This document shows positions 1-64,000 of a stretch of DNA of 64,000 bases, piece by piece. The position numbers and the translations under genes are program-made. The notes under the pieces were generated by a model. It saw only the letters and a list, made by a program, of their open reading frames with translations, did not search any database and was not told where the DNA came from. The stretch comes from Flavobacterium cucumis (GTDB lineage: Bacteria > Bacteroidota > Bacteroidia > Flavobacteriales > Flavobacteriaceae). Within the stretch, counting starts at the first letter, position 1. The number at the start of each line of letters is the position of its first letter. The stretch covers positions 806,001-870,000 of the forward strand of contig NZ_FRYK01000001.1 of assembly GCF_900148835.1 (NCBI RefSeq). Reading direction: 5' to 3'.

Positions 1-80
1 TGTCCTTTTTCTTCTAAATATTCAACAATAGCTTTTTTGTAATCTGGACCAGCATGGTCGTTTCCAATTGAAATTTTCAT
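1..80 (-). CDS. rpiB: Ribose-5-phosphate isomerase B, N-terminal fragment
   Basis: The minus strand from base 80 to the window edge reads MKISIGNDHAGPDYKKAIVE and six more residues. This is the typical start of RpiB (family pattern MKIxIGSDHAG), which interconverts ribose-5-phosphate and ribulose-5-phosphate in the pentose phosphate pathway. Only 26 codons are inside the window; the catalytic region is off the left edge. A Bacteroidetes-type -7 element (TATTTTTG) lies 24 bases upstream of the ATG and supports the start. It is transcribed away from the AT-rich gap to its right. The identification rests on the short N-terminal motif only. Confidence 0.8.
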   Translation of the reverse strand, partial: MKISIGNDHAGPDYKKAIVEYLEEKG

Positions 81-703
81 AAGTTGTTGTGTGTTTTATA
101 CATGCAAAAATACTAAAGATTAGGAAGGATTAATAATTACTTTACTATTTTGAATATTATTTAATCAATTTGTTTAAAATCAATAAATTATACAATAAAA
201 TGATCTAAAAAATAGACATTGTTAACTTCTAAATGTAAATCATTGATAATCAGTTAATATTAAATTAACACCAATTGTTAATAACTTTAGATAGAAAATT
301 AGAAGTTTTTTTAAGACATATAGAAAAAAATTGTAATCCAAAATTGAATTGAAAAAATCAAGAAGAGTTATTCTTTTTTGTTGAAAAATTATCAATAAAA
401 TTTCTAAGGTTATTAACATAAAGCAAGTTGTAAACTTATTTACATTTTTGCTATAAAAATCATTTTTAACAATTGTTAATAACCATGATTCAAAAACAAA
501 AAACGCACAGATTTTCAATTTATTAAATGAAAGTATTATTGTTAATTAGTTTGTATAACTTGGAATAACTTTTAAAAAAAAGGTTTATATAAAAACTTAT
601 TCCACATATTAACACACTATAATAATCATCATAAATTTAAATTTAATTAAAAATATTTTTTATTGTTTTTAATATATGTTGAAAACTTTCAGATTTTGAA
701 AAA
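81..703. other. AT-rich intergenic gap with DnaA-box-like nonamers
   Basis: No convincing gene lies in this 623-bp stretch. A 92-codon minus-strand frame at 240-518 is Phe/Leu/Ile-rich without motifs and is probably chance in AT-rich DNA. The gap is far richer in A+T than its neighbours. It contains four matches to TTATNNACA on either strand: 276-284, 410-418, 436-444 and 474-482. Three of them share the 10-mer TGTTAATAAC. The rightward genes from 1349 on are mostly plus strand while rpiB and the two DUF2007 genes read left. A replication origin is possible but unproven. Confidence 0.4.
105..112 (-). promoter_or_regulatory. -7 promoter element of rpiB
   Basis: The minus strand reads TATTTTTG, a full match to the Bacteroidetes sigma-A -7 consensus TAnnTTTG, 24 bases before the rpiB ATG. 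No clear -33 TTG is visible at the usual distance. Confidence 0.5.
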
Positions 704-943
704 TTAAACAATTTTTAAATGATCGTCTTCGTTTAGTTTTTTTAGAATTTCTAGTACAGTTGCTTCATCGTTTTGATGTACTTTTAATTTTATGCCTCCG
801 TAAGCTATGCTGGCAAATGGATCTATTCCAATAATAGTTTCATTTTCAAAAAAGAATGTTATACCCTCTTGCTCTAATATATTTTTAATAATTATTGTTT
901 CGTGTTGGTAGTTAAAAATTGCTACGGTAATAAAATTTTCCAT
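704..943 (-). CDS. DUF2007 family protein (copy 1)
   Basis: A 79-residue protein starting MENFITVAIFNYQHETIIIKN. It has the fold pattern of DUF2007, a small ferredoxin-like alpha/beta domain: an N-terminal beta strand (VAIFN), a helix with a conserved E near residue 15, then DP-ASI-YGGIKL-V in the middle. The family is annotated as putative signal transducing protein, but its role is not known. It is the second of two tandem paralogues on the minus strand: the upstream copy (988-1224) shares the pattern F-VVAIFN-Q-ET and DETVV-VDP. A hairpin terminator separates them, so they may be transcribed independently. Confidence 0.75.
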   Translation of the reverse strand: MENFITVAIFNYQHETIIIKNILEQEGITFFFENETIIGIDPFASIAYGGIKLKVHQNDEATVLEILKKLNEDDHLKIV

Positions 944-957
944 AAGATTAAATAAAA

Positions 958-982
958 AAGGATTTACAATTTGTAAATCCTT
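958..982 (-). terminator. Hairpin terminator between the DUF2007 genes
   Basis: A near-perfect palindrome with arms AAGGATTTACAA and TTGTAAATCCTT around a single T. On the minus strand it is followed by a run of T (TTTTTTATTT). It lies directly after the stop of the 988-1224 gene. Confidence 0.7.
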
Positions 983-987
983 AATTT

Positions 988-1224
988 TTATTGAACAATT
1001 AATTTTTCTTTCTTAGAATCGATAAGTATTCTTTTTACTTTATCTACATTTGATTCTTCTACTTTTAAAGTAATATTTCCAAAACCAATACTTTGTAATG
1101 GATCAACTGATACTACTGTTTCATCTTGAATTATGTATGGAATTTTTTTTCTTTCCAATACACTTCTTAATTTCATGGTTTCTTTTTGGTTGTTAAAAAT
1201 AGCAACTACTACAAAATCATTCAT
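988..1224 (-). CDS. DUF2007 family protein (copy 2)
   Basis: A 78-residue protein starting MNDFVVVAIFNNQKETMKLR, a paralogue of the gene at 704-943. It keeps the same DUF2007 layout: strand, helix, the DETVVSVDPLQSIGFGNITL segment and a C-terminal helix. The function is unknown; the fold is often linked with regulatory or signalling roles, which is only a family annotation. A perfect -7 element (TATATTTG at 1250-1257) stands 25 bases upstream of the ATG. It is divergent from rnr, whose start is at 1349. Confidence 0.75.
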   Translation of the reverse strand: MNDFVVVAIFNNQKETMKLRSVLERKKIPYIIQDETVVSVDPLQSIGFGNITLKVEESNVDKVKRILIDSKKEKLIVQ

Positions 1225-1249
1225 ATCTTTTACATTTTTCGTTATTTCA

Positions 1250-1257
1250 CAAATATA
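1250..1257 (-). promoter_or_regulatory. -7 promoter element of the DUF2007 pair
   Basis: The minus strand reads TATATTTG, a full match to TAnnTTTG, 25 bases upstream of the ATG at 1224. No canonical -33 TTG was seen. Confidence 0.55.
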
Positions 1258-1348
1258 CGAAAAGTTATTTTTTCATTAAAACTTGAAGACAAGTTAGTAA
1301 TTACTTATAACAATTTCGTAACTTTCACAATAATTTAGAAAAGATACA

Positions 1349-3526
1349 ATGAGTAAGAAACCAAAAAAATTAGGAAAGAAGCCAAAAGATTTTACTGCAC
1401 AAATATTTAAAATACTTTCAAAAGAACCTTCTAAATCTTTTAATTACAAGCAAATAGCTGCTGTTTTAGAGTTAAGCGATACCAAAAGCCGCAACGAAAT
1501 AATTAGAGATTTAAAAATACTTAAAGCACAAGATAAAATTCACGAAACGGAGGTTGGTAAATATCAAATTATTTCTAAAGCCGAATATTACGAAGGAGTT
1601 ATTGATATGACTTCTCGTAAAACAGGATATTTTGTTTGTGATGAATTAGAAGACGATGTTTTTGTTCCGTTTATTAACTTAAATCATGCTTTAGATGGGG
1701 ATAAAGTGAAAGCTTATATTTACAATAGAAGAAGTTCACGTAAACCAGAAGCAGAAGTTTTAGAAATTTTAGAACGAAAAAAATCAGAATTTGTTGGTGT
1801 AATTGATATTCAAAAAAATTTTGCTTTCGTAACTACTGCCAATGCTAAAATGTATACCGATATTTTTATTCCAAAAAATAAAATTGGTGATGCTGAGCAC
1901 GGAGATGTAGTTTTAGTAACCTTAGAAGATTGGCCTAAAAAAGCCGATTCACCTTTTGGTTCTGTTATTAAAGTATTAGGAAAACCAGGCGAACACAATA
2001 CAGAAATTCACGCGATTTTAGCAGAATATGGTTTACCATACGATTTTCCAATTGAAGTAGAAACGTATGCAAATAAAATTGATACTTCAATCACAGAAGA
2101 AGAAATTAAAAAACGTCGCGACATGCGCGATATTTTAACGTTTACCATTGATCCAAAAGATGCTAAAGATTTTGATGATGCGTTATCGTTTCAAGTCTTA
2201 GAAAACGGAAATTATGAAATCGGAGTTCATATAGCCGATGTTTCGCATTATGTACAAGAAGGAACCATTTTAGATGATGAAGCGTATAATCGAGCAACTT
2301 CAGTTTATTTGGTAGACAGAGTAGTTCCCATGTTACCAGAAGTATTATCGAATTTTGCTTGTTCTCTTCGTCCTCATGAAGAAAAATATACCTTTTCAGC
2401 AGTTTTTCAATTGAATGATAAAGCAGAAGTTTTAGATGCATGGTTTGGAAGAACGGTAACGTATTCTGATCAACGTTTTGCGTATGAAGAAGCACAAAGT
2501 ATCATCGAAACAAAATCAGACGTAATTCCAGCCGAAATTTCATTAACTGGAAGCGAATATATCGTTCCAAAACCAATTGTTGATGCTACACTTAAAATGG
2601 ATGAATTAGCTAAAATTCTTCGTAGAAAAAGAATGGCAGCTGGAGCAATTTCGTTTGATAAAGTAGAAGTAAAATTCAATTTAAATGAAGCAGCAGAACC
2701 AATTGGTGTTTACTTCAAACAAAGTAAAGATGCCAATCATTTGATTGAAGAATTCATGTTGTTAGCGAATAGAAAGGTAGCAGAATTCATTGGAAAACAA
2801 AAGAAAACTTTTATTTACAGAATTCACGATGAACCTAATGAAGATAAATTGATGGGATTACAATCGGTTATTTCTAAGTTTGGGTATTCGATTAATTTCA
2901 AATCTAAAAAAGATATTTCCAGTTCGTTGAATAATTTACTTTCCGAAGTGGTGGGTAAAAAAGAACAGAATTTAGTTGATACACTTACGATTCGAAGTAT
3001 GAGTAAGGCGGCTTATTCAACTGAAAATATTGGTCACTACGGATTAGCATTTGATTATTACAGTCATTTTACCTCGCCAATTCGTCGTTATCCTGATGTT
3101 ATGGCACACCGTTTGTTGCAACATTATTTAGATGGTGGAAAAAGTGTAAGCGAAGAAGAATACGAAGAAAAATGTGTGCATTCTTCAAATATGGAAAGCT
3201 TAGCTGCCAATGCCGAACGCGATTCTGTGAAATACATGCAAGTAAAATACATGCAAGATCATAAAGATCAAGAGTTTTTAGGTGTAATTTCTGGTGTGAC
3301 CGAATGGGGAATTTATGTAGAAATCATCGAAAACAAATGCGAAGGAATGGTTCGTATTCGTGATATAAAAGAAGATTATTACACGTTTGATGACAAACAA
3401 TATGCTTTAGTTGGTGAAGTTTCTAAAAACATCATACAATTAGGCGATGAAGTTTACGTTAAAGTAAAAAATGCCGATTTAGTAAAAAAACAATTAGATT
3501 TTCATTATTTGAGAAAGAGAGAATAG
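1349..3526 (+). CDS. rnr: Ribonuclease R
   Basis: A 725-residue 3'-5' exoribonuclease that degrades structured RNA and takes part in mRNA and rRNA quality control. It starts with a lysine-rich tail and a winged-helix-like segment (about residues 15-75), followed by cold-shock/OB domains (about 75-230). The RNB catalytic domain carries DPKDAKDFDDALS at about 270-283, whose aspartates bind Mg2+, and SPIRRYPDVMAHR at about 575-587. A C-terminal S1 domain (FLGVISGVTEWGIYVEI) ends in HYLRKRE. E. coli RNase R is about 813 residues; the basic C-terminal tail is missing here, as is common in the phylum. It is divergent from the DUF2007 genes, with a weak -7 element (TAACTTTC) near 1318. Confidence 0.95.
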   Translation: MSKKPKKLGKKPKDFTAQIFKILSKEPSKSFNYKQIAAVLELSDTKSRNEIIRDLKILKAQDKIHETEVGKYQIISKAEYYEGVIDMTSRKTGYFVCDELEDDVFVPFINLNHALDGDKVKAYIYNRRSSRKPEAEVLEILERKKSEFVGVIDIQKNFAFVTTANAKMYTDIFIPKNKIGDAEHGDVVLVTLEDWPKKADSPFGSVIKVLGKPGEHNTEIHAILAEYGLPYDFPIEVETYANKIDTSITEEEIKKRRDMRDILTFTIDPKDAKDFDDALSFQVLENGNYEIGVHIADVSHYVQEGTILDDEAYNRATSVYLVDRVVPMLPEVLSNFACSLRPHEEKYTFSAVFQLNDKAEVLDAWFGRTVTYSDQRFAYEEAQSIIETKSDVIPAEISLTGSEYIVPKPIVDATLKMDELAKILRRKRMAAGAISFDKVEVKFNLNEAAEPIGVYFKQSKDANHLIEEFMLLANRKVAEFIGKQKKTFIYRIHDEPNEDKLMGLQSVISKFGYSINFKSKKDISSSLNNLLSEVVGKKEQNLVDTLTIRSMSKAAYSTENIGHYGLAFDYYSHFTSPIRRYPDVMAHRLLQHYLDGGKSVSEEEYEEKCVHSSNMESLAANAERDSVKYMQVKYMQDHKDQEFLGVISGVTEWGIYVEIIENKCEGMVRIRDIKEDYYTFDDKQYALVGEVSKNIIQLGDEVYVKVKNADLVKKQLDFHYLRKRE

Positions 3527-3527
3527 T

Positions 3528-3600
3528 TTTAGTGATAAGTGAAAAGTAATTAGTGATTAGTTTTCCTGCTAGGTTTTGAAATCCTAGTAGGAATTTATAA
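3528..3600. repeat. Intergenic word repeat plus palindrome
   Basis: The rnr downstream spacer holds repeated words of the type AGTGAT-AGTGA-AAGTAATTAGTGATTAG. A hairpin follows, with arms CCTGCTAGG (3565-3573) and CCTAGTAGG (3583-3591), one G-U pair. There is no long T tract, so it is a doubtful terminator and is better described as one of the repeated palindromes of this genome. Confidence 0.5.
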
Positions 3601-3603
3601 AAT

Positions 3604-3885
3604 ATGAAAGTAATCGAATTTATAAAAAGAAATATTTCATTATTCAATGTAATTGCTATTAGTATATTTCTGATAACTTTATTTAATATACTTACAATTA
3701 AACCTGAAGAAAGTGCTCATGGAATGGCTGGTTCTTTATTACTTGGATTTTTATTGTTTTCACTTGTTTTACTTTTAATTGATTTTCTAATGAGGAGAAC
3801 TATTAAAAGCGAGAGTTCATTATTTATTATTCAAGTATTATTAATACTTATTATTCCTTTTTTAATTTATTATATATTATCATGA
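3604..3885 (+). CDS. Small integral membrane protein, unknown function
   Basis: A 93-residue protein that is not recognised as a member of a named family. It shows three hydrophobic segments likely to cross the membrane: about 13-33 (LFNVIAISIFLITLFNI), 43-63 (SLLLGFLLFSLVLLLIDFLM) and 73-92 (SLFIIQVLLILIIPFLIYYI). The N-terminus is basic. The stop overlaps the start of the next gene (TCATGA around 3882-3885), so the two genes are probably translationally coupled. A role in the envelope is all that can be inferred. Confidence 0.6.
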   Translation: MKVIEFIKRNISLFNVIAISIFLITLFNILTIKPEESAHGMAGSLLLGFLLFSLVLLLIDFLMRRTIKSESSLFIIQVLLILIIPFLIYYILS

Positions 3886-4556
3886 AAAACACATTTTTAA
3901 CCTTTATAACCTGTTCCATTTTTTCTTTTGGAATAGCGCAAACTGAAAAAAACGTTGGTGATTTTACCAAAGTAACCGCTTTTGATAAAATTGATGTCAG
4001 CTTAGTAGCTTCAACTGAAAATAAAGTTATTTTAACTGGAGCTAATTCTCAAGAAGTGGAATTAGTAAACAAAAATGGTGAATTAAAAATCAGAATGCCT
4101 TTAACTAAAATGTTAAGTGGTGACGATGTTTCAGCTACGGTTTATTTCAAAAAATTAGACGCTTTAGAAGCAAATGAAGGAAGTAGAATTGCTTCAAAAG
4201 ATGAAATTTCTGCCATTAATTTTGATATCATTTGTAAAGAAGGTTCCGAAATTAAACTGACTAATTTACAAGCGGATAGATTACAAGTTAGAGTTTCACA
4301 AGGTAGCGTGGTTACTACTATTGGTTCAGTTAAAAATCAAGATATTTTATCCAATTCGGGTGGTAAGTATGATGGTCAAGATTGTAAAACACAGCAAACT
4401 GTAGTAACCGTAAATGCTGGAGGAATAGCTCACGTGTTTGCAACTGATTTAGTAGAGGCTAAAACAAGAGCTGGTGGTGAAATTAAAATTTATGGCAAAC
4501 CAAAACAAATCAACGAAAAGAAAATCGCTGGAGGAACTATCGAACAAGCTAAATAA
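3882..4556 (+). CDS. Secreted head GIN domain (DUF2807) protein
   Basis: A 224-residue protein with a signal peptide (MKNTFLTFITCSIFSFGIAQ, probable cut after AQ). The body matches the putative auto-transporter adhesin, head GIN domain (DUF2807): short beta repeats with the pattern F-KI-V--VA------I-LTG and repeated S-G-G-I turns (FDKIDVSLVASTENKVILTG near the start, AGGIAHVFATDLVEAKTRAGG near the end). This fold is a beta-helix at or outside the outer membrane, and its function is not established. It overlaps the upstream membrane gene by four bases. A palindrome at 4568-4583 followed by TTTTT ends the unit. Confidence 0.75.
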   Translation: MKNTFLTFITCSIFSFGIAQTEKNVGDFTKVTAFDKIDVSLVASTENKVILTGANSQEVELVNKNGELKIRMPLTKMLSGDDVSATVYFKKLDALEANEGSRIASKDEISAINFDIICKEGSEIKLTNLQADRLQVRVSQGSVVTTIGSVKNQDILSNSGGKYDGQDCKTQQTVVTVNAGGIAHVFATDLVEAKTRAGGEIKIYGKPKQINEKKIAGGTIEQAK

Positions 4557-4567
4557 TAGTAATCAGT

Positions 4568-4590
4568 CCCGATAGCTATCGGGAGTTTTT
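4568..4590 (+). terminator. Palindromic terminator after the DUF2807 gene
   Basis: A perfect 16-base palindrome CCCGATAGCTATCGGG followed by AGTTTTT, 12 bases after the stop of the DUF2807 gene. The same palindrome is common in Bacteroidetes intergenic regions, so it may also be a repeat element. Confidence 0.6.
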
Positions 4591-4662
4591 AGTTGGCAGA
4601 TTTTTTTCGTAAATTCGTACTTTATTAAAAGCACTGAACACTAATTACTGAATACTGAATAC

Positions 4663-5358
4663 TTGATTTTACAAGACATACTTACCGCAATTCCTTGGGG
4701 ACTTTTGTTAGCTTTTTCAATTGGTCCTGGTTTTTTTGTTTTACTTGAAACCAGTATTACCAAAGGGTTTAGAGCTGCTTTTATTTTTGATTTAGGAATT
4801 GTTTTTGGTGATATTATTTTCATTCTTATTGCGTATTTAAGTACGAATCAACTTTTAGAACAATTAAAAGATAATCCTACTTTATTTGTCATTGGTGGAA
4901 TTATTATGTTGGCTTATGGATTAATTTCGTTTATTCAACTCAAAAGAAATTTCAAAAAACAAACTGAAATTGAACAAGACGACGATAATATTCCAAAGAA
5001 AAATTACTTTGCTTTGTTTTTCAAAGGGTTTTTATTGAATTTCATCAACATTGGAGTTTTAGGTTTTTGGATGATGATTATCATCACGTACGGACCACAA
5101 ATGGAAATGAATACTTCTCGAATTTCTATTTTTTTCGCTGCAATTTTAGTGTTTTATTTAGCTTTTGATGTAGCTAAAATATTATTAGCAAAGCAATTGA
5201 AACACAAATTAATTCCAGCAAACATCTACAAAATCAAACGAGTAATTAGTATGGTAATTTTAATTTTTGGTTTGTTTTTTATTCTTCAAGGTTTCTTCCC
5301 AAAAGAAAAAGAAATGATAACCAATAAGTTGTTACCAGATACAGCTGTTACGGAATAA
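4663..5358 (+). CDS. LysE family amino acid exporter-like protein
   Basis: A 231-residue membrane protein of the LysE/RhtB translocator family, which exports amino acids or similar small molecules. The N-terminus ILTAIPWGLLLAFSIGPGFFVLLETSITKGFRAA carries the family signature (GLLLAF-IGP--F-LLE---KGFRAA). About six hydrophobic segments follow (residues 8-28, 40-60, 70-90, 120-145, 155-175, 195-215). The start is TTG at 4663; no ATG lies upstream in frame near enough, and the family signature begins about 10 residues in, so TTG is the best choice. The substrate cannot be told. It is probably monocistronic. Confidence 0.8.
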   Translation: MILQDILTAIPWGLLLAFSIGPGFFVLLETSITKGFRAAFIFDLGIVFGDIIFILIAYLSTNQLLEQLKDNPTLFVIGGIIMLAYGLISFIQLKRNFKKQTEIEQDDDNIPKKNYFALFFKGFLLNFINIGVLGFWMMIIITYGPQMEMNTSRISIFFAAILVFYLAFDVAKILLAKQLKHKLIPANIYKIKRVISMVILIFGLFFILQGFFPKEKEMITNKLLPDTAVTE

Positions 5359-5372
5359 TAATTTTTAATGTT

Positions 5373-5400
5373 TGTCATCCTGAACTCGTTTCATGATCTA
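5373..5400. repeat. Degenerate GTCAT...GATCT intergenic palindrome
   Basis: The stretch reads GTCATCCTGAAC, then TCG, then TTTCATGATCT. It is an imperfect hairpin of the same general kind as the GTCATGCTG-type palindromes at 8459-8483 and 21813-22993. Confidence 0.4.
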
Positions 5401-5420
5401 ATTAATTCTAAAAATTAGCC

Positions 5421-5572
5421 ATAATAAAACTTCCAAGTTTCCTTGAAGGTTTTAGAGGCATCGCCCGGATTCGATATATCTTTAATTAATTTTTTCTAAA
5501 CATTAAACAAAAAAAAGAGCTACTATTTCTAGTAACTCTTTAGAGGCATCGCCCGGATTCGATATATCTTTT
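5421..5572 (-). repeat. Two truncated tandem copies of the tRNA-Cys 3' end
   Basis: The last 24 bases of the tRNA-Cys region, from the T-loop to just past the discriminator base, occur twice more downstream of it. The copies are around 5452-5475 and 5540-5563, spaced about 88-91 bp. Each copy is followed in tRNA direction by its own hairpin and T-run (arms near 5426-5450 and 5510-5540). Each is preceded by the same AT-rich word (TATATCTTT on the plus strand), where the 5' part of the tRNA should be. They may be remnants of duplicated tRNA genes or of attachment sites. Confidence 0.75.
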
Positions 5573-5599
5573 ATTTATTTTTTCTAAAAATTATCTCAT

Positions 5600-5630
5600 A
5601 AAAAAACCTCCTAATTTCTTAGAAGGTTTT
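5600..5630 (-). terminator. Terminator of tRNA-Cys
   Basis: The hairpin arms on the minus strand are AACCTTCTAA and TTAGGAGGTT, followed by TTTTTT. It stands directly after the tRNA 3' end. Confidence 0.7.
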
Positions 5631-5632
5631 AG

Positions 5633-5703
5633 AGGCATCGCCCGGATTCGAACCGGGGTAGACGGTTTTGCAGACCGCTGCCTAGCCGCTCGGCCACGAC
5701 GCC
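5633..5703 (-). tRNA. tRNA-Cys (GCA)
   Basis: The minus strand folds as a 71-nt tRNA. The acceptor arms are GGCGTCG and CGATGCC with discriminator U. The D arm carries GAGCGG-TAGGC, the anticodon loop is CTGCAAA with anticodon GCA, and the T arm is CCGGTTCGAATCCGG. The discriminator U is the usual one for cysteine. CCA is not encoded; the sequence runs on as CTAAAA. It lies between the LysE gene and folB. Confidence 0.95.
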
Positions 5704-5864
5704 ATTATTTGAACGGACTGCAAATGTATATAAAAAGTTTAAAGTTTAAAAGTTTAAAGTTTAAAAGTTTACCATTTTACTGTATTTTTTATTTCAATAG
5801 AGATTTAAAAAAACAATGATAAACGTAATTTTTTAACTGCCAACTAATTACTAAACACTGAACA

Positions 5865-6224
5865 CTAGTTTCTAAACTCTTCCATTTCAATCGTAACTGC
5901 TTCTACATCACCTCCAATAGGAGGATTCAATTTAGAAACCGCTAATTTTATTCGAGAAATCGATGGAATTTCCGCAAAACATCTCGTGATAATGCGTTGG
6001 GCAACGTGTTCTAATAATTTAGAACGAATTGCCATTTCTTCCACTACAATTTTGTTTAAATGTACATAATCAACGGTATCAGCTAGTTCATCTGATTGGG
6101 ATGATTTGCGTAAATCGGTTTTTATTTCTAAATCTACGCGATAATCAGAACCTATTTTTCCTTCTTCCACCAAGCATCCGTGATAAGAATATGTTCGGAT
6201 ATTATTTAATTTTATTGTTCCCAT
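5865..6224 (-). CDS. folB: Dihydroneopterin aldolase
   Basis: A 119-residue enzyme of folate synthesis that cleaves 7,8-dihydroneopterin to 6-hydroxymethyl-dihydropterin and glycolaldehyde. It begins MGTIKLNNIRTYSYHGCLVEE, with the FolB signature (G--------HG----E) and then GSDYRVDLEI. The middle D-VDY--L--IV contains the conserved tyrosine, and the C-terminus holds LEHVA--I and V-K--PPI-G with the catalytic lysine. The frame is open 13 codons further upstream, but ATG at 6224 gives the normal family length. The -7 element TAACTTTG (6280-6287) supports it. It is divergent from glnS. Confidence 0.92.
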   Translation of the reverse strand: MGTIKLNNIRTYSYHGCLVEEGKIGSDYRVDLEIKTDLRKSSQSDELADTVDYVHLNKIVVEEMAIRSKLLEHVAQRIITRCFAEIPSISRIKLAVSKLNPPIGGDVEAVTIEMEEFRN

Positions 6225-6279
6225 ATCATTATATTTTTTAGTTTGAAATTTTTTAGGTTTCAAGTTGTTTTTCTTTTCT

Positions 6280-6287
6280 CAAAGTTA
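6280..6287 (-). promoter_or_regulatory. -7 promoter element of folB
   Basis: The minus strand reads TAACTTTG, a full TAnnTTTG match, 55 bases before the chosen ATG at 6224. It would leave a leader of about 50 nt. Confidence 0.5.
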
Positions 6288-6330
6288 CATAAAACGTGAA
6301 ACTTTTAAGCCCGAAACCTGAAACATTTTC

Positions 6331-6338
6331 TATCTTTG
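6331..6338 (+). promoter_or_regulatory. -7 promoter element of glnS
   Basis: TATCTTTG, a full match to TAnnTTTG, 17 bases before the glnS ATG. It predicts a leader of about a dozen nucleotides. The upstream DNA consists of AGGTTTCAAG / CGAAACCTGAAAC inverted words. Confidence 0.6.
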
Positions 6339-6355
6339 CATAAATTTTAGAGTTT

Positions 6356-8038
6356 ATGTCTACGGAAGAAAAATCATTGAATTTTATAGAACAAATCATT
6401 GAAGAAGATTTAAAAAATGGTTTGTCAGCAGATAAATTGCGTTTTCGTTTTCCACCAGAACCTAATGGTTATTTGCATGTTGGTCATGCCAGTGCAATTT
6501 GTTTAAATTTTGGTTTAGGAATCGATTATAAAGCACCAGTTAATCTTCGTTTTGACGATACCAATCCATCAAAAGAAGAGCAAGAATATGTTGATGCGAT
6601 AAAGCGCGATGTAGAGTGGCTTGGTTTTAAATGGGATAAAGAATGTTATGCCTCGGATTATTTCCAACAATTGTATGATTGGGCAGTGGAATTAATCAAA
6701 AAAGATAAAGCGTATGTAGATAGCCAAACTTCGGAAGAAATGGCAAAACAAAAAGGTACGCCTACTACTCCAGGAACCGATTCTCCTTACAGAAATCGTT
6801 CTATCGAAGAAAATTTAGATTTGTTTACACGTATGAAAAACGGTGAATTCGAAAAAGGAACTCATGTTTTACGTGCTAAAATTTCGATGGGTGCTAACAA
6901 CATGCTGATGCGTGATCCTATTATTTACCGCATCATGCACGCACATCACCACAGAACAGGAAACGATTGGTGTATTTATCCAATGTACGACTGGGCACAT
7001 GGTGAAAGTGATTATTTAGAGCAAATTTCGCATTCATTTTGTACGTTAGAATTCTTGCCTCACCGTGAATTATATGATTGGTTTTTGAATCAAATTTACG
7101 ATGAAACTAAGGTACGTCCAAAACAAAGAGAATTTGCACGTAGAAATTTATCACATACTGTTGTTTCTAAACGTAAATTATTGCAATTAGTTGAAGAAAA
7201 ACATGTTACAGGTTGGGATGACCCAAGAATGTCAACGATTTCTGGAATGAGAAGACGCGGTTACACTCCAGCTTCAATTCGAAATTTTGCTAAAACTATC
7301 GGTATTGCAAAGCGTGATAATTTGATTGATGTTTCGCTTTTAGAATTCTGTGTTCGTGAAGATTTGAATAAAATTGCACCTCGTGTAATGGCTGTTTTAG
7401 ATCCTGTGAAATTAGTAATTACGAATTATCCAGAAGGTCAAGAAGAATGGTTAGAAGCCGAAAATAATCCGGAAGAAGAAGTAATGACGTACAGAAAAGT
7501 GCCTTTTTCTAAAGAATTGTATATTGAAAGAGAAGATTTTCAAGAAGAAGCACATAAGAAATTTTTCCGTTTGACTTTAGGAACTGAAGTTCGTTTAAAA
7601 AATGCCTATATCATTAAAGGTGAATCTGTTATAAAAGACGAAAACGGAAATATTACCGAAATTCACGCTACTTACGACGTAGATTCAAAATCAGGAAGCG
7701 GAACAGAAGCAAGTCAAAGAAAAGTAAAAGGAACTATTCATTGGGTTTCAATTCCTCATGCAAAAGAAGCGGAAGTTCGAATTTATGACAGATTATTTAC
7801 CAATGAGAGTCCAGATAAAGACAAAGAAGTTGATTTTAAAGAATACATCAATCCAAATTCATTAAAAGTAATTAAAGGATTTGTAGAACCAAGTTTGGTA
7901 ACTTCAAAAGAGTTAGATCATTTCCAATTTCAACGTTTAGGTTATTTCTGTGTAGATAGAGATTCAACTCCTGAAAAATTAGTTTTCAACAAAACAGTTG
8001 GCTTGAGAGATACTTGGGCAAAAATTTCAGAACAATAA
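6356..8038 (+). CDS. glnS: Glutamine--tRNA ligase
   Basis: A 560-residue class I aminoacyl-tRNA synthetase that charges tRNA-Gln directly. The HIGH-type motif is PPEPNGYLHVGHA at about residues 32-44, with RFDDTNPSKE following. The KMSKS-type motif is VVSKRKL at about 267-273. The C-terminal half is the two-lobed anticodon-binding beta-barrel (from about 345 to the end). The length equals the E. coli enzyme (about 554). Glu-tRNA ligase is also present in this window (10246-11742), as expected for a genome with direct Gln charging. A strong hairpin terminator follows at 8080-8107. Confidence 0.96.
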   Translation: MSTEEKSLNFIEQIIEEDLKNGLSADKLRFRFPPEPNGYLHVGHASAICLNFGLGIDYKAPVNLRFDDTNPSKEEQEYVDAIKRDVEWLGFKWDKECYASDYFQQLYDWAVELIKKDKAYVDSQTSEEMAKQKGTPTTPGTDSPYRNRSIEENLDLFTRMKNGEFEKGTHVLRAKISMGANNMLMRDPIIYRIMHAHHHRTGNDWCIYPMYDWAHGESDYLEQISHSFCTLEFLPHRELYDWFLNQIYDETKVRPKQREFARRNLSHTVVSKRKLLQLVEEKHVTGWDDPRMSTISGMRRRGYTPASIRNFAKTIGIAKRDNLIDVSLLEFCVREDLNKIAPRVMAVLDPVKLVITNYPEGQEEWLEAENNPEEEVMTYRKVPFSKELYIEREDFQEEAHKKFFRLTLGTEVRLKNAYIIKGESVIKDENGNITEIHATYDVDSKSGSGTEASQRKVKGTIHWVSIPHAKEAEVRIYDRLFTNESPDKDKEVDFKEYINPNSLKVIKGFVEPSLVTSKELDHFQFQRLGYFCVDRDSTPEKLVFNKTVGLRDTWAKISEQ

Positions 8039-8079
8039 AAATGTATCAAGATTATTGTATTAAGAATTAAGACTACAAA

Positions 8080-8107
8080 CCTGCAAATTTTTCTTTGCAG
8101 GTTTTTT
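8080..8107 (+). terminator. Terminator of glnS
   Basis: The hairpin arms are AACCTGCAAA and TTTGCAGGTT, followed by TTTTTTATT, about 45 bases downstream of the glnS stop. Confidence 0.8.
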
Positions 8108-8108
8108 T

Positions 8109-8424
8109 ATTCCTAATTGTTAAAAATAATTTTTTATGATGATATTTTTTTTATAATCTATTTTTACTATTATTATTAAAAACTATCGAAATAAAATTTA
8201 TTATAATTAAAAACTTAAAAAAGTAGCTTTCATAAATTAATTCTAATACAATAACTTTTTTAGCTAAAGTGTTTTTACATCTTTACTATTGATAGTGTCA
8301 GAAATTGCTTTATTTTAATTTTAGTATAAAATCGAGGTAATTTTACTCTGATTTACTCTTCATGGAACTGCTTTTAAAAAATTATCACTGAAATTGTAGA
8401 TTTCTAATATTTGGTTATAAAAAA
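8109..8424. other. AT-rich intergenic stretch
   Basis: About 315 bases between the two terminators of glnS and the SPFH gene. It is AT-rich, and no reading frame, RNA motif or repeat could be recognised in it on either strand. Confidence 0.5.
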
Positions 8425-8453
8425 AACCACCAATTAAAAATTGATGGTTTTCG
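8425..8453 (-). terminator. Terminator of the SPFH gene
   Basis: The palindrome arms AAAACCACCAATT and AATTGATGGTTTT have one mismatch. On the minus strand it ends in a T-run (TTTTTTTTATAA). It lies about 35 bases past the stop of the SPFH gene. Confidence 0.65.
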
Positions 8454-8458
8454 TTTTT

Positions 8459-8483
8459 GTCATGCTGAAATTTTTCAGCATCT
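8459..8483. repeat. GTCATGCTG-type intergenic palindrome
   Basis: GTCATGCTGAAA, then TT, then TTTCAGCATCT: a perfect 9-bp stem. It belongs to the same word family as the hairpins around the GIY-YIG genes at 21.8-23.0 kb. Confidence 0.6.
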
Positions 8484-8486
8484 AGA

Positions 8487-9464
8487 TTATACTTCTTCCG
8501 AATCTTCAATTCCAAAATTATCGTTTGAAATATCTTTCTTATTTACTTTTTTGGTTTTGTTAGCATTTTTCATTGCTTCACCTACTTGGTTACTTGCTGT
8601 AAAACTTGCCACCATGTTGTTCAACATGTCACTACCAGCTTGCGGTGAATTTGGTAATAGAATTAAATTAGAATTTGCATCTGCTCCAATTGCTTGTAAT
8701 GTATCGTAATGTTGTGTTACTACGATTAAAGCCGAAGCTTCTTGAGAATTGATTCCCACTTTGTTCAATACATCAACTGATTCTACTAAACCACGTGCGA
8801 TTTCTCTTCTTTGGTCGGCAATACCTTGACCTTGAAGTCTTTTACTTTCTGCTTCTGCTTTAGCTTTTGCAACAATTCTGATTCTTCCTGCTTCTGCTTC
8901 ATACTCTGCAGCCGTTTTTTCTCGGTCCGCTGCATTAATTCGGTTCATCGCATTTTTAACTTGAATATCTGGATCAATATCAGTAATTAAGGTATTTATG
9001 ATATCATAACCATAAGTAGTCATCGCTTCATTTAATTCACGTTTTACAGCGATAGCAATATCATCTTTTCTTTCAAAAACGTCGTCTAATTTTAATTTTG
9101 GAACTTCAGCACGAACTACGTCAAACACGTAAGAAGTAATTTGGTCGTGTGGATATTCTAATTTATAAAACGCTTCGTATGCTTTTTCTTGTAATACTTT
9201 GAACTGTACCGAAACTTTCATTTTAACGAATACGTTATCTTTTGTTTTGGTTTCGATGATAACATCTAATTGTTGAATTCTTAAATTAACACGTCCTGCA
9301 ATTCTGTCAACAATTGGAATCTTAAGTTGTAAACCCGAATTTCTTAAGCTAAGAAATTTACCGAATCGTTCCACTACCACTACGGTTTGTTGTTTAACGG
9401 TGAAAAATGAAGAAAAAAGGATGATTAATCCAATGAAAATTATTGGAAATAATAAATAATTCAT
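8487..9464 (-). CDS. SPFH/Band 7 (stomatin/QmcA-like) membrane protein
   Basis: A 325-residue membrane-anchored SPFH protein. A hydrophobic N-terminal segment (residues 3-23) is followed by the Band 7 domain with QQTVVVVERFGKF-----SGL-LKIP-VDRI at about 26-60. A charged, alanine-rich coil (about 190-260, AAEYEAEAGRIRIVAKAKAEAESKRL) drives oligomerisation in the family. The C-terminal tail is Lys/Asn-rich. Such proteins scaffold membrane microdomains and often modulate FtsH or other proteases; the partner is usually an NfeD protein, which is not adjacent here. It is divergent from 9562, monocistronic, and has its own terminator. Confidence 0.9.
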   Translation of the reverse strand: MNYLLFPIIFIGLIILFSSFFTVKQQTVVVVERFGKFLSLRNSGLQLKIPIVDRIAGRVNLRIQQLDVIIETKTKDNVFVKMKVSVQFKVLQEKAYEAFYKLEYPHDQITSYVFDVVRAEVPKLKLDDVFERKDDIAIAVKRELNEAMTTYGYDIINTLITDIDPDIQVKNAMNRINAADREKTAAEYEAEAGRIRIVAKAKAEAESKRLQGQGIADQRREIARGLVESVDVLNKVGINSQEASALIVVTQHYDTLQAIGADANSNLILLPNSPQAGSDMLNNMVASFTASNQVGEAMKNANKTKKVNKKDISNDNFGIEDSEEV

Positions 9465-9535
9465 AATGATTTAGTTTATAGATTTATAGTTATACGCTTA
9501 TTTAAGTAAAAAGTTACAGTTTCGTTTTTTAATCT

Positions 9536-9543
9536 TATTTTTG
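9536..9543 (+). promoter_or_regulatory. -7 promoter element of the 9562 gene
   Basis: TATTTTTG, a full TAnnTTTG match, 18 bases upstream of the ATG. Confidence 0.5.
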
Positions 9544-9561
9544 TGATGTAAATGTATAATT

Positions 9562-10209
9562 ATGAGAAATTTATTTTTTTTCTTTATTTTATTCTCGTGT
9601 TCGGTCTTTGCTCAACGTGGAAATAAAGACAGTAATCGTATTGGGATTGAAGGAGGTGTAACTCAGTTAAATGTCTTTACTGACAATTTAACTGTTACAT
9701 CTGAAGTAGGTTGGATGGCAGGTCTAGGCGTCCGAGGAAATTATTATAACAATTGGCAAATGGGCTTTGGTATGTTTTTTACGGATAGTAATTTTTCCAT
9801 TCCAACATTAAATGGATTACAACAAACGCAAACGAATTTCAAAATGTCGGCGGTTCAAATTTATCTAGTACCTAGTTATACTGCAATTGAAGATCATCTG
9901 AATATCGAGTTTGGACCTGTGTTACAAATAAATGGTAAATTAGGAATAGATAAAGATGACGAAAACAATTTATTGTTAGACCAACCCGGTTTAATAGCTA
10001 AAGATATTGTAGATGTTTCAAAGATTAATGCCAATTTTTATGTTGGAATCAATGGCGGAATTAAAAATATAAGAGCAAGAATCGGATATCAATATGGTTT
10101 GACTAATTTTTTCGGTAATCTAAAAGAGAACGAAAATGTTATATCCTCAGGTTTGAATATGAAAGGAAATATTGGATTGATTAGTGGTCTTATTACAATA
10201 TATCTTTAA
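9562..10209 (+). CDS. Small outer-membrane beta-barrel-like protein (PorT-like)
   Basis: A 215-residue secreted protein with a clear signal peptide (MRNLFFFFILFSCSVFAQ, cut after AQ). The mature part alternates short amphipathic strands with glycine turns (IGIEGGVTQLNVF, GVRGNYYNNWQMGFGMFF, FGPVLQINGKLGI, VGINGGIKNIRARIGYQYGLTNFF). This is the pattern of the outer-membrane beta-barrel families of Bacteroidetes. No specific function can be assigned. It is transcribed alone, facing gltX tail to tail with a shared bidirectional terminator. Confidence 0.65.
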   Translation: MRNLFFFFILFSCSVFAQRGNKDSNRIGIEGGVTQLNVFTDNLTVTSEVGWMAGLGVRGNYYNNWQMGFGMFFTDSNFSIPTLNGLQQTQTNFKMSAVQIYLVPSYTAIEDHLNIEFGPVLQINGKLGIDKDDENNLLLDQPGLIAKDIVDVSKINANFYVGINGGIKNIRARIGYQYGLTNFFGNLKENENVISSGLNMKGNIGLISGLITIYL

Positions 10210-10247
10210 TAAAAAAGCCCCCTGAATTTCAGAGGGCTTTCTTTTTT
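10210..10247. terminator. Bidirectional terminator between 9562 gene and gltX
   Basis: The hairpin arms are AAAGCCCCCTGAA and TTTCAGAGGGCTTT, flanked by A-runs on the left and T-runs on the right. It can therefore end transcription from both converging genes. Confidence 0.85.
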
Positions 10248-11742
10248 ATAAACTAGCAATCGCTTTTTCTATTCTCTTCACCGTTTCGGCTTTTCCTATC
10301 ATTTCGATAATATCGAATAAATGTGACCCTTTTAACGCGCCTACTAAACTCAATCGTAGCGGTTGCATTACTTTCCCCATTCCAATTTCGTTTGTTGTCA
10401 TCCATTCTTTTAATAAGGTTTCGATGTTAGCTGAAGTAAAATCTTCAATCTTTTCTAACTCCGAAATCACCTGTTGCATTAATCCTGGTGTTTCTTCTTT
10501 CCAGTTTTTAGCTGCTTTTTCGTCGTATGATGTTGGTGCTTCAAAGAAATAATCTGATAAATCCCAAAATTCGGTTACGAAATTAGCTCTTTCTTTAATT
10601 AAAGAAACCACTCTTTCTAAATCTATTGTTGTAGAAACACCTCTTTTTTCTAAATCCGTAGAAAAACTTATAGCTAATTCCTTATCACTTTTCCCAATTA
10701 AATACTGATGATTGAACCATTTGTTTTTCTCTGGGTCAAACTTCGCTCCTGCTTTGTGAATTCTATTTAAATCGAATTTTTGTACCAATTCTTCTAATGA
10801 GAAAATTTCTTGTTCGGTTCCATCATTCCAACCTAATAACGCTAAAAAGTTGACAACCGCTTCTGGGAAAAATCCATTTTCTCTATAGCCTGATGAAATT
10901 CCTTCTTCCGTTTTCCATTCCAAAGGAAATACTGGGAATCCCATTTTATCACCATCGCGTTTTGATAATTTTCCATTTCCAATTGGTTTTAAAATCAAAG
11001 GTAAATGCGCAAATTCTGGAGCATTCCAACCAAAAGCTTTGTATAATAAATGATGTAAAGGCAAACTTGGTAACCATTCTTCTCCACGAATGACATGCGA
11101 AGTCTCCATCAAATGGTCATCTACAATATTCGCTAAATGGTACGTTGGCATACCATCTGATTTGAATAAAACTTTATCATCTAATAAATTCGTATCAAAT
11201 TTAATGTCGCCACGAATAATGTCTTTTAATTCTAAAATTTCATTCACTGGTGTTTTAAAACGGATTACATACTGTTCGCCTGCAGCAATTCGTTCCGTTA
11301 CTTTTTCACGTGAAACCGTCAACGAGTTATCCAATTGCTCTCTTACCGAATGATTATAAATAAACGTTTTTCCATTAGCTTCAGCTTCTTTTCGCATCGC
11401 ATCTAAACTTTCTGCCGTATCAAAAGCATAATATGCCCAACCTGAATTAATTAATTGGTCTGCATATTGTTGATACATTGCTTTACGTTCGCTTTGACGA
11501 TAAGGTCCAAATTTTTCGTTCTTTCCTACGGTTTCATCTGGTGCAATTCCTAACCATTCTAAAGCTTCAAAAATATAGGCTTCTGCTCCTGGAACAAAAC
11601 GCGTTTGATCGGTATCTTCAATTCGCAAATAGAAAGTACCACCATGTTTTTTGGCAAATAAATAATTGAATAAAGCGGTACGAACACCACCAATATGCAA
11701 AGGTCCGGTTGGACTTGGTGCAAATCTTACTCTTACTGACAT
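10246..11742 (-). CDS. gltX: Glutamate--tRNA ligase
   Basis: A 498-residue class I synthetase that charges tRNA-Glu. From ATG at 11742 it reads MSVRVRFAPSPTGPLHIGGV, with the HIGH motif in the form HIGG. KLSKRDGD near residue 258 is the KMSKS loop, and the C-terminal helical anticodon-binding domain follows. The frame is open 11 codons further upstream, but the conserved start and the -7 element at 11759-11766 fix the ATG at 11742. A parS-like 16-mer (14 of 16) lies inside the coding sequence at 11302-11317. Confidence 0.95.
   Translation of the reverse strand: MSVRVRFAPSPTGPLHIGGVRTALFNYLFAKKHGGTFYLRIEDTDQTRFVPGAEAYIFEALEWLGIAPDETVGKNEKFGPYRQSERKAMYQQYADQLINSGWAYYAFDTAESLDAMRKEAEANGKTFIYNHSVREQLDNSLTVSREKVTERIAAGEQYVIRFKTPVNEILELKDIIRGDIKFDTNLLDDKVLFKSDGMPTYHLANIVDDHLMETSHVIRGEEWLPSLPLHHLLYKAFGWNAPEFAHLPLILKPIGNGKLSKRDGDKMGFPVFPLEWKTEEGISSGYRENGFFPEAVVNFLALLGWNDGTEQEIFSLEELVQKFDLNRIHKAGAKFDPEKNKWFNHQYLIGKSDKELAISFSTDLEKRGVSTTIDLERVVSLIKERANFVTEFWDLSDYFFEAPTSYDEKAAKNWKEETPGLMQQVISELEKIEDFTSANIETLLKEWMTTNEIGMGKVMQPLRLSLVGALKGSHLFDIIEMIGKAETVKRIEKAIASL
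11302..11317. promoter_or_regulatory. parS-like site inside gltX
   Basis: TTTTTCACGTGAAACC matches the parS 16-mer TGTTTCACGTGAAACA at 14 positions, with the full central TTTCACGTGAAA. It is about 4.3 kb from the perfect parS sites and may be a weak ParB site. Confidence 0.4.
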
Positions 11743-11758
11743 TTCATTAAATTTTGTG

Positions 11759-11766
11759 CAAAGATA
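11759..11766 (-). promoter_or_regulatory. -7 promoter element of gltX
   Basis: The minus strand reads TATCTTTG, a full TAnnTTTG match. The start codon is 16 bases downstream, giving a leader of about 10 nt. Confidence 0.65.
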
Positions 11767-11918
11767 CGATTCCAATTTAGAAGTTAGATTTTAGATTTTA
11801 GAAAATCATTAGGTTATTAACAATCGTATTCTACAAATGTTAAGTTTCATTAAAAACCTATTGACTAATCTATTAAGATATTGTATTTTTATCAGTTATA
11901 AACAGTATATCAACAAAT

Positions 11919-14900
11919 TTGGAAGCAAAAAGCATTATTTTTGATAAGCTTGAAGGGTTTATTAAGAAGTTTTACACCAATGAGCTGATAAAAGGAGTCA
12001 TTCTTTTTATCGGATTTGGCTTGTTGTATTTTATTTTTACCTTATTGATTGAATATTTTTTATGGTTATCCACATCAGGAAGAACTATTTTGTTCTGGTT
12101 GTTTGTAGGCGTTGAATTGTTTTTATTGATTCGTTTTATTGCTTTTCCGTTGTTTAAATTATTCAAATTACAACAAGGAATCAATTACGAACAAGCTTCT
12201 GAAATCATTGGTAATCATTTTTCAGAAGTGCAAGACAAGTTGTTAAACTTCCTGCAATTGGCGAATCAAAGTCAAACTTCGGAATTATTAGCAGCTTCTA
12301 TCGAACAAAAAGCAGCTTCGTTACAACCAATTCCGTTTTCGAATGCGGTGAATTTTGCTAAGAATAAGAAGTTTTTGCCTTATGCGATTATCCCAATTCT
12401 ATTATTGATACTGTTTTTCGTTACCGGAAATTCTGAAATCATTTCGAATAGTTTTGCTCGAGTAGTGAATTATGAAACGAAATATGCACCACCAGCTCTT
12501 TTTGAATTTGTAGTATTGAATAAATCATTAACAGCACAACAGAATTCCGATTTTGTTTTACAAGTTAAAACACAAGGAAAAGTTATGCCTGATAATATTG
12601 CTATTCAAATTGGTGATGAAGAATATTTTTTACAAACCACAAAACCAGGTGTTTTTGAATATACGTTTTCAAAATTATCTAAAGATGTTACTTTTTTGCT
12701 TTTAGCAAATGGATTAAATTCGAATGAATATCAGATTAATGTGGTGGATGTTCCAACGATTGCCAACTTTGAAATGGTCTTGCAATATCCTTCCTATTTA
12801 GGAAAGAAATCAGAAGTTATTCAAGGAACTGGAAATGCTGTAGTTCCAGAAGGCACCGTTGTGAATTGGAGAATTAATGCTTTGGCAACGGATAAAGTGA
12901 GTTTTAAATCGAACAATCAAGTAAGTGTTTTTATAAATAATGAAAACAATTTTTCGCTTTCCAGAAGAATCACTGATAATTTAAGTTACGAAGTAATTAC
13001 ATCTAATAGAAACATCAACGAGTTTGAAAAATTGTCGTATCAAATTGCAACGATTAAAGATCAATATCCTACGATTTCAGTTCAAATTGCGCCTGATTCT
13101 CTTAAGTTAAAATCAAAAATGATGATTGGTCAAGTTGCCGATGATCATGGTTTATCGAAGTTACAAGTTGTTTTCTATCCAAAAGGAAATCCAAATGCAG
13201 TTCGAAAAGCGAATTTAGCTATCAATAAACAAGCCGTTGACCAATTTATTTATTCTTTTCCAAATGGTTTATCTATTGATGAAGGTGTAAATTACGAATA
13301 TTACTTTGAAGTATTTGATAATGATGTAGTTAACAATTATAAAAGCACAAAATCTTCTGTTTTTCTTCATTATGAACTTACAGAGGTCCAAAAAGAAGAC
13401 AAACAACTGCAAGAGCAGAATGAAAACATAAATAGTTTAGAAAAATCGCTTCAAAATCAAGAGAAGCAAATTTCAGAATTGGACAAACTCCAAAAAATGA
13501 ACAAAGAGAAATCGACTTTAGATTTCAAAGACCAAAAGAAAGTGGAAGACTTTATCAATCGTCAAAAACAGCAAGATGAAATGATGAAAGAATTCACTAA
13601 AAAGTTAACCGAGAATTTGGAAGAATTTAATCCAAAATCACAAGATAAAGACAAAGAAGAGCTACTCCGAAGATTAGAAGAAGCCGAAAAACAAGCAGAG
13701 AAAAATGAAAAACTGCTTAAAGAATTAGAAGAGCTTTCTAAAAAATTAGAGAAAGATCAATTGTTCGACAAAGCAGATAAGCTTAAACAAAATGCTAAAA
13801 ATCAACAACAGAATCTTGAACAGTTAGTAGAGTTGACCAAACGTTTTTACGTTGAAAAGAAAGCGGAACAAATCGCAGACAAATTAGATAAGTTGGCGGT
13901 GAAGGAAGATAAATTAGCTGACGATGCTAAAGAAAACTCTATGGAAAATCAGGATACAATCAATAAAGAATTCGAAGAAATTCAAAAAGAGCTTCAAGAT
14001 TTAGAGAAAGAAAACAAAGAATTGAAAGCTCCAATGGACATTCCTAACGATAAGAATGAACAAGAAGATGTGAAAAAAGACATGGAGAAAGCTTCTGAAG
14101 AATTGCAAAAACAAAATCAACAGAAAGCAAAACCTAAGCAAAAATCAGCTGCTGCAAAGATGAAACAGATGAGTCAAAAAATGTCTCAATCTATGCAATC
14201 AGGTGACATGGAACAAATGCAAGAAGATGCTAAATTGTTACGACAAATTCTAGATAATTTATTAGCATTTTCTTTTGACGAAGAAGGTTTGATTAAGACT
14301 ACTAATGCAACTCAAACGCGTTCTTTGCAATTGAACAAAGTGTTAAAAAAACAACAAGATTTAAAGTTACAATTCAAACATGTGGATGATAGTTTGTTCG
14401 CTGTGGCTTTACGTAATCCAAAAATTACTGAAACGATTTTAAATGAAGTCGGTGAAATCCATTACAACTTAGACAAGACTTTAGAAACTTTAGCGGATAA
14501 TAACATTCAAAAAGGTGCTTCACATCAGCAATATGTTCTAACATCAGCCAATCGTTTAGCAGATTATTTAAGTAATGTGCAAACTGAAATGAATATGGAA
14601 ATGCAAGGTCAGGGTTCGGGAAAAGGGAAGCCAAAACCTGGTGGCGGTAAAGGAATGCAGTTGCCAGATATCATCAAACAGCAAGAAGGTTTAGGCGAAA
14701 AAATGAAAGAAGGTATGAAACAAGGAGATAAGCCTGGAGATAAACCGGGTGAAAAATCGGGTCAAGGAAAACAAAAAGGACAATCAGGTGAGAACGACGA
14801 AGAAGGTGAAAATGGTTCCGAAGGTAACGCAGGAAAAGTTCTTGAGATTTTAAAAGAGCAAAGACAATTGCGTGATGCTTTGCAAATAGCTCTAGAGAAA

Positions 14901-15233
14901 GAAGGATTGACAGGTCAAGGTCTGAATGCCTTGAACCAAATGAAAGATATCGAGAAGCAATTAATTAATAAAGGATTCAAAAATGAGACGTTGCAAAAGA
15001 TGTTGAATTTAAAACACGAGCTTTTAAAATTAGAAAAAGCCATTCAGCAACAAGGAGAAGATACCAAGCGTCAGTCTAAAACTAATGATAAGAATTATAA
15101 CGGTTCCACTACTCCACTTTCTAAGGAATTAAAAGATTATCTAAATAGTGTTGAAATATTAAACAGACAAAGCTTACCTTTGCAACCCAATTTTAACCAG
15201 AAGGTTCAAAACTATTTTAAAGGCAATGATTAG
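11919..15233 (+). CDS. DUF4175 family membrane protein with long coiled coil
   Basis: A 1104-residue envelope protein of the DUF4175 family. Residues 20-70 and 150-170 hold three hydrophobic segments; an extracytoplasmic beta-rich region follows to about 470. Then comes a long charged coiled coil (about 480-760, rich in EKQLQEQNEN / KKLEKDQ) and a low-complexity Gly/Lys region at about 900-965 (KGKPKPGGGKGM, KPGDKPGEKSGQG). The molecular role is unknown. The start is TTG at 11919; no ATG is available near it, and the hydrophobic N-terminus begins soon after. It overlaps ybeY by 8 bases, so the two are probably translationally coupled. A -7-like element (TATTTTTA) lies at about 11883. Confidence 0.8.
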   Translation: MEAKSIIFDKLEGFIKKFYTNELIKGVILFIGFGLLYFIFTLLIEYFLWLSTSGRTILFWLFVGVELFLLIRFIAFPLFKLFKLQQGINYEQASEIIGNHFSEVQDKLLNFLQLANQSQTSELLAASIEQKAASLQPIPFSNAVNFAKNKKFLPYAIIPILLLILFFVTGNSEIISNSFARVVNYETKYAPPALFEFVVLNKSLTAQQNSDFVLQVKTQGKVMPDNIAIQIGDEEYFLQTTKPGVFEYTFSKLSKDVTFLLLANGLNSNEYQINVVDVPTIANFEMVLQYPSYLGKKSEVIQGTGNAVVPEGTVVNWRINALATDKVSFKSNNQVSVFINNENNFSLSRRITDNLSYEVITSNRNINEFEKLSYQIATIKDQYPTISVQIAPDSLKLKSKMMIGQVADDHGLSKLQVVFYPKGNPNAVRKANLAINKQAVDQFIYSFPNGLSIDEGVNYEYYFEVFDNDVVNNYKSTKSSVFLHYELTEVQKEDKQLQEQNENINSLEKSLQNQEKQISELDKLQKMNKEKSTLDFKDQKKVEDFINRQKQQDEMMKEFTKKLTENLEEFNPKSQDKDKEELLRRLEEAEKQAEKNEKLLKELEELSKKLEKDQLFDKADKLKQNAKNQQQNLEQLVELTKRFYVEKKAEQIADKLDKLAVKEDKLADDAKENSMENQDTINKEFEEIQKELQDLEKENKELKAPMDIPNDKNEQEDVKKDMEKASEELQKQNQQKAKPKQKSAAAKMKQMSQKMSQSMQSGDMEQMQEDAKLLRQILDNLLAFSFDEEGLIKTTNATQTRSLQLNKVLKKQQDLKLQFKHVDDSLFAVALRNPKITETILNEVGEIHYNLDKTLETLADNNIQKGASHQQYVLTSANRLADYLSNVQTEMNMEMQGQGSGKGKPKPGGGKGMQLPDIIKQQEGLGEKMKEGMKQGDKPGDKPGEKSGQGKQKGQSGENDEEGENGSEGNAGKVLEILKEQRQLRDALQIALEKEGLTGQGLNALNQMKDIEKQLINKGFKNETLQKMLNLKHELLKLEKAIQQQGEDTKRQSKTNDKNYNGSTTPLSKELKDYLNSVEILNRQSLPLQPNFNQKVQNYFKGND

Positions 15234-15645
15234 TTTTAATTACGAAACAGATTTCGAACTAGAAAACGAAGCGCAATACGAAGATTGGATATCTCGCATA
15301 ATTGAATCAGAAGGATTTGATGAAGGCGAAATCAATTATATTTTTTGTGATGACGAATACCTACATAAAATCAATGTGGAGTACTTAGATCATGACACTT
15401 TAACCGATATTATCAGTTTTGATTACACAGTAGGAAATTTAATACAGGGAGATATTTTCGTTTCTGTAGAACGTGTTCAAGATAATGCGAATGATTTTAA
15501 GGTTTCTTTTGAGGAAGAATTAAAGCGTGTTCTTTCACATGGAGTTTTACACTATTGTGGATACAAAGATAAATCTCCTGAAGACGAAGCTTTGATGCGT
15601 TCTAAAGAAGAAGAAAAAATGCAAATGTTTCACGTGGAACATTAA
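15226..15645 (+). CDS. ybeY: Endoribonuclease YbeY (rRNA maturation factor)
   Basis: A 139-residue YbeY protein, a metal-dependent RNase for 16S rRNA 3' end maturation and ribosome quality control. The metal motif reads HGVLHYCGYKD at residues 105-115, where the classical form is HGxLHLxGYDH. The two first histidines (105, 109) are present but the third ligand position has Asp115. The DTLTDIISFDY segment (residues 57-67) is the other family mark. The start overlaps the DUF4175 gene. The final residues MFHVEH are encoded by a perfect parS site (15626-15641). mnmG follows 56 bases later. Confidence 0.92.
   Translation: MISFNYETDFELENEAQYEDWISRIIESEGFDEGEINYIFCDDEYLHKINVEYLDHDTLTDIISFDYTVGNLIQGDIFVSVERVQDNANDFKVSFEEELKRVLSHGVLHYCGYKDKSPEDEALMRSKEEEKMQMFHVEH
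15626..15641. promoter_or_regulatory. parS: parS site 1 (in the 3' end of ybeY)
   Basis: TGTTTCACGTGGAACA. Its reverse complement TGTTCCACGTGAAACA is the classical chromosomal parS sequence bound by ParB. It codes for part of the last residues of YbeY. Confidence 0.85.
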
Positions 15646-15670
15646 GCTTATAAACTAGAATTTTTTTAAA

Positions 15671-15686
15671 TGTTTCACGTGGAACA
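15671..15686. promoter_or_regulatory. parS: parS site 2 (upstream of mnmG)
   Basis: TGTTTCACGTGGAACA, identical to site 1 and in the same orientation, 45 bases on. It lies in the ybeY-mnmG spacer, 16 bases before the mnmG ATG. Confidence 0.88.
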
Positions 15687-15701
15687 TAATATTTATAGAA
15701 G

Positions 15702-17573
15702 ATGTTTTTAAATCAATACGATGTAATTGTTGTGGGTGCTGGTCATGCCGGTTGTGAAGCTGCTGCTGCTGCTTCCAACATGGGGTGCTCTACTCTTTTG
15801 GTAACAATGAATCTTCAAAACATTGCGCAGATGTCGTGTAATCCTGCTATGGGAGGAATTGCAAAAGGACAAATCGTGCGTGAGATTGATGCTTTGGGTG
15901 GATACTCTGGAATTGTTTCAGACAAGACTGCCATCCAATTCAAGATGTTGAATAAATCAAAAGGACCAGCAATGTGGTCGCCAAGAGTGCAATCGGACAG
16001 AATGCGTTTTTCTGATGAATGGAGATCGATGTTGGAGAATACTCCGAACTTGGATTTTTACCAAGAAATGGTGGCTGGAATTTTATCAGAGAACGGAAAG
16101 ATTGTAGGAGTGAAAACTTCGCTTGGAGTGGAAATCAAATCAAAGACTGTTGTATTAACAAACGGAACTTTTTTGAATGGATTGATTCATATTGGCGACA
16201 AACAATTCGGTGGAGGTCGCGCAGGAGAAAGTGCTTCTTTTGGCATCACCGAAGATTTAGTGAAATTAGGTTTTGAATCAGGAAGAATGAAAACGGGTAC
16301 ACCTCCACGTGTGGATGGACGTTCTTTAGATTTTTCTAAAATGGTAGAACAGCCTGGTGACGAACATCCAGAAAAGTTTTCGTATTCGAATTTGACCGCT
16401 CCATTAAAAACACAACGTTCTTGTTGGATGTCGTATACTTCGTTAGAAGTGCACGATATTTTACGTGAAGGTTTTGATAGAAGTCCAATGTTCAACGGAA
16501 GAATCAAAAGTTTAGGTCCGAGATATTGTCCCTCAATCGAAGATAAAATTAATCGTTTTGCAGATAAAGAACGTCATCAATTATTTGTTGAACCAGAAGG
16601 TTGGACAACTTGCGAATATTATATCAACGGATTCTCAACTTCGTTGCCAGAAGATATTCAATTCAAAGCATTGCGTTCTGTTGCCGGATTTGAGAATGTG
16701 AAATTTTTCAGACCAGGTTATGCTATCGAATACGATTACTTCCCTCCTACGCAATTGCAACACACTTTAGAAACCAAGTTGGTTGAAGGGTTGTATTTTG
16801 CCGGACAAATTAATGGAACTACTGGTTACGAAGAAGCAGCATCACAAGGTTTGATGGCTGGAATAAATGCAGCATTAAAAGTTCAGAATAGAGAACCATT
16901 TATCTTAAAAAGAGATGAAGCATATATCGGAGTTTTAATTGACGACTTAATAACAAAAGGTACAGAAGAGCCTTATCGTATGTTTACTTCTCGTGCTGAA
17001 TACAGAACGTTATTGCGTCAAGATAATGCTGATTTTAGATTAACACCTAAATCATTTGAAATTGGTTTAGCTAAAGAAGAGCGTTTGATTCGAATGGAAC
17101 AAAAATTCTCTCAATCGGAAGCAATGGTGAATTTCTTTAGAGAAACAAGTTTGAAACCTGAAGAAGCAAATCCAATTTTAGAAGCTAAAGGTTCGGCTCC
17201 GATGAGTCAGCCAGATAAAATGTTTAAAGTTTTCTCTCGTCCGCAATTGGATTTGGAAGATTTTAGAAAGTTTAAAAAAGTAGCTGCTTATATAGAAGAA
17301 CACGATTTAGATCAAGAAGTAGTGGAGCAAGCCGAAATTCAAGTAAAATATTCAGGTTATATCGAAAAGGAAAAAAACAATGCGGATAAATTGACACGTT
17401 TAGAAGACATGATAATTCCCGATAATTTTAATTTCGATAAAATCCAATCCATTTCAATTGAAGCCAAACAAAAATTAAATAAGATTCGACCAAGAACTAT
17501 CGCACAAGCTTCTCGTATTAGTGGAGTTTCGCCAAGTGATATTTCGGTGTTGTTGATATATATGGGAAGATAA
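15702..17573 (+). CDS. mnmG: tRNA uridine-5-carboxymethylaminomethyl modification enzyme MnmG (GidA)
   Basis: A 623-residue FAD protein that works with MnmE to install the carboxymethylaminomethyl group on U34 of certain tRNAs. The N-terminal dinucleotide fold reads DVIVVGAGHAGCEAA (residues 8-22). MSCNPAMGGIAKG at about 45-57 and GTPPRVDGR at about 199-207 are family marks. Near 365-385 comes GLYFAGQINGTTGYEEAASQG. The C-terminal helical domain ends in SRISGVSPSDISVLLIY. The length equals E. coli MnmG (629). parS sites lie on both sides of the gene. The position near oriC in many bacteria is known for gidA. Confidence 0.97.
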   Translation: MFLNQYDVIVVGAGHAGCEAAAAASNMGCSTLLVTMNLQNIAQMSCNPAMGGIAKGQIVREIDALGGYSGIVSDKTAIQFKMLNKSKGPAMWSPRVQSDRMRFSDEWRSMLENTPNLDFYQEMVAGILSENGKIVGVKTSLGVEIKSKTVVLTNGTFLNGLIHIGDKQFGGGRAGESASFGITEDLVKLGFESGRMKTGTPPRVDGRSLDFSKMVEQPGDEHPEKFSYSNLTAPLKTQRSCWMSYTSLEVHDILREGFDRSPMFNGRIKSLGPRYCPSIEDKINRFADKERHQLFVEPEGWTTCEYYINGFSTSLPEDIQFKALRSVAGFENVKFFRPGYAIEYDYFPPTQLQHTLETKLVEGLYFAGQINGTTGYEEAASQGLMAGINAALKVQNREPFILKRDEAYIGVLIDDLITKGTEEPYRMFTSRAEYRTLLRQDNADFRLTPKSFEIGLAKEERLIRMEQKFSQSEAMVNFFRETSLKPEEANPILEAKGSAPMSQPDKMFKVFSRPQLDLEDFRKFKKVAAYIEEHDLDQEVVEQAEIQVKYSGYIEKEKNNADKLTRLEDMIIPDNFNFDKIQSISIEAKQKLNKIRPRTIAQASRISGVSPSDISVLLIYMGR

Positions 17574-17574
17574 A

Positions 17575-17612
17575 AAAGTGTTCAGTGTTCAGTTTTTAGT
17601 ATTCAGTAAAAA
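17575..17612. repeat. GTGTTCAGT-type word repeat
   Basis: The spacer after mnmG starts with GTGTTCAGTGTTCAG and goes on to AGTATTCAGT. These words occur in reverse complement at 4631-4660 and 5853-5868, so they belong to a dispersed repeat family. Confidence 0.5.
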
Positions 17613-17613
17613 A

Positions 17614-17629
17614 TGTTTCACGTGAAACA
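17614..17629. promoter_or_regulatory. parS: parS site 3 (downstream of mnmG)
   Basis: TGTTTCACGTGAAACA, a perfect 16-bp palindrome and full parS match, 41 bases past the mnmG stop. Confidence 0.9.
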
Positions 17630-17677
17630 ACCTTGTAAACCCCATTAAAATAAGCCTTTCGCATAAAAATTAAATAA

Positions 17678-18526
17678 ATGAATTTTTTAGAAGATAAAAG
17701 TTTTATTACCGTTAAAGATTTTTCAGTTTCTGGAGAATCTTTTTCCTTGTTGTTAAATGAGGAATATCAAATTTTAAAAACACATCCCCAACCTACGTTA
17801 GATAAATTAGGTTCATATTACGAATTCGAAGATTACATTTCCCACACCGATGGAAAACGTACCTTGTTTGAAAAAATGTATCATTTCATCAAAAGAAAAG
17901 CAATTCGTGATAAAGTGAAATTAATTAATTCGTACCAACCACTAAAAGGTAAAATTTTAGACATCGGAGCTGGAACAGGAGATTTTCTTTTAGAATGTAA
18001 AAATCAAAACTGGGATATTTTAGGAATTGAGCCAAACGATAAAGCAAAGGGAATTGCTGTTGGAAAAGGAATTAAGTTTGGCAATACCATTGAAAAGTTA
18101 GAAAGCAATTCATTTGATGTCATTACTATGTGGCATGTTTTAGAACATGTTCCAGATGTCGAACATCAAGTTGCGGAATTAAAAAGATTATTGAAACCTT
18201 CTGGAACTATTGTTATTGCCGTTCCTAATTTCAAATCATACGATGCGAAATATTACAAGGAATTTTGGGCAGCTTATGATGTGCCTAGACATTTGTGGCA
18301 TTTTTCAAAAACAGCAATCGAAAAATTATTCGACAAACAAAATATGAATCTTGAAGATATTAAACCAATGTGGTTTGATAGTTTTTATGTGTCGCTTTTA
18401 TCTGAAAAATATAAATCAGGTAAAATGAATTTCTTTTCTGGATTTTTTATTGGTTTGATCTCAAATCTATCTGGATTCTTTAAAAAGGAGTTTTCATCGC
18501 ATATTTATGTATTAAAAAACAAGTAA
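17678..18526 (+). CDS. Class I SAM-dependent methyltransferase
   Basis: A 282-residue methyltransferase with an N-terminal extension of about 85 residues. Motif I reads ILDIGAGTGDFLLEC (about residues 91-105), followed by GIEPNDKA. Motif IV is FDVITMWHVLEHVPD (about 145-160), and VIAVPNFKSYDA follows. These are the marks of the UbiE/Methyltransf_11-23 type. The N-terminal part with HPQPTLDKLGSYYEFEDYISH resembles O-methyltransferases acting on polysaccharide or quinone substrates in Bacteroidetes, but the substrate cannot be told. It follows mnmG after 104 bases that include a parS site. Confidence 0.82.
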   Translation: MNFLEDKSFITVKDFSVSGESFSLLLNEEYQILKTHPQPTLDKLGSYYEFEDYISHTDGKRTLFEKMYHFIKRKAIRDKVKLINSYQPLKGKILDIGAGTGDFLLECKNQNWDILGIEPNDKAKGIAVGKGIKFGNTIEKLESNSFDVITMWHVLEHVPDVEHQVAELKRLLKPSGTIVIAVPNFKSYDAKYYKEFWAAYDVPRHLWHFSKTAIEKLFDKQNMNLEDIKPMWFDSFYVSLLSEKYKSGKMNFFSGFFIGLISNLSGFFKKEFSSHIYVLKNK

Positions 18527-18768
18527 AAATCATTTTAAAGCGATTTTAGACACTTTTTTGTTTGGTTTGATATAGTTTGTTGCCTTTTTATAGTTGATTT
18601 ATCTTGTTTGAATTATAAAAGCCCTTTTTTATAGTTATAAACTATTAATTTTTATTATTTAAATAAGAAATGATTATAGTTAAAAAATTAAAATAAAAAG
18701 CTACAAATTTGTTACTTTACAACTTATTATTACTTTTACGAAAATTTATTAATTACCAATATCGAAAA

Positions 18769-19344
18769 ATGAAAAAACTAGTATTGATTTTAGCTGTTGC
18801 ATTAGGTTTTTTAGCTTGCAACAAAACAGAAACTACTGCAAAAGAATTTAAAACTGCATATATCGACACCGCTGTGTTGATTGAAAAATATGAAAAATTT
18901 AAAGATGAAGACGACAAGTTCAAAGTAAAATCGGAAGAATTAGGTCGCCCACTTGAAGCTAAAGTTAGAGCCTTTCAATCTGAAGCACAAAGTTTTCAAC
19001 AGAATGCTCAGGCAAAAGGGCCACAATGGGCACAACAAAAAGGTGCTGAATTGCAACAAAGAGAGCAGCAATTGGGAATGGAACAAAACGCTTTAATTCA
19101 ACAATTACAACAAGAAGGAGCCGTTTTGAAGGATACTTTAATTAGTGAAGTAAAAAAATTCATTAAAGATTATGGGAAGAAAAAAGGTTATGATTATATC
19201 TATGGAACAGGAGATGCAGCAACAATTTTGTACGCAAAAGAAGGATATGATATTACTAAAGATGTTTTAAAAGAACTTAATGACACTTATAATGCTACAA
19301 AAAAAGACGTTAAGGTAGCCGCTAAAGAAGAAGAAAAGAAATAA
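18769..19344 (+). CDS. OmpH/Skp-like periplasmic chaperone, probable lipoprotein
   Basis: A 191-residue OmpH (Skp) family protein that would escort outer-membrane proteins through the periplasm. The N-terminus MKKLVLILAVALGFLACNKT looks like a lipoprotein signal with Cys at residue 17. The mature part opens with the family pattern AYIDTAVLIEKYEKFKDEDDKF. It continues as a Gln/Glu-rich coiled coil (about 40-130) and ends with the strand segment KKGYDYIYGTGDAATILYAKEGYDIT. The frame is open 20 codons further upstream, but the signal peptide fixes ATG at 18769. It is probably monocistronic, with a terminator at 19430-19463. Confidence 0.85.
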   Translation: MKKLVLILAVALGFLACNKTETTAKEFKTAYIDTAVLIEKYEKFKDEDDKFKVKSEELGRPLEAKVRAFQSEAQSFQQNAQAKGPQWAQQKGAELQQREQQLGMEQNALIQQLQQEGAVLKDTLISEVKKFIKDYGKKKGYDYIYGTGDAATILYAKEGYDITKDVLKELNDTYNATKKDVKVAAKEEEKK

Positions 19345-19429
19345 TTCTTTGTTGTTATTTCCACTCTGAATTTATTTCAGAATCTAATTTTGCTAATTTA
19401 AATTAATTCTGAAACAAGTTCAGTTTAAC

Positions 19430-19463
19430 AAGAGGTTCTCCTTTTTTTGAGAGCCTCTTTTTT
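19430..19463 (+). terminator. Terminator of the OmpH-like gene
   Basis: The arms AAGAGGTTCTC and GAGAGCCTCTT (one mismatch) enclose a T-rich loop and are followed by TTTTATT. Confidence 0.75.
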
Positions 19464-19509
19464 ATTTCTTTTTGTTTCTATATATTTGTTTTTTAAAATT
19501 TTACGCCAT

Positions 19510-21783
19510 ATGGAACAACTATCTGCCGCAGCCAATTACACTCTCCGATTTATTAATCAAACTAATAAATCCATCTTCTTAACCGGTAAAGCAGGAACCG
19601 GAAAAACAACACTTTTAAAAGAAATTATAGCTACAACACATAAAAACACAGTTGTTGTCGCACCAACTGGAATTGCCGCTTTGAACGCGAATGGCGTTAC
19701 AATTCACTCGATGTTTCAATTACCTTTTGCCGCTTTTATCCCTGATAATAAGAAACTTCCACATTTTTCAGAGACCACAAAATTTGAAAATCGGGATTCG
19801 CTCGGACGTCATTTTAAAATGAATAGGACAAAACGTTCTGTCATACGAAATATGGAATTGCTAGTAATTGATGAAGTTTCTATGCTCCGTGCTGATGTGC
19901 TTGATGCTGTGGATTTCATGATGCGTAAAGTGAGAAGAATTGAAAAACCCTTTGGCGGAGCCCAAGTTTTATTTATAGGAGATTTATTACAATTACCACC
20001 TGTTGTGAAAAATGAGGAATGGGAAATGTTGAAGAATTACTACCGAGGCATGTTCTTTTTTCATTCGCATGTAATACAACAATTCCCACCTTTGTATATC
20101 GAATTAGATAAAATTTTTCGTCAAACGGATACCGAATTTATTGCTGTTTTGAACAATTTACGTCACAATAAAATCACTTCAGATGATGTACAACTGCTAA
20201 ATCAATTTGTGCAACCTGATTTTGATCTGAAGAATAACAAAGGTTTCATTATTTTAACCACGCATAATGCTAAAGCCGATAGCATAAACGCTCAGTCGTT
20301 ACAAGATTTAGAAGGAAAACAATTCAACTATTCACCAGAAATTACTGGAGATTTTCCCGAAAAAATTTATCCATTAGAAGAGCAATTGCAGCTAAAAGTC
20401 GGAGCGCAAGTCATGTTTATTAAAAACGATTTGAATTTCGAGAAGCAATTTTTCAACGGAAAAATGGGCGTAATCAGTTCGTTAACCGAGAAGGAAATTT
20501 TTGTTCACTTTCCTGAAGAAAATAAAACGATTGAAGTTGAAAGGTACGAATGGCAAAACATTCGCTACAAAGTCAACGAAAATACTAAAGAAATTGAAGA
20601 AGAAGTCATCGGAACTTTTGTCCACTACCCTATCAAGTTAGCTTGGGCGATTACGGTACATAAAAGTCAAGGCTTAACTTTTGACAAAGCTGCGCTCGAT
20701 GTATCGCAAGTTTTTGCACCCGGACAAGCGTATGTGGCTTTATCGCGTTTGCGTTCGTTAAAAGGGCTTATTTTGCTTTCTCCGTTGCGAATGAATGGCA
20801 TTTCGAGCGATGAAGAAGTACTCAATTATGCCGAAAACAAAGCTTCTGAAGAGATTTTGCAACATTCGTTAGCCAAAGAAACATTAATTTTTTGGTTGAA
20901 TACCTTACTTAATTCTTATGATTTCAAAGAATTAGGTCAAGAATGGCGCAATCATTTGTTCAGCTATAATTCCGAAGCACCAAAATCACCAAAAACAAAG
21001 CATAACGATTGGGCCAAATCCCAATATGATAAAATCGCCGAAATTTTAGCACCCTCTGGGAAATTCATGTCGCAATTGCATAAAATTTTTTCCGATGAGA
21101 ATCTTGATGTGAATTTTGTTAAAGAACGATGTGATGCTGCTTATCAGTACTTTTTTAAAACGTTAGATGCTGCCGCAGAAGAATTGTTGTTGAAGATCGA
21201 AGAAGTCAAACGTATTAAAAAAGTTAAAGCATTTTATGATGAATTATTGGTTTTAGAAGAACTTCAAATCAAAACGATTTTACAACTTAAAAAAGCAAAA
21301 TTACTGACCAATATCATTGTAGAAGGGAAAGAAATTTCAAGGAAAAATTTAATTTCGGAAGACATTAGTACTTACAAAATCAATAAGTTAGTGGTTGTGG
21401 CAGAACGTTTTAGAACTTTGCATGCGGCATTAGTAGAAGACAATGAAGATGTTTCGTATTACACCGATTCAAAAAAGAAAAAAACAAAAGAGCCAAAAAA
21501 ATCGACTTACGAAGACACCTTGGAATTGTGGAAACAAAACTTATCGATTTACGAAATAGCAAAACACCGAAAGTTAACACCACAAACGATTTACAACCAT
21601 TTTTCCAAGTTAATTCAAATGGAAATCGTGCAACTTTCCGACATTTTACCAGAAGATAAAATTTCCGATTTAAGAGCCGCTTTCAAAGATTTTAAAGGCG
21701 AAAGTTTGGGCGAATTAAAAGAAATCCACGGCGATAAATTCACTTGGGACGAGTTGAAATTGTATAAAGCGAGTTTGGGTTAA
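19510..21783 (+). CDS. Pif1-like AAA helicase with C-terminal HRDC/helix-turn-helix region
   Basis: A 757-residue superfamily 1 helicase. Walker A is GKAGTGKTT at residues 26-34, Walker B is [10 protein letters not shown] at about 120-129, and GDLLQLPPV and the late motif [34 protein letters not shown] (about 400-440) are those of Pif1/RecD2-type enzymes. The C-terminal third carries an HRDC-like helical region and a winged-helix segment ([20 protein letters not shown], then [13 protein letters not shown]). It probably unwinds DNA in repair or replication. The frame is open 21 codons upstream, but ATG at 19510 directly precedes the conserved part. The terminator of the previous gene lies in that extension. 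Confidence 0.88.
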   Translation: [757 protein letters not shown]

Positions 21784-21812
21784 TTTTTAACACAATTTTT
21801 ACCCTCAAAGGT

Positions 21813-21834
21813 GTCATGCTGCTAAGCATCCCAC
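21813..21834. repeat. Palindrome A of the GIY-YIG array
   Basis: GTCATGCTGCTAAGCATCCC and two more bases. The stem is ATGCT/AGCAT with loop GCTA. The same sequence recurs at 22302-22323. Confidence 0.7.
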
Positions 21835-21869
21835 ACAAAGTTATAACGCATTCATCTCACATACAGTTT

Positions 21870-21889
21870 GTTATGCTGTCAAGCATCTC
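21870..21889. repeat. Palindrome B, left arm of the GIY-YIG unit
   Basis: GTTATGCTGTCAAGCATCTC. The stem is ATGCT/AGCAT with loop GTCA. It is the inverted counterpart of the element at 22238-22257 on the other side of the gene. Confidence 0.75.
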
Positions 21890-21916
21890 ACATACAACAC
21901 TTTAAAAGCCAAAATC

Positions 21917-22228
21917 ATGATCGAATTCACAGAAGGAATCTATAACTTTTACGTTTACATTCTAACAAACAAAGCTAAAACAGTTCTTTACACAGGTGTT
22001 ACGAATAACTTAAAAAGAAGATTAGAAGAACACAACGAAAAACTAAATCCAAAAAGTTTTACAGCAAAATACAACCTCAATTATTTAATTTATTACGAGA
22101 AATATGGCTGGATCCAACAAGCAATTGCTAGAGAAAAGGAAATTAAACTTTTAAGAAGAGATTTGAAATTGGAGTTAATAAGAGAATTCAATCCCAACAT
22201 GGAGTTTTTAAATAAAAGCTTTTCATAA
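21917..22228 (+). CDS. Solitary GIY-YIG nuclease domain protein
   Basis: A 103-residue protein that is nothing but a GIY-YIG domain, as in the UvrC N-terminus and homing endonucleases. The core reads YVYILTNKAKTVLYTGVTNN (residues 12-31), where VYIL and YTGVT replace GIY and YIG. The conserved Arg follows in LKRRLEEHN, and a Glu within IAREKEIKLLRRD is the likely metal ligand. It would cut DNA; no partner domain is present. It lies between inverted palindromes (21870-21889 and 22238-22257), and a broken second copy lies at 22592-22902. Small genes of this type are widespread in Bacteroidetes with unknown role. Confidence 0.85.
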   Translation: MIEFTEGIYNFYVYILTNKAKTVLYTGVTNNLKRRLEEHNEKLNPKSFTAKYNLNYLIYYEKYGWIQQAIAREKEIKLLRRDLKLELIREFNPNMEFLNKSFS

Positions 22229-22237
22229 GAATTAAAA

Positions 22238-22257
22238 GAGATGCTTGACAGCATGAC
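22238..22257. repeat. Palindrome C, right arm of the GIY-YIG unit
   Basis: GAGATGCTTGACAGCATGAC. Its reverse complement GTCATGCTGTCAAGCATCTC equals palindrome F and differs from B at one base. It starts 9 bases past the stop codon. Confidence 0.75.
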
Positions 22258-22301
22258 AACTTTGTGTGTGAATGTTTTCCGTTTAGTTTACCCTCAAAGT
22301 T

Positions 22302-22439
22302 GTCATGCTGCTAAGCATCCCACGCAAAGTTTAAATCCATTTCTTTCACGAGCAGTCTAACACAAAGATAAAGCCTAAAAAATAATTTTTGAACAATCAT
22401 TTTTCATTGGAAATACAAAGAGATACTTGACAGCATGAC
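22302..22439. repeat. Gene-less middle unit of the palindrome array (D and E)
   Basis: Palindrome D (22302-22323) repeats A, and palindrome E (22420-22439) repeats C with one change that breaks a stem pair. The 96 bases between them hold no gene. The DNA after E (AACGTTGTG...CGTTTAGTTT) resembles that after C and G. It looks like a third tandem unit that has lost its nuclease gene. Confidence 0.6.
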
Positions 22440-22543
22440 AAACGTTGTGGAGATCTTTTTGCGTTTAGTTTTAAAGTAAAGTTTGTTTTACTGTTCAGGG
22501 TGTTTCACTTAAAATTTAAGCCCAATTATTCCACGTTCAGTTT

Positions 22544-22563
22544 GTCATGCTGTCAAGCATCTC
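22544..22563. repeat. Palindrome F, left arm of the broken GIY-YIG copy
   Basis: GTCATGCTGTCAAGCATCTC, the exact reverse complement of element C. It stands 28 bases before the ATG of the pseudogene. Confidence 0.75.
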
Positions 22564-22591
22564 ACTCAAAAACACTTTAAAAGCCAAAATC

Positions 22592-22902
22592 ATGATGGAA
22601 TTCACAGAAGGAATCTACAACTTTTACGTTTATATTCTAACAAGCAAATTCAAAACAGTTTTACACAGGCGTTACTAATAATCTAAAAAAGACGATTAGA
22701 AGAACACAATGAAAAACTAAACCCAAACAGTTTTACAGCAAAATACAACCTTAATTATTTGATTTATTATGAAAAATGCGGTTGGATTTAACAAGCAATA
22801 GATAGAGAAAAAGAAATAAAACTTTTAAGAAGAGATTTGAAATTGGAGTTAATACAAGACTTCAATCCAAAGATGGATTTTTTTAATAATAGGTTTTCAT
22901 AA
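22592..22902 (+). pseudogene. Broken second copy of the GIY-YIG nuclease gene
   Basis: The DNA follows the intact gene at 21917-22228 nearly base by base, from ATGATGGAATTCACAGAAGG to the same TTTTCATAA end. It carries a 2-base deletion near 22660 (GTTTTACACAGG against GTTCTTTACACAGG), a 1-base insertion around 22687, and a stop replacing the Gln codon in the WIQQ segment (TAA at 22789-22791). The upstream 30 bases (AACACTTTAAAAGCCAAAAT) are also identical, so a whole unit was duplicated. It is no longer able to code for the nuclease. Confidence 0.9.
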
Positions 22903-22911
22903 ATAACAAAA

Positions 22912-22931
22912 GGCATGCTTGACAGCATAAC
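22912..22931. repeat. Palindrome G, right arm of the broken GIY-YIG copy
   Basis: GGCATGCTTGACAGCATAAC. Its stem core ATGCT-TGAC-AGCAT is identical to that of C. It begins 9 bases past the end of the pseudogene, the same distance as C from the intact gene. Confidence 0.7.
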
Positions 22932-22973
22932 AAGCGTTGTGTAGATTTTTTACGCTTAATTATCCGTAAAGTT

Positions 22974-22993
22974 GTCACGCTGTTAAGCGTCTC
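22974..22993. repeat. Palindrome H with compensatory stem change
   Basis: GTCACGCTGTTAAGCGTCTC. The stem is ACGCT/AGCGT instead of ATGCT/AGCAT. The T-A pair is replaced by C-G on both arms, and the outer bases are kept. Confidence 0.7.
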
Positions 22994-23024
22994 TTGTATA
23001 TGTGAAATTTCGTTGATATCAAAA

Positions 23025-23414
23025 TTAGTTCAACCAAAAAACCACTAAAACTGCTGGAATAAAGTAAATTACAATCGTTCTAGCACCATCGTAATCTTTG
23101 GCTAAACGTTGCCCGAACAAAAGAAAAAGTAATGTAATGCAAGATAAAATCGCACCATAAAATCCTAAACCTCTAATCACTACATCTTGTACGAGGTGTT
23201 GAATAATTCCAGAAACACATAAAATTCCGGAAACTACTTCTAATAGCAATACAATTCCTAAAGCAAACGGAACTTGTTTGGCTAAAATCGTGTTTGCAAA
23301 ATGACCTGTTAACCATTCCACATTGCCTTTCCAGTCTTTAATTTTATCATATCCAGATTGTAAAAAAGTGATGGCTAAAAAAGCTAAAACTAAAAGAGGA
23401 GCAACTTGTATCAT
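23025..23414 (-). CDS. DoxX-like membrane protein
   Basis: A 129-residue four-helix membrane protein. Hydrophobic segments lie at about 3-20, 47-68, 80-100 and 110-128. The pattern LVLAFLAITFLQSGYDKIKDW near the start and GIVLLLEVVSGILCVSG in the middle fit the DoxX/DoxD family (F---G--KL then lE---G). The family is loosely linked to redox and thiol metabolism; no function can be assigned here. It stands 2 bases after holB on the same strand, so the two are probably cotranscribed. Confidence 0.7.
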   Translation of the reverse strand: MIQVAPLLVLAFLAITFLQSGYDKIKDWKGNVEWLTGHFANTILAKQVPFALGIVLLLEVVSGILCVSGIIQHLVQDVVIRGLGFYGAILSCITLLFLLFGQRLAKDYDGARTIVIYFIPAVLVVFWLN

Positions 23415-23416
23415 AA

Positions 23417-24568
23417 TTATGCGTTTTTATGGATTAATCGTGTTAGTTTTATAGATAAATCGGTTAGGATGATTTTACTATTTCCGTTTCTTTCAATATG
23501 GTAAATAGCATCTTCTAATTCTATGTAAATATCTGAAATATTAGCGCCATTTACAAACGGAGCAAATTTTTCCAATTCAAATTTTGGCACTTTTGTTTCT
23601 AAGAAAACCAAGTCATTCGCTTGATAATTAAGTAATAAAGCTTGTCTGAAAAAGTGAATGCAATAGTGTAAAAATTGTTTTTGTGTTTCTCTTCCGGTAG
23701 AAGCGATGTTTTCACTCCAAGCAATCAAATCGTTAATGGCGGCGGCATTTCCTTTAGCACGAAAAGCACTTCTCACCCATTCCACAAACCATTCGTCAAA
23801 CGGAAATTCATCGTCTTCTTTTCGTAAAATATGCAAGGCTTTATTATAATTTCCTTCGCTTTGATGCGCGATTTTTTTTGCAATTGTTGGCTCACACTTT
23901 TCACGTGAAACCAAAGCTTCTGCAATTACACTTTCGCTCAAACCAATAAAATCGATTACTTGACAACGCGACAAAATCGTTTGCAACATATCACTAGTGC
24001 TTTCTGTAATTAAAATGAAAACGGTTTTAGCCGGCGGCTCTTCTAATAATTTCAATAATTTATTAGCAGCCGGACCGTTCATTTTATCCGCCATCCAAAT
24101 GATCATAATTTTATAACCGCCTTCGTAAGCTTTTAACGCTAATTTTTTGTTGATTTCAGTAGCTTCATCTACTCCAATTAAACCTTGCTTGTTTTGAATT
24201 CCGAGGTTTTTCAACCAATCAAATAAACTTCCGTACGGACTTTCGTTTAAAAATTGGCGCCATTCTATCATGAAATTATCACTAACTGCATGACTTTTAA
24301 CGCTATCGGTTGTAGCAACTGGAAAAACAAAATGCAAATCGGGATGAGAGAAATGCTCAAATTTTAGGTTACAAGCTGTGTTTTCTCCTATATTTTCACC
24401 ACCAACATTGCCACACAAAATATATTGTGCATAAGCAATTGCCATCGGGAGTGTACCACAACCTTCGGGTCCTACAAACAACTGAGCATGCGGAATTCTT
24501 CCGGCTTCGGCACTCTTAGTTAAGTGATTTTTAATATGTTCCTGTCCTAAAATATCTTTGAATAGCAT
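23417..24568 (-). CDS. holB: DNA polymerase III subunit delta'
   Basis: A 383-residue clamp-loader subunit. The start MLFKDILGQEHIKNHLTKSA is the typical delta'/DnaX opening. The P-loop is degenerate (VGPEGCGTLPMAIAYA), as expected for delta', which does not hydrolyse ATP. Sensor regions (NKLLKLLEEPPAKTVFILIT, about 170-190, then ILSRCQVIDF) are clear. It helps load the sliding clamp at replication forks. A -7 element (TATATTTG, 24573-24580) lies so close to the ATG that the transcript may be leaderless. A parS-like 16-mer (13 of 16) lies at 23897-23912. Confidence 0.92.
   Translation of the reverse strand: MLFKDILGQEHIKNHLTKSAEAGRIPHAQLFVGPEGCGTLPMAIAYAQYILCGNVGGENIGENTACNLKFEHFSHPDLHFVFPVATTDSVKSHAVSDNFMIEWRQFLNESPYGSLFDWLKNLGIQNKQGLIGVDEATEINKKLALKAYEGGYKIMIIWMADKMNGPAANKLLKLLEEPPAKTVFILITESTSDMLQTILSRCQVIDFIGLSESVIAEALVSREKCEPTIAKKIAHQSEGNYNKALHILRKEDDEFPFDEWFVEWVRSAFRAKGNAAAINDLIAWSENIASTGRETQKQFLHYCIHFFRQALLLNYQANDLVFLETKVPKFELEKFAPFVNGANISDIYIELEDAIYHIERNGNSKIILTDLSIKLTRLIHKNA
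23897..23912. promoter_or_regulatory. parS-like site inside holB
   Basis: CTTTTCACGTGAAACC matches the parS 16-mer at 13 positions and keeps the central TTTCACGTGAAA. It may be a weak ParB site or chance. Confidence 0.3.
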
Positions 24569-24572
24569 TTTT

Positions 24573-24580
24573 CAAATATA
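24573..24580 (-). promoter_or_regulatory. -7 promoter element at the start of holB
   Basis: The minus strand reads TATATTTG, a full TAnnTTTG match ending 4 bases before the ATG. Transcription would begin at or next to the start codon. Confidence 0.45.
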
Positions 24581-24662
24581 AAGTAATTTTATTAATTCTG
24601 AATTGAAATTTATAGGAGTCAATCTTTCGAACAGCAGCGGTAGTAAAATAAAAAAAAATTTT

Positions 24663-24679
24663 TTGGCACGTTTTTTGAA
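24663..24679 (+). promoter_or_regulatory. Candidate sigma-54 promoter
   Basis: TTGGCACG, then TTTT, then TTGAA. The -24 part (TGGCAC) is perfect and the spacing fits the sigma-54 consensus TGGCAC-N5-TTGCW. The -12 part has GA instead of the nearly invariant GC. It lies about 200 bases upstream of the 24886 gene. Confidence 0.3.
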
Positions 24680-24804
24680 AACTTTTCATAAATTGCAACT
24701 TTAAATAAGAATGTCGACTAAATTGTTTCTAGTTGTAATTAGTACAAAAAACAAAAGCTAAAATTAGTTATTAACAAAAAAATTGTTGAAAAATAAATTT
24801 TATT

Positions 24805-24835
24805 TTGTTTGTTTTTATTAAATAATATATATTTG
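24805..24835 (+). promoter_or_regulatory. Promoter of the 24886 gene
   Basis: A -7 element TATATTTG (24828-24835) is preceded after 20 bases by TTG (24805-24807). This fits the Bacteroidetes -33/-7 arrangement. Confidence 0.55.
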
Positions 24836-24885
24836 TATTTACGCAAATGAGAAAACTAAAAAATAATTTTAAAAAAAACCACAAC

Positions 24886-25323
24886 ATGAAGGGAATTTAC
24901 TTTGGAATATTATCGCTTTTTTTATTCGGCACCGGAGAAGTTATTGCGCAAAAAGTTGCACCGCCAAAAATTATTATTAATGTTAGAGGAATTTCAAAAT
25001 TCCATGATTTGAAAGAATTACAAGGAATGACTAAGGGTCAATTAATCCCTTTATATAAGGAAAGAGTTAAAATATTATATAACATTTTCCCATATATTGG
25101 AGTGACTCCAAAACCTGGAGTGTCATTTGCTGATTTAGGAATTCCAGCAAGTAAAGAAAATTCTGCGGCACTTGATGAAGAGATTATTAATAGATCTCAG
25201 TTTATTGACAAAAATGAAGCTTTTTTGAATGCGATTTTACCGTATTCGGATACCGCTAATATAATTAATGCAATTCTTTTTTACGAAGAAGTTTTGAAGT
25301 TGTTGAGTAGTTCTCAACTTTAA
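24886..25323 (+). CDS. Secreted protein of unknown function upstream of the gliding locus
   Basis: A 145-residue protein with a signal peptide (MKGIYFGILSLFLFGTGEVIAQ, cut after AQ). It is not recognised as a named family. The mature part contains a basic-proline start (KVAPPKIIINVRGISKFHDL) and a helical remainder with repeated leucines (YEEVLKLLSSSQL at the end). The frame is open 13 codons upstream to an ATG at 24847, but the signal peptide begins at 24886. It is followed after 25 bases by another secreted protein gene, and both lie just upstream of the sprC-sprF block. Confidence 0.6.
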   Translation: MKGIYFGILSLFLFGTGEVIAQKVAPPKIIINVRGISKFHDLKELQGMTKGQLIPLYKERVKILYNIFPYIGVTPKPGVSFADLGIPASKENSAALDEEIINRSQFIDKNEAFLNAILPYSDTANIINAILFYEEVLKLLSSSQL

Positions 25324-25348
25324 ATAAAATATTTTAATACCCTATCTT

Positions 25349-26623
25349 ATGAGAAAAATTAGATTTTTAATTACAGTTATCTTTAGCTGCTCAATGGTTT
25401 GGGCACAACAAGATTTGGGAATCGTTGGGGCTAACAACTGGCTTCAAGGTTGGACATCATTTAAACCATTAACAAACGATTATCCTCAGACAACAAAAAT
25501 ATTACCTAACGTAATATCTGCTGATTTTAAATTATCTAGTTATGAAACTTATGCTTTGGTTGGAGAAGTTTATGTAACTAATAATGCAACTTTAACAATT
25601 GAACCAGGAACGATAATTAGAGCTAGTACAGATGAGTACAGTGCTTTAATCATCACTAGAGGTTCAAAACTTGTTGCTGATGCTTTACCAAACAATCCTA
25701 TAGTTTTTACTTCTTCAAAATCTATTAAGGAAAGAAAACCAGGAGACTGGGGGGGTATTTATATTTTAGGAAATGCACCCATTAATACTTATGGAGGTGT
25801 ATTCAAAATAGAATCGTCTATTGATCCAAGTCTTATCATTGCTGGAGGTTCAAATCCTGCAGATAATTCGGGGGTTATAAAAAATGTTAGGGTTGAGTTT
25901 GCGGGAAGAGGTGCTGATAGAAATTCTGTTTATGACGCTGTTAGTTTTATAGGTGTTGGAACAGGTACTACAATTGAAGCGATTCAATCTAGTTTTTCTA
26001 ATGGAAACTCTTTTAAGTTCGTTGGAGGTAATATCAAAGGAACTAAATTAGTAGCTTACCGATCAAAAAATAGCGATTTTGAGTTAACACAAGGCGTTAA
26101 TTGTGATTTGAATAACGGATTAGTGATTCGATACGCTTTCTTTTCTGCAAACACAGGCTTTAGAGCTGTGAATATCAAGCAATATGAAAACAAAGATTTA
26201 ACTGATTTTTCTAAACCACAAACAAATGTAGTAATGACTAATTTTTCGTTAGTTAATGAGAGTGATGGACAATCAGGTACGAATGGTTTAATTAAAGAAG
26301 CAATTTTTGTCAATAAGGACTGTTCGTTATCTTTAAACAAAAGTATTGTATCAGGATTCGAAACAGCACTGTTGTTTAGTTCAGAAATTGAATTAAAACC
26401 CGAGAATTTAGACAAAGTAAAGCTTAAAAAAGTCTTTATTAATAATTGTGTAAAAAACATAACATCTGAGTTGGGAATTACAGCGAGTGAAGATTTGGAA
26501 TCAAATTATGCTGCTACAATTTATGGAAATGTTTATTCTAAAGTTTTGTCAGCAGATATTTTTAATGATGCTAACAACGAGAGAACTCCAGATTACAGAA
26601 TTAAAATTGGTGGCATAAGATAA
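25349..26623 (+). CDS. Secreted right-handed beta-helix protein
   Basis: A 424-residue secreted protein with a signal peptide (MRKIRFLITVIFSCSMVWAQ). The segment YALVGEVYVTNNATLTIEPG, followed by TIIRASTDEYSALIITRGSKLVADALPNNPIVFTS (residues about 68-125), is the opening of the beta-helix proteins common in Bacteroidetes. GDWGGIYILGNAPIN and GVIKNVRVEFAGRG are further typical coils. No C-terminal type IX sorting domain can be seen, so it may be periplasmic or outer-membrane bound. It is followed by a very strong terminator at 26694-26736, so the next gene is separately transcribed. Confidence 0.7.
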   Translation: MRKIRFLITVIFSCSMVWAQQDLGIVGANNWLQGWTSFKPLTNDYPQTTKILPNVISADFKLSSYETYALVGEVYVTNNATLTIEPGTIIRASTDEYSALIITRGSKLVADALPNNPIVFTSSKSIKERKPGDWGGIYILGNAPINTYGGVFKIESSIDPSLIIAGGSNPADNSGVIKNVRVEFAGRGADRNSVYDAVSFIGVGTGTTIEAIQSSFSNGNSFKFVGGNIKGTKLVAYRSKNSDFELTQGVNCDLNNGLVIRYAFFSANTGFRAVNIKQYENKDLTDFSKPQTNVVMTNFSLVNESDGQSGTNGLIKEAIFVNKDCSLSLNKSIVSGFETALLFSSEIELKPENLDKVKLKKVFINNCVKNITSELGITASEDLESNYAATIYGNVYSKVLSADIFNDANNERTPDYRIKIGGIR

Positions 26624-26693
26624 CAAATCACTTTTTATAACAATTTTATATTTTTTAGTAAAATATTAATAATTGTCTAAAACACTGATAAAC

Positions 26694-26736
26694 AAACACA
26701 TTAAATGAAATATTTCATTTAATGTGTTTTTTTTTT
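26694..26736 (+). terminator. Strong terminator before the sprC gene
   Basis: A perfect long palindrome (arms AACACATTAAATGAAA and its complement, 26694-26729) is followed by a run of T. It separates the beta-helix gene from the sprC-type gene. Confidence 0.85.
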
Positions 26737-26794
26737 AATTATAAAAAAGTTGGTTTTAACATTTTTTTTTGTATTTTTCCACACCAAATCTAAA

Positions 26795-28246
26795 ATGGCC
26801 ATTATGCAGACGTCTTATTTTTTAAGAAAATATCAGTGGTTACTACTGTTTTTAGCGATGTCATCTGTAATGACAGCTCAAATAGTGATTACAAAACCAC
26901 AGCTTACTTTTAGTTTTTTATGTCAAAGTGAGACGGTTAATACAACGCATGATATAACGTTTACGGTTTCTCCAATTGGAAACATAAATTCTGGAAATGT
27001 TTTTAGTTTGGAAATGTCACAAGATAACTTCGCTACAGCACCTGTGTTGATTAATCCAATAGCTGTTGTACAGTCAGGTTCTCAATTTACGATGACTTTT
27101 AGTTTACCGACCAGTACGTTTGGAACGAATCACAGATTAAGGGTAAGAAGTTCTAGTCCCGCATCTGTCAGTCCCGCATCTGATCCTTTTGACGCCTACT
27201 ATATCAAGCATAATCAAGAAATTATGCTTAATACAGCTACGGGAATCAATAATATTTCATTTTGTTCTGGTGGAAGCATAACCCTTTTTATCTTTAATTC
27301 AGGAACCAATTCCTCTCCTCTTTTTTATCCGGAGTTGACTTACGTTTGGAAGAGAAAACAATTACCCAATGATATTGTTGTGGGTACAGGAGCTTCATTG
27401 TCTGTTAATCAACCTGGGGAATACTTTGTAGAAACAAACTATGGTGTATGTACACCATCTTTTAACTCGAGATCAAGGATAGTAACTGTAACCGATCAGT
27501 CTTCTTCAAGTTTGACCATAACTAGTAGTTCTGGAAATCAAATCTGTGAAGGTTCAAATGTTACATTAACAGGAAGTTTGACAGGATCTGCCTATACGTT
27601 TCAATGGTACAATGGAACTGAAGCCATAATAGGAGCAAATTCAAGTACTTATACAACTACTGTAGCTGGAAATTTTAAATTAGTAGCAGATAACGGTACT
27701 TGTTTAGCGGAATCCAATGTGATTGTCTTATCCCCCATTACTTTTAATGTTAGTTTTACCCCATCTGCTCCAATTACATTGAGCCCAGGTCAAACGGAGA
27801 CTATTGTTGTAACAACTTCAGCAACAAATCCAGTTTTCCAATGGTTTAAAGACGGGAATGTTTTGTCTGAAACCTCTAATACATTGATTGTAAATGAAAC
27901 AGGAGCGTACACTTTGATTGTTAATCAAACTACGGGATGTATTGTTAGTGAAGAAATTGAAATTGTAGTCCAAGGCCCTCAAATCAATGATGTGCCAAAT
28001 TTGATAAGTCCTAATAATGACGGTTCAAATGAAAAATGGATTTTACCTACATCCATTACTTCACAAGTAGGAATTAATGTGAAGATTTTCAATGCATCTG
28101 GTAAGATGGTTTTGAATACGGATAATTACGAGAATAACTGGCCAATTAATGAATCTGATTTTGTTGATTCAAATTCCGTTTTTTTCTATATTATCTCTAA
28201 GGGAGACCAAAAAATTAAGCAAGGAACCATAACCGTTATTAAGTAA
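26795..28246 (+). CDS. sprC: SprC-like gliding protein with Ig-like domains and type B sorting domain
   Basis: A 483-residue secreted protein. The signal peptide reads MAIMQTSYFLRKYQWLLLFL and continues to AQ at about residue 29 (ATG at 26804 is an equally possible start). Ig-like beta domains follow, with C-EG--V-L---------YQW-- patterns at about 250-310 and 340-400. The C-terminus is a gliding-motility-type (type B) sorting domain starting at NLISPNNDGSNEKWILP (about residue 405). It would be exported by the type IX system. In Flavobacterium johnsoniae sprC opens the operon sprC-sprD-sprB-sprF, and gene order and gene types agree here. sprD follows after 7 bases. Confidence 0.72.
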   Translation: MAIMQTSYFLRKYQWLLLFLAMSSVMTAQIVITKPQLTFSFLCQSETVNTTHDITFTVSPIGNINSGNVFSLEMSQDNFATAPVLINPIAVVQSGSQFTMTFSLPTSTFGTNHRLRVRSSSPASVSPASDPFDAYYIKHNQEIMLNTATGINNISFCSGGSITLFIFNSGTNSSPLFYPELTYVWKRKQLPNDIVVGTGASLSVNQPGEYFVETNYGVCTPSFNSRSRIVTVTDQSSSSLTITSSSGNQICEGSNVTLTGSLTGSAYTFQWYNGTEAIIGANSSTYTTTVAGNFKLVADNGTCLAESNVIVLSPITFNVSFTPSAPITLSPGQTETIVVTTSATNPVFQWFKDGNVLSETSNTLIVNETGAYTLIVNQTTGCIVSEEIEIVVQGPQINDVPNLISPNNDGSNEKWILPTSITSQVGINVKIFNASGKMVLNTDNYENNWPINESDFVDSNSVFFYIISKGDQKIKQGTITVIK

Positions 28247-28253
28247 TTACGTT

Positions 28254-31133
28254 TTGAGAAAAAGATATTTTTTATTGTTTGCTTCGCTGTTTTTAAGTGT
28301 TGGTGTTTTTTCTCAGGAAAACGCATACAGTTCTTTTGACGTGTCTTTAAGAAATTCGATTAAATTTAATAAATTTTTACTCAATCCTGCTTTTAGTTAT
28401 GCAAGAGAAAGTACTCCTACAATAACTTTAGTAAATAGAAGACAATGGGTTAAATTTGAAAATTCACCCCAACTTTATTTTGCAAATTACTTAGGGAGTT
28501 TGGGCAACAACTCAAGGTTTGGAGTTGGTGTTTATCAACAAAGTTTAGGGCTTTTGAAAAATTTTGGAGGGGTTTTAAACTACGCCTATAATATTCCTGT
28601 TGGTCTTGAATCAAACCTTACTTTCGGTATTAACACGTATTTTTATAATTCAACTTTTGATTTTAGTAAAGTAATTACCGTTGTAGAGGAGCCCTTGTTA
28701 CAAAATCAAAAATCAAATTCTTTGATAGCAATCAAGCCAGGAATAAACCTTGGAACCGAGTTTTTTGATTTTGGTGTTTCTGTAAATAATTTGGTGCTCT
28801 ATAACTTAGCTACAAGTGAAATGGTTAAGGACAATCAAGAGAACAGCTACATGGGGTATGCCATGTACACAGGTTACGTAAACAGTTATAATGATTTCCT
28901 AGAGGATGCTAAATTTTCAACACTATTCTTTGTAGAAAAAAACAAAGACGCTACTGCTTTGGCGGCAAATCTTCTACTAGACATCCCTAATAAAGCATGG
29001 CTTCAAGGAGGATACAATACTTTATATGGATTTTCTGCCGGTGTAGGTATTACATTGTCGGAAAGATTTTCGTTAGGATATAATTACGATATTGGTTTAG
29101 GAGATGTATCCCAATTAGGATCTAGTCATGAATTTTTACTTTCTTACAAATTTGATGAATATGAAGAGAGCAATAGATATTATCAACAAGTAACAAAAAA
29201 ACCAAAGGCAACAACTAAAAAAGTTCCAACCACTCCAACAAAAACTAAAGCGCAAATTGCTAAAGAAAAAGCAGATCAGTTAGCTAATGCAAAATTAGAA
29301 AAAGATCGATTGGCTCGCGAAGCCGCTGAAAAAGCAGAAAGAGATCGATTGGCTGCAGAAGAGGCAGCTCGTTTGAAAGCCGAACAATCAAAAGAAGTTG
29401 TAAATACTCAGGCGGAGATAGATAGGTTAGCAGCAGAAGAGGCAGCACGTTTAAAAGCAGCAGCTGATAAAGCAGCAGCTGATGCAGCAGCACAAGCTCA
29501 AGCTGAGAAAGATAGATTAGCGGCTGAAGCAGAGGCACGTAGAAAAGCTATTAATGATAAAGCCAGAGCAGATGCGGCTAAAGCCAAAGCAGAGCGTGAT
29601 AGATTGGCAAGAGAAGCCGCAGCGAAAGCACAAGCAGAAAAAGATAGACTGGCAGCGGAAGAAGCAGCACGTTTAAAAGCAGCAGCCGATAAAGCCAATG
29701 CAGATGCAGCAGCGAAAGCACAAGCAGAAAAAGATAGACTGGCAGCGGAAGAAGCAGCACGTTTAAAAGCAGCAGCCGACAAAGCCAATGCAGATGCAGC
29801 AGCGAAAGCACAAGCAGAAAAAGATAGATTGGCAGCGGAAGAAGCAGCACGTTTAAAAGCGGCAGCCGATAAAGCTAATGCAGATGCAGCAGCGAAAGCA
29901 CAAGCAGAAAAAGATAGACTGGCAGCGGAAGAAGCAGCACGTTTAAAAGCAGCAGCCGACAAAGCCAATGCAGATGCAGCAGCGAAAGCACAAGCAGAAA
30001 AGGATAGATTGGCAGCGGAAGAAGCAGCACGTTTAAAAGCGGCAGCCGATAAAGCTAATGCAGATGCAGCAGCGAAAGCACAAGCAGAAAAAGATAGACT
30101 GGCAGCGGAAGAAGCAGCACGTTTAAAAGCAGCAGCCGATAAAGCCAATGCAGATGCAGCAGCGAAAGCACAAGCAGAAAAAGATAGATTGGCAGCAGAA
30201 GAAGCGAAAAGAAAACAAATCGAATCAGACGAGTCTAATAGAGCAGTTGAGGCATTCAAGAAAGAAATTGAATTAAAAACAGCAGCATCGGATAGATTAA
30301 CAAAAAGTATTGATTCGATAGTTAAAGACAGAGATAATGACTTAAAGGAGTATTTGCTAGAAAATACGTTGAATGCTGATGGAACTGCTAGAGCACCTAG
30401 AAAGTTTGTTAGTACAGCAGAGTCAAACGCACAGATTCAAAATTTGAAATCTAAAATTAATGCGAATAAAGCTGCTTTTGATAAGTTAATTAGAGACTTT
30501 GAAGCTTCCAATAATCAAAGGATTAAAGATTTGAAAGCTAAAGGCATTTCAGATGCAGACGCAAAATCAGTCAATGATTACTACTTAAAAATGTTAAACG
30601 ATTTAAAACAAAAACGGGACGCATTCAACAAGTTAGAGCAAGAAGCGGATGCTAAAATCCAAAGAATTAAAGAGGAAAAAGAAGCAGAACGATTAAGAAG
30701 GATTAAAAAAGCAGAGTTTGTTGATGAAACGGAAAGAAATTTAACCAACCAACAGTATTTGGAGGCGTTAAAGAAAAACCAAGGAGTAGTAAACGGTACG
30801 AACCCTACAGGAGGAGTAACCCCAGTGAGTGATACAAATACAGATCCGAATGCCGTTATGGACATCCCGATTATTAAGAAATTAAAAGATGTAAATTCGG
30901 GATACTATTTGGTATTAGAAAAGTTCAATACAATCGACGAAACAAAAGCTTATTTAGCTACGGTACTTAAAGAAGGAGGAGGTTCTAATGTAAACTTCTT
31001 CTATAACTTGCATAACAGTACCTACTATGTATATATTTCTCAAGTAGAGAGCATGTCAGCTGCCAACCAAGAATTGAAAGCTAAAGGAACTAAAACGTAT
31101 AATAAAAACATGTTTATTGTAAAAGTAGAATAG
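28254..31133 (+). CDS. sprD: SprD-like protein: PorP/SprF barrel fused to alanine-rich coil and SPOR-like domain
   Basis: A 959-residue protein. A signal peptide (MRKRYFLLFASLFLSVGVFSQ) is followed by a PorP/SprF-type barrel (about 22-300, FNKFLLNPAFSYARES, then VGVYQQSLGLLKN). A Thr/Pro/Lys linker follows, then a long Ala/Lys/Glu/Arg coiled coil (about 330-800) containing about six nearly identical 30-residue repeats with core KAQAEKDRLAAEEAARLKAA. The end (GYYLVLEKFNTIDETKAYLA, then YYVYISQVES) resembles a SPOR domain. It would tie outer membrane and cell wall. The start is TTG at 28254. SprD of F. johnsoniae supports SprB function; the symbol is by position and family. Confidence 0.68.
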   Translation: MRKRYFLLFASLFLSVGVFSQENAYSSFDVSLRNSIKFNKFLLNPAFSYARESTPTITLVNRRQWVKFENSPQLYFANYLGSLGNNSRFGVGVYQQSLGLLKNFGGVLNYAYNIPVGLESNLTFGINTYFYNSTFDFSKVITVVEEPLLQNQKSNSLIAIKPGINLGTEFFDFGVSVNNLVLYNLATSEMVKDNQENSYMGYAMYTGYVNSYNDFLEDAKFSTLFFVEKNKDATALAANLLLDIPNKAWLQGGYNTLYGFSAGVGITLSERFSLGYNYDIGLGDVSQLGSSHEFLLSYKFDEYEESNRYYQQVTKKPKATTKKVPTTPTKTKAQIAKEKADQLANAKLEKDRLAREAAEKAERDRLAAEEAARLKAEQSKEVVNTQAEIDRLAAEEAARLKAAADKAAADAAAQAQAEKDRLAAEAEARRKAINDKARADAAKAKAERDRLAREAAAKAQAEKDRLAAEEAARLKAAADKANADAAAKAQAEKDRLAAEEAARLKAAADKANADAAAKAQAEKDRLAAEEAARLKAAADKANADAAAKAQAEKDRLAAEEAARLKAAADKANADAAAKAQAEKDRLAAEEAARLKAAADKANADAAAKAQAEKDRLAAEEAARLKAAADKANADAAAKAQAEKDRLAAEEAKRKQIESDESNRAVEAFKKEIELKTAASDRLTKSIDSIVKDRDNDLKEYLLENTLNADGTARAPRKFVSTAESNAQIQNLKSKINANKAAFDKLIRDFEASNNQRIKDLKAKGISDADAKSVNDYYLKMLNDLKQKRDAFNKLEQEADAKIQRIKEEKEAERLRRIKKAEFVDETERNLTNQQYLEALKKNQGVVNGTNPTGGVTPVSDTNTDPNAVMDIPIIKKLKDVNSGYYLVLEKFNTIDETKAYLATVLKEGGGSNVNFFYNLHNSTYYVYISQVESMSAANQELKAKGTKTYNKNMFIVKVE
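29686..30205 (+). repeat. Tandem 90-bp repeats within sprD, in a 180-bp higher order
   Basis: A 90-bp unit begins at about 29701, 29791, 29881, 29971, 30061 and 30151. The first, third and fifth copies have GATAGACTGG; the second, fourth and sixth have GATAGATTGG. Other silent differences alternate the same way in most copies. The block is open on the opposite strand also because of its codon bias. Confidence 0.9.
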
Positions 31134-31183
31134 CAACAAACAGATAAAATAATAAAATAACACCAACTTAATTCTGTACCATA

Positions 31184-34100
31184 ATGAAAAGAATTACTCC
31201 CAATATCTTATTCGTCCTGACCTTTTTACTATTGGCGACAAACACTGTGGTTGCACAGACTGCAGTACCCTTTTCTGTAAAATACAATGCTTCACTTAAA
31301 GGAGATATGTTGCTTATTGGAAATGGAATTGTTAACGTAAGAACTAATCCAGGTAATACAACAAGTAATCCCTACACAGGTGATGGAAATAACAATAGTT
31401 TCAATATGCAATATATTGATATTGATGGAGATGCTAGTACTTTTTCATCAAGTAGTGCAAATTTAACTATTCCAACAGCCACTGCAAATTGTTATAGGAT
31501 TGCATATGCTGCTTTATATTGGGGGGGGCTATATTCACAAGCAAATATCAATAATAATACAGTTAATAGAGCCAATTTCAATAGAGTAAAATTAAGATTA
31601 CCTGGTACAGCTGGTTATACAAATATAACAGGTACAGTTATTCACGACGCATATCCAACTATTTTATCACTTAATCAAACTGGCTATGTAAGTTATGCTG
31701 ATGTTACAACATTGTTACAGGGTTTAACTGACGCCAATGGAACTTACACAGTCGCAGATTTAATTGCTGGTAATGGGGAGGGATCATCAGGAGGTTGGTC
31801 TCTTTTTGTGGTTTATGAAGATCCATTAGCAACTGCTAAGAATTTTACAAGTTTTGATGGTTTTAGTTCCGTAAGAGATACACAAACATTAAACATCCCA
31901 GTTTCTGGTTTTACAACTATTCCAGTAGGACCTGTTAGGTCAAAAATTGCCTTTTCCGCTTTGGAAGGAGACAGAGGACTAACAGGTGACAATTTAAGAG
32001 TCAACGGGACAAATATGACCATCCCAACAAGACCAGCAACAAATTTTTTTAATAGTACAATTAACGATATTAATGGCGCATTCAATGCCCGTGTTCCCAA
32101 CAGTAGTAATTTATTAGGATTTGATGCAGGGATTTTTAATGTGCCGAATGCAGGTAATGCTTTAATAGCTAACGGAGCCACTAATGCTACCTTAACTCTT
32201 TTCACAACTGGAGATGCGTATTTTTATTATTTGAATGCATTTGCTATAGAAATTATTCAACCACAAATCAATTTAATTAAAACGGTTAGTGATTTAGGAG
32301 GTAATGATATTGGGAATGGAAGTGTGACGCTAGGTCAAGAATTGTTTTATGATTTAACATTTCAAAACATTGGAAATGACAACGCTACTAATTTTACCAT
32401 AACTGATGTTTTACCTATAAATGTTGATTTCTTGCCAGCAGATTTGGTATTGCCTCCAGGGGTTACTTATACTTTTGATGCAGCAACGAATACCATTGTG
32501 TTTACCATTCCAAACTCTTTAGTGACGCAAGGGGGTGCCGCTTATACAATCAGTATCAAAGTTAAAGTGGTTGAAGATTGTTTTTCATTAAGAGATGCTT
32601 GTTCGAATGAAATTAGAAACCAAGCTTTTAAAACCTATAGCAGTCAGAATTCAGGAAATATTGTAGAGAATCAACAACCAAGTGCATCAGGTATTAGTGC
32701 TTGTCTTATTCCTGAGCCAGGTACAACTAATTTCCTTGTTGGAATTGATGACTGTTCTTTCACAAGAGATGAGGTTTTATGTGGTGATAGTATCATATTA
32801 ACAGCGGGTTCTGGTTACTCGACTTACCAGTGGCATGCTGGTTCGCCACCTACTGCAGCTAATGCTATTCCAGGCGCTACAAATCAAACTTTTGAGACTA
32901 CTGCTACTGGTGTTTTCACGGTTGTGAATACAGCACCAGCACCTTGCTTGTCTATTGTAGAAACATTTAATGTGAATTTCTTTTCTTCTGTAATTGGCAC
33001 AAATCCTTTTCAACAAAGTGATGCGCAAGCAGTATGTGCGAATGATGGTCAAACTTTGTTCAAGTTTTTCTTATGTGGTAGCGAAAGAAGATTGATACGT
33101 ACTACAAGTAATAGTGCTTCTGGAATTGTTTGGGAGCGATTAGACGAAACGAGTTGTCCTGCGATAACTGTTGCGGATTGCCCTAATACGAATACCTCTT
33201 GTGTTTGGAATCAAGTAGGAAGTGGTATTAATTATAATGCAGGAAATGCTGGACAATATCGCGTTCGATTTGTTTATCAAAATGGATGTTTTGAGACCTA
33301 TTATTTCAATGTTTATAAAAACGAATTCACACCAACATTTACAAGTACAGATATTATATGTGGCACAAATGGTTCCATAACTATAAACAATGTACCTGTA
33401 GGATATGAATTTAGCATTGGTAGTGATGCAGGTCCATGGCAAACAAGTAATGTTTTTCCAATAACTACACCTGGGGCATATTCTGTTTTTGTTAGACCAA
33501 TCGGAGATAGTGTAGGTACTTGTATCTTTGAATTAGAAAACATTTCTGTTTTACAAAGAAATTTCAGCGTTGATGTCATCCCTACACAACCATTATGTAA
33601 TGGTGGACAGGGTAGCATTAGGGTTCAGGTTAATAATGTAGAACCACAATATTCTTATGAATTGTATTTAGGCGCTACATTAGTTAACTCGGCTGGACCG
33701 ATAAATGCAAACGATTATATTTTTCCAAATTTAAATCCAGGAACGTATACTGTTGTAGCAACCACAACAGATGGATGTACTAGTACACAAAATGTTACTA
33801 TAGTAGATCCTGCACCTTTAACTGTTTCTGCAGCAATTACAGTTCCATTGACATGTACTGCTGGTGAAATCACGATTTATCCAGTTGGGGGAACTCCACC
33901 TTATATTTATGAGGTCAGTACAATTCCAGGATTTCAATCTACACCAGAATTTGAAATTACTACACCAGGTACTTATAATATTACCGTAACCGATTTTAAT
34001 AACTGTGTGGCAACAACAAGTATTGTTGTTGACCAAATACCAGCTCCTGTTTTTACAGTAGGGCAAACCAATATTCTTTGTTATGGAGATAATAGTGGGG

Positions 34101-37100
34101 CTATAACTTTTAATGTCACTAATACGAATGGGTATACCTTATCCTATAGTATTGATAACGGAACAACCTACACTACGAATCCAAGTTTTACTAATTTAGT
34201 AGCGGGAACTTATCAAACAATAGTACAATATGCTTTAGGAGGTGTTGCTTGTTTTACAACTGCTCAAGCAATTACGATAACAGAGCCAGCATTGGCATTA
34301 ACGGCTTCTGGTGGTGTATCGCAACTAGCAGGTTGTGGTCCAGCTGGTGAAGGAGAAGTAAGAATTACAAATCCTCAAGGAGGAACACCACCTTATGCTT
34401 ATAGTTTTGATAATGGTGTTACTTACGGACCTGCCAATACTGCTTTTTTACCAGCAGGAACGTATACACTTTACATTAGAGATGCTAATATGTGTGTCTT
34501 CCCAATGGCAGTAACAATAGATCCAGCACCGTCAGATCCAACCATTGTGGTAAACAATCCCGATTTTAATTGTGATGGAACTGCAACATCAACCGTAACG
34601 GTTAATGATAATGGTGGAAACTTTGCTTATACATATTTGTTAGACGGTGTTCCAAATACAAATGTTCCTAGTAACGTGTTTACCAATGTACCTTGTGGCG
34701 ATCATACGGTTACCGTTCAATATCAAAATTTAAATATTCCTACTTTCAGTAATCTTTTAAACGAAGACTTTGGAAGTGGTGCTAATACAACAACAGATGG
34801 TATAGCTTCTGCTTATTGTTGGAACAGCCAACCTTATCCAGCTACATCACCATGTGGAAATTCTCCAATTCCAGGTTATGCTCCAGTTTGTGGATCCTAT
34901 ACCATTGAAGATAATCAGTATAGTGTAACGAGTGCTATTATTCCTAATAACTGTGCTTGGTTTGCCTACAGAGATCATACTTCTGGAGGGACAGATCCAA
35001 GCGGAAGATTTTTAGCGGTAAATATTGGTTCAGCAGCAGGTAATTATGGAATTCTATATAGTAAACCTATTACCGATGTTTTACCAAACCAACCTGTAAT
35101 AGTTGAAATTTGGTTAGCCAATCTATTAAGAACAGGTGTGGCTGGTGCAGATCCTGACTTTATACTCGAATTAGTAGACGGTGCTGGAAATGTTGTTGCT
35201 TCACAGAATACTGGAGTTATTGATAACACAGTAGATGCGTGGCAATTGAGAACAGTAACGTTAAACCCAGGAGCTAACACCAGTTTAACTTTTAATGTGC
35301 GTTCAGGAAGTATTTTATATAACGGTAATGATGCCGCTATTGATGATATTAGAGTATATCAGTTACCAATAGCATGTATTACTGAAGTGAATTTTCCTAT
35401 AAATATTGCGTGTAATCAAGCTTTTAGTGCTTCTATCACTGGTTTTTCAGACTTGTCTTGTAATGGAGCTAATGACGGTCAGATTACTATCGCAGCTCAA
35501 AACTTTGAGCTTCCTTATGGATTCGATTATTCGATAGATGGAGGAACTACTTGGATTAACGCTACAACTTCACCTGTAGTGGTGAATGGTTTAGCGGCGA
35601 ATACCTATTCTATTTTAGTTAGATATGACGATTCAGCAACGACTTGTTCTTTCCCTTTCACTCAAGTTATTTCACAACCAGCACCTTTAGTGGTTACGGC
35701 TAATCTTACCAGTCCTGCAACATGTTTAAATGGAGCTACAATTACTGCTTCCGCTTCAGGTGGAACACCAAATTATCAATATCAATTAGAGGATAATTTA
35801 GGCACTGTTGTTGTACCATTCCAAGCGAGTGGTGTTTTCTCAAACATTGTCCCTGGTGATTACATAGTAGTTGTTAGAGATGCAAGAGGTTGTTCAGATC
35901 CTACAGATGTGCCAATTAATGTTCCAAGTCCTGTTGTACCTACGGCATCGATTTCAACAACATCAGATTTGTGTTACGACAGTGTAAATGCAGCTACTAT
36001 AGTTGTAGATGCTGCAAATGGTGTAACACCTTATCAATATAGTATAAATGGAGGTGCTTTCCAAAGCAGTAATACTTTTAGTGGATTAGTTCCAGGTTCT
36101 TATGTAGTTACCGTTCGCGATGCTTATGGCTGTTCAGTTACATTGCCTGCAACAACTATTGCTCCCGCTTTATTAGCGAATGTAGTTATCACTAGTAATC
36201 TTAATTGTACAACTTCACCAGATGCCATTATTTCGGGAACAATTTCTGGTGGTGTTGCTTCTTATACCTATCAAGTTTCATTTAATGGAGGAGCTTTAAG
36301 TGCTCCAGTAAGTGTAGTAGGTTCAACATTTAACTTTGCAGCAACAACTGCAGGAAGCTATCAATTTACGATCACGGATAGTATTGGTTGTATCGATGTA
36401 ACAAATACAGTGACCGTTAATCCATTACCAATTTTGTTGCCACCAACGGTGGTTCAGAATAATCAAGTATTGTGTAACGGTGATAGTAACGCTTCAATCG
36501 TAGTTACTTCATCAGGGGGCTTACCTCCTTATGTGATTAACGTATTTAACAATACCACAGGAGTTGATTACGGAACGCAAACCTCTGGATTAGCAGCGGG
36601 TAATTATACGATTACTACTACTGATGCTAATTCGTGTACTGCTTCAACAACAATAACAATAACGCAACCAGATCCAATTGCATTTTCAACAGTTAAAACA
36701 GATATTAATTGTGGTCCTTCGGGAACAGAACCAGGACAAATTGAAGTTGTTGGTGTAACTGGGGGAACACAGCCTTTTACTTATTATGTTACCAATAGTT
36801 TTGGTTATTTTGATAGTTATTCAGCAACAACAAATGAAAATCATTCTTTCCCAATTTTAAATTTTGGTATCTATACCGTAACAGTAGTAGATGCCAACGG
36901 ATGTCAGTTGGTTGAAAACGATGTATTCATCGCTTCTCCACCTAATAGTTTATCTATTGATGTAGGTACTGCAACTGCAACATGTGTGGGTGGTGGTACT
37001 ATAGAAGTAACCGTAAATCCAGTGGTTGTTGGAGGACCTTATTTCTTTGCTATTTATCAAGATTTATCTCCTGCAAACCCACCTTATCCTACTTTTCCAG

Positions 37101-40100
37101 ATCCTGCTTTTCAGCCAGCAGATGTTCCAGGTGGTTTAACTTCTACATTTACAGGATTAACACCAGGCGTTACATATAGTTTCATTGTTTATGATCAATC
37201 GACAAATTGTTATTATTTTGAAACTGCTGCAGCACCTGTTCCAACATTATCAACAATTACATCTAATCTTGTTCCTAATAATGTTACTTGTACAGGTTTA
37301 GCAGATGGAAGTGCTACATTTACTTTCCAAGGTTATCAAGGAACCAGTGTATCGTATCAAATTTTCACAGCTCTTAATAACGTTGCGGTTGGTCCGGCAG
37401 GAACTTCTACAGGTTTAACAGGAGCTCCCGTAACCATAAATAACTTTGGAGTATTGCCTCCAGGCGTTTATTATATTTTATTTACAGAAAACGATGGGCC
37501 AAATGTAGCCTGTTCGCAAACATCTGTTAATTTCACGATTTCACAATCGGCGGTATTATTATCTTTAACGGCTAACGTAACCAGAAATGATAACTGTAAT
37601 GTTAATGCTGGTCAAATTACGGTAATTGGTGCTAATGGTACTGGTCCTTACCAATATCAGTTAGTTCCATCTGGTGGTCCTGCGCCTACGGTTGCAACTT
37701 GGGCAGGTCAAACTTCATCTATTTTCAATGTTGAAGGCGGTAATTATGATGTGTATATTAAAGATAATAACAACTGTATCCAAACGGTTTCTATCTTTGT
37801 ACCAACTGATACAACACCTCAGATTTTTTTAGCTCTAGACGCATCTACAACATGTAATGCTAGTGAAGGAAATTATTCCATTATTGTAACAAGAGACAAT
37901 ACACTAGGTGTGGCTCCTTTCACTTACAGTGTTGATGGGGGTGCATTTAATTCTTACACAGAAGACGCTTCGTTCTCATTTGTATTATCAGGATTAAATT
38001 CAGGTTCGCATACGGTTATTGTTAGAGATGCAAATGGATGTTCTTATACAGAAACGTTAGTGATTAACCCTCCAATTATCAGTAGTGCTGCTGTAAGTGC
38101 GGCAACTGCAGGAAATTGTGGTGTAAGCGATGGAATTATTACATTAAATGTTTCTGGTGGTTCAGGAAGTTATTCTTACGCTATAACTCCGAGTCCGGCT
38201 GTGATAACATTAAGTGGTAATGTATTTTCAAATGTTCCTGCTGGTTCTTATACCATCAGTATAACAGATGCTGTGACCTCTTGTGTGTTCACGTTGCCTG
38301 TTACTGTTACAGCTCCAGCACCAGTAGTTTTCACTTCAACAGTTACTGACGCAACTTGTAATGCTGGTACAGACGGTAGTATAACCATCAACTTAGCTGC
38401 TTCAAATACGGATCCGGCTTACACATATGAAATAACAGCTCCAATTGTAGTTGGACCTCAATTAACAAATGTGTTTAATGGTTTAGCAGCTGGAACTTAT
38501 ACTGTTTTAGTTACTTCTTCAAGAGGTTGTTCAACTTCTCAAGATATTGTAGTGGGTGAACCAGCAGCTATTTTAGTTCCTGCTCCTGTAGTGACACAGT
38601 TTAATTGTAATGCAGGTACCAACGCAACTAATTTCGCAACCATTACTGTAAATGGTGTTACTGGAGGTTCTTCAACGTATATCAATTATGAGTTTATACT
38701 AGGTGGTTCAGTTCTTCAAAGCGGATCAAGTAATGTTTATACAGCATCAAATTTAGCAGGAGGAACCTTTACAATTAACGTTTATGACAATAACGGGTGT
38801 ATAGGAACTACGGTTGCAACTATTGATCCTTTCGTATCGATTTCAAATCCTACAGTAACGGTAGCCAATTCTATTACTTGTACGACCAATGAGGACATCA
38901 CAGTTAATGTTACCGTAACAGGAGGTTTTCCATCAGCTTTAAATTACACTGTAGTAGGGCTTAACGGAAACCCATATAATGTAACGCAAACTTCACCAAA
39001 CTTTACTGGTTTAACGGTTGGTAATTATCAGATAACTGTTGAAAATCCTGATACAGGTTGTAGTGTTCAAGCCATACATTATGTGTTTGATCCAAATACT
39101 TTTGATGTGAACATTACAGTAAACAATAATGTTACTTGTTTTGGTGGAACAGATGGTTCAATTGATGTTACTTTTGTTGATATTGATGTGACACCAACTA
39201 ATGATTCGGGATCATTTAATTATGAAATTTACGATCAAGCAAATAATTTAGTTTCTAGTGGAACTAGTGCAACAGCAGGACCATTAACTATTACTGGACT
39301 GGCAAGTGGAGTATATAGCTTAGAAGCAACATTGGTGAACACACCATTTTGTACGGTTATTAAAAACTTTACCATTACCCAACCAGCAGCTGCATTAGCT
39401 ATTAACGCTACTAGTACTCCGATAACTTGTGTGGCAACTTCAGATGATGGTACTATAAGTGCGACGGCATCCAACGGATGGGGTGCTCCTTATGAATATC
39501 AATTAGCGTTAGGCGCAACAATACTTTCGCCTTGGTCTTCAGTGGCTAATTTTACAAATTTAGGTCCTGGTAATTATACGGTTAGTACAAGAGATGCACA
39601 AGGGTGTGTGGTTAGTACAAATGTTGTATTGTCTATTCCTACTCCTATAAATGCCTCTGTTGGTGCTTCGACAATGTCATTATTGTGTTTCGGTGACACC
39701 AATGCCTCTATTACAGTTTCTGGTGTAACAGGAGGTCAAGGAAGTGGTTATTTATATAGTCTTGTGAATCTTACTACAGGAACTACTTCAGCTCCTCAGA
39801 CTAGTAATGTTTTCCAAAACTTAGGTGCAGGTACTTACAATGTTATTATTTCAGATTCATTTAATTGTACGTTTACAACAGCAGATGTTACGATAACAGA
39901 GCCAGCAAGTGCTGTAACAGCACAGTTGAATGTAACCTCTACTGCAACTTGTTTGATTGATGCTACCATCACTTTAACAGCTTCTGGGGGAACAGCGCCT
40001 TACAGTTACAGTACCACACCTGGTGGACCATATACTCCTTTTGTAGGTTCAGTAACATTTAACGTAACCGCTGGAGCTTATCAATATTATGTAATTGATG

Positions 40101-41611
40101 CTAACAATTGCGAGGAAGTGGTTTCAAACAGTATTGTTGTAGAGCCAGTTGTGCCTGTTTCAGTAACCGTAGATACCGCTAATGCCATTATATCTTGTAA
40201 TGGAGGTACAGCAACAGTCTCTGTAAATGCAACAGATGGTTTAGGAGGTTATGTATATACCCTTTTACCAGCTACTGCTGGCGTAGTACAAACTTCTCCT
40301 GGAGTCTTTGAAAATGTACCCGCTGGTACATATACGGTAAGAGTTGATAGTGGTGATTGTAGTTCAGATTCGGCACCATTTACTATCACTGAGCCTACTC
40401 CAATACAATTCACGAGTACTTTTACGAATGTAACTTGTAGTGGCTTAAATAATGGTGCTATTGAGGTAATTGCAACTGGTGGAACGGGTATTATTCAATA
40501 CTCTATTTCCTCAAATCCGCTTCAAACGGTTAATAGTGGTTTATTTACCAATTTAGCTCCAGGTAATTATACAGTTTATGTTCAGGATCAAGCGGGATGT
40601 TTCTTAGCGCCAATTGACTTTACTATTACTGAACCAGCGCCAATAACTTTGACTGCATTAAGTGTAAATGAGGAAGTTTGTTTCAATGATGGTGGTAGTA
40701 TAAGCTTTAGTTTAACAGGCGGAACGATTAATGGAACGCAAGGATATACAGTGAGTGTTAATGGAGGTGCACTTGTTCAGACTTCTTTAACAGGTGACTT
40801 TAGTTTTGTGAACTTACCTGCAGGATCGTATGATTTTATTGTAATCGACGCTAATGGTTGTGATGATTTCCAATTTGTACAGGTGTTAAATCCTGGTGTA
40901 GATATTCAAGCTTTAGTTGATGTTGCGTATTTATGTACTGGAAATATACCAACAAACACGGTAACAGTTGAGGTAAATCCAAATGTACCATTGTCTGAAT
41001 TCACTTTCAGTTTAGATGGAGCTGCCCCAACATCAAATAATATTTTTAATGGTGTTAGTGAAGGCAATCATGTTGTAACGGTTAATCATAGTTCTGGATG
41101 TACAGAAACACTTTCTTTTGGTGTTACAGCATTTACATCACCGGTTCTAACGTTAGCTGAGACGGGATTGAATCAGTTTACAGCGACAACAGTTGGTGGT
41201 GCAGGTGGTAATGAGTACATCTTGAATGGTCAGGATATGGGATCTACAAATGTCTTTACGATTAATCAAACAGGCGATTATACCGTAACTGTAATTGATG
41301 ATAATGGTTGTGAGGATACTAAGACCATTTTTATGACGTTTTACGATGTAACAATTCCAGATTATTTTACTCCTGATGGCGATGGAACTAATGATGGTTG
41401 GGCTCCAATTTACACCGATAACTTCCCTAACATGGTCGTTTATATTTTCGATAGATATAGTAGAAAAGTGGCTAGATTACGTGTTGGAGAATCTTGGGAT
41501 GGAAACTATAATAATAATCCGTTACCAACAGGAGATTATTGGTATGTGATTAAATTAAACGGTGATACAGATGCAAGAGAATTTATTGGTCATTTCACAT
41601 TATATAGATAA
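31184..41611 (+). CDS. sprB: Giant SprB-like gliding adhesin with type B sorting domain
   Basis: A 3475-residue cell-surface adhesin. It has a signal peptide (MKRITPNILFVLTFLLLATN, cut near AQT at about 26). An N-terminal domain (about 30-360) and a DUF11-like domain (about 363-465, NLIKTVSDLGGNDIGNGSVT) follow. About 28 SprB-type repeats run from about 720 to 3300, each opening near a Cys (TCNGG-DGSI-like) and holding GGTPPYxY or GxYTVxVxDxxGC. A jelly-roll-like insertion sits at about 1190-1400. The C-terminus from about 3390 is the type B sorting domain (IPDYFTPDGDGTNDGWAPIY). SprB of F. johnsoniae is about 6500 residues, so this one is shorter. sprF follows after 59 bases. Confidence 0.88.
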   Translation: MKRITPNILFVLTFLLLATNTVVAQTAVPFSVKYNASLKGDMLLIGNGIVNVRTNPGNTTSNPYTGDGNNNSFNMQYIDIDGDASTFSSSSANLTIPTATANCYRIAYAALYWGGLYSQANINNNTVNRANFNRVKLRLPGTAGYTNITGTVIHDAYPTILSLNQTGYVSYADVTTLLQGLTDANGTYTVADLIAGNGEGSSGGWSLFVVYEDPLATAKNFTSFDGFSSVRDTQTLNIPVSGFTTIPVGPVRSKIAFSALEGDRGLTGDNLRVNGTNMTIPTRPATNFFNSTINDINGAFNARVPNSSNLLGFDAGIFNVPNAGNALIANGATNATLTLFTTGDAYFYYLNAFAIEIIQPQINLIKTVSDLGGNDIGNGSVTLGQELFYDLTFQNIGNDNATNFTITDVLPINVDFLPADLVLPPGVTYTFDAATNTIVFTIPNSLVTQGGAAYTISIKVKVVEDCFSLRDACSNEIRNQAFKTYSSQNSGNIVENQQPSASGISACLIPEPGTTNFLVGIDDCSFTRDEVLCGDSIILTAGSGYSTYQWHAGSPPTAANAIPGATNQTFETTATGVFTVVNTAPAPCLSIVETFNVNFFSSVIGTNPFQQSDAQAVCANDGQTLFKFFLCGSERRLIRTTSNSASGIVWERLDETSCPAITVADCPNTNTSCVWNQVGSGINYNAGNAGQYRVRFVYQNGCFETYYFNVYKNEFTPTFTSTDIICGTNGSITINNVPVGYEFSIGSDAGPWQTSNVFPITTPGAYSVFVRPIGDSVGTCIFELENISVLQRNFSVDVIPTQPLCNGGQGSIRVQVNNVEPQYSYELYLGATLVNSAGPINANDYIFPNLNPGTYTVVATTTDGCTSTQNVTIVDPAPLTVSAAITVPLTCTAGEITIYPVGGTPPYIYEVSTIPGFQSTPEFEITTPGTYNITVTDFNNCVATTSIVVDQIPAPVFTVGQTNILCYGDNSGAITFNVTNTNGYTLSYSIDNGTTYTTNPSFTNLVAGTYQTIVQYALGGVACFTTAQAITITEPALALTASGGVSQLAGCGPAGEGEVRITNPQGGTPPYAYSFDNGVTYGPANTAFLPAGTYTLYIRDANMCVFPMAVTIDPAPSDPTIVVNNPDFNCDGTATSTVTVNDNGGNFAYTYLLDGVPNTNVPSNVFTNVPCGDHTVTVQYQNLNIPTFSNLLNEDFGSGANTTTDGIASAYCWNSQPYPATSPCGNSPIPGYAPVCGSYTIEDNQYSVTSAIIPNNCAWFAYRDHTSGGTDPSGRFLAVNIGSAAGNYGILYSKPITDVLPNQPVIVEIWLANLLRTGVAGADPDFILELVDGAGNVVASQNTGVIDNTVDAWQLRTVTLNPGANTSLTFNVRSGSILYNGNDAAIDDIRVYQLPIACITEVNFPINIACNQAFSASITGFSDLSCNGANDGQITIAAQNFELPYGFDYSIDGGTTWINATTSPVVVNGLAANTYSILVRYDDSATTCSFPFTQVISQPAPLVVTANLTSPATCLNGATITASASGGTPNYQYQLEDNLGTVVVPFQASGVFSNIVPGDYIVVVRDARGCSDPTDVPINVPSPVVPTASISTTSDLCYDSVNAATIVVDAANGVTPYQYSINGGAFQSSNTFSGLVPGSYVVTVRDAYGCSVTLPATTIAPALLANVVITSNLNCTTSPDAIISGTISGGVASYTYQVSFNGGALSAPVSVVGSTFNFAATTAGSYQFTITDSIGCIDVTNTVTVNPLPILLPPTVVQNNQVLCNGDSNASIVVTSSGGLPPYVINVFNNTTGVDYGTQTSGLAAGNYTITTTDANSCTASTTITITQPDPIAFSTVKTDINCGPSGTEPGQIEVVGVTGGTQPFTYYVTNSFGYFDSYSATTNENHSFPILNFGIYTVTVVDANGCQLVENDVFIASPPNSLSIDVGTATATCVGGGTIEVTVNPVVVGGPYFFAIYQDLSPANPPYPTFPDPAFQPADVPGGLTSTFTGLTPGVTYSFIVYDQSTNCYYFETAAAPVPTLSTITSNLVPNNVTCTGLADGSATFTFQGYQGTSVSYQIFTALNNVAVGPAGTSTGLTGAPVTINNFGVLPPGVYYILFTENDGPNVACSQTSVNFTISQSAVLLSLTANVTRNDNCNVNAGQITVIGANGTGPYQYQLVPSGGPAPTVATWAGQTSSIFNVEGGNYDVYIKDNNNCIQTVSIFVPTDTTPQIFLALDASTTCNASEGNYSIIVTRDNTLGVAPFTYSVDGGAFNSYTEDASFSFVLSGLNSGSHTVIVRDANGCSYTETLVINPPIISSAAVSAATAGNCGVSDGIITLNVSGGSGSYSYAITPSPAVITLSGNVFSNVPAGSYTISITDAVTSCVFTLPVTVTAPAPVVFTSTVTDATCNAGTDGSITINLAASNTDPAYTYEITAPIVVGPQLTNVFNGLAAGTYTVLVTSSRGCSTSQDIVVGEPAAILVPAPVVTQFNCNAGTNATNFATITVNGVTGGSSTYINYEFILGGSVLQSGSSNVYTASNLAGGTFTINVYDNNGCIGTTVATIDPFVSISNPTVTVANSITCTTNEDITVNVTVTGGFPSALNYTVVGLNGNPYNVTQTSPNFTGLTVGNYQITVENPDTGCSVQAIHYVFDPNTFDVNITVNNNVTCFGGTDGSIDVTFVDIDVTPTNDSGSFNYEIYDQANNLVSSGTSATAGPLTITGLASGVYSLEATLVNTPFCTVIKNFTITQPAAALAINATSTPITCVATSDDGTISATASNGWGAPYEYQLALGATILSPWSSVANFTNLGPGNYTVSTRDAQGCVVSTNVVLSIPTPINASVGASTMSLLCFGDTNASITVSGVTGGQGSGYLYSLVNLTTGTTSAPQTSNVFQNLGAGTYNVIISDSFNCTFTTADVTITEPASAVTAQLNVTSTATCLIDATITLTASGGTAPYSYSTTPGGPYTPFVGSVTFNVTAGAYQYYVIDANNCEEVVSNSIVVEPVVPVSVTVDTANAIISCNGGTATVSVNATDGLGGYVYTLLPATAGVVQTSPGVFENVPAGTYTVRVDSGDCSSDSAPFTITEPTPIQFTSTFTNVTCSGLNNGAIEVIATGGTGIIQYSISSNPLQTVNSGLFTNLAPGNYTVYVQDQAGCFLAPIDFTITEPAPITLTALSVNEEVCFNDGGSISFSLTGGTINGTQGYTVSVNGGALVQTSLTGDFSFVNLPAGSYDFIVIDANGCDDFQFVQVLNPGVDIQALVDVAYLCTGNIPTNTVTVEVNPNVPLSEFTFSLDGAAPTSNNIFNGVSEGNHVVTVNHSSGCTETLSFGVTAFTSPVLTLAETGLNQFTATTVGGAGGNEYILNGQDMGSTNVFTINQTGDYTVTVIDDNGCEDTKTIFMTFYDVTIPDYFTPDGDGTNDGWAPIYTDNFPNMVVYIFDRYSRKVARLRVGESWDGNYNNNPLPTGDYWYVIKLNGDTDAREFIGHFTLYR

Positions 41612-41670
41612 TCAAGCTAACAGAGTTGCTTATGAATTTGTTAACTGAATCATCATTTTAAAAATATCTC

Positions 41671-42627
41671 ATGAAAAATATACTAAGCATAACATTACTT
41701 TTAATATCATTTACCAAAGTGTTTGGTCAGGAGCTGGCTGTTCCTGCTCAAACACAATATTTGGCGGATAATCCATTTCTAATTTCTTCTGCTTATGCGG
41801 GAATTGGTGACAATGCTCGAATCCGTTTGAATGGTTTAGCACAATGGGTAGGTGTTAAAAACGCTCCTATGAATCAATCCTTAGCGGCAGATTTTAGAAT
41901 TGCCAATACAACTGGTGTTGGTGTTGTTTTCTACAACGATAGAAATGGTAATACAAGACAGTATGGCGCCAAGTTATCGTATGCACATCATCTTATTCTT
42001 GATGATTATTCTGAGCAGTATCTTTCACTTGGACTTTCTTTCAATCTGAATCAGTTCAAATTAGATATTGAAAATTTTGATAATGTTTTCGATCCGTCTA
42101 TTGATGGAAACAGATTCAACCAAAATTATAACTTTGATGTTGGTTTTTTGTACAGGTTTAAATCGTATTTCTTTGCTTTTAATGCGTCCAATATCTTACC
42201 AAAAAACATTGATGATTTTAATCAGATCGAACCTAATTTATTAGCTAATTATCAAGCTTTTACAGGTTTCAATATCAGAAATGGAAAATCAGATGTTTCT
42301 TATGAGCCTTCTGCTCTTTTTCAATATTTCCAAAGTGACGGTAGGTCTACTACAGATTTGAATTTTAAAATTAAGTTGCATCAGTATGAAGATTATTATT
42401 GGGCTGGTGTTACCGCTCGTTTTTTTAATGATCAATCACTTACTCCTGCTACTATAGGACCAATGGCTGGTATGAGAAAAAGTAATTTTTATTTAGGTTA
42501 CTCTTATCAAATTAATACAAATGAGTTGCTTCCGTATAATTCGGGAACTCACATGATCACAATTGGTTTTGATTTCCTTCAAGGACTTAGCAATTGTCCG
42601 TGTACACAAGATCGTATCGTATATTAA
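41671..42627 (+). CDS. sprF: PorP/SprF family type IX secretion membrane protein
   Basis: A 318-residue outer-membrane protein of the PorP/SprF family. The signal peptide (MKNILSITLLLISFTKVFGQ) is followed by YLADNPFLISSAYAGIGDNARIRLNG and QWVGVKNAPMNQSLAADFR, the usual opening of the family. Repeated amphipathic strands end with YSYQINTNELLPYNSGTHMITIGFDF. SprF is needed in F. johnsoniae for secretion and surface attachment of SprB, whose gene lies directly upstream here. It precedes pgk by only 16 bases, so read-through transcription into pgk is likely. Confidence 0.88.
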   Translation: MKNILSITLLLISFTKVFGQELAVPAQTQYLADNPFLISSAYAGIGDNARIRLNGLAQWVGVKNAPMNQSLAADFRIANTTGVGVVFYNDRNGNTRQYGAKLSYAHHLILDDYSEQYLSLGLSFNLNQFKLDIENFDNVFDPSIDGNRFNQNYNFDVGFLYRFKSYFFAFNASNILPKNIDDFNQIEPNLLANYQAFTGFNIRNGKSDVSYEPSALFQYFQSDGRSTTDLNFKIKLHQYEDYYWAGVTARFFNDQSLTPATIGPMAGMRKSNFYLGYSYQINTNELLPYNSGTHMITIGFDFLQGLSNCPCTQDRIVY

Positions 42628-42643
42628 TACAAATAAAATAATA

Positions 42644-43831
42644 ATGATTTCATTACAACATTTCAATTTCAATACCAAAAAAGTACTTATCAGGGTCGAT
42701 TTTAATGTGCCTTTAGATGATCGTTTTAAAGTCACAGATGCTACAAGAATTGAAGCAGCTAAGCCTACAATTGATAAAATATTGAATGACGGTGGAAGTG
42801 TAATTTTAATGAGTCACTTAGGAAGACCAAAAGGAGTAGAACAGCAATACTCACTACAACATATTATTCCTACAGCAGAAGCTATCTTAGGGCACAAAAT
42901 TCATTTTGCCTCTGATTGTATTGGAGCTGTTGCTGAATCGGCTTCTAACAACTTAAAACAAGGAGAGATTTTATTATTAGAGAATTTACGTTTTTATCCT
43001 GAAGAGGAAAAAGGGGATGTTGCATTTGCCCAAAAATTAGCTTCATTAGGCGATTTTTATGTAAACGATGCTTTTGGAACGGCTCATAGGGCTCATGCTT
43101 CTACTACTATAATTGCGCAATTTTTTAAGCAATCAAAATGTTTCGGTTTGCTCTTAGCTAAGGAAATTGAGAGTATTGAGAAAGTTTTAAAGAATTCTGA
43201 AAAACCTGTTGTAGCCATTTTAGGAGGTAGTAAAGTTTCTTCCAAAATTACTGTTATTGAGAATATTTTAGACAAAGTCAACCACATGATTATTGGAGGA
43301 GGAATGACTTTTACTTTTATAAAGGCGTTGGGAGGCCAGATTGGTAATTCCATTTGCGAAGACGATAAATTGGAGTTGGCGATTGAAATTTTAAATCAAG
43401 CTAAACAGAAAGGGGTTCAAATTCATTTACCTGTTGATGTAATCGCTGCGGATGCCTTTTCTAATGATGCTAACACACAAATCGTAGATGTCAATCAAAT
43501 TCCAGCTGGATGGCAAGGGTTAGATGCTGGCCCTAAATCTTTGGAAATTTTTAAAAGAATTGTTTTAGATGCTAAAACGATTTTATGGAATGGACCTTTA
43601 GGGGTTTTTGAAATGGAATCTTTTGCAAAAGGAACTATCGAATTAGGAAACTATATTGGGGAGTCAACCGCAAACGGTGCCTTTTCTTTAGTTGGAGGAG
43701 GGGACAGTGTTTCTGCTGTAAAACAATTTGGACTAGAGCCAAAAATGAGTTACGTTTCAACTGGAGGTGGTGCTATGTTGGAAATGTTAGAAGGAAGAGT
43801 TTTACCCGGAATAGCCGCTATAATTGATTAA
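42644..43831 (+). CDS. pgk: Phosphoglycerate kinase
   Basis: A 395-residue glycolytic enzyme that transfers phosphate between 1,3-bisphosphoglycerate and ADP. The N-terminus MISLQHFNFNTKKVLIRVDF, then NVPLDD, is the PGK signature. Substrate-site residues are in LMSHLGRPKG and ENLRFYPEEEKGD. The C-domain has ILGGSKVSSKI, the hinge segment and SLVGGGDSVSAVKQFG, and ends in STGGGAMLEMLEG. The frame is open 27 codons further upstream inside sprF, but ATG at 42644 gives the family start. It stands 16 bases after sprF, an unusual neighbour for a glycolytic gene. Confidence 0.97.
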   Translation: MISLQHFNFNTKKVLIRVDFNVPLDDRFKVTDATRIEAAKPTIDKILNDGGSVILMSHLGRPKGVEQQYSLQHIIPTAEAILGHKIHFASDCIGAVAESASNNLKQGEILLLENLRFYPEEEKGDVAFAQKLASLGDFYVNDAFGTAHRAHASTTIIAQFFKQSKCFGLLLAKEIESIEKVLKNSEKPVVAILGGSKVSSKITVIENILDKVNHMIIGGGMTFTFIKALGGQIGNSICEDDKLELAIEILNQAKQKGVQIHLPVDVIAADAFSNDANTQIVDVNQIPAGWQGLDAGPKSLEIFKRIVLDAKTILWNGPLGVFEMESFAKGTIELGNYIGESTANGAFSLVGGGDSVSAVKQFGLEPKMSYVSTGGGAMLEMLEGRVLPGIAAIID

Positions 43832-43889
43832 ATAATTTACAAAAACTGATACAATAGTTATTAGTTTTTAATTCGAAAAATAGTTAAGA

Positions 43890-45398
43890 ATGAAAAAATT
43901 AGTAAGTGTCCTATTGTTAGTTGCAACAACAACATTTGCTCAGGAAAGCATGGAGCAAAATATGCTCTCCTTACCCAAGTTATCATATATTGATTCTTTA
44001 AAAAATACTTTTGTTAACCATTCCACAAGTAATTGTATTGATGAAAGATGGATTGCTGAGCTTACGAATACTGAATTATCACAAGAGATGTATTCCGATA
44101 TAGCAAGTCTCAACATTGATGCTGAAGTAAGTTATGATTTATCACTTGATTTATTAAAAAGCAGATTACAGCAATTAGATGCAAAATCCCCTTTCAACAT
44201 TGAATACAACCCGGCACTAGAAAACACGATCAAGTCTTTTCTAAAGAACCGAACGAAAGCATTTGAGCGTCTAATGGCCGTTTCAGAATATTATTTCCCA
44301 ATGTTTGAAGAGCATCTTGCTAGATATAATATACCAATGGAGTTGAAATATTTAGCTATTGTTGAATCCGCTTTAAACCCGAAGGCTAGATCTCGTGTTG
44401 GAGCTTCTGGATTATGGCAATTTATGTACCCTACTGGAAAGCAATTTAACTTAAATGTGAATTCCTATGTTGACGAACGTTTTGACCCCTTAAAGGCGAC
44501 TGAGGCTGCTTGTCAGTACCTGTCTTTTTTGTATAGTATTTTTGGCGATTGGAGTATGGTGTTAGCTTCTTACAACGCAGGCCCAGGTAATGTTTCCAAA
44601 GCTATTCGACGCTCAGGAGGCAGCCAAAACTACTGGAATATTCGAAAATTTTTACCTAGAGAAACGGCGAATTATGTTCCCGCATTTTTAGCAACAATGT
44701 ATATTTACGAATACCACAACGAGCACGGTTTATCTCCCAAAAAAGCCCCTTTAACTTATTTTGAAACCGATACGGTTATGGTAAAAAAAGAGATGTCATT
44801 TCAGCACATTTCAGAGTTGTTAGATATAACCGAACAACAATTGGAATTTCTTAACCCTATCTATAAGTTAAAAGTTATTCCCTTTGAGGCAACCAAACCC
44901 CATTTCTTAAGACTTCCAAAAGACAAAATGGGTCTTTTCGTTTCTAATGAAGAAAAAATATATCATTACCTTACCTATTTAGACACTTTTAAAGAAGGTG
45001 TCAAAAATAACGCTTCGGTTGTGGCATCTAATACTTCTGCTCTAGTTCATCCGCAATCAAATCAGCAACTCCAATATCATACTATTCGAAAAGGAGAAAG
45101 TTTAGGTATAATAGCAGACAAGTACAACGTTTCTCTTTATAATTTAAAATCGTGGAATAATATTCGCGGTACTACCATTCAAGCAGGAAAAAAATTAAAA
45201 ATTTATTCTAGTAAAAAAAATAATGTTGGAACTAGTGCTAAGACCTATGAAAATGGTACTTATACAGTTGTAAGTGGTGATTCACTTTATTCTATTTCTA
45301 AGAAGTTTCCTAATGTTTCCATTGATGATTTAAAAAAATGGAACGATATTAGCGGTGATGAAATTAAACCCGGAATGAAATTAAAAATTAACGGATAA
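43890..45398 (+). CDS. Membrane-bound lytic murein transglycosylase (MltD-like) with two LysM domains
   Basis: A 502-residue secreted protein with a signal peptide (MKKLVSVLLLVATTTFAQ). The transglycosylase domain covers about 115-290. The catalytic Glu is in KYLAIVESALNPKARS (about 155), SGLWQFMYPTGKQFNL follows, and ASYNAGPGNVSKAI comes near 230. Two LysM repeats bind peptidoglycan: YHTIRKGESLGIIADKYNVS (about 395-438) and YTVVSGDSLYSISKKF (about 455-500). It would cut glycan strands in wall turnover. The next gene begins 11 bases later, so both are probably in one operon with pgk. Confidence 0.9.
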   Translation: MKKLVSVLLLVATTTFAQESMEQNMLSLPKLSYIDSLKNTFVNHSTSNCIDERWIAELTNTELSQEMYSDIASLNIDAEVSYDLSLDLLKSRLQQLDAKSPFNIEYNPALENTIKSFLKNRTKAFERLMAVSEYYFPMFEEHLARYNIPMELKYLAIVESALNPKARSRVGASGLWQFMYPTGKQFNLNVNSYVDERFDPLKATEAACQYLSFLYSIFGDWSMVLASYNAGPGNVSKAIRRSGGSQNYWNIRKFLPRETANYVPAFLATMYIYEYHNEHGLSPKKAPLTYFETDTVMVKKEMSFQHISELLDITEQQLEFLNPIYKLKVIPFEATKPHFLRLPKDKMGLFVSNEEKIYHYLTYLDTFKEGVKNNASVVASNTSALVHPQSNQQLQYHTIRKGESLGIIADKYNVSLYNLKSWNNIRGTTIQAGKKLKIYSSKKNNVGTSAKTYENGTYTVVSGDSLYSISKKFPNVSIDDLKKWNDISGDEIKPGMKLKING

Positions 45399-45409
45399 TT
45401 ATTTACCTA

Positions 45410-46390
45410 ATGAAACATTTATTTACACTTTTTTTTATCACAATTAGTCTTTTTTCCTGTAAAGAAACCGAAAAAGATTTTCAAGCAACGCTTTCTGAAT
45501 CTAATGGAAAAATTAATAATGTATCCATAATCATTGATGATAATTTATGGAATGGAGAAATAGGGGACAGTATAAGAAAAAAATTTGCCGCACCTGTTGA
45601 CGGACTTCCTCAAGAAGAACCTTTGTTTACATTGAATCAATATCCTACAAAAGTTTTTGAAGGTTTTGTACGAAAAAGCAGAAACATCATTGTTATAGGA
45701 AAAGGTTCAAAAAATGGTTTTAGTACAAAAAAGAATAGTTATGCCAAACCGCAGCATGTATTTTTTATTTCAGGAAGTACTACAGAAGCTATTTTGAATA
45801 TTTTAGAGAAAGAAGCTGATGGTATCATTAAGACTATTAAATCTTCTGAGATCGTCGAGAATCAAGTACGAATGAAAAAATCGCTGGTTTCAGATGCTCA
45901 AGTTCAAAAAATGTTTGGCGTTAGCCTAGCAATTGGTTTTGGCTACAAATATGATATGGTCAAAGACAAGTTTATCTGGTTACGTAAAGAATTTACTTCG
46001 GGTTACAATAGTATTTTAATTTATGAAGTTCCTATTGATTCCATAGAGAAAGATACTAATACTATTGGAAATATAATTGCTATGCGCGATGAGATTGGTA
46101 AAGCTAATATCCACGGTACATTACCGAACACTTGGATGATTACCGAAGCGGCATATGCCCCTTACTTATTTGATGTAACGGTAGCAGGCAAGAAAACCTA
46201 TTTGACGAAAGGAACTTGGGAATTAAAGAACGACTTTATGGCTGGTCCTTTTGTTAATTATGCTATCAAAGACACTAAAAATAATCGTTATCTGATTATA
46301 GAAGGATTCACCTATAATCCGTCCAAATCAAAACGTGATTTGGTTTTCGAATTGGAAGCGATTATTCAATCGGTTAAATTTTTAAAATAA
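45410..46390 (+). CDS. DUF4837 family lipoprotein
   Basis: A 326-residue lipoprotein. The signal reads MKHLFTLFFITISLFSCKET with Cys at residue 17. The body matches DUF4837, a family found almost only in Bacteroidetes: SGNNVSIIIDD-like start (NNVSIIIDDNLWNGEIGDSI), repeated GSTTEAILNILEKEADGII, two roughly similar halves, and FVNYAIKDTKNNRYLIIEGF near the end. The role is unknown. It follows the LysM transglycosylase after 11 bases, which hints at a wall- or envelope-related job. Confidence 0.78.
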   Translation: MKHLFTLFFITISLFSCKETEKDFQATLSESNGKINNVSIIIDDNLWNGEIGDSIRKKFAAPVDGLPQEEPLFTLNQYPTKVFEGFVRKSRNIIVIGKGSKNGFSTKKNSYAKPQHVFFISGSTTEAILNILEKEADGIIKTIKSSEIVENQVRMKKSLVSDAQVQKMFGVSLAIGFGYKYDMVKDKFIWLRKEFTSGYNSILIYEVPIDSIEKDTNTIGNIIAMRDEIGKANIHGTLPNTWMITEAAYAPYLFDVTVAGKKTYLTKGTWELKNDFMAGPFVNYAIKDTKNNRYLIIEGFTYNPSKSKRDLVFELEAIIQSVKFLK

Positions 46391-46499
46391 TTTTTAGGTG
46401 ATGGGTGATAGGTTAAAGGTAGTTGGTAATAGCTATTAAAAATAAGCTACTCACTTTACCCATCACCCATGACCTCCTACCCATTACCCACCACCCACC
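46391..46499. repeat. Inverted GGTGATGGGTGAT word element
   Basis: The whole spacer is one large imperfect hairpin. The left arm has GGTGATGGGTGATAGG and TAATAGCTATT. The right arm has AATAAGCTACT and TTTACCCATCACCCATGACC and continues in repeated ACCCA words up to the next ATG. No gene is inside. It is the third kind of repeated intergenic word element in the window. Confidence 0.6.
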
Positions 46500-46943
46500 A
46501 TGATTACATTCAAAATAAAGCGATTTAACGAACTTTCTACAACAGAACTATATTCTTTGCTACAACTTCGCTCAGAAGTGTTTGTAGTGGAGCAAAATTG
46601 CGTTTATCAAGATGTTGATGGCAAGGATGAGAAAGCACTTCACGTTTTAGGCTATTATAACGATGATTTGGCGGCTTATTCTCGTTTGTTTAACAAAGGC
46701 TATTATTTTGAAGAAACATCTATCGGACGCGTTGTAGTTAGCCCAAAGTACCGTGAGAAAAAATTCGGTCACGATTTGATGCGCGTTTCTATTGCAGCGA
46801 TTAAAGAAAATTTTAATGAAACTGCTATTACCATTTCCGCTCAAGAATACCTTAAGAAATTTTATGAATCGCATGGATTTGTTCAAACGAGTGTAATGTA
46901 TTTGGAAGATGAAATTCCTCATATTCAGATGAAGAGGAGTTAA
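46500..46943 (+). CDS. GNAT family N-acetyltransferase (ElaA-like)
   Basis: A 147-residue acetyltransferase of the ElaA type. LYSLLQLRSEVFVVEQNCVY and QDVDGKDEKALHVLG are the family marks at about 19-50. The acetyl-CoA loop is VVSPKYREKKFGHDLM (about 78-93). The substrate is unknown. The ATG comes directly after a long repetitive hairpin spacer (46391-46499). Confidence 0.88.
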   Translation: MITFKIKRFNELSTTELYSLLQLRSEVFVVEQNCVYQDVDGKDEKALHVLGYYNDDLAAYSRLFNKGYYFEETSIGRVVVSPKYREKKFGHDLMRVSIAAIKENFNETAITISAQEYLKKFYESHGFVQTSVMYLEDEIPHIQMKRS

Positions 46944-46972
46944 GTACGGAGCTTTCAAGTGAGCGCGATTTT

Positions 46973-46992
46973 GTTATGCTGTTAAGATGTTT
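46973..46992. repeat. Degenerate copy of the GTCATGCTG palindrome
   Basis: GTTATGCTGTTAAGATGTTT resembles palindromes B and H of the GIY-YIG array (GTTATGCTGTCAAGCATCTC), but the right arm has decayed. Confidence 0.4.
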
Positions 46993-47089
46993 TTTTAACA
47001 TTCATCTTTAAAATAATTTTCCATTAAGGAAAATTTCTAATCATATTCTTTTTGCTTTAAATGAATTAAACAATTCAAATTTAAATTAT

Positions 47090-47938
47090 TTATTCCTTTT
47101 TTGATAAAAGTTCTTCATTTTTAGTAATCAAAAGTTCTACTCTTCTATCAAAAATGCTTCCTTTTTTCAAAGACTGTGAATTACCGTAACCTTTGAAAGT
47201 CATTCTAGATTTACTTATGCGTTTTTTTAATAAATAATTGTAAACTTTTTTTGCTCTGTTGATTGATAATTCGCGTTTTTTCGTTTCCCTATCTATTGCT
47301 TCTTTTTGGAATGTTGGGGTACAACATACATGACCTTGTATTTCGAAATAAATGTTTTTGTATTTGTTTAATTCTACAGCTATTCTATCTAATTCCTTTT
47401 TAGCTTTATAAGTTAGTTGACTGCTACCTCTTTCAAACAAAACGTGATCAAGATAAATTCTATCACCTACAACCCTGTCTTTCTTGATCGTACTATATAC
47501 GCCAGGAATTTTTAAATCATCAATTACAAAAGGTTTAAAATTTACAACCACATCTACCCTTCGGTTTTTAGAACGCGCTTCGGGAAGATTGTTTTGCATG
47601 TCTTCATCAAGCATTATTCTACCTTTTCCTTCAAGGGTAATAATGATTTTATTTTTTATGCCTTTTTCTAATAATATATTTTTAACAGTATTTGCTCTGT
47701 TGGTCGATAAAACATAGTTATATTCGTCTTTTCCTCTATCGTCACAATAGCCAAAGATCTGAATGGATTCAATTTGTACGGTATCGATTTTTTTTATAAA
47801 ACTAAAAACTGCATTTGCTTGTTCTTCATTTAAATAGTATTTGTCAAATTCAAAAAATATTGAGTGTATTTCATTCTCTTCTTGAGCAAAAGATATTACT
47901 TTAAAAAAAATTAAGATGAGAGAAAAAAAACGGTTCAT
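47090..47938 (-). CDS. Protein with two tandem OmpA-type domains
   Basis: A 282-residue secreted protein with a signal peptide (MNRFFSLILIFFKVISFAQ). Two OmpA C-terminal-like peptidoglycan-binding domains follow each other: the first at about 24-130 (SIFFEFDKYYLNEEQANAVF, then IFGYCDDRGKDEYNYVLSTNRA) and the second at about 165-275 (VLFERGSSQLTYKAKKELDRI, then FEIQGHVCCTP, then LSINRAKKVYNYLL). There is no barrel or lipobox, so the protein is probably periplasmic. It starts one base after the S41 protease gene ends, so the two are in one operon. Confidence 0.82.
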   Translation of the reverse strand: MNRFFSLILIFFKVISFAQEENEIHSIFFEFDKYYLNEEQANAVFSFIKKIDTVQIESIQIFGYCDDRGKDEYNYVLSTNRANTVKNILLEKGIKNKIIITLEGKGRIMLDEDMQNNLPEARSKNRRVDVVVNFKPFVIDDLKIPGVYSTIKKDRVVGDRIYLDHVLFERGSSQLTYKAKKELDRIAVELNKYKNIYFEIQGHVCCTPTFQKEAIDRETKKRELSINRAKKVYNYLLKKRISKSRMTFKGYGNSQSLKKGSIFDRRVELLITKNEELLSKKE

Positions 47939-47939
47939 T

Positions 47940-49574
47940 TTATTTTTTTAAAATGGATTTATACTGCAATGGATTGTTGAGTAGGGCAATAGCTTTTTCA
48001 ATTTCTAAGTTTTCTTGGGTATAATAACGATACAAACCCTCACGATATTGGTAACGCGTTATTAATTCTTCTTGAATCAGTTTTTTGATTTGATTTTTGT
48101 TTTTATCCAGTTCCAATTCTTGATTTCGTTCTAGGGCCAATTCTAGTTGTTTGTACTCGGATGCAATTTGTGAGTCTATTTTTTCTTTTTTAGCGGTTTC
48201 TAAAACATTTTTCAAAGCTTTGTTGGTTTCGGTTTCTAAAGTGATTTTCTCTTGCTTTAAAAACGATTTAAATGAAGTGAAATGGTCTTCGTTAAGGGTG
48301 GGAATTCCAGAAACGTTTGGGTTGTTGTAATACCATTGTGTAGCGAAGTTGAAAATAGCATCACTTTTAACTAGTGCATCAGAAACGGTAGCCATTTTGG
48401 TTTCTTCGATTTCGATATCTGGTAAAACACCACCACCGTCATAAACAATTCTACCCGCTTTGGTTTTGAACGCATTGAATTCGTTTTGCGATTTCTTTAA
48501 GGCTTTTCCATTTTCGTCTTTTTTGGAATAATCCAACGCTTGAATGCATCTTCCGGAAGGGGTGTAATATCTCGAAATGGTTACCTTAACTTGCGTTCCG
48601 TAGGATAAATCCAATGGGCGCTGAACCAATCCTTTTCCAAAACTTCTCGTTCCTAAAATAACCCCTCGGTCTAAATCTTGAATGGCACCTGCCACTATTT
48701 CGGATGCTGAAGCACTTTTTCCATCAACAATGACCGCGATGGGGATTTCTAAATCAACGGGTTCATTTTTTGTACGGTATTCCAAGTTGTGTTTTGGATT
48801 TTTAGATTTTGTGGTTACTATTAATTCGTTTTTAGCTACAAAAAGATTGCATATGTTTACCGCCTCGTGAAGCAATCCCCCGGGATTTCCTCTCAAATCT
48901 AAAATGATTTTGGTAGCACCTTGTTTTTTCAATTCTAATACGGCCGCCTTAGTTTCTGAACTGGCTTTTTCAGTAAAACGCGTTAAAACAATGTAACCGG
49001 TATTGTCTTTTAAAAGCGAAAAAAAGGGCACTGCTTTTACTTCAACATCATCTAAAACAAGGGTTGCATTTTGTGTTTTTCCTTGACGAAGGTATTGAAT
49101 TTCAACTTTTGTGTTTTTAGCCCCACGAAACAATTGCGAGGCATCATCCTGATATTCTTTTAAGTTAATATCCCCAATTTGGATGATTTCATCACCTGCT
49201 TTCAGTCCAGCTTTATCGGCTGGAAATCCTTTGTATATTTCTTTCAAAAACACCTTACCTTCTTTGCGTTGTACCATGGCACCGATGCCCGTATACTCAC
49301 CTGTATTGTTGATTTTGAATTTTAAAACATCTTGTTCGTTGAAAAAAACCGTATAAGGATCCAATTCTTTCAACATGTTTTTAATAGCATTATCCATCAT
49401 TTCACCTGGATTGGTTTCATCCACGTAATTTTGATTAACGGTTTTGAAAAGACCCGTGAAGATTTCAATTTGTTTGGCAATTTCAAAAAAATCGTTTTTA
49501 AAACTAACCCCAACAAATAGGAAAATTAGGGCAGCAAAAGGAATGGTTATTTTTCTTTTGAAAGATGGCATCAT
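47940..49574 (-). CDS. S41 family C-terminal processing protease
   Basis: A 544-residue periplasmic serine protease. An N-terminal hydrophobic segment (about 8-24) is followed by a helical part, a PDZ domain (about 85-175, GEYTGIGAMVQ, then GFPADKAGLKAGDEIIQI) and the catalytic core. The latter has ILDLRGNPGG (about 224-233), the serine in GKSASASEI (about 285-293) and the lysine in GTRSFGKGLVQ (Lys314). A charged C-terminal helical tail runs from about 440. It belongs to the Ctp/Prc group that trims periplasmic or secreted proteins. The start may be either of two adjacent ATG codons. It is upstream of, and coupled with, the OmpA-type gene. Confidence 0.92.
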   Translation of the reverse strand: MMPSFKRKITIPFAALIFLFVGVSFKNDFFEIAKQIEIFTGLFKTVNQNYVDETNPGEMMDNAIKNMLKELDPYTVFFNEQDVLKFKINNTGEYTGIGAMVQRKEGKVFLKEIYKGFPADKAGLKAGDEIIQIGDINLKEYQDDASQLFRGAKNTKVEIQYLRQGKTQNATLVLDDVEVKAVPFFSLLKDNTGYIVLTRFTEKASSETKAAVLELKKQGATKIILDLRGNPGGLLHEAVNICNLFVAKNELIVTTKSKNPKHNLEYRTKNEPVDLEIPIAVIVDGKSASASEIVAGAIQDLDRGVILGTRSFGKGLVQRPLDLSYGTQVKVTISRYYTPSGRCIQALDYSKKDENGKALKKSQNEFNAFKTKAGRIVYDGGGVLPDIEIEETKMATVSDALVKSDAIFNFATQWYYNNPNVSGIPTLNEDHFTSFKSFLKQEKITLETETNKALKNVLETAKKEKIDSQIASEYKQLELALERNQELELDKNKNQIKKLIQEELITRYQYREGLYRYYTQENLEIEKAIALLNNPLQYKSILKK

Positions 49575-49647
49575 GATCGGAATAGTTGATTAGTACTAGC
49601 TTACGAAAGTAATTAATATTAACCAAAATTGAAACCCAATCTGAGAT

Positions 49648-50019
49648 TTACTTTTTTAATTCGTTGAATTTTTGAAAGAGTTGTATGGTTTTTTCTGCTA
49701 TTTCTTGGTAAGAAAGCCGCTCTTTCGTTTGATAAAAAAACATAAAAGCGTGAGGTTTGTCTAAATTATCAATCAAAAGGTGTTTGTTTAAACGATACGT
49801 TTCTCGTAAGACGCGTTTGAAATAATTTCGATCTACCGCTTTTTTGAAATACTTTTTTGAAACGGAAACCCCCATTTTGATGCGTTCAGCATTTTCCTCT
49901 GTATTTTCAACATAAACCAAACGCAAAGGATATTTCGAAACCGATTTTCCTTCCGAAAACAACAAATCAATGGTGCTTTTACTTTTTAATTTTTCGTGTT
50001 TGGGATATGTAAATGACAT
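49648..50019 (-). CDS. rnpA: Ribonuclease P protein component
   Basis: A 123-residue basic protein, cofactor of the RNase P RNA in tRNA 5' maturation. It reads MSFTYPKHEKLKSKSTIDLL near the start, KMGVSVSKKYFKKAVDRNYFKRVLRETYR in the middle (the RNR motif appears as VDRNYFKR) and ends in a helix. The frame is open 18 codons further upstream, but ATG at 50019 gives the family length. The -7 element TACCTTTG (50024-50031) ends only 4 bases before it. It is not next to rpmH, its usual partner in other phyla. Confidence 0.92.
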   Translation of the reverse strand: MSFTYPKHEKLKSKSTIDLLFSEGKSVSKYPLRLVYVENTEENAERIKMGVSVSKKYFKKAVDRNYFKRVLRETYRLNKHLLIDNLDKPHAFMFFYQTKERLSYQEIAEKTIQLFQKFNELKK

Positions 50020-50023
50020 GGCA

Positions 50024-50031
50024 CAAAGGTA
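50024..50031 (-). promoter_or_regulatory. -7 promoter element at the start of rnpA
   Basis: The minus strand reads TACCTTTG, a full TAnnTTTG match, 4 bases before the chosen ATG. The transcript would be leaderless or nearly so. Confidence 0.45.
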
Positions 50032-50033
50032 TA

Positions 50034-50059
50034 AAAAAAGCCGACTATTGAAAGTCGGC
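50034..50059 (-). terminator. Terminator of the M1 peptidase gene
   Basis: The hairpin arms AAGCCGACTTTC and its near complement (AGTCGGCTT) are followed on the minus strand by TTTTTTTAT. It lies just past the M1 stop and directly upstream of the rnpA -7 element. Confidence 0.8.
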
Positions 50060-50065
50060 TTGAAT

Positions 50066-51943
50066 TTAATCATTTCTCAAAAAAATATTATCTTGTTTGT
50101 TTATATCTGCCATTAGACCGCTTGGGTCAATCGTAATGGATTTGATATTGATTTGCGCAACATCAAAAGTAAAAGTTGGATAAGCCCAATCCCAACCTTT
50201 TAAAATGGTTGTTTTAAGTGAAGCGTATGGATTAGGTTTTTCCCATCGCATCAAGGTGTTTGGAATATAAAAAAATTCTTTAGTACCATCTTGATATTCC
50301 ACTATAACATCTAAAGGCATTGGTATTTTCCCTTTGCGTTCTAGAATTATTGTACTACGGTTTTCATTTTTATCTTCTTTAACAGTTCTTATCGAATAAT
50401 CAATGGTATTCGTTGTTAAAGTCCAATCCAATAAATACCAATCTAAATTAGCACCGGAAACTTTTTCCGCAACACGTTTGATATCGTTTGGTGTTGGGTG
50501 CGTAAATTTATATTCGTTGTAATAACGTTTAATAGTTTTGTTGAGGTTTTCTTGACCAATAAGATAACCCAATTGTGCTAAAAACACTTCTCCTTTGCTA
50601 TACGCTGAAATGCCATATGCCATATTTAAATCATAACGATCGGCATGCGTAGAAAGGGGTTGCTCTTTTCCTGATGTAGCCAAGTAAATGTAGTTTTTAT
50701 AAGAGTCTTCAAATGGATTTTCAGGTTTTTTAGGAGGCAAAACTTTGTTCATTGCCAAGTTAGAAATGTATGAAGTAAATCCTTCATCCATCCATTCGTG
50801 TTTGGTTTCGTTGGTTGCTAATACAAATTGGAACCAAGAATGTGCAAGTTCGTGAGCCGTTACGCCAACTAAACTACCAAAAGCTCTGTTTCCTGTGATT
50901 AAGGTACACATGCCATATTCCATTCCTCCATCGCCACCTTGAATAACAGAATATTGTTTGTATGGGTATTGACCAACATTTTCATTAAAAAAGGCTAACA
51001 ATTCAGCCGTTTTAGGTTGTAATTTTTTCCAATTTTCTAAATTTTCTTTTTTGTTTTTATACAAGAAATGCAATTCCACATTGTTGGGTCCTAAAATCAT
51101 GTCGTGAATAAATTCGTTATCCGCTCCCCAAGCAAAATCATGCACATTTGGTGCATAAAAATGCCACGTTAAGTTCTTAGTTTTCTTTGGATAAACCACA
51201 TTAACCCCAGCGTCTTGATAACCGTGACCGATTTCGTTTTTGTTTTGTAAGTAGCCCGTACCTCCAATGGTATACGCTTTGTCAATCGTGATTTTCACGT
51301 CAAAATTGCCCCAAACACCATGAAATTCTCTCGCGATGTAAGGATTGGCATGCCAACCTTCAAAATCATATTCACATAATTTTGGATACCATTGTGTCAT
51401 GGACAGCGCGACTCCTTCTTCAGACAATCTTCCAGAACGACGAATTTGCAACGGTACTTGACCATCAAAATCTAGTGAAAGTGTTGTTTTTTGATTTGGT
51501 AAAATTGGTTTTGCCAAGGTAACTTCTAAAATTGTTCCTACCACTTTAGTAGTAGCGGCAACACCGTCTTGTTTAAAATTAGCGATGTTCAGATACCCTA
51601 TTTCATTAGGCTTTAAGGAACTAATTCTACTTTCTTTTACATCTCTACCCTCTTTTTTAAAGGTTTTAACCATTCGTTTATCGGGATCTGAAATCGTTTG
51701 AAGTCTAGCATCCATTTCGCTACCAGGCTGAAAGGCGTTATTGTATAAATGATAGAATACTTTATGTAAGGTATCTGGTGAATTGTTGGTGTACACAATT
51801 TCTTGTTTTCCTTTGTACTGGAATTTCTTAACATCCATGTCAACCTCCATCTTGTAGTCAACGTGTTGTTGCCAATAACCTGGATTTGGGTTGTTTTGTG
51901 TAAAACCTATAATTGGAATGAGTAAAAAAAGGATTTTTTTCAT
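50066..51943 (-). CDS. M1 family metallopeptidase
   Basis: A 625-residue secreted aminopeptidase-like protein with a signal peptide (MKKILFLLIPIIGFTQ). An N-terminal beta-saddle domain precedes the catalytic domain. GGDGGMEYGMC at about 336-346 is the exopeptidase (GAMEN-like) motif. The zinc motif is HELAHSW (His364, His368) with the distal Glu in WMDEGFTSY (Glu387). It should release N-terminal residues from peptides in the periplasm. It has its own terminator at 50034-50059 and lies 69 bases downstream of the S8 protease gene, from which a terminator separates it. Confidence 0.92.
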   Translation of the reverse strand: MKKILFLLIPIIGFTQNNPNPGYWQQHVDYKMEVDMDVKKFQYKGKQEIVYTNNSPDTLHKVFYHLYNNAFQPGSEMDARLQTISDPDKRMVKTFKKEGRDVKESRISSLKPNEIGYLNIANFKQDGVAATTKVVGTILEVTLAKPILPNQKTTLSLDFDGQVPLQIRRSGRLSEEGVALSMTQWYPKLCEYDFEGWHANPYIAREFHGVWGNFDVKITIDKAYTIGGTGYLQNKNEIGHGYQDAGVNVVYPKKTKNLTWHFYAPNVHDFAWGADNEFIHDMILGPNNVELHFLYKNKKENLENWKKLQPKTAELLAFFNENVGQYPYKQYSVIQGGDGGMEYGMCTLITGNRAFGSLVGVTAHELAHSWFQFVLATNETKHEWMDEGFTSYISNLAMNKVLPPKKPENPFEDSYKNYIYLATSGKEQPLSTHADRYDLNMAYGISAYSKGEVFLAQLGYLIGQENLNKTIKRYYNEYKFTHPTPNDIKRVAEKVSGANLDWYLLDWTLTTNTIDYSIRTVKEDKNENRSTIILERKGKIPMPLDVIVEYQDGTKEFFYIPNTLMRWEKPNPYASLKTTILKGWDWAYPTFTFDVAQINIKSITIDPSGLMADINKQDNIFLRND

Positions 51944-51960
51944 GATTAATGAGTTAAAAG

Positions 51961-51998
51961 GAAAAACCTACAAAAAATGGATAATTTGTAGGTTTTTA
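51961..51998 (-). terminator. Terminator of the S8 protease gene
   Basis: The arms AAAACCTACAAA and TTTGTAGGTTTT enclose about a dozen bases. On the minus strand the second arm runs into T and C. It stands between the S8 stop and the M1 start. Confidence 0.7.
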
Positions 51999-52012
51999 TG
52001 CTGATTTGAAAT

Positions 52013-53608
52013 TTATTTTTTTGCCATTTTAGCAGCTAAAGCCAAAGCATTATAAGCGTTGATAATACTTCCTGATTTAGAAACATCTGCGAAATTCGCC
52101 TTGTGTTTGTCTTCTCCAACGACTACTTGATTTTTCAAAGGTGTTCCACTTTCCATGATAATTTGTTTTACCTGAAGTGCGCTTAAATTCGGATAATACG
52201 AACGAATTAAGGTGGCTACACCGGCTACGTTTGGAGACGCCATAGAAGTTCCTTGCAAATATTCGTATGTATTCAACGGAGTGGTAGCGTAAATTTTATC
52301 TCCTGGAGCAAAAATATCTACGTTATTTTTTCCGTAATTTGAAAAACCAGCAACCATTTTTGAGCCATAAGTTGGGGCAAGTGCTCCAACGATCAATACG
52401 TTTTTAGCATATTCGGGACTTCCATCATAGGTGTCATTAGGGTATTTATTGGTGACATCTAAATCATACGATTCATTACCGGCAGCAATTACTACTAGTA
52501 CATCTTTTGATTCCGCATATTTGATCGCATCCATAACCCATTCTTTGTTCTGAGAAAAATATTTTCCAAATGAACCGTTAATCACTTTAGCACCATTGTC
52601 TACAGCATAGCGAATGGCTAGCGCGATATCTTTATCATATTCATCACCATTTGGAACCGCTCTTAAGGTCATGATTTGGGCATTGTTGGTTACGCCGTCA
52701 CCCCCTTTTTTATTTCCTCTAATTTGTGCCACGATTCCAGCAACGTGCGTACCATGTTTAGCTTCTTTTGGTTCCGGGCCTATAACATTATTATTACCAT
52801 ATTTCGTATCGTTCAAATCGTTTGGATTATCCCCAACAATTTTTCTACCGTCAAATTCAACATTCAGATTGTAGTTGAGTTGGTCGTAAACATAGTCTCT
52901 GAAATTTTTAATCTCTTCATCGAATTCTTTTTTTGAAGTTTGCGATAAAATTTGAGTAAAAATTGCTTTTGGTCGGCTCAGACTGGTTTCGGTATCAGGA
53001 ATTGCTTTTACTTCGTCTAAGGTAAAATCACTTTTTTTAAAGTAAGCAACAAGATTTTTTTCAGCATCTACAAGAAAATCCAATTGTTGTTTTTGAGGTT
53101 GAAGACTATTTACTTCTTCATCTAATTTCGCTTTGGCTTTATCATAGTCTGGTGTTCCAGGCCCTTTTTTTACGATTCGAGTCATTTCTAATTGTTCATG
53201 TACGGCATCTCCTAAGAAATTCCAACCGTGCATATCATCAATGTAACCATTTTTGTCATCGTCGATTCCATTGCCAGCAATTTCTTTTGGATTGGTCCAA
53301 ATTACTGTTTTTAAATCTTCATGGTTGATGTCAACACCAGAATCTACAATTCCTACAATGACTTTTTTTCCTTTTTTTCCTTTCAAAAATTCGGTGTACG
53401 CTTTGTCAACACTCATCCCAGGTAGCGTGTCTTTGACTAAATCTAAATGGCTCCAACGCAACAGGTCTTTTTCAGCAACTGGAGTGGTTTTTAAAGGTAA
53501 ATTATCAATATTTTCAACAGGAGTTGAAATCATTTTTTGGCTGCCGCAACTTATAAGAAAAATTCCAAGCGATAGGCTTAGATAAAGGGGTCTAAAAATT
53601 CGTTTCAT
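52013..53608 (-). CDS. S8 (subtilisin) family protease, lipoprotein
   Basis: A 531-residue subtilase with a lipoprotein signal (MKRIFRPLYLSLSLGIFLISCGSQ, Cys at about 21). The catalytic triad is Asp89 (GIVDSGVDINHEDL), His285 (KHGTHVAGIVAQI) and Ser455 (GTSMASPNVAGVATL). Between Asp and His lies an unusually long insertion of about 190 residues with charged helices (DKAKAKLDEEVNSL). It is probably anchored on the outer membrane and degrades or processes surface proteins. No long propeptide is visible. The gene is monocistronic with its own terminator. Confidence 0.92.
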   Translation of the reverse strand: MKRIFRPLYLSLSLGIFLISCGSQKMISTPVENIDNLPLKTTPVAEKDLLRWSHLDLVKDTLPGMSVDKAYTEFLKGKKGKKVIVGIVDSGVDINHEDLKTVIWTNPKEIAGNGIDDDKNGYIDDMHGWNFLGDAVHEQLEMTRIVKKGPGTPDYDKAKAKLDEEVNSLQPQKQQLDFLVDAEKNLVAYFKKSDFTLDEVKAIPDTETSLSRPKAIFTQILSQTSKKEFDEEIKNFRDYVYDQLNYNLNVEFDGRKIVGDNPNDLNDTKYGNNNVIGPEPKEAKHGTHVAGIVAQIRGNKKGGDGVTNNAQIMTLRAVPNGDEYDKDIALAIRYAVDNGAKVINGSFGKYFSQNKEWVMDAIKYAESKDVLVVIAAGNESYDLDVTNKYPNDTYDGSPEYAKNVLIVGALAPTYGSKMVAGFSNYGKNNVDIFAPGDKIYATTPLNTYEYLQGTSMASPNVAGVATLIRSYYPNLSALQVKQIIMESGTPLKNQVVVGEDKHKANFADVSKSGSIINAYNALALAAKMAKK

Positions 53609-53681
53609 ATTAATTCAGTTATTTTTTTATTAATTGGGTAGAACTATTGGGTATTTGTTACAGTTTTAAAACGTTTTAACA

Positions 53682-54542
53682 TTATTTTAAAATGTCTTCG
53701 CATTTGAAAACTTCTTTTAAGCGCACTCCTTTTTCGGTTCGTTCCACGGTGATAATTTCATTATGCGCATCATGTTCTAAGAATAAATAATAGTTGTGGT
53801 CAGCAGCTGCATTCATGAATTTTGCTTTTTCATCCAATGTCAATAATGGTCTTGTGTCGTAACCCATTACATATGGAATCGGGATATGCCCTGCTGTTGC
53901 TAATAAATCGGCACAAAAAACAATGGTTTTTCCGTTGTAATTGATGTGTGGTAGCATTTGTTTTTCGGTATGACCATCGGCAAACAAAATGTCAAAGCCT
54001 AACTCGCTTGAGAACCCAAAATCACTTTCTGGACGATTGATAAAATGCAATTGTCCACTCTCTTGCATTGGAAATAGATTTTCGTGAAGAAAAGAAGCTT
54101 TTTCGCGAGCATTGGGTTGGGTTGCCCATTTCCAATGGTTTTCGTTGGTCCAAAATTTAGCATTCTTAAATGCTACCTCATAACCCGTTTTATTTTTATT
54201 CCAATTCACACTTCCGCCACAATGGTCAAAGTGCAAATGCGTCATAAACACATCGGTTATATCATCGCGATGAAACCCTGCTTTTTTTAATGATTTTTCT
54301 AGCGAATGGTCCCCCCAAAGCGAATAATAACCAAAGAATTTTTCCGATTGTTTGCTGCCCATTCCGGTATCAATTAAAGTCAATCGGTTTCCGTCTTCAA
54401 TTAGTAAACATCTTGCCGCAATATCAATTAAATTATTTTGGTCAGCTGGATTGGTTTTATTCCAAATGGTTTTCGGTACTACGCCAAACATAGCCCCGCC
54501 ATCTAATTTGAAATTTCCTGCTTCAATAGGGTGTAATTTCAT
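53682..54542 (-). CDS. MBL-fold metallo-hydrolase
   Basis: A 286-residue cytoplasmic metallo-beta-lactamase-fold enzyme. The metal motif is MTHLHFDHCGG (about 102-112). Further ligands are expected in ILFADGHTEKQMLPHI (about 185-200) and VFCADLLATAGHIPIPYVMGYD. The DTGMGSKQSEKFFGYY part near 60 and the general layout resemble quorum-quenching lactonases of the AttM/AhlD type, but the substrate cannot be decided. It is divergent from the suf operon. Confidence 0.85.
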   Translation of the reverse strand: MKLHPIEAGNFKLDGGAMFGVVPKTIWNKTNPADQNNLIDIAARCLLIEDGNRLTLIDTGMGSKQSEKFFGYYSLWGDHSLEKSLKKAGFHRDDITDVFMTHLHFDHCGGSVNWNKNKTGYEVAFKNAKFWTNENHWKWATQPNAREKASFLHENLFPMQESGQLHFINRPESDFGFSSELGFDILFADGHTEKQMLPHINYNGKTIVFCADLLATAGHIPIPYVMGYDTRPLLTLDEKAKFMNAAADHNYYLFLEHDAHNEIITVERTEKGVRLKEVFKCEDILK

Positions 54543-54626
54543 GAGTTAAACATTTTTCTGCCAAATTACAAAAAATACTATAAATGGAAACTATCCATCA
54601 ATAAGTTATAAAAATGTTATGAAATC

Positions 54627-54656
54627 TTGTAAAAAGCAATTTATGGCTTATCTTTG
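54627..54656 (+). promoter_or_regulatory. Promoter of the suf operon
   Basis: TTG at 54627-54629, then 19 bases, then TATCTTTG at 54649-54656. Both parts match the Bacteroidetes -33/-7 consensus. The first suf ATG is 29 bases further on. Confidence 0.75.
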
Positions 54657-54685
54657 CGGTTAATTTAGACAAAATCAAAATAGGT

Positions 54686-55015
54686 ATGATTAAAGTGTCA
54701 GATACAGCAAGTAAAAAAATCATTGCAATGATGCAAGAAGATGGTTTTGATGCAGCCAAAGATTACGTTCGAGTAGGCGTAAAAAGTGGTGGTTGCTCGG
54801 GTTTGTCATATGATTTAAAATTCGACAACGAAATAGGGGAAAACGATAAAATATTTGAAGATAATAATGTAAAAATTGCCGTTGAGAAAAAGAGTTTTCT
54901 GTATTTGGCAGGTACTATTTTAGAGTTTTCAGGAGGATTAAACGGAAAAGGATTTGTTTTTAACAATCCAAACGCGCAAAGAACGTGTGGATGTGGTGAG
55001 AGTTTCTCGCTTTAG
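54686..55015 (+). CDS. A-type iron-sulfur carrier/assembly protein (SufA/IscA family)
   Basis: A 109-residue HesB-like protein. It carries the three expected cysteines, one in KSGGCSGLSYDLKF (about residue 36) and two in RTCGCGESFSL at the end. This family receives Fe-S clusters from the SufBCD scaffold and passes them to target proteins. It is the first gene of the suf group, behind a good promoter, and is followed after 116 bases by sufB. Whether it should be called sufA or erpA cannot be settled; position favours sufA. Confidence 0.9.
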   Translation: MIKVSDTASKKIIAMMQEDGFDAAKDYVRVGVKSGGCSGLSYDLKFDNEIGENDKIFEDNNVKIAVEKKSFLYLAGTILEFSGGLNGKGFVFNNPNAQRTCGCGESFSL

Positions 55016-55131
55016 CCTACCAACCCCCAAAAAGGGGAGTTGACAATGTTGCGCACAAATTTTATTTTAATAAATTAAAAATCCTATTTACCCCTAATAG
55101 GAGTTCCCCCACTGGGGGCTAGGGGGCTAAT
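55016..55131. repeat. C/G-rich palindromic spacer before sufB
   Basis: CAACCCCCAAAAAGGGGAGTTG (an inverted repeat at 55020-55041) is followed by an AT-rich stretch and then TCCCCCACTGGGGGCTAGGG up to the sufB ATG. The G+C content contrasts sharply with the surroundings. It is a repeat element of yet another kind. Confidence 0.55.
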
Positions 55132-56580
55132 ATGAGCAAATATACTGAAGACGACTTAAAGGTCGAATTAGAAAATAAAGAATACGAATACGGATTTTAT
55201 ACCGAATTGGACTCGGAAACGTTTCCTATTGGGTTAAATGAAGATATTGTTCGTGCTATTTCTAAGAAAAAAGACGAGCCAGAATGGATGACCGAATGGC
55301 GTTTAGAAGCTTTTCGTGCTTGGCAAGAAATGGAAGAGCCAGAATGGGCCAACGTAAATTACGAAAAACCAGATTTTCAGGCGATTTCGTATTATTCGGC
55401 ACCCAAGAAAGCCGATCCGAATAAAAAATTAGAAGATGTTGATCCAGAGCTTTTGGCGATGTACAAAAAGTTGGGTATTTCTATTGACGAGCAAAAGAAA
55501 ATGAATAACGTAGCGATTGATATCGTGGTTGATTCGGTTTCTGTGGCAACGACTTTCAAGAAAACATTAAACGAAAAAGGCATTATTTTTTGTTCGATTT
55601 CCGAAGCGATTAAAGAACATCCAGAATTAGTTCGTAAACATTTAGGAACAGTTGTTCCTATGAAAGATAATTTTTATGCAGCGTTAAATTCGGCTGTTTT
55701 TTCGGATGGAAGTTTCTGTTACATTCCAAAAGGCGTTCGTTGTCCAATGGAATTATCAACGTATTTCCGTATCAATCAAGGTGGAACAGGTCAGTTTGAA
55801 AGAACGTTATTGGTTGCCGACGAAGAGAGTTATGTATCTTATTTAGAAGGATGTACCGCTCCAAGTCGTGATGAAAACCAATTGCACGCAGCTGTGGTTG
55901 AATTGATTGCAATGGACGGAGCCGAAATCAAATATTCAACCGTTCAAAACTGGTTTCCTGGAAATAAAGAAGGAAAAGGAGGCGTTTACAATTTCGTTAC
56001 CAAACGAGGTTTGTGCGAGAAAAATGCTAAAATATCTTGGACACAAGTTGAAACAGGTTCGGCTGTCACTTGGAAATATCCTTCTTGCATATTAAAAGGC
56101 GATAATTCAATCGGAGAGTTTTATTCGATTGCCGTTACCAATAATTTCCAACAAGCGGATACCGGAACCAAGATGATTCATTTGGGAAAAAACACCAAAT
56201 CGACCATTATTTCTAAAGGAATTTCAGCTGGAAAATCACAAAACAGTTATAGAGGATTAGTGCAAATTGGAGCAAGAGCAGAAAATGCTCGTAACTTCTC
56301 GCAATGTGATTCGCTTTTGATGGGAAATAACTGTGGAGCACATACATTCCCATATATCGAAAGCAAAAATGCTTCGGCAAAGATCGAACATGAAGCTACA
56401 ACTTCAAAAATTGGAGAAGACCAAGTGTTCTATTGCAACCAACGCGGAATCCCAACCGAGAAAGCCATCGCTTTAATCGTAAACGGATTCAGCAAAGAAG
56501 TATTGAACAAATTACCAATGGAATTTGCTGTGGAAGCGCAAAAATTATTGGAAATCTCATTAGAAGGTTCAGTGGGATAG
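55132..56580 (+). CDS. sufB: Fe-S cluster assembly protein SufB
   Basis: A 482-residue scaffold subunit of the SufBCD complex, on which Fe-S clusters are built. It starts [20 protein letters not shown]. The conserved segments [51 protein letters not shown] and CSHGCT-like [19 protein letters not shown] are present, and [20 protein letters not shown] lies near the C-terminus. The cysteine in EGCTAPS (about 244) is the one reported as essential in E. coli SufB (Cys254). The length matches E. coli (495). sufC follows after 132 bases of repetitive spacer. Confidence 0.97.
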
Positions 56581-56711
56581 TTTTGTTTCAAGTTTCAGGT
56601 TTCAAGTTATACCTGAACATAAAAACAATTATAATAGAATTTAAAAATAATTTAATATAAACGTTTCAAGAACACCATTTCATAAACTTGAAACTTTAAA
56701 CCTGAAACTAA
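56581..56711. repeat. GTTTCAAGTTTCAGG spacer with inverted arms, gene-less
   Basis: The sufB-sufC spacer begins with GTTTCAAGTTTCAGGTTTCA (56585 on) and ends with AACTTGAAACTTTAAACCTG followed by AAACTAAA directly before the sufC ATG. The two ends are inverted copies of each other around about 60 bases of AT-rich DNA. The same arms flank the four-helix-bundle gene at 57462-57952. Confidence 0.7.
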
Positions 56712-56712
56712 A

Positions 56713-57462
56713 ATGTTACAGATAAAAAACTTACACGCTTCGGTAGAAGACAAAGACATATTAAAAGGAATCAACCTTGAAATTAAAGCAGGAGAAGTGC
56801 ATGCGATTATGGGACCAAATGGTGCCGGAAAATCAACTTTATCTTCTATCATTGCCGGAAACGAAAATTACGATGTAACCGAAGGCGAAATCTTCTTAGA
56901 TGGAGAAGAAATTTCGGAATTAGCGCCTGAAGAAAGAGCGCACAAAGGTGTGTTCTTGTCGTTTCAATATCCAGTGGAAATTCCGGGGGTTTCAGTAACA
57001 AATTTCATTAAAACCGCAATTAATGAAAGTAGAAAAGCCAACGGAAAAGAGGAAATGCCAGCGAATGAAATGCTGAAATTAATCCGTGAAAAATCGGAAT
57101 TATTGGAAATGGACAGAAAATTCTTGTCGCGTTCGTTAAACGAAGGTTTTTCGGGTGGTGAAAAGAAACGTAACGAGATTTTTCAAATGGCCATGTTAGA
57201 ACCAAAAATCGCTATTTTGGACGAAACCGATTCAGGTTTAGATATCGATGCTTTACGAATCGTAGCTAACGGTGTAAATAAATTGAAAAACGAAAACAAC
57301 GCGGTATTAGTGATTACGCACTACCAACGTTTGTTAGATTATATCGTTCCAGATTTCGTTCACGTTTTAATGGATGGAAAAATTGTAAAAACAGGTGGGG
57401 CTGATTTAGCTTTGGAATTAGAAGAAAAAGGATACGATTGGATAAAGAACGAGTTGGTTTAA
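56713..57462 (+). CDS. sufC: Fe-S cluster assembly ATPase SufC
   Basis: A 249-residue ABC-type ATPase that powers the SufBCD scaffold. Walker A is [10 protein letters not shown] (about 35-44), the signature is [11 protein letters not shown] (about 145-155) and Walker B is [11 protein letters not shown] (about 168-178). The D-loop and H-loop ([12 protein letters not shown]) follow. The length equals E. coli SufC (248). Upstream and downstream spacers are repetitive inverted words. Confidence 0.97.
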
Positions 57463-57493
57463 TTTGTTTCAAGTTTCAGGTTTCAGGTTATTA
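57462..57493. repeat. Left inverted arm of the four-helix-bundle cassette
   Basis: Begins ATTTGTTTCAAGTTTCAGGT and goes on with TTCAGGTTATTA. The right arm at 57919-57952 is its reverse complement with three mismatches and one gap. It starts at the last base of the sufC stop codon. Confidence 0.8.
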
Positions 57494-57535
57494 GAACCTC
57501 ATTTATATACACGACAATTTAATTTTATATACGCC

Positions 57536-57925
57536 ATGGCAACAATTACAAAGTTTGAAGATTTAGAAATCTGGCAAGAAGCTAGAAAAATAGCAAAAGA
57601 AGTTTTTATTCTCTCAAAAGAAACAGATTTAAAAACTGATTTTAGATTTAAAGAACAAATAAAAGCATCATCTGGTTCCGTAATGGATAATATTGCTGAA
57701 GGTTTTGAAAGAGATGGAAATTTGGAATTTCGCCAATTTTTATCTGTAGCAAAAGGTTCGGCAGGAGAAACTAGATCTCAAATTTATAGACTTTATGATT
57801 GCGAGTATATTTCGGAAGAACAGTTTAAAGATTTGAAGAATAAATATGAAAACTTAAGCGGTAAAATTAAAAATTTCATCACTTATTTAAACAAGAAAGA
57901 TTTTAAAGGAATCAAGTTCCAATAA
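57536..57925 (+). CDS. Four-helix-bundle protein (S23/TIGR02436 family)
   Basis: A 129-residue protein starting MATITKFEDLEIWQEARKIA. The FEDLEIWQEA--I--EVF start, the F-EQIKASSGSVMDNIAEGF segment (about 40-60) and FRQFLSVAKGSAGETRSQIY are the marks of the small four-helix-bundle family first seen in 23S rRNA intervening sequences. Its function is unknown, and it has no known link with Fe-S assembly. It lies between sufC and sufD on the same strand, enclosed by ~30-bp inverted arms. The frame is open 24 codons upstream through the left arm; ATG at 57536 is the family start. Confidence 0.88.
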   Translation: MATITKFEDLEIWQEARKIAKEVFILSKETDLKTDFRFKEQIKASSGSVMDNIAEGFERDGNLEFRQFLSVAKGSAGETRSQIYRLYDCEYISEEQFKDLKNKYENLSGKIKNFITYLNKKDFKGIKFQ

Positions 57926-57952
57926 CCTGAAACTTGAAACCTGAAACAAAAT
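57919..57952. repeat. Right inverted arm of the four-helix-bundle cassette
   Basis: Begins CCAATAACCTGAAACTTGAA and goes on with ACCTGAAACAAAAT. It is the inverted counterpart of the arm at 57462-57493, overlaps the last codons of the four-helix-bundle gene, and ends 8 bases before the sufD ATG. Confidence 0.8.
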
Positions 57953-57960
57953 ATTGGACA

Positions 57961-59277
57961 ATGGAATTAAAAGATAAAATGTTAGCTTCCTTCATGGCCT
58001 TTGAAGAAAAAATCAAAGACAATGAGGATTTGCATGAGGTTCGAAATCACGCCATAAAAAATTTCGAAAACAAAGGTTTCCCTACTAAAAAAGAGGAAGC
58101 TTGGAAATACACCTCGTTAAATTCGATTTTAAAGAATGATTTTTCGGTTTTCCCGAAGAAAGAAAATGCGATTGAATTTAAAGATGTAAAAAAGTATTTC
58201 TTACACGAAATTGACACTTATAAAGTAGTTTTCATCGACGGAATTTTTAGTTCGTTTTTGTCATCGACTACCCATGATGGCTTAGACGTTTGTTTGATGG
58301 CTTCAGCATTGACAAAGCCTAAATACAAAATGGTAATCGATACCTATTTCAATCAAATTGCGAATAAGGAAGATAGTTTGACGTCTTTAAATACTGCTTT
58401 TTCACTGGAGGGTGCTTATATCAATATACCAAAAAGTAAAGTGGTTGAAAAACCAATCGAAATCATCTATTTCTCTACAGGAAATGAAGCAGCTTTGATG
58501 GTACAACCTCGAAACTTAATTATCGTAGGAGAAAACGCTCATGTTCAAATTGTAGAACGTCATCAAAGTTTAAATAGTAATCCAGTTTTAACGAATTCGG
58601 TTACCGAAATTTTTGCTCAAAAACGGGCGATCGTCGATTATTACAAGATTCAAAACGATGTGCCAACTGCGAATTTGATTGATAACACGTACATTGCACA
58701 AAAACAAGAGAGTAGAGTAGCGGTACATACGTTTTCGTTTGGTGGAAACATTACGAGAAACAATTTGAATTTCTATCACCAAGGAGAACGAATTGATTCT
58801 ACTTTGAAAGGAATTACCATTATTGGTGATAAACAACACGTAGATCATTATACTTTGGTACAACACGCCACCCCAAATTGCGAGAGTCACCAAAACTATA
58901 AAACAATTTTAAACGATAGTGCAACAGGTGTTTTTAACGGAAAGATTTTCGTTGAAAAAGAAGCGCAGAAAACAGATGCTTTCCAACAAAACAATAACAT
59001 TTTAATTGGCGATAAAGCGACGATCAATGCAAAACCACAATTGGAAATTTTTGCCGATGATGTAAAATGTTCTCATGGATGTACCATTGGACAATTAGAC
59101 GAAAGCGCGATGTTCTACATGCAACAACGCGGAATTCCGAAAAAAGAAGCGAAAGCTTTGTTGATGTATGCTTTTACAAGCGAAGTAACCAACAGCATCA
59201 AAATACCCGAATTAAAAGCTAAAATCGGCAGAATTATTGCTGATAAATTAGGGGTTAATATGGGATTCGATTTGTAG
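57961..59277 (+). CDS. sufD: Fe-S cluster assembly protein SufD
   Basis: A 438-residue subunit of the SufBCD scaffold, related to SufB. It starts MELKDKMLASFMAFEEKIKD; GFPTKKEEAWKYTSL (about 39-53) is the typical N-terminal part. The beta-helix core ends with KCSHGCTIGQLDESAMFYMQ, then QRGIPKKEAKALL (about 373-408), which contains the conserved His of the SufD/SufB interface. The frame is open nine codons upstream through the right repeat arm, but ATG at 57961 is the better start. A strong terminator at 59299-59324 ends the unit; sufS is not directly behind it. Confidence 0.95.
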   Translation: MELKDKMLASFMAFEEKIKDNEDLHEVRNHAIKNFENKGFPTKKEEAWKYTSLNSILKNDFSVFPKKENAIEFKDVKKYFLHEIDTYKVVFIDGIFSSFLSSTTHDGLDVCLMASALTKPKYKMVIDTYFNQIANKEDSLTSLNTAFSLEGAYINIPKSKVVEKPIEIIYFSTGNEAALMVQPRNLIIVGENAHVQIVERHQSLNSNPVLTNSVTEIFAQKRAIVDYYKIQNDVPTANLIDNTYIAQKQESRVAVHTFSFGGNITRNNLNFYHQGERIDSTLKGITIIGDKQHVDHYTLVQHATPNCESHQNYKTILNDSATGVFNGKIFVEKEAQKTDAFQQNNNILIGDKATINAKPQLEIFADDVKCSHGCTIGQLDESAMFYMQQRGIPKKEAKALLMYAFTSEVTNSIKIPELKAKIGRIIADKLGVNMGFDL

Positions 59278-59298
59278 TTATTTTTTTATAGATATTTG

Positions 59299-59324
59299 AA
59301 AACCGCCTTTTGGGCGGTTTTTTT
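59299..59324. terminator. Bidirectional terminator between sufD and the Fic gene
   Basis: The hairpin arms AAAACCGCC and GGGCGGTTTT with loop TTTT are followed by TTTT. It lies between converging genes. Confidence 0.88.
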
Positions 59325-60450
59325 AATCATTATTGAATAAATCTAGGTAATCCTTAAAAACGTAAAGTCTGTTTCTCTGTGCTCCTGAAATCTCTTTAAT
59401 TATGTCTAATTTTTCTAAATCAGCTAATAATTTATAACTTGTTACTGAAGATTTTTCAATTAATTCTTCTACTTTATTTACTTCGATTATTGGTTGTGAA
59501 TATAAATAATCAATAATTTTTCTTGCATCAACATTTCGATTTCCAAGAGTTTTTAGTTTTTCATCAAGCACTTTTTGCAATTGTAAAATTCCGTCAAATG
59601 TTGCAACTCCTTTTTTTGAAGTTTCAATTACACCAGTTAAAAAAAATTTTAACCATTGATTCATGTCGTTATGAGTTCGCACTCGCATTAAGTTGTCATA
59701 GTATAATGTGCGATTTCTCTCAAAAAAATCGGATAAGTAAAGAATAGGTTGTTTTAAAACACCTTTACTCACCAAGTATAAAGTTATTAATAATCTTCCA
59801 ACCCTACCATTTCCATCTAAAAACGGATGAATAGTTTCGAACTGATAGTGAATAATTGCGATTTTTATTAAGTCGGGAAGTGGGTTTAATTCATCATTTG
59901 CAAAATGTTCTAAATCAGATATTAATTCATTTATTGATGAATGTACAGGAGGAATAAATACGGCATCATTTATACTTGCTCCGCCAATCCAGTTTTGACT
60001 CGTTCTATATTCTCCTGGTAATTTATTTTCTCCTCTAACTCCTTGTAAAAGAATTTTATGCGTTTGTTTTATCAGTCGAGAAGAAAAAGGAAGCGTATGA
60101 AGTAATTTGACAGCTTCATTCATTGCACTTATATAATTTTGAACTTCTTCCCAATCATCTCTTTTTTCAAAAGCAATTTCCTCTTTTTTTAAGAATGCTT
60201 CCTCCATATTGGTTTGTGTTCCTTCAATTTTTGATGATTGGGTCGCTTCTTTTGCAATGTGCATTCTGATGAACAAATCTATATTAACATATTCCGAATA
60301 CATATCTAATCGACCAATATGTCTATCTGCTTTACTAAGAAGTTGAATAACTTCCATATTGTTAAGAATCCAATTTTTATTTATTAAATTAGGTTGAAAA
60401 CTTTTATAATATTTTTGGGATACTTCCTTTCCCGAAATAAAAAACTCCAT
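59323..60450 (-). CDS. Fic family protein (class II, N-terminal inhibitory helix)
   Basis: A 375-residue Fic protein, predicted to AMPylate or otherwise modify a protein target. The catalytic motif is HPFLDGNGRVGR (His208 first). The inhibitory motif (S/T)xxxE(G/N) reads SSKIEG at residues 72-77 in front of the Fic core, which is class II. An N-terminal Fic_N-like part and a C-terminal winged-helix part (about 305-375) complete the usual 370-residue layout. The start is ATG at 60450, since TTG-N20-TATCTTTG stands just upstream (60472-60502). It points against the suf genes; no antitoxin gene is adjacent. Confidence 0.9.
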   Translation of the reverse strand: MEFFISGKEVSQKYYKSFQPNLINKNWILNNMEVIQLLSKADRHIGRLDMYSEYVNIDLFIRMHIAKEATQSSKIEGTQTNMEEAFLKKEEIAFEKRDDWEEVQNYISAMNEAVKLLHTLPFSSRLIKQTHKILLQGVRGENKLPGEYRTSQNWIGGASINDAVFIPPVHSSINELISDLEHFANDELNPLPDLIKIAIIHYQFETIHPFLDGNGRVGRLLITLYLVSKGVLKQPILYLSDFFERNRTLYYDNLMRVRTHNDMNQWLKFFLTGVIETSKKGVATFDGILQLQKVLDEKLKTLGNRNVDARKIIDYLYSQPIIEVNKVEELIEKSSVTSYKLLADLEKLDIIKEISGAQRNRLYVFKDYLDLFNND

Positions 60451-60471
60451 AATATAAATTTTTAATTTAAA

Positions 60472-60502
60472 CAAAGATAACCTTATTTAAGAAAACAATC
60501 AA
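60472..60502 (-). promoter_or_regulatory. Promoter of the Fic gene
   Basis: On the minus strand TTG (60500-60502), then 20 bases, then TATCTTTG (60472-60479). Both elements match, and the ATG follows 21 bases later. This rules out the open frame start at 60474. Confidence 0.7.
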
Positions 60503-60628
60503 AAAACTTAATTAACAATAACGTTTTTTAATAAATTGACAAAAAATCTTTATTAGTGCGTTTTACTTTAAAGAGAGAAACTTATTTTAATTCCAAACTT
60601 TCTCCTATCTTTATTCAAATTATAATTC

Positions 60629-61627
60629 ATGGAAAAATCACATTTTTCAGAACTACAACTTCAAAAACTCTATCAAAAGAAATTTCTGAATGATAACCAT
60701 TTGAAGGAAATCGCAGATTATCAAAAGAAAGGTATTTTCTCCTTGCGAAGCGAATTGCTCTTAATGATTTACTTTTCGATATTCCTTTTTACTTCTGGAA
60801 TTGGAATTATTATTTATAATAACATCGATTCTATCGGACATTTAGCGATACTTTCGGCTAATTTTATCTTGATGTTGGTTTGCTTTTATTTCAGTTTTAA
60901 AAAAGCAAAAGGCTATGCGAATGATGAGGTTTTGTTCGAAAATCCGTTATATGATTATTTGGTTTTAACGGGAAGTTTGTTGGCGTGTATTTTTTTGGGT
61001 TATATCAATTTTCAATATCAAATTTTTGATGATTCGTATGCTTATGTTTCTTTAATTTCAGCCATTTTATGTTTTGCTGTTGCGTATTATTTCGATAATC
61101 GAATTGTACTTTCTATGGCGATTACGAGTTTGGCTACATTCATCGGAATTTCTATCACACCCAAAAATTTGTTTCAAAATGAAGTTTATTCCAATCTGGA
61201 ATTAACGTATTCTGGGTTGATTTTAGGAATGCTTTTATTGGTTTGGATGGAATATTCGTTGAAACATAAAATCAAAGCGCATTTTCATTTTGTGTATGCC
61301 ACGTTTGCTTTGCATTTGTTGGGCGTTTGTATTTTAGTAGGTTTGGTTTCGGATCATTGGTGGGTTTTCATTCCCATTTTAATCGGATTTTTGTATTATT
61401 TCTATCAATTTAGTTACCGTATTTTAGCTACGTCACTTTTCGCTTTTATGTTGTTGTATGGTTATTTCGGAGTAAATATTGTGGGCGGAAGAATCATTTC
61501 GTTTATCCATTTTGAATTTATCTACCAATTTCTAACCATGTTAGCGCCATTTTATGTGGTAGCGAGTATTTATCTGTTTATCCGATTAGTCAAACAATTT
61601 AATGCCAAAAAGAATGCAAGCGTATAA
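60629..61627 (+). CDS. DUF2157-type membrane protein (copy 1)
   Basis: A 332-residue membrane protein with about nine to ten hydrophobic segments from residue 45 on. It begins with a cytoplasmic helix (LQLQKLYQKKFLNDNHLKEI), as in DUF2157 proteins. The function is unknown. A weak -7 element (TATCTTTA, 60606-60613) lies upstream. It overlaps the next gene, which has the same N-terminal helix LYQKKFL, so the two look like diverged duplicates. Confidence 0.7.
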   Translation: MEKSHFSELQLQKLYQKKFLNDNHLKEIADYQKKGIFSLRSELLLMIYFSIFLFTSGIGIIIYNNIDSIGHLAILSANFILMLVCFYFSFKKAKGYANDEVLFENPLYDYLVLTGSLLACIFLGYINFQYQIFDDSYAYVSLISAILCFAVAYYFDNRIVLSMAITSLATFIGISITPKNLFQNEVYSNLELTYSGLILGMLLLVWMEYSLKHKIKAHFHFVYATFALHLLGVCILVGLVSDHWWVFIPILIGFLYYFYQFSYRILATSLFAFMLLYGYFGVNIVGGRIISFIHFEFIYQFLTMLAPFYVVASIYLFIRLVKQFNAKKNASV

Positions 61628-62771
61628 TAAATCCGAATTAGAAAACTATTTTTTGGCCGAAGAAGCGAAAAAATTATATCAAAAGAAATTCCTTTCCAAA
61701 GAGCAATTGCAAATCATTTTCGCGCAATTAGCCCAACTAAAATCGAATTCGAATATTTTCTTTAGAATCGGTTTCTTTTTCTTGGGAAGTTTCCTGATTT
61801 CAACCATTATAAGTGCTTGTGGATTAATCTTATTTCAACTGATTTCTGAGCAATATCAAATAATCTTTTTCTTTTATGCGATTGTGGCTTACATTGGATT
61901 AGAGGTTTTGGTGAACCTGAAATTTTTCCGACACGGATTAGATGATGCCTTTTTGCTTTCTTCGCAAATTTCTTTCTCCATCGGTATTGGGATTCTCACT
62001 GAAGCCATATTGCCGGTTTTAATCACGATGTTGCTTTTAGGGGTGTTTTTCGCTATTCGTTTTATTAATACGATTTCGGCTTTATTAGCATTTATTGGAT
62101 GGGTTGGGATATTTTTCAATTTAATAGTCGAACACGATGTAATGCCCATGTTTTATTTGTCATTTGTCGGATTGCTTCTAGCAATCTTGGTTTATTTTTT
62201 TGTAGTTCATTTAAGTAAAAACCAAAATTTCTATCCGTATTTTAAAACTTTAGACACCGTTAGAGTTGCGAGTTTGCTTTTAGGCTATTTATCAATGAAT
62301 TATTTAGTCGTTCGCGAATTATCCGAATCTTTAATGAACTTAGAAATCACAACTAAATCCGATGTTCCGCTTGCTTTTGTTTTTTACGGACTCACTTTTT
62401 TAATTCCGTTGCTTTATTTCTTTTTGGGAATCAAATGGAAAGATAAGTTGGTTTTATATACAGGATTAGCCACTTTAGGGTTCGGATTTTACTCCATTCG
62501 CCATTATTACTATTTCTTCCCAATAGAATACGTAATCGTAATCAGTGGAATTTTACTTTTTATATTCGCCTATTTGATTATTCAACAATTAAAAAACAAA
62601 ACCGAAGGCGTTACGTTCCAACCCGATAGCGATTCCGAAGATTCTTTATTATTCAACGCTCAAGCGATACTGTCTTTAGCAAATGCCGCATCACCAGCAC
62701 CGACACAAACCAATCCAATGGAATTTGGCGGCGGCGGATTTAGTGGTGGTGGAGCAGGAGCGAAGTTTTAA
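61614..62771 (+). CDS. DUF2157-like membrane protein (copy 2) with glycine-rich tail
   Basis: A 385-residue polytopic membrane protein. It starts MQAYNKSELENYFLAEEAKK, then LYQKKFLSKEQLQIIF, similar to the start of the preceding gene. About ten hydrophobic segments follow (about 45-330). A cytoplasmic or periplasmic tail ends in GGGGFSGGGAGAKF, a tail type also seen in TPM-domain and DUF2207 membrane proteins. An ATG four codons earlier (61602) is also possible. The gene overlaps copy 1 by 14 bases, so they are translationally coupled. The function is unknown. Confidence 0.7.
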   Translation: MQAYNKSELENYFLAEEAKKLYQKKFLSKEQLQIIFAQLAQLKSNSNIFFRIGFFFLGSFLISTIISACGLILFQLISEQYQIIFFFYAIVAYIGLEVLVNLKFFRHGLDDAFLLSSQISFSIGIGILTEAILPVLITMLLLGVFFAIRFINTISALLAFIGWVGIFFNLIVEHDVMPMFYLSFVGLLLAILVYFFVVHLSKNQNFYPYFKTLDTVRVASLLLGYLSMNYLVVRELSESLMNLEITTKSDVPLAFVFYGLTFLIPLLYFFLGIKWKDKLVLYTGLATLGFGFYSIRHYYYFFPIEYVIVISGILLFIFAYLIIQQLKNKTEGVTFQPDSDSEDSLLFNAQAILSLANAASPAPTQTNPMEFGGGGFSGGGAGAKF

Positions 62772-62816
62772 TTCGATTTTAACCTTTATTTATTCCAATT
62801 ATAAACAATCAAGTTG

Positions 62817-62824
62817 TAAATTTG
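62817..62824 (+). promoter_or_regulatory. -7 promoter element of sufS
   Basis: TAAATTTG, a full TAnnTTTG match, 12 bases before the sufS ATG. It suggests that sufS has its own promoter after the DUF2157 pair. Confidence 0.5.
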
Positions 62825-62836
62825 TACTCAAATTGT

Positions 62837-64000
62837 ATGAAAATGTTTGATGTTCAAAAAGTAAGAGCGGATTTTCCCATTTTATCGCAAAAAGTAAATG
62901 GTAAACCCTTGGTGTATTTTGATAATGGAGCTACTTCGCAAAAGCCGCAAGTGGTTATTGATGCTATTTCAAAATATTACAGCGAAATCAACGCGAATAT
63001 TCACCGCGGGGTACATACGTTGAGTCAATTGGCTACCGACGCTTATGAAGTGTCTAGAAATACAATTCAAAATCACTTAAATGCGAAACACAATCACGAA
63101 ATCATTTTTACTTCCGGAACTACTTTCGGAATTAACTTGGTCGCGAATGGTTTTACAAGTTTGCTACAAGCAGGTGATGAAGTAATGGTTTCGGCTTTGG
63201 AACATCACAGCAACATTGTGCCTTGGCAATTTTTGTGTGAAAGAACAGGAGCGAAGTTGGTCGTAATACCAATGAATGAAAAAGGAGAATTGGTTATTTC
63301 AGAATTTGATAAATTACTTTCTGAAAAAACAAAAATTGTAACCGTAAATCATATTTCAAATGCCTTAGGAACGGTTAACCCAATTGAATACATCATCAAA
63401 AAAGCACATGGCGTAGGAGCAGCCGTTTTAATTGACGGCGCACAAGCAACGCCGCATTTACGTCCCGATGTACAAGCATTGGATTGTGATTTTTATGTGT
63501 TTTCAGGTCATAAAGTGTGCGGACCAACAGGCGTTGGAATCTTGTACGGAAAAGAAGCATGGTTGCGAAAATTACCACCCTATCAAGGCGGAGGCGAAAT
63601 GATTGCTGAGGTAACGTTCGAGAAAACTACGTATGCTGATTTACCTCACAAGTTTGAAGCCGGAACACCAAACATTGAAGGTGGAATTGTTCTAGGAACC
63701 GCAATTGATTACATGAATGCAATTGGTTTTGATAATATTGCGGCTTACGAACAAGAATTATTGGATTACGGAACGAAAAGATTACAAGAAATTGAAGGTT
63801 TAACGATTTTCGGAACTAGCGAAAACAAAGCCTCTGTTATTTCATTTAACATTGCAGGCATTCATCCGTATGACATTGGCACAATTATCGATAAGTTAGG
63901 TATAGCGGTTAGAACCGGTCATCACTGCGCCCAACCTATTATGAATTTTTTCAATATTCCAGGAACGATTAGAGCGAGTTTTGCTTTTTATAATACCAAG
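62837..64000 (+). CDS. sufS: Cysteine desulfurase SufS, 3' end outside the window
   Basis: An open frame of 388 codons from ATG at 62837 that runs off the right edge without a stop. It reads MKMFDVQKVRADFPILSQKV, then NGKPLVYFDNGATSQKP, the SufS/CsdA opening. EHHSNIVPWQ and DGAQATPH precede the PLP lysine in FSGHKVCGPTG. The persulfide cysteine lies in VRTGHHCAQPIM near the end. It draws sulfur from cysteine for SufBCD. Group II desulfurases have about 405 residues, so only a few codons are missing. It is separated from sufD by a Fic gene and two membrane protein genes. Confidence 0.95.
   Translation, partial: MKMFDVQKVRADFPILSQKVNGKPLVYFDNGATSQKPQVVIDAISKYYSEINANIHRGVHTLSQLATDAYEVSRNTIQNHLNAKHNHEIIFTSGTTFGINLVANGFTSLLQAGDEVMVSALEHHSNIVPWQFLCERTGAKLVVIPMNEKGELVISEFDKLLSEKTKIVTVNHISNALGTVNPIEYIIKKAHGVGAAVLIDGAQATPHLRPDVQALDCDFYVFSGHKVCGPTGVGILYGKEAWLRKLPPYQGGGEMIAEVTFEKTTYADLPHKFEAGTPNIEGGIVLGTAIDYMNAIGFDNIAAYEQELLDYGTKRLQEIEGLTIFGTSENKASVISFNIAGIHPYDIGTIIDKLGIAVRTGHHCAQPIMNFFNIPGTIRASFAFYNTK

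Follow-up and report, generated by a model that had tools for sequence, protein, structure and literature searches.

Introduction

As described in 2013 by Di Nocera (PMC3733652), REPs of the CGTC-tagged superfamily carry a tag, CGTC or often TGTC, at one end, a complementary stem of 8-9 bp that usually starts with AT, a short loop and a CCA tail. The same paper reports that tags-outward (HH) dimers predominate, that these REPs occur in Bacteroidetes and in Neisseriae (dRS3 being CGTC-1), and that they 'apparently lack a dedicated transposase', two guesses being offered as to why (PMC3733652). In REPtrons, HUH enzymes are paired with GTAG palindromes (PMC6006769, PMC3116915).

Within the window, by which we mean the whole 64,000-nucleotide stretch of Flavobacterium cucumis DNA that was analysed, the gene of a small GIY-YIG nuclease lies between inverted, tagged hairpins. 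With the CGTC REPs such hairpins share the CGTC/TGTC tag, mostly TGTC in Flavobacterium and its relatives and CGTC in most of the proteobacterial loci that have hairpins, the complementary AT start of the stem (arms ATTCCG, ATGCTG and ATTTCG, the exception being ACGCTG) and the tags-outward arrangement of the hairpins that flank the nuclease. They differ in the stem of the window hairpins, 5 bp as against 8-9 bp, and in the tail, CTC or CCC as against CCA; moreover, a GIY-YIG gene is flanked here, whereas PMC3733652 reports no associated transposase gene. The likeness to RAYT/TnpA-REP REPtrons and REPINs (PMC6006769, PMC3116915) lies in the inverted cognate palindromes on both sides of an enzyme gene, in a palindrome type peculiar to each enzyme, and in the dispersed copies, doublets and tandem clusters. 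The locus departs from that scheme in that its enzyme is GIY-YIG only and not HUH-Y1, its tag is GTCA and not GTAG, its copies are fewer and transposition is not evidenced.

On the protein side, UPF0213 GIY-YIG proteins are the best solved-structure match by both sequence and fold, both matches being weak (E 0.0062 to 1ywl in phmmer, E 2.6e-4 to 1zg2 in Foldseek). The Neisseria protein Ssn is reportedly a GIY-YIG nuclease that cuts single-stranded DNA site-specifically at a repeated sequence (NTS), and it is said to modulate transformation. Like Ssn, the window nuclease is a small GIY-YIG protein with the invariant GIY-YIG residues intact and a cognate repeat both around its gene and dispersed, and a Neisseria homologue, which we take to be Ssn itself, has the same gene-between-hairpins architecture. 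The low copy number, the short stems, the tandem units with a deletion derivative and the Bacteroidota host set the present locus apart, and cleavage here is predicted. The two nucleases are probably of the same kind. The initial annotation of the window had proposed a REP-like architecture built with a GIY-YIG enzyme and had called the system possibly undescribed; the architecture holds, and the claim to novelty probably does not, given the Neisseria Ssn family as a nuclease-repeat pair. In the open-licence literature searched, partly from incomplete listings, we found no paper joining GIY-YIG genes with CGTC REPs.

Results

The nuclease gene and its hairpin array

An intact 103-residue GIY-YIG gene between inverted hairpins B and C had been annotated initially, and the comparisons bear this out. 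The protein matches PF01541 at 58.8 bits against a cut-off of 22.6, and the residues invariant across 32 aligned sequences include Y14, Y25, G27, R35, H39, E73, E75 and N92, presumably taking in the catalytic GIY-YIG set. Its AlphaFold2 model has a pLDDT of 91.6 and a pTM of 0.83, and the nearest solved folds are those of UPF0213 protein BH0048, Slx1 and the UvrC N-domain, with E < 0.001 for BH0048 only. Over the 21 pairs among seven orthologous nuclease genes the mean dN/dS is 0.085, so the nuclease is maintained by purifying selection. The second copy, between F and G, had been described as broken and does contain frameshifts and in-frame stops; it is 84.5-89.0% identical to the seven orthologous genes. 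A known defence gene was rejected as an identity for the nuclease, which matches none in PADLOC, and a phage origin was rejected on the basis of two weak PHROG matches only.

The eight 22-nt hairpins of the array, sharing the stem ATGCT/AGCAT or a paired variant, are present where they had first been noted, at a site (21798-23024) with a helicase-like gene on one side and a DoxX-like gene on the other, the 'helicase' label being a reading of that neighbour's translation. A scan of the 64-kb window at up to three mismatches gave nine matches, eight of them inside the array, while shuffled windows gave a mean of 0.22 and at most 2, none of 100 shuffles reaching nine. Each hairpin combines the tag GTC with a stem of 5 bp (ATGCT/AGCAT or a variant of it) and a loop of 4 nt, and has a tail that reads CTC or CCC, or GCC in hairpin G. 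Under RNA parameters all eight fold into a stem of five pairs with a 4-nt loop, six pairs in G; hairpin E needs a G-T pair and has no fold under DNA parameters. The stem of H, ACGCT/AGCGT, is a compensated variant, and C is 95% complementary to B over 22 nt. These 5-bp stems are weak (about -3.3 kcal/mol as DNA). An RNA family was rejected as well: the only Rfam match in 21600-23200 is a sub-threshold one to mir-15 (26.8 bits against 57.3), which we put down to a chance resemblance of the C-D hairpin pair.

Table 1. Features of the nuclease locus, and one dispersed hairpin, by position in the window
Feature	Position	Strand	Basis
Tandem unit 1: A, B, nuclease, C	21798..22286	+	alignment; 489 spacing of repeat family D5
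Hairpin A, first of tandem unit 1	21811..21832	+	window scan, genome scan, fold
Hairpin B, proximal upstream of nuclease; tag GTTA instead of GTCA	21868..21889	+	window and genome scans
Intact 103-aa GIY-YIG nuclease gene (stop included)	21917..22228	+	PF01541, AlphaFold2, invariant residues, dN/dS
Hairpin C, inverted, downstream of nuclease	22238..22259	-	repeat families, genome scan, comparison with orthologous loci
Tandem unit 2 (D...E): internal-deletion derivative without hairpin B and nuclease	22287..22471	+	alignment
Hairpin D, A-type hairpin of tandem unit 2	22300..22321	+	alignment of pieces
Hairpin E, C-type hairpin of tandem unit 2; one stem pair G-T	22420..22441	-	alignment, fold
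Tandem unit 3: decayed A-type hairpin, F, broken nuclease, G	22472..22959	+	alignment
Hairpin F, B-type hairpin of tandem unit 3	22542..22563	+	alignment of pieces
Broken second nuclease copy: frameshifts and in-frame stops; 87% identical to intact copy	22592..22902	+	alignment
Hairpin G, C-type hairpin of tandem unit 3	22912..22933	-	repeat families, window scan
Hairpin H, stem ACGCT/AGCGT; A-type start of fourth partial unit	22972..22993	+	alignment, scan, fold
Decayed dispersed hairpin, same type as array	46971..46994	+	synteny with six relatives

Aligning the pieces of the array with one another, together with repeat families D1-D5, resolves it into tandem units of about 489 bp; the distance from A to D is 489, and the same spacing recurs in family D5. 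The D-E unit, confirmed as gene-less by this alignment, starts like A and ends like C and lacks hairpin B and the nuclease, and is therefore an internal-deletion derivative. The decayed A-type hairpin of unit 3 was recognised by eye in the alignment, near 22484-22510. On this evidence the local array originated by tandem duplication of a unit of about 489 bp rather than by separate insertions, and in this respect the initial reading of a palindrome-spreading system finds no support in its original form.

The nuclease gene occupies the same site in the window genome and in six relatives from named records (L054-L059). In five of these six orthologous loci the proximal upstream hairpin lies at -47, the offset of B, and in L059 it lies at -64. 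All six have the downstream hairpin at +321 or +322, and further hairpins vary in number among them.

Hairpins beside related nuclease genes

Inverted hairpins occur on the two sides of genes of this nuclease family much more frequently than around control positions. In one scan of genome contigs, from which the best 80 of 433 relatives were kept (79 loci), an inverted pair of GTCA-tagged hairpins, tags outward, lay within 400 bp of the gene in 58 of the 79; among 1493 overlapping positions obtained by shifting within those loci, the share was 1.2%. This association, which the initial annotation had offered as one check of its reading, thus holds, and it extends to the distant records described below. 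A second set comprised 111 intact, non-identical genes from 107 loci, matches with stops or with fewer than 75 residues having been dropped; here a pair lay within 250 bp in 68 and at least one hairpin in 93. With a stricter tag and a limit of 400 bp, pairs with tags outward were found at 71 of the 111 genes and pairs with tags inward at 22. No tags-outward pair was present at 43 of the 111 under the 250-bp rule and at 40 with the stricter tag and 400 bp. When TTTGTCA sites were collected with no stem required, 162 of 219 beside the genes paired with the sequence that follows, compared with 27 of 86 far sites.

A set of 73 loci, mostly of the genus, was graded by nuclease identity after seven of them had been dropped as short, duplicate or off-centre, genes with stops being kept. 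Pairs were present in 26 of 41 loci at 50% identity or more, in none of four at 45-50% and in none of 21 below 45%; in this set the pair is therefore a trait of the subfamily and not of GIY-YIG genes at large. Around the second nuclease gene of the window genome (C9:767862), hairpins of another type can be made out by eye, and the gene fails the strict pair rule.

A protein search of a plasmid collection returned 32 more distant records, 13 of which were examined. Eight of the 13 have a tags-outward pair within 400 bp of the nuclease gene (Spirosoma, the cyanobacterium Planktothrix, Rhizobium CIAT894, Azospirillum, N. gonorrhoeae, Aeromonas, Shinella PSBB067 and Sphingobium) and three have a tags-inward pair, while 7 of 6132 control positions, drawn from 45-kb stretches of seven of the 13 records, have the tags-outward pair. 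When stems of at least 6 bp are required, the pair is found in 6 of the 13 and at none of the 6132. The remaining 5 of the 13 have no tags-outward pair within 400 bp; a looser rule adds Shinella HZN7, for 9 of 13, Photobacterium has a hairpin on one side of the gene only, and beside the nuclease genes of Sinorhizobium K101, R. tumorigenes and Novosphingobium no tags-outward pair was found even by the looser rule. The homologue of N. gonorrhoeae has CGTC-tagged hairpins on both sides, and beside several nuclease genes of proteobacteria the hairpins bear the CGTC tag and combine longer stems with a CCA tail. The same nuclease-between-hairpins architecture occurs in other phyla.

Co-variation of hairpin and nuclease

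The hairpins fall into clade-specific types, among them ATGCTG-NN, ATTCCG-N, ACGCTG-G, ATGCTGAGGAACGA, ATTCCGACGA and ATTTCGACGA; among the arms, ATTCCG was counted 52 times, ATGCTG 39, ATTTCG 22 and ACGCTG 19. The two hairpins of one gene are alike, with a mean arm distance of 0.111 over 68 genes as against 0.325 between genes, and the lowest value in 10,000 permutations was 0.239. Protein distance and hairpin distance are correlated over 93 genes (Mantel r 0.312; the highest of 2000 permutations gave 0.139). Placed on a tree of the 93 nucleases, which was built on few columns and has many unresolved forks, the hairpin types require nine changes, compared with a minimum of 33 in 300 shuffles; this count took 73 of the 93 rows, 12 with two different types and eight with rare arms having been left out. 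Across the sequences compared, then, hairpin type tracks the nuclease tree.

Shared ancestry alone may yield much of this co-variation, and for that reason paralogues within one genome matter most; no statistic given here is fully corrected for relatedness. The F. xanthum paralogues L067 and L090 differ at two of seven arm positions and each matches its closest relative in another species. In genome G065, L282, L286 and L292 match their nearest relatives elsewhere and L289 differs from its own by one of seven positions; L292 differs by one of seven from its three paralogues, and L286 and L282 share one arm type. The hairpin of L043 in genome G005 does not match that of its nearest relative. 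Compensated stems are seen in hairpin H and in the 8459 palindrome of the window when set beside its counterpart in G159. That the hairpin changes together with the enzyme suggests that it is the enzyme's target.

Dispersed copies and turnover

At up to one mismatch the window genome (2.85 Mb, 13 contigs) holds 13 copies of the array hairpin, eight in the array and five elsewhere, and no copy of the reversed pattern, so that dispersed copies, as first supposed, do exist. Two had been named within the window. The one at 46973-46992 is indeed a decayed copy, the site bearing an intact GTCACGCTGTTAAGCGTC hairpin in four of six relatives and none in the other two; that at 8459-8483 was rejected as a copy of the array hairpin, being of another type, like that beside the second nuclease gene of the window genome.

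Hairpin number follows the nuclease in part. The T1 hairpin (GTCATGCTGNNAAGCATC, up to one mismatch) was found in 16 of 150 genomes of the genus, with 11, 6 and 6 sites in the three that have a nuclease at least 95% identical and at most three in any other; perfect copies number 8, 5 and 5 in these three and at most three in the other 147. These three T1-rich genomes are closely related. However, two genomes keep hairpins without a close nuclease: G066 keeps three T1 hairpins, its best nuclease match being weak (E 8.3e-9), and G083 keeps T2 hairpins. The T2 hairpin (GTCATTCCGNNGGAATC) was found in 24 of the 150, positions being listed for all but five of them. Among the matches listed, T2 hairpins bracket a nuclease gene in G013, G055, G065, G067, G068 and G138, a gene that is broken in G013 and in G065; in G061 T2 is seen on a single side of the gene. 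Thus at least seven of the 24 have a T2 hairpin beside the nuclease, with 4 to 22 copies in these seven, and G137, G140 and G083 have 21, 9 and 7 copies, none beside a nuclease among the matches listed.

Presence or absence of hairpins between relatives is plain at the dispersed sites; the window genome is included in the number of genomes aligned at each. Of the six genomes aligned at C1:272413, G114 and G066 lack the hairpin; it is carried by the window genome and G160 and, in decayed form, by G158 and G159. At C7:30088 (five genomes) it is common to the window genome and G066 only. At C9:999747 (five genomes) the window genome has a solitary doublet of two hairpin types. In G158 two such doublets enclose a DUF1398 gene, in G066 the gene is accompanied by one doublet, its second hairpin altered, and neither G012 nor G160 has any. 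The flanking sequence suggests loss of the DUF1398 gene from the window genome through recombination between doublets. At the nuclease site itself, helicase and DoxX genes are adjacent and the nuclease absent in G011 and G079, the helicase fragment being only 67-69% identical.

These comparisons also bear on the idea of a true palindrome-spreading mobile system, in which the nuclease would mobilise hairpins singly or as inverted doublets, the role proposed for RAYTs with REPINs. Such a system would account for the dispersed copies, for the gene-less derivative unit and for the presence/absence differences among relatives, both at the nuclease site and at four dispersed ones. It would also suit the close T2 pairs, of which, among the matches listed, 16 of 24 are tags-outward doublets, six are tandem (all in G013) and two tags-inward, four of the five doublets in G061 having the same 34-bp spacing with different spacers. 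Against it, no clean insertion boundary, empty site or target duplication was found at the four dispersed places or along about 60 kb of synteny with the six relatives, so transposition is not demonstrated, and of the filled and empty sites initially predicted between strains only the presence and absence are borne out. The window array is a tandem duplication, and the position of the nuclease does not change between the window genome and six relatives. Chemically, GIY-YIG enzymes differ from HUH transposases in that they hydrolyse DNA and retain no covalent attachment to it through which strands could be rejoined. Taken together, we regard a mobile system of this kind as possible and rather unlikely.

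Discussion

The interpretation that we favour, and consider likely, is that the locus encodes a predicted site-specific single-strand nuclease with cognate hairpins that are spread via host recombination and repair. The enzyme would recognise its own tagged hairpin, most likely in single-stranded DNA such as that of replication gaps or incoming DNA, and would hydrolyse the strand there, as Ssn reportedly does. Recognition may be of sequence rather than structure, because the 5-bp stems are weak. Since a GIY-YIG enzyme makes no covalent link to DNA, spread and turnover of the hairpins would use the recombination and repair of the host, by tandem duplication and homing-like copying, and not transposition. 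After loss of the nuclease the hairpins would persist for a time and then decay.

The role of Ssn suggests another function, namely that the hairpins tune DNA uptake or recombination, the nuclease cutting tagged single strands during natural transformation and the placement of hairpins modulating gene exchange. The N. gonorrhoeae homologue between CGTC-tagged hairpins would fit this, as would the reported influence of Ssn on transformation. Against it, the hairpins are few in the window genome, with 13 copies in 2.85 Mb, and we think such a role unlikely. It is less probable still that the flanking hairpins mainly control the nuclease's own expression, through binding of the enzyme at its own gene or through transcript processing: the near-fixed proximal offsets in the orthologous loci are what this would predict, but hairpin copies lie far from any nuclease gene and the number of further hairpins varies between orthologues.

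That ordinary intergenic palindromes or terminators surround a free-standing homing endonuclease by coincidence is highly improbable, for although PF01541 covers homing enzymes too, one weak match to a PHROG homing endonuclease was obtained (E 0.0004) and the region has one terminator-like match, at hairpin H, the flanking association and the co-variation argue against it, the association in distant records contradicts it, terminator-like sites are at chance level (1 against a mean of 0.7) and no Rfam family exceeds its gathering score in 21600-23200. Ordinary terminators were rejected for that chance-level count and the weak stems, and a group I intron homing endonuclease because TIGR01453 scores 20.7 bits, far below its cut-off of 56.05.

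On the favoured reading of a single-strand nuclease with cognate hairpins, the nuclease is a likely partner enzyme for the 'ownerless' CGTC REPs. A bolder proposal, which we put forward tentatively and with more doubt than conviction, is that GIY-YIG nucleases of this family serve the CGTC/TGTC REP superfamily as a whole as the dedicated enzymes that it seemed to lack. They would then form a second, independently evolved REPtron- or REPIN-like system, in which the hairpin doublets spread by way of host repair under the action of their own hydrolytic single-strand nuclease instead of an HUH transposase, hairpin specificity having switched repeatedly along the enzyme tree.

The CGTC REPs thereby gain a testable partner, through the co-variation across Flavobacteriia and the architecture in one cyanobacterial and several proteobacterial records. 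The pairing predicts many enzyme-hairpin specificities that could be read from genomes and checked with oligonucleotides and, if it is true, REP-like pairings of enzyme and palindrome would have arisen with enzymes of two unrelated folds.

Hairpins beside other genes and related elements

Features considered, with their positions
Location	Coordinates	Feature
Window	8459-8484	Hairpin GTCATGCTGAAATTTTTCAGCATC, different in type from the array hairpins
Window	22239-22320	Sub-threshold match to Rfam mir-15, spanning hairpins C and D
Locus L147, window genome, contig C1	5243-6151	TIR-domain gene, CAP12/Pycsar-type TIR (PADLOC PDC-S35)
Locus L151, window genome	C8:24306	GIY-YIG copy of the tRNA-linked subgroup, amid duplicated tRNA pieces
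Locus L299, genome G138	C1:1850622-1853111	Tandem GIY-YIG array, seven copies, period ~374 bp
Locus L238, genome G158	C14:17950-19050	DUF1398 gene with a hairpin doublet of mixed type on each side
Locus L148	around 2589-2760	Distinct repeat, ~60-130 bp

At the counterpart of the G158 DUF1398 locus, the window genome retains one doublet and the DUF1398 gene is absent. Three hairpins, one of them decayed, adjoin the TIR-domain gene; this gene is missing from the compared stretches of six further relatives, the G160 stretch ending before the right-hand gene, and genome G114 carries a TIR-domain gene at the equivalent position. The sub-threshold mir-15 match across hairpins C and D was interpreted as an accidental resemblance, of the kind that a long hairpin can produce by chance.

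Small GIY-YIG genes of another subgroup are associated with tRNA genes in G138 and in the window genome. A tRNA-like sequence recurs within the examined units of the G138 array, and the GTCA hairpin pair is absent at both loci. The repeat at L148 has numerous matches across intergenic-looking DNA of these genomes, and at one site a hairpin is joined to a repeat of this type.

The window hairpin of differing type has a counterpart in genome G159 that carries a compensated stem change (ATACTGAA/TCAGTAT), and similar hairpins lie around the second nuclease of the window genome, the GIY-YIG relative at C9:767862.
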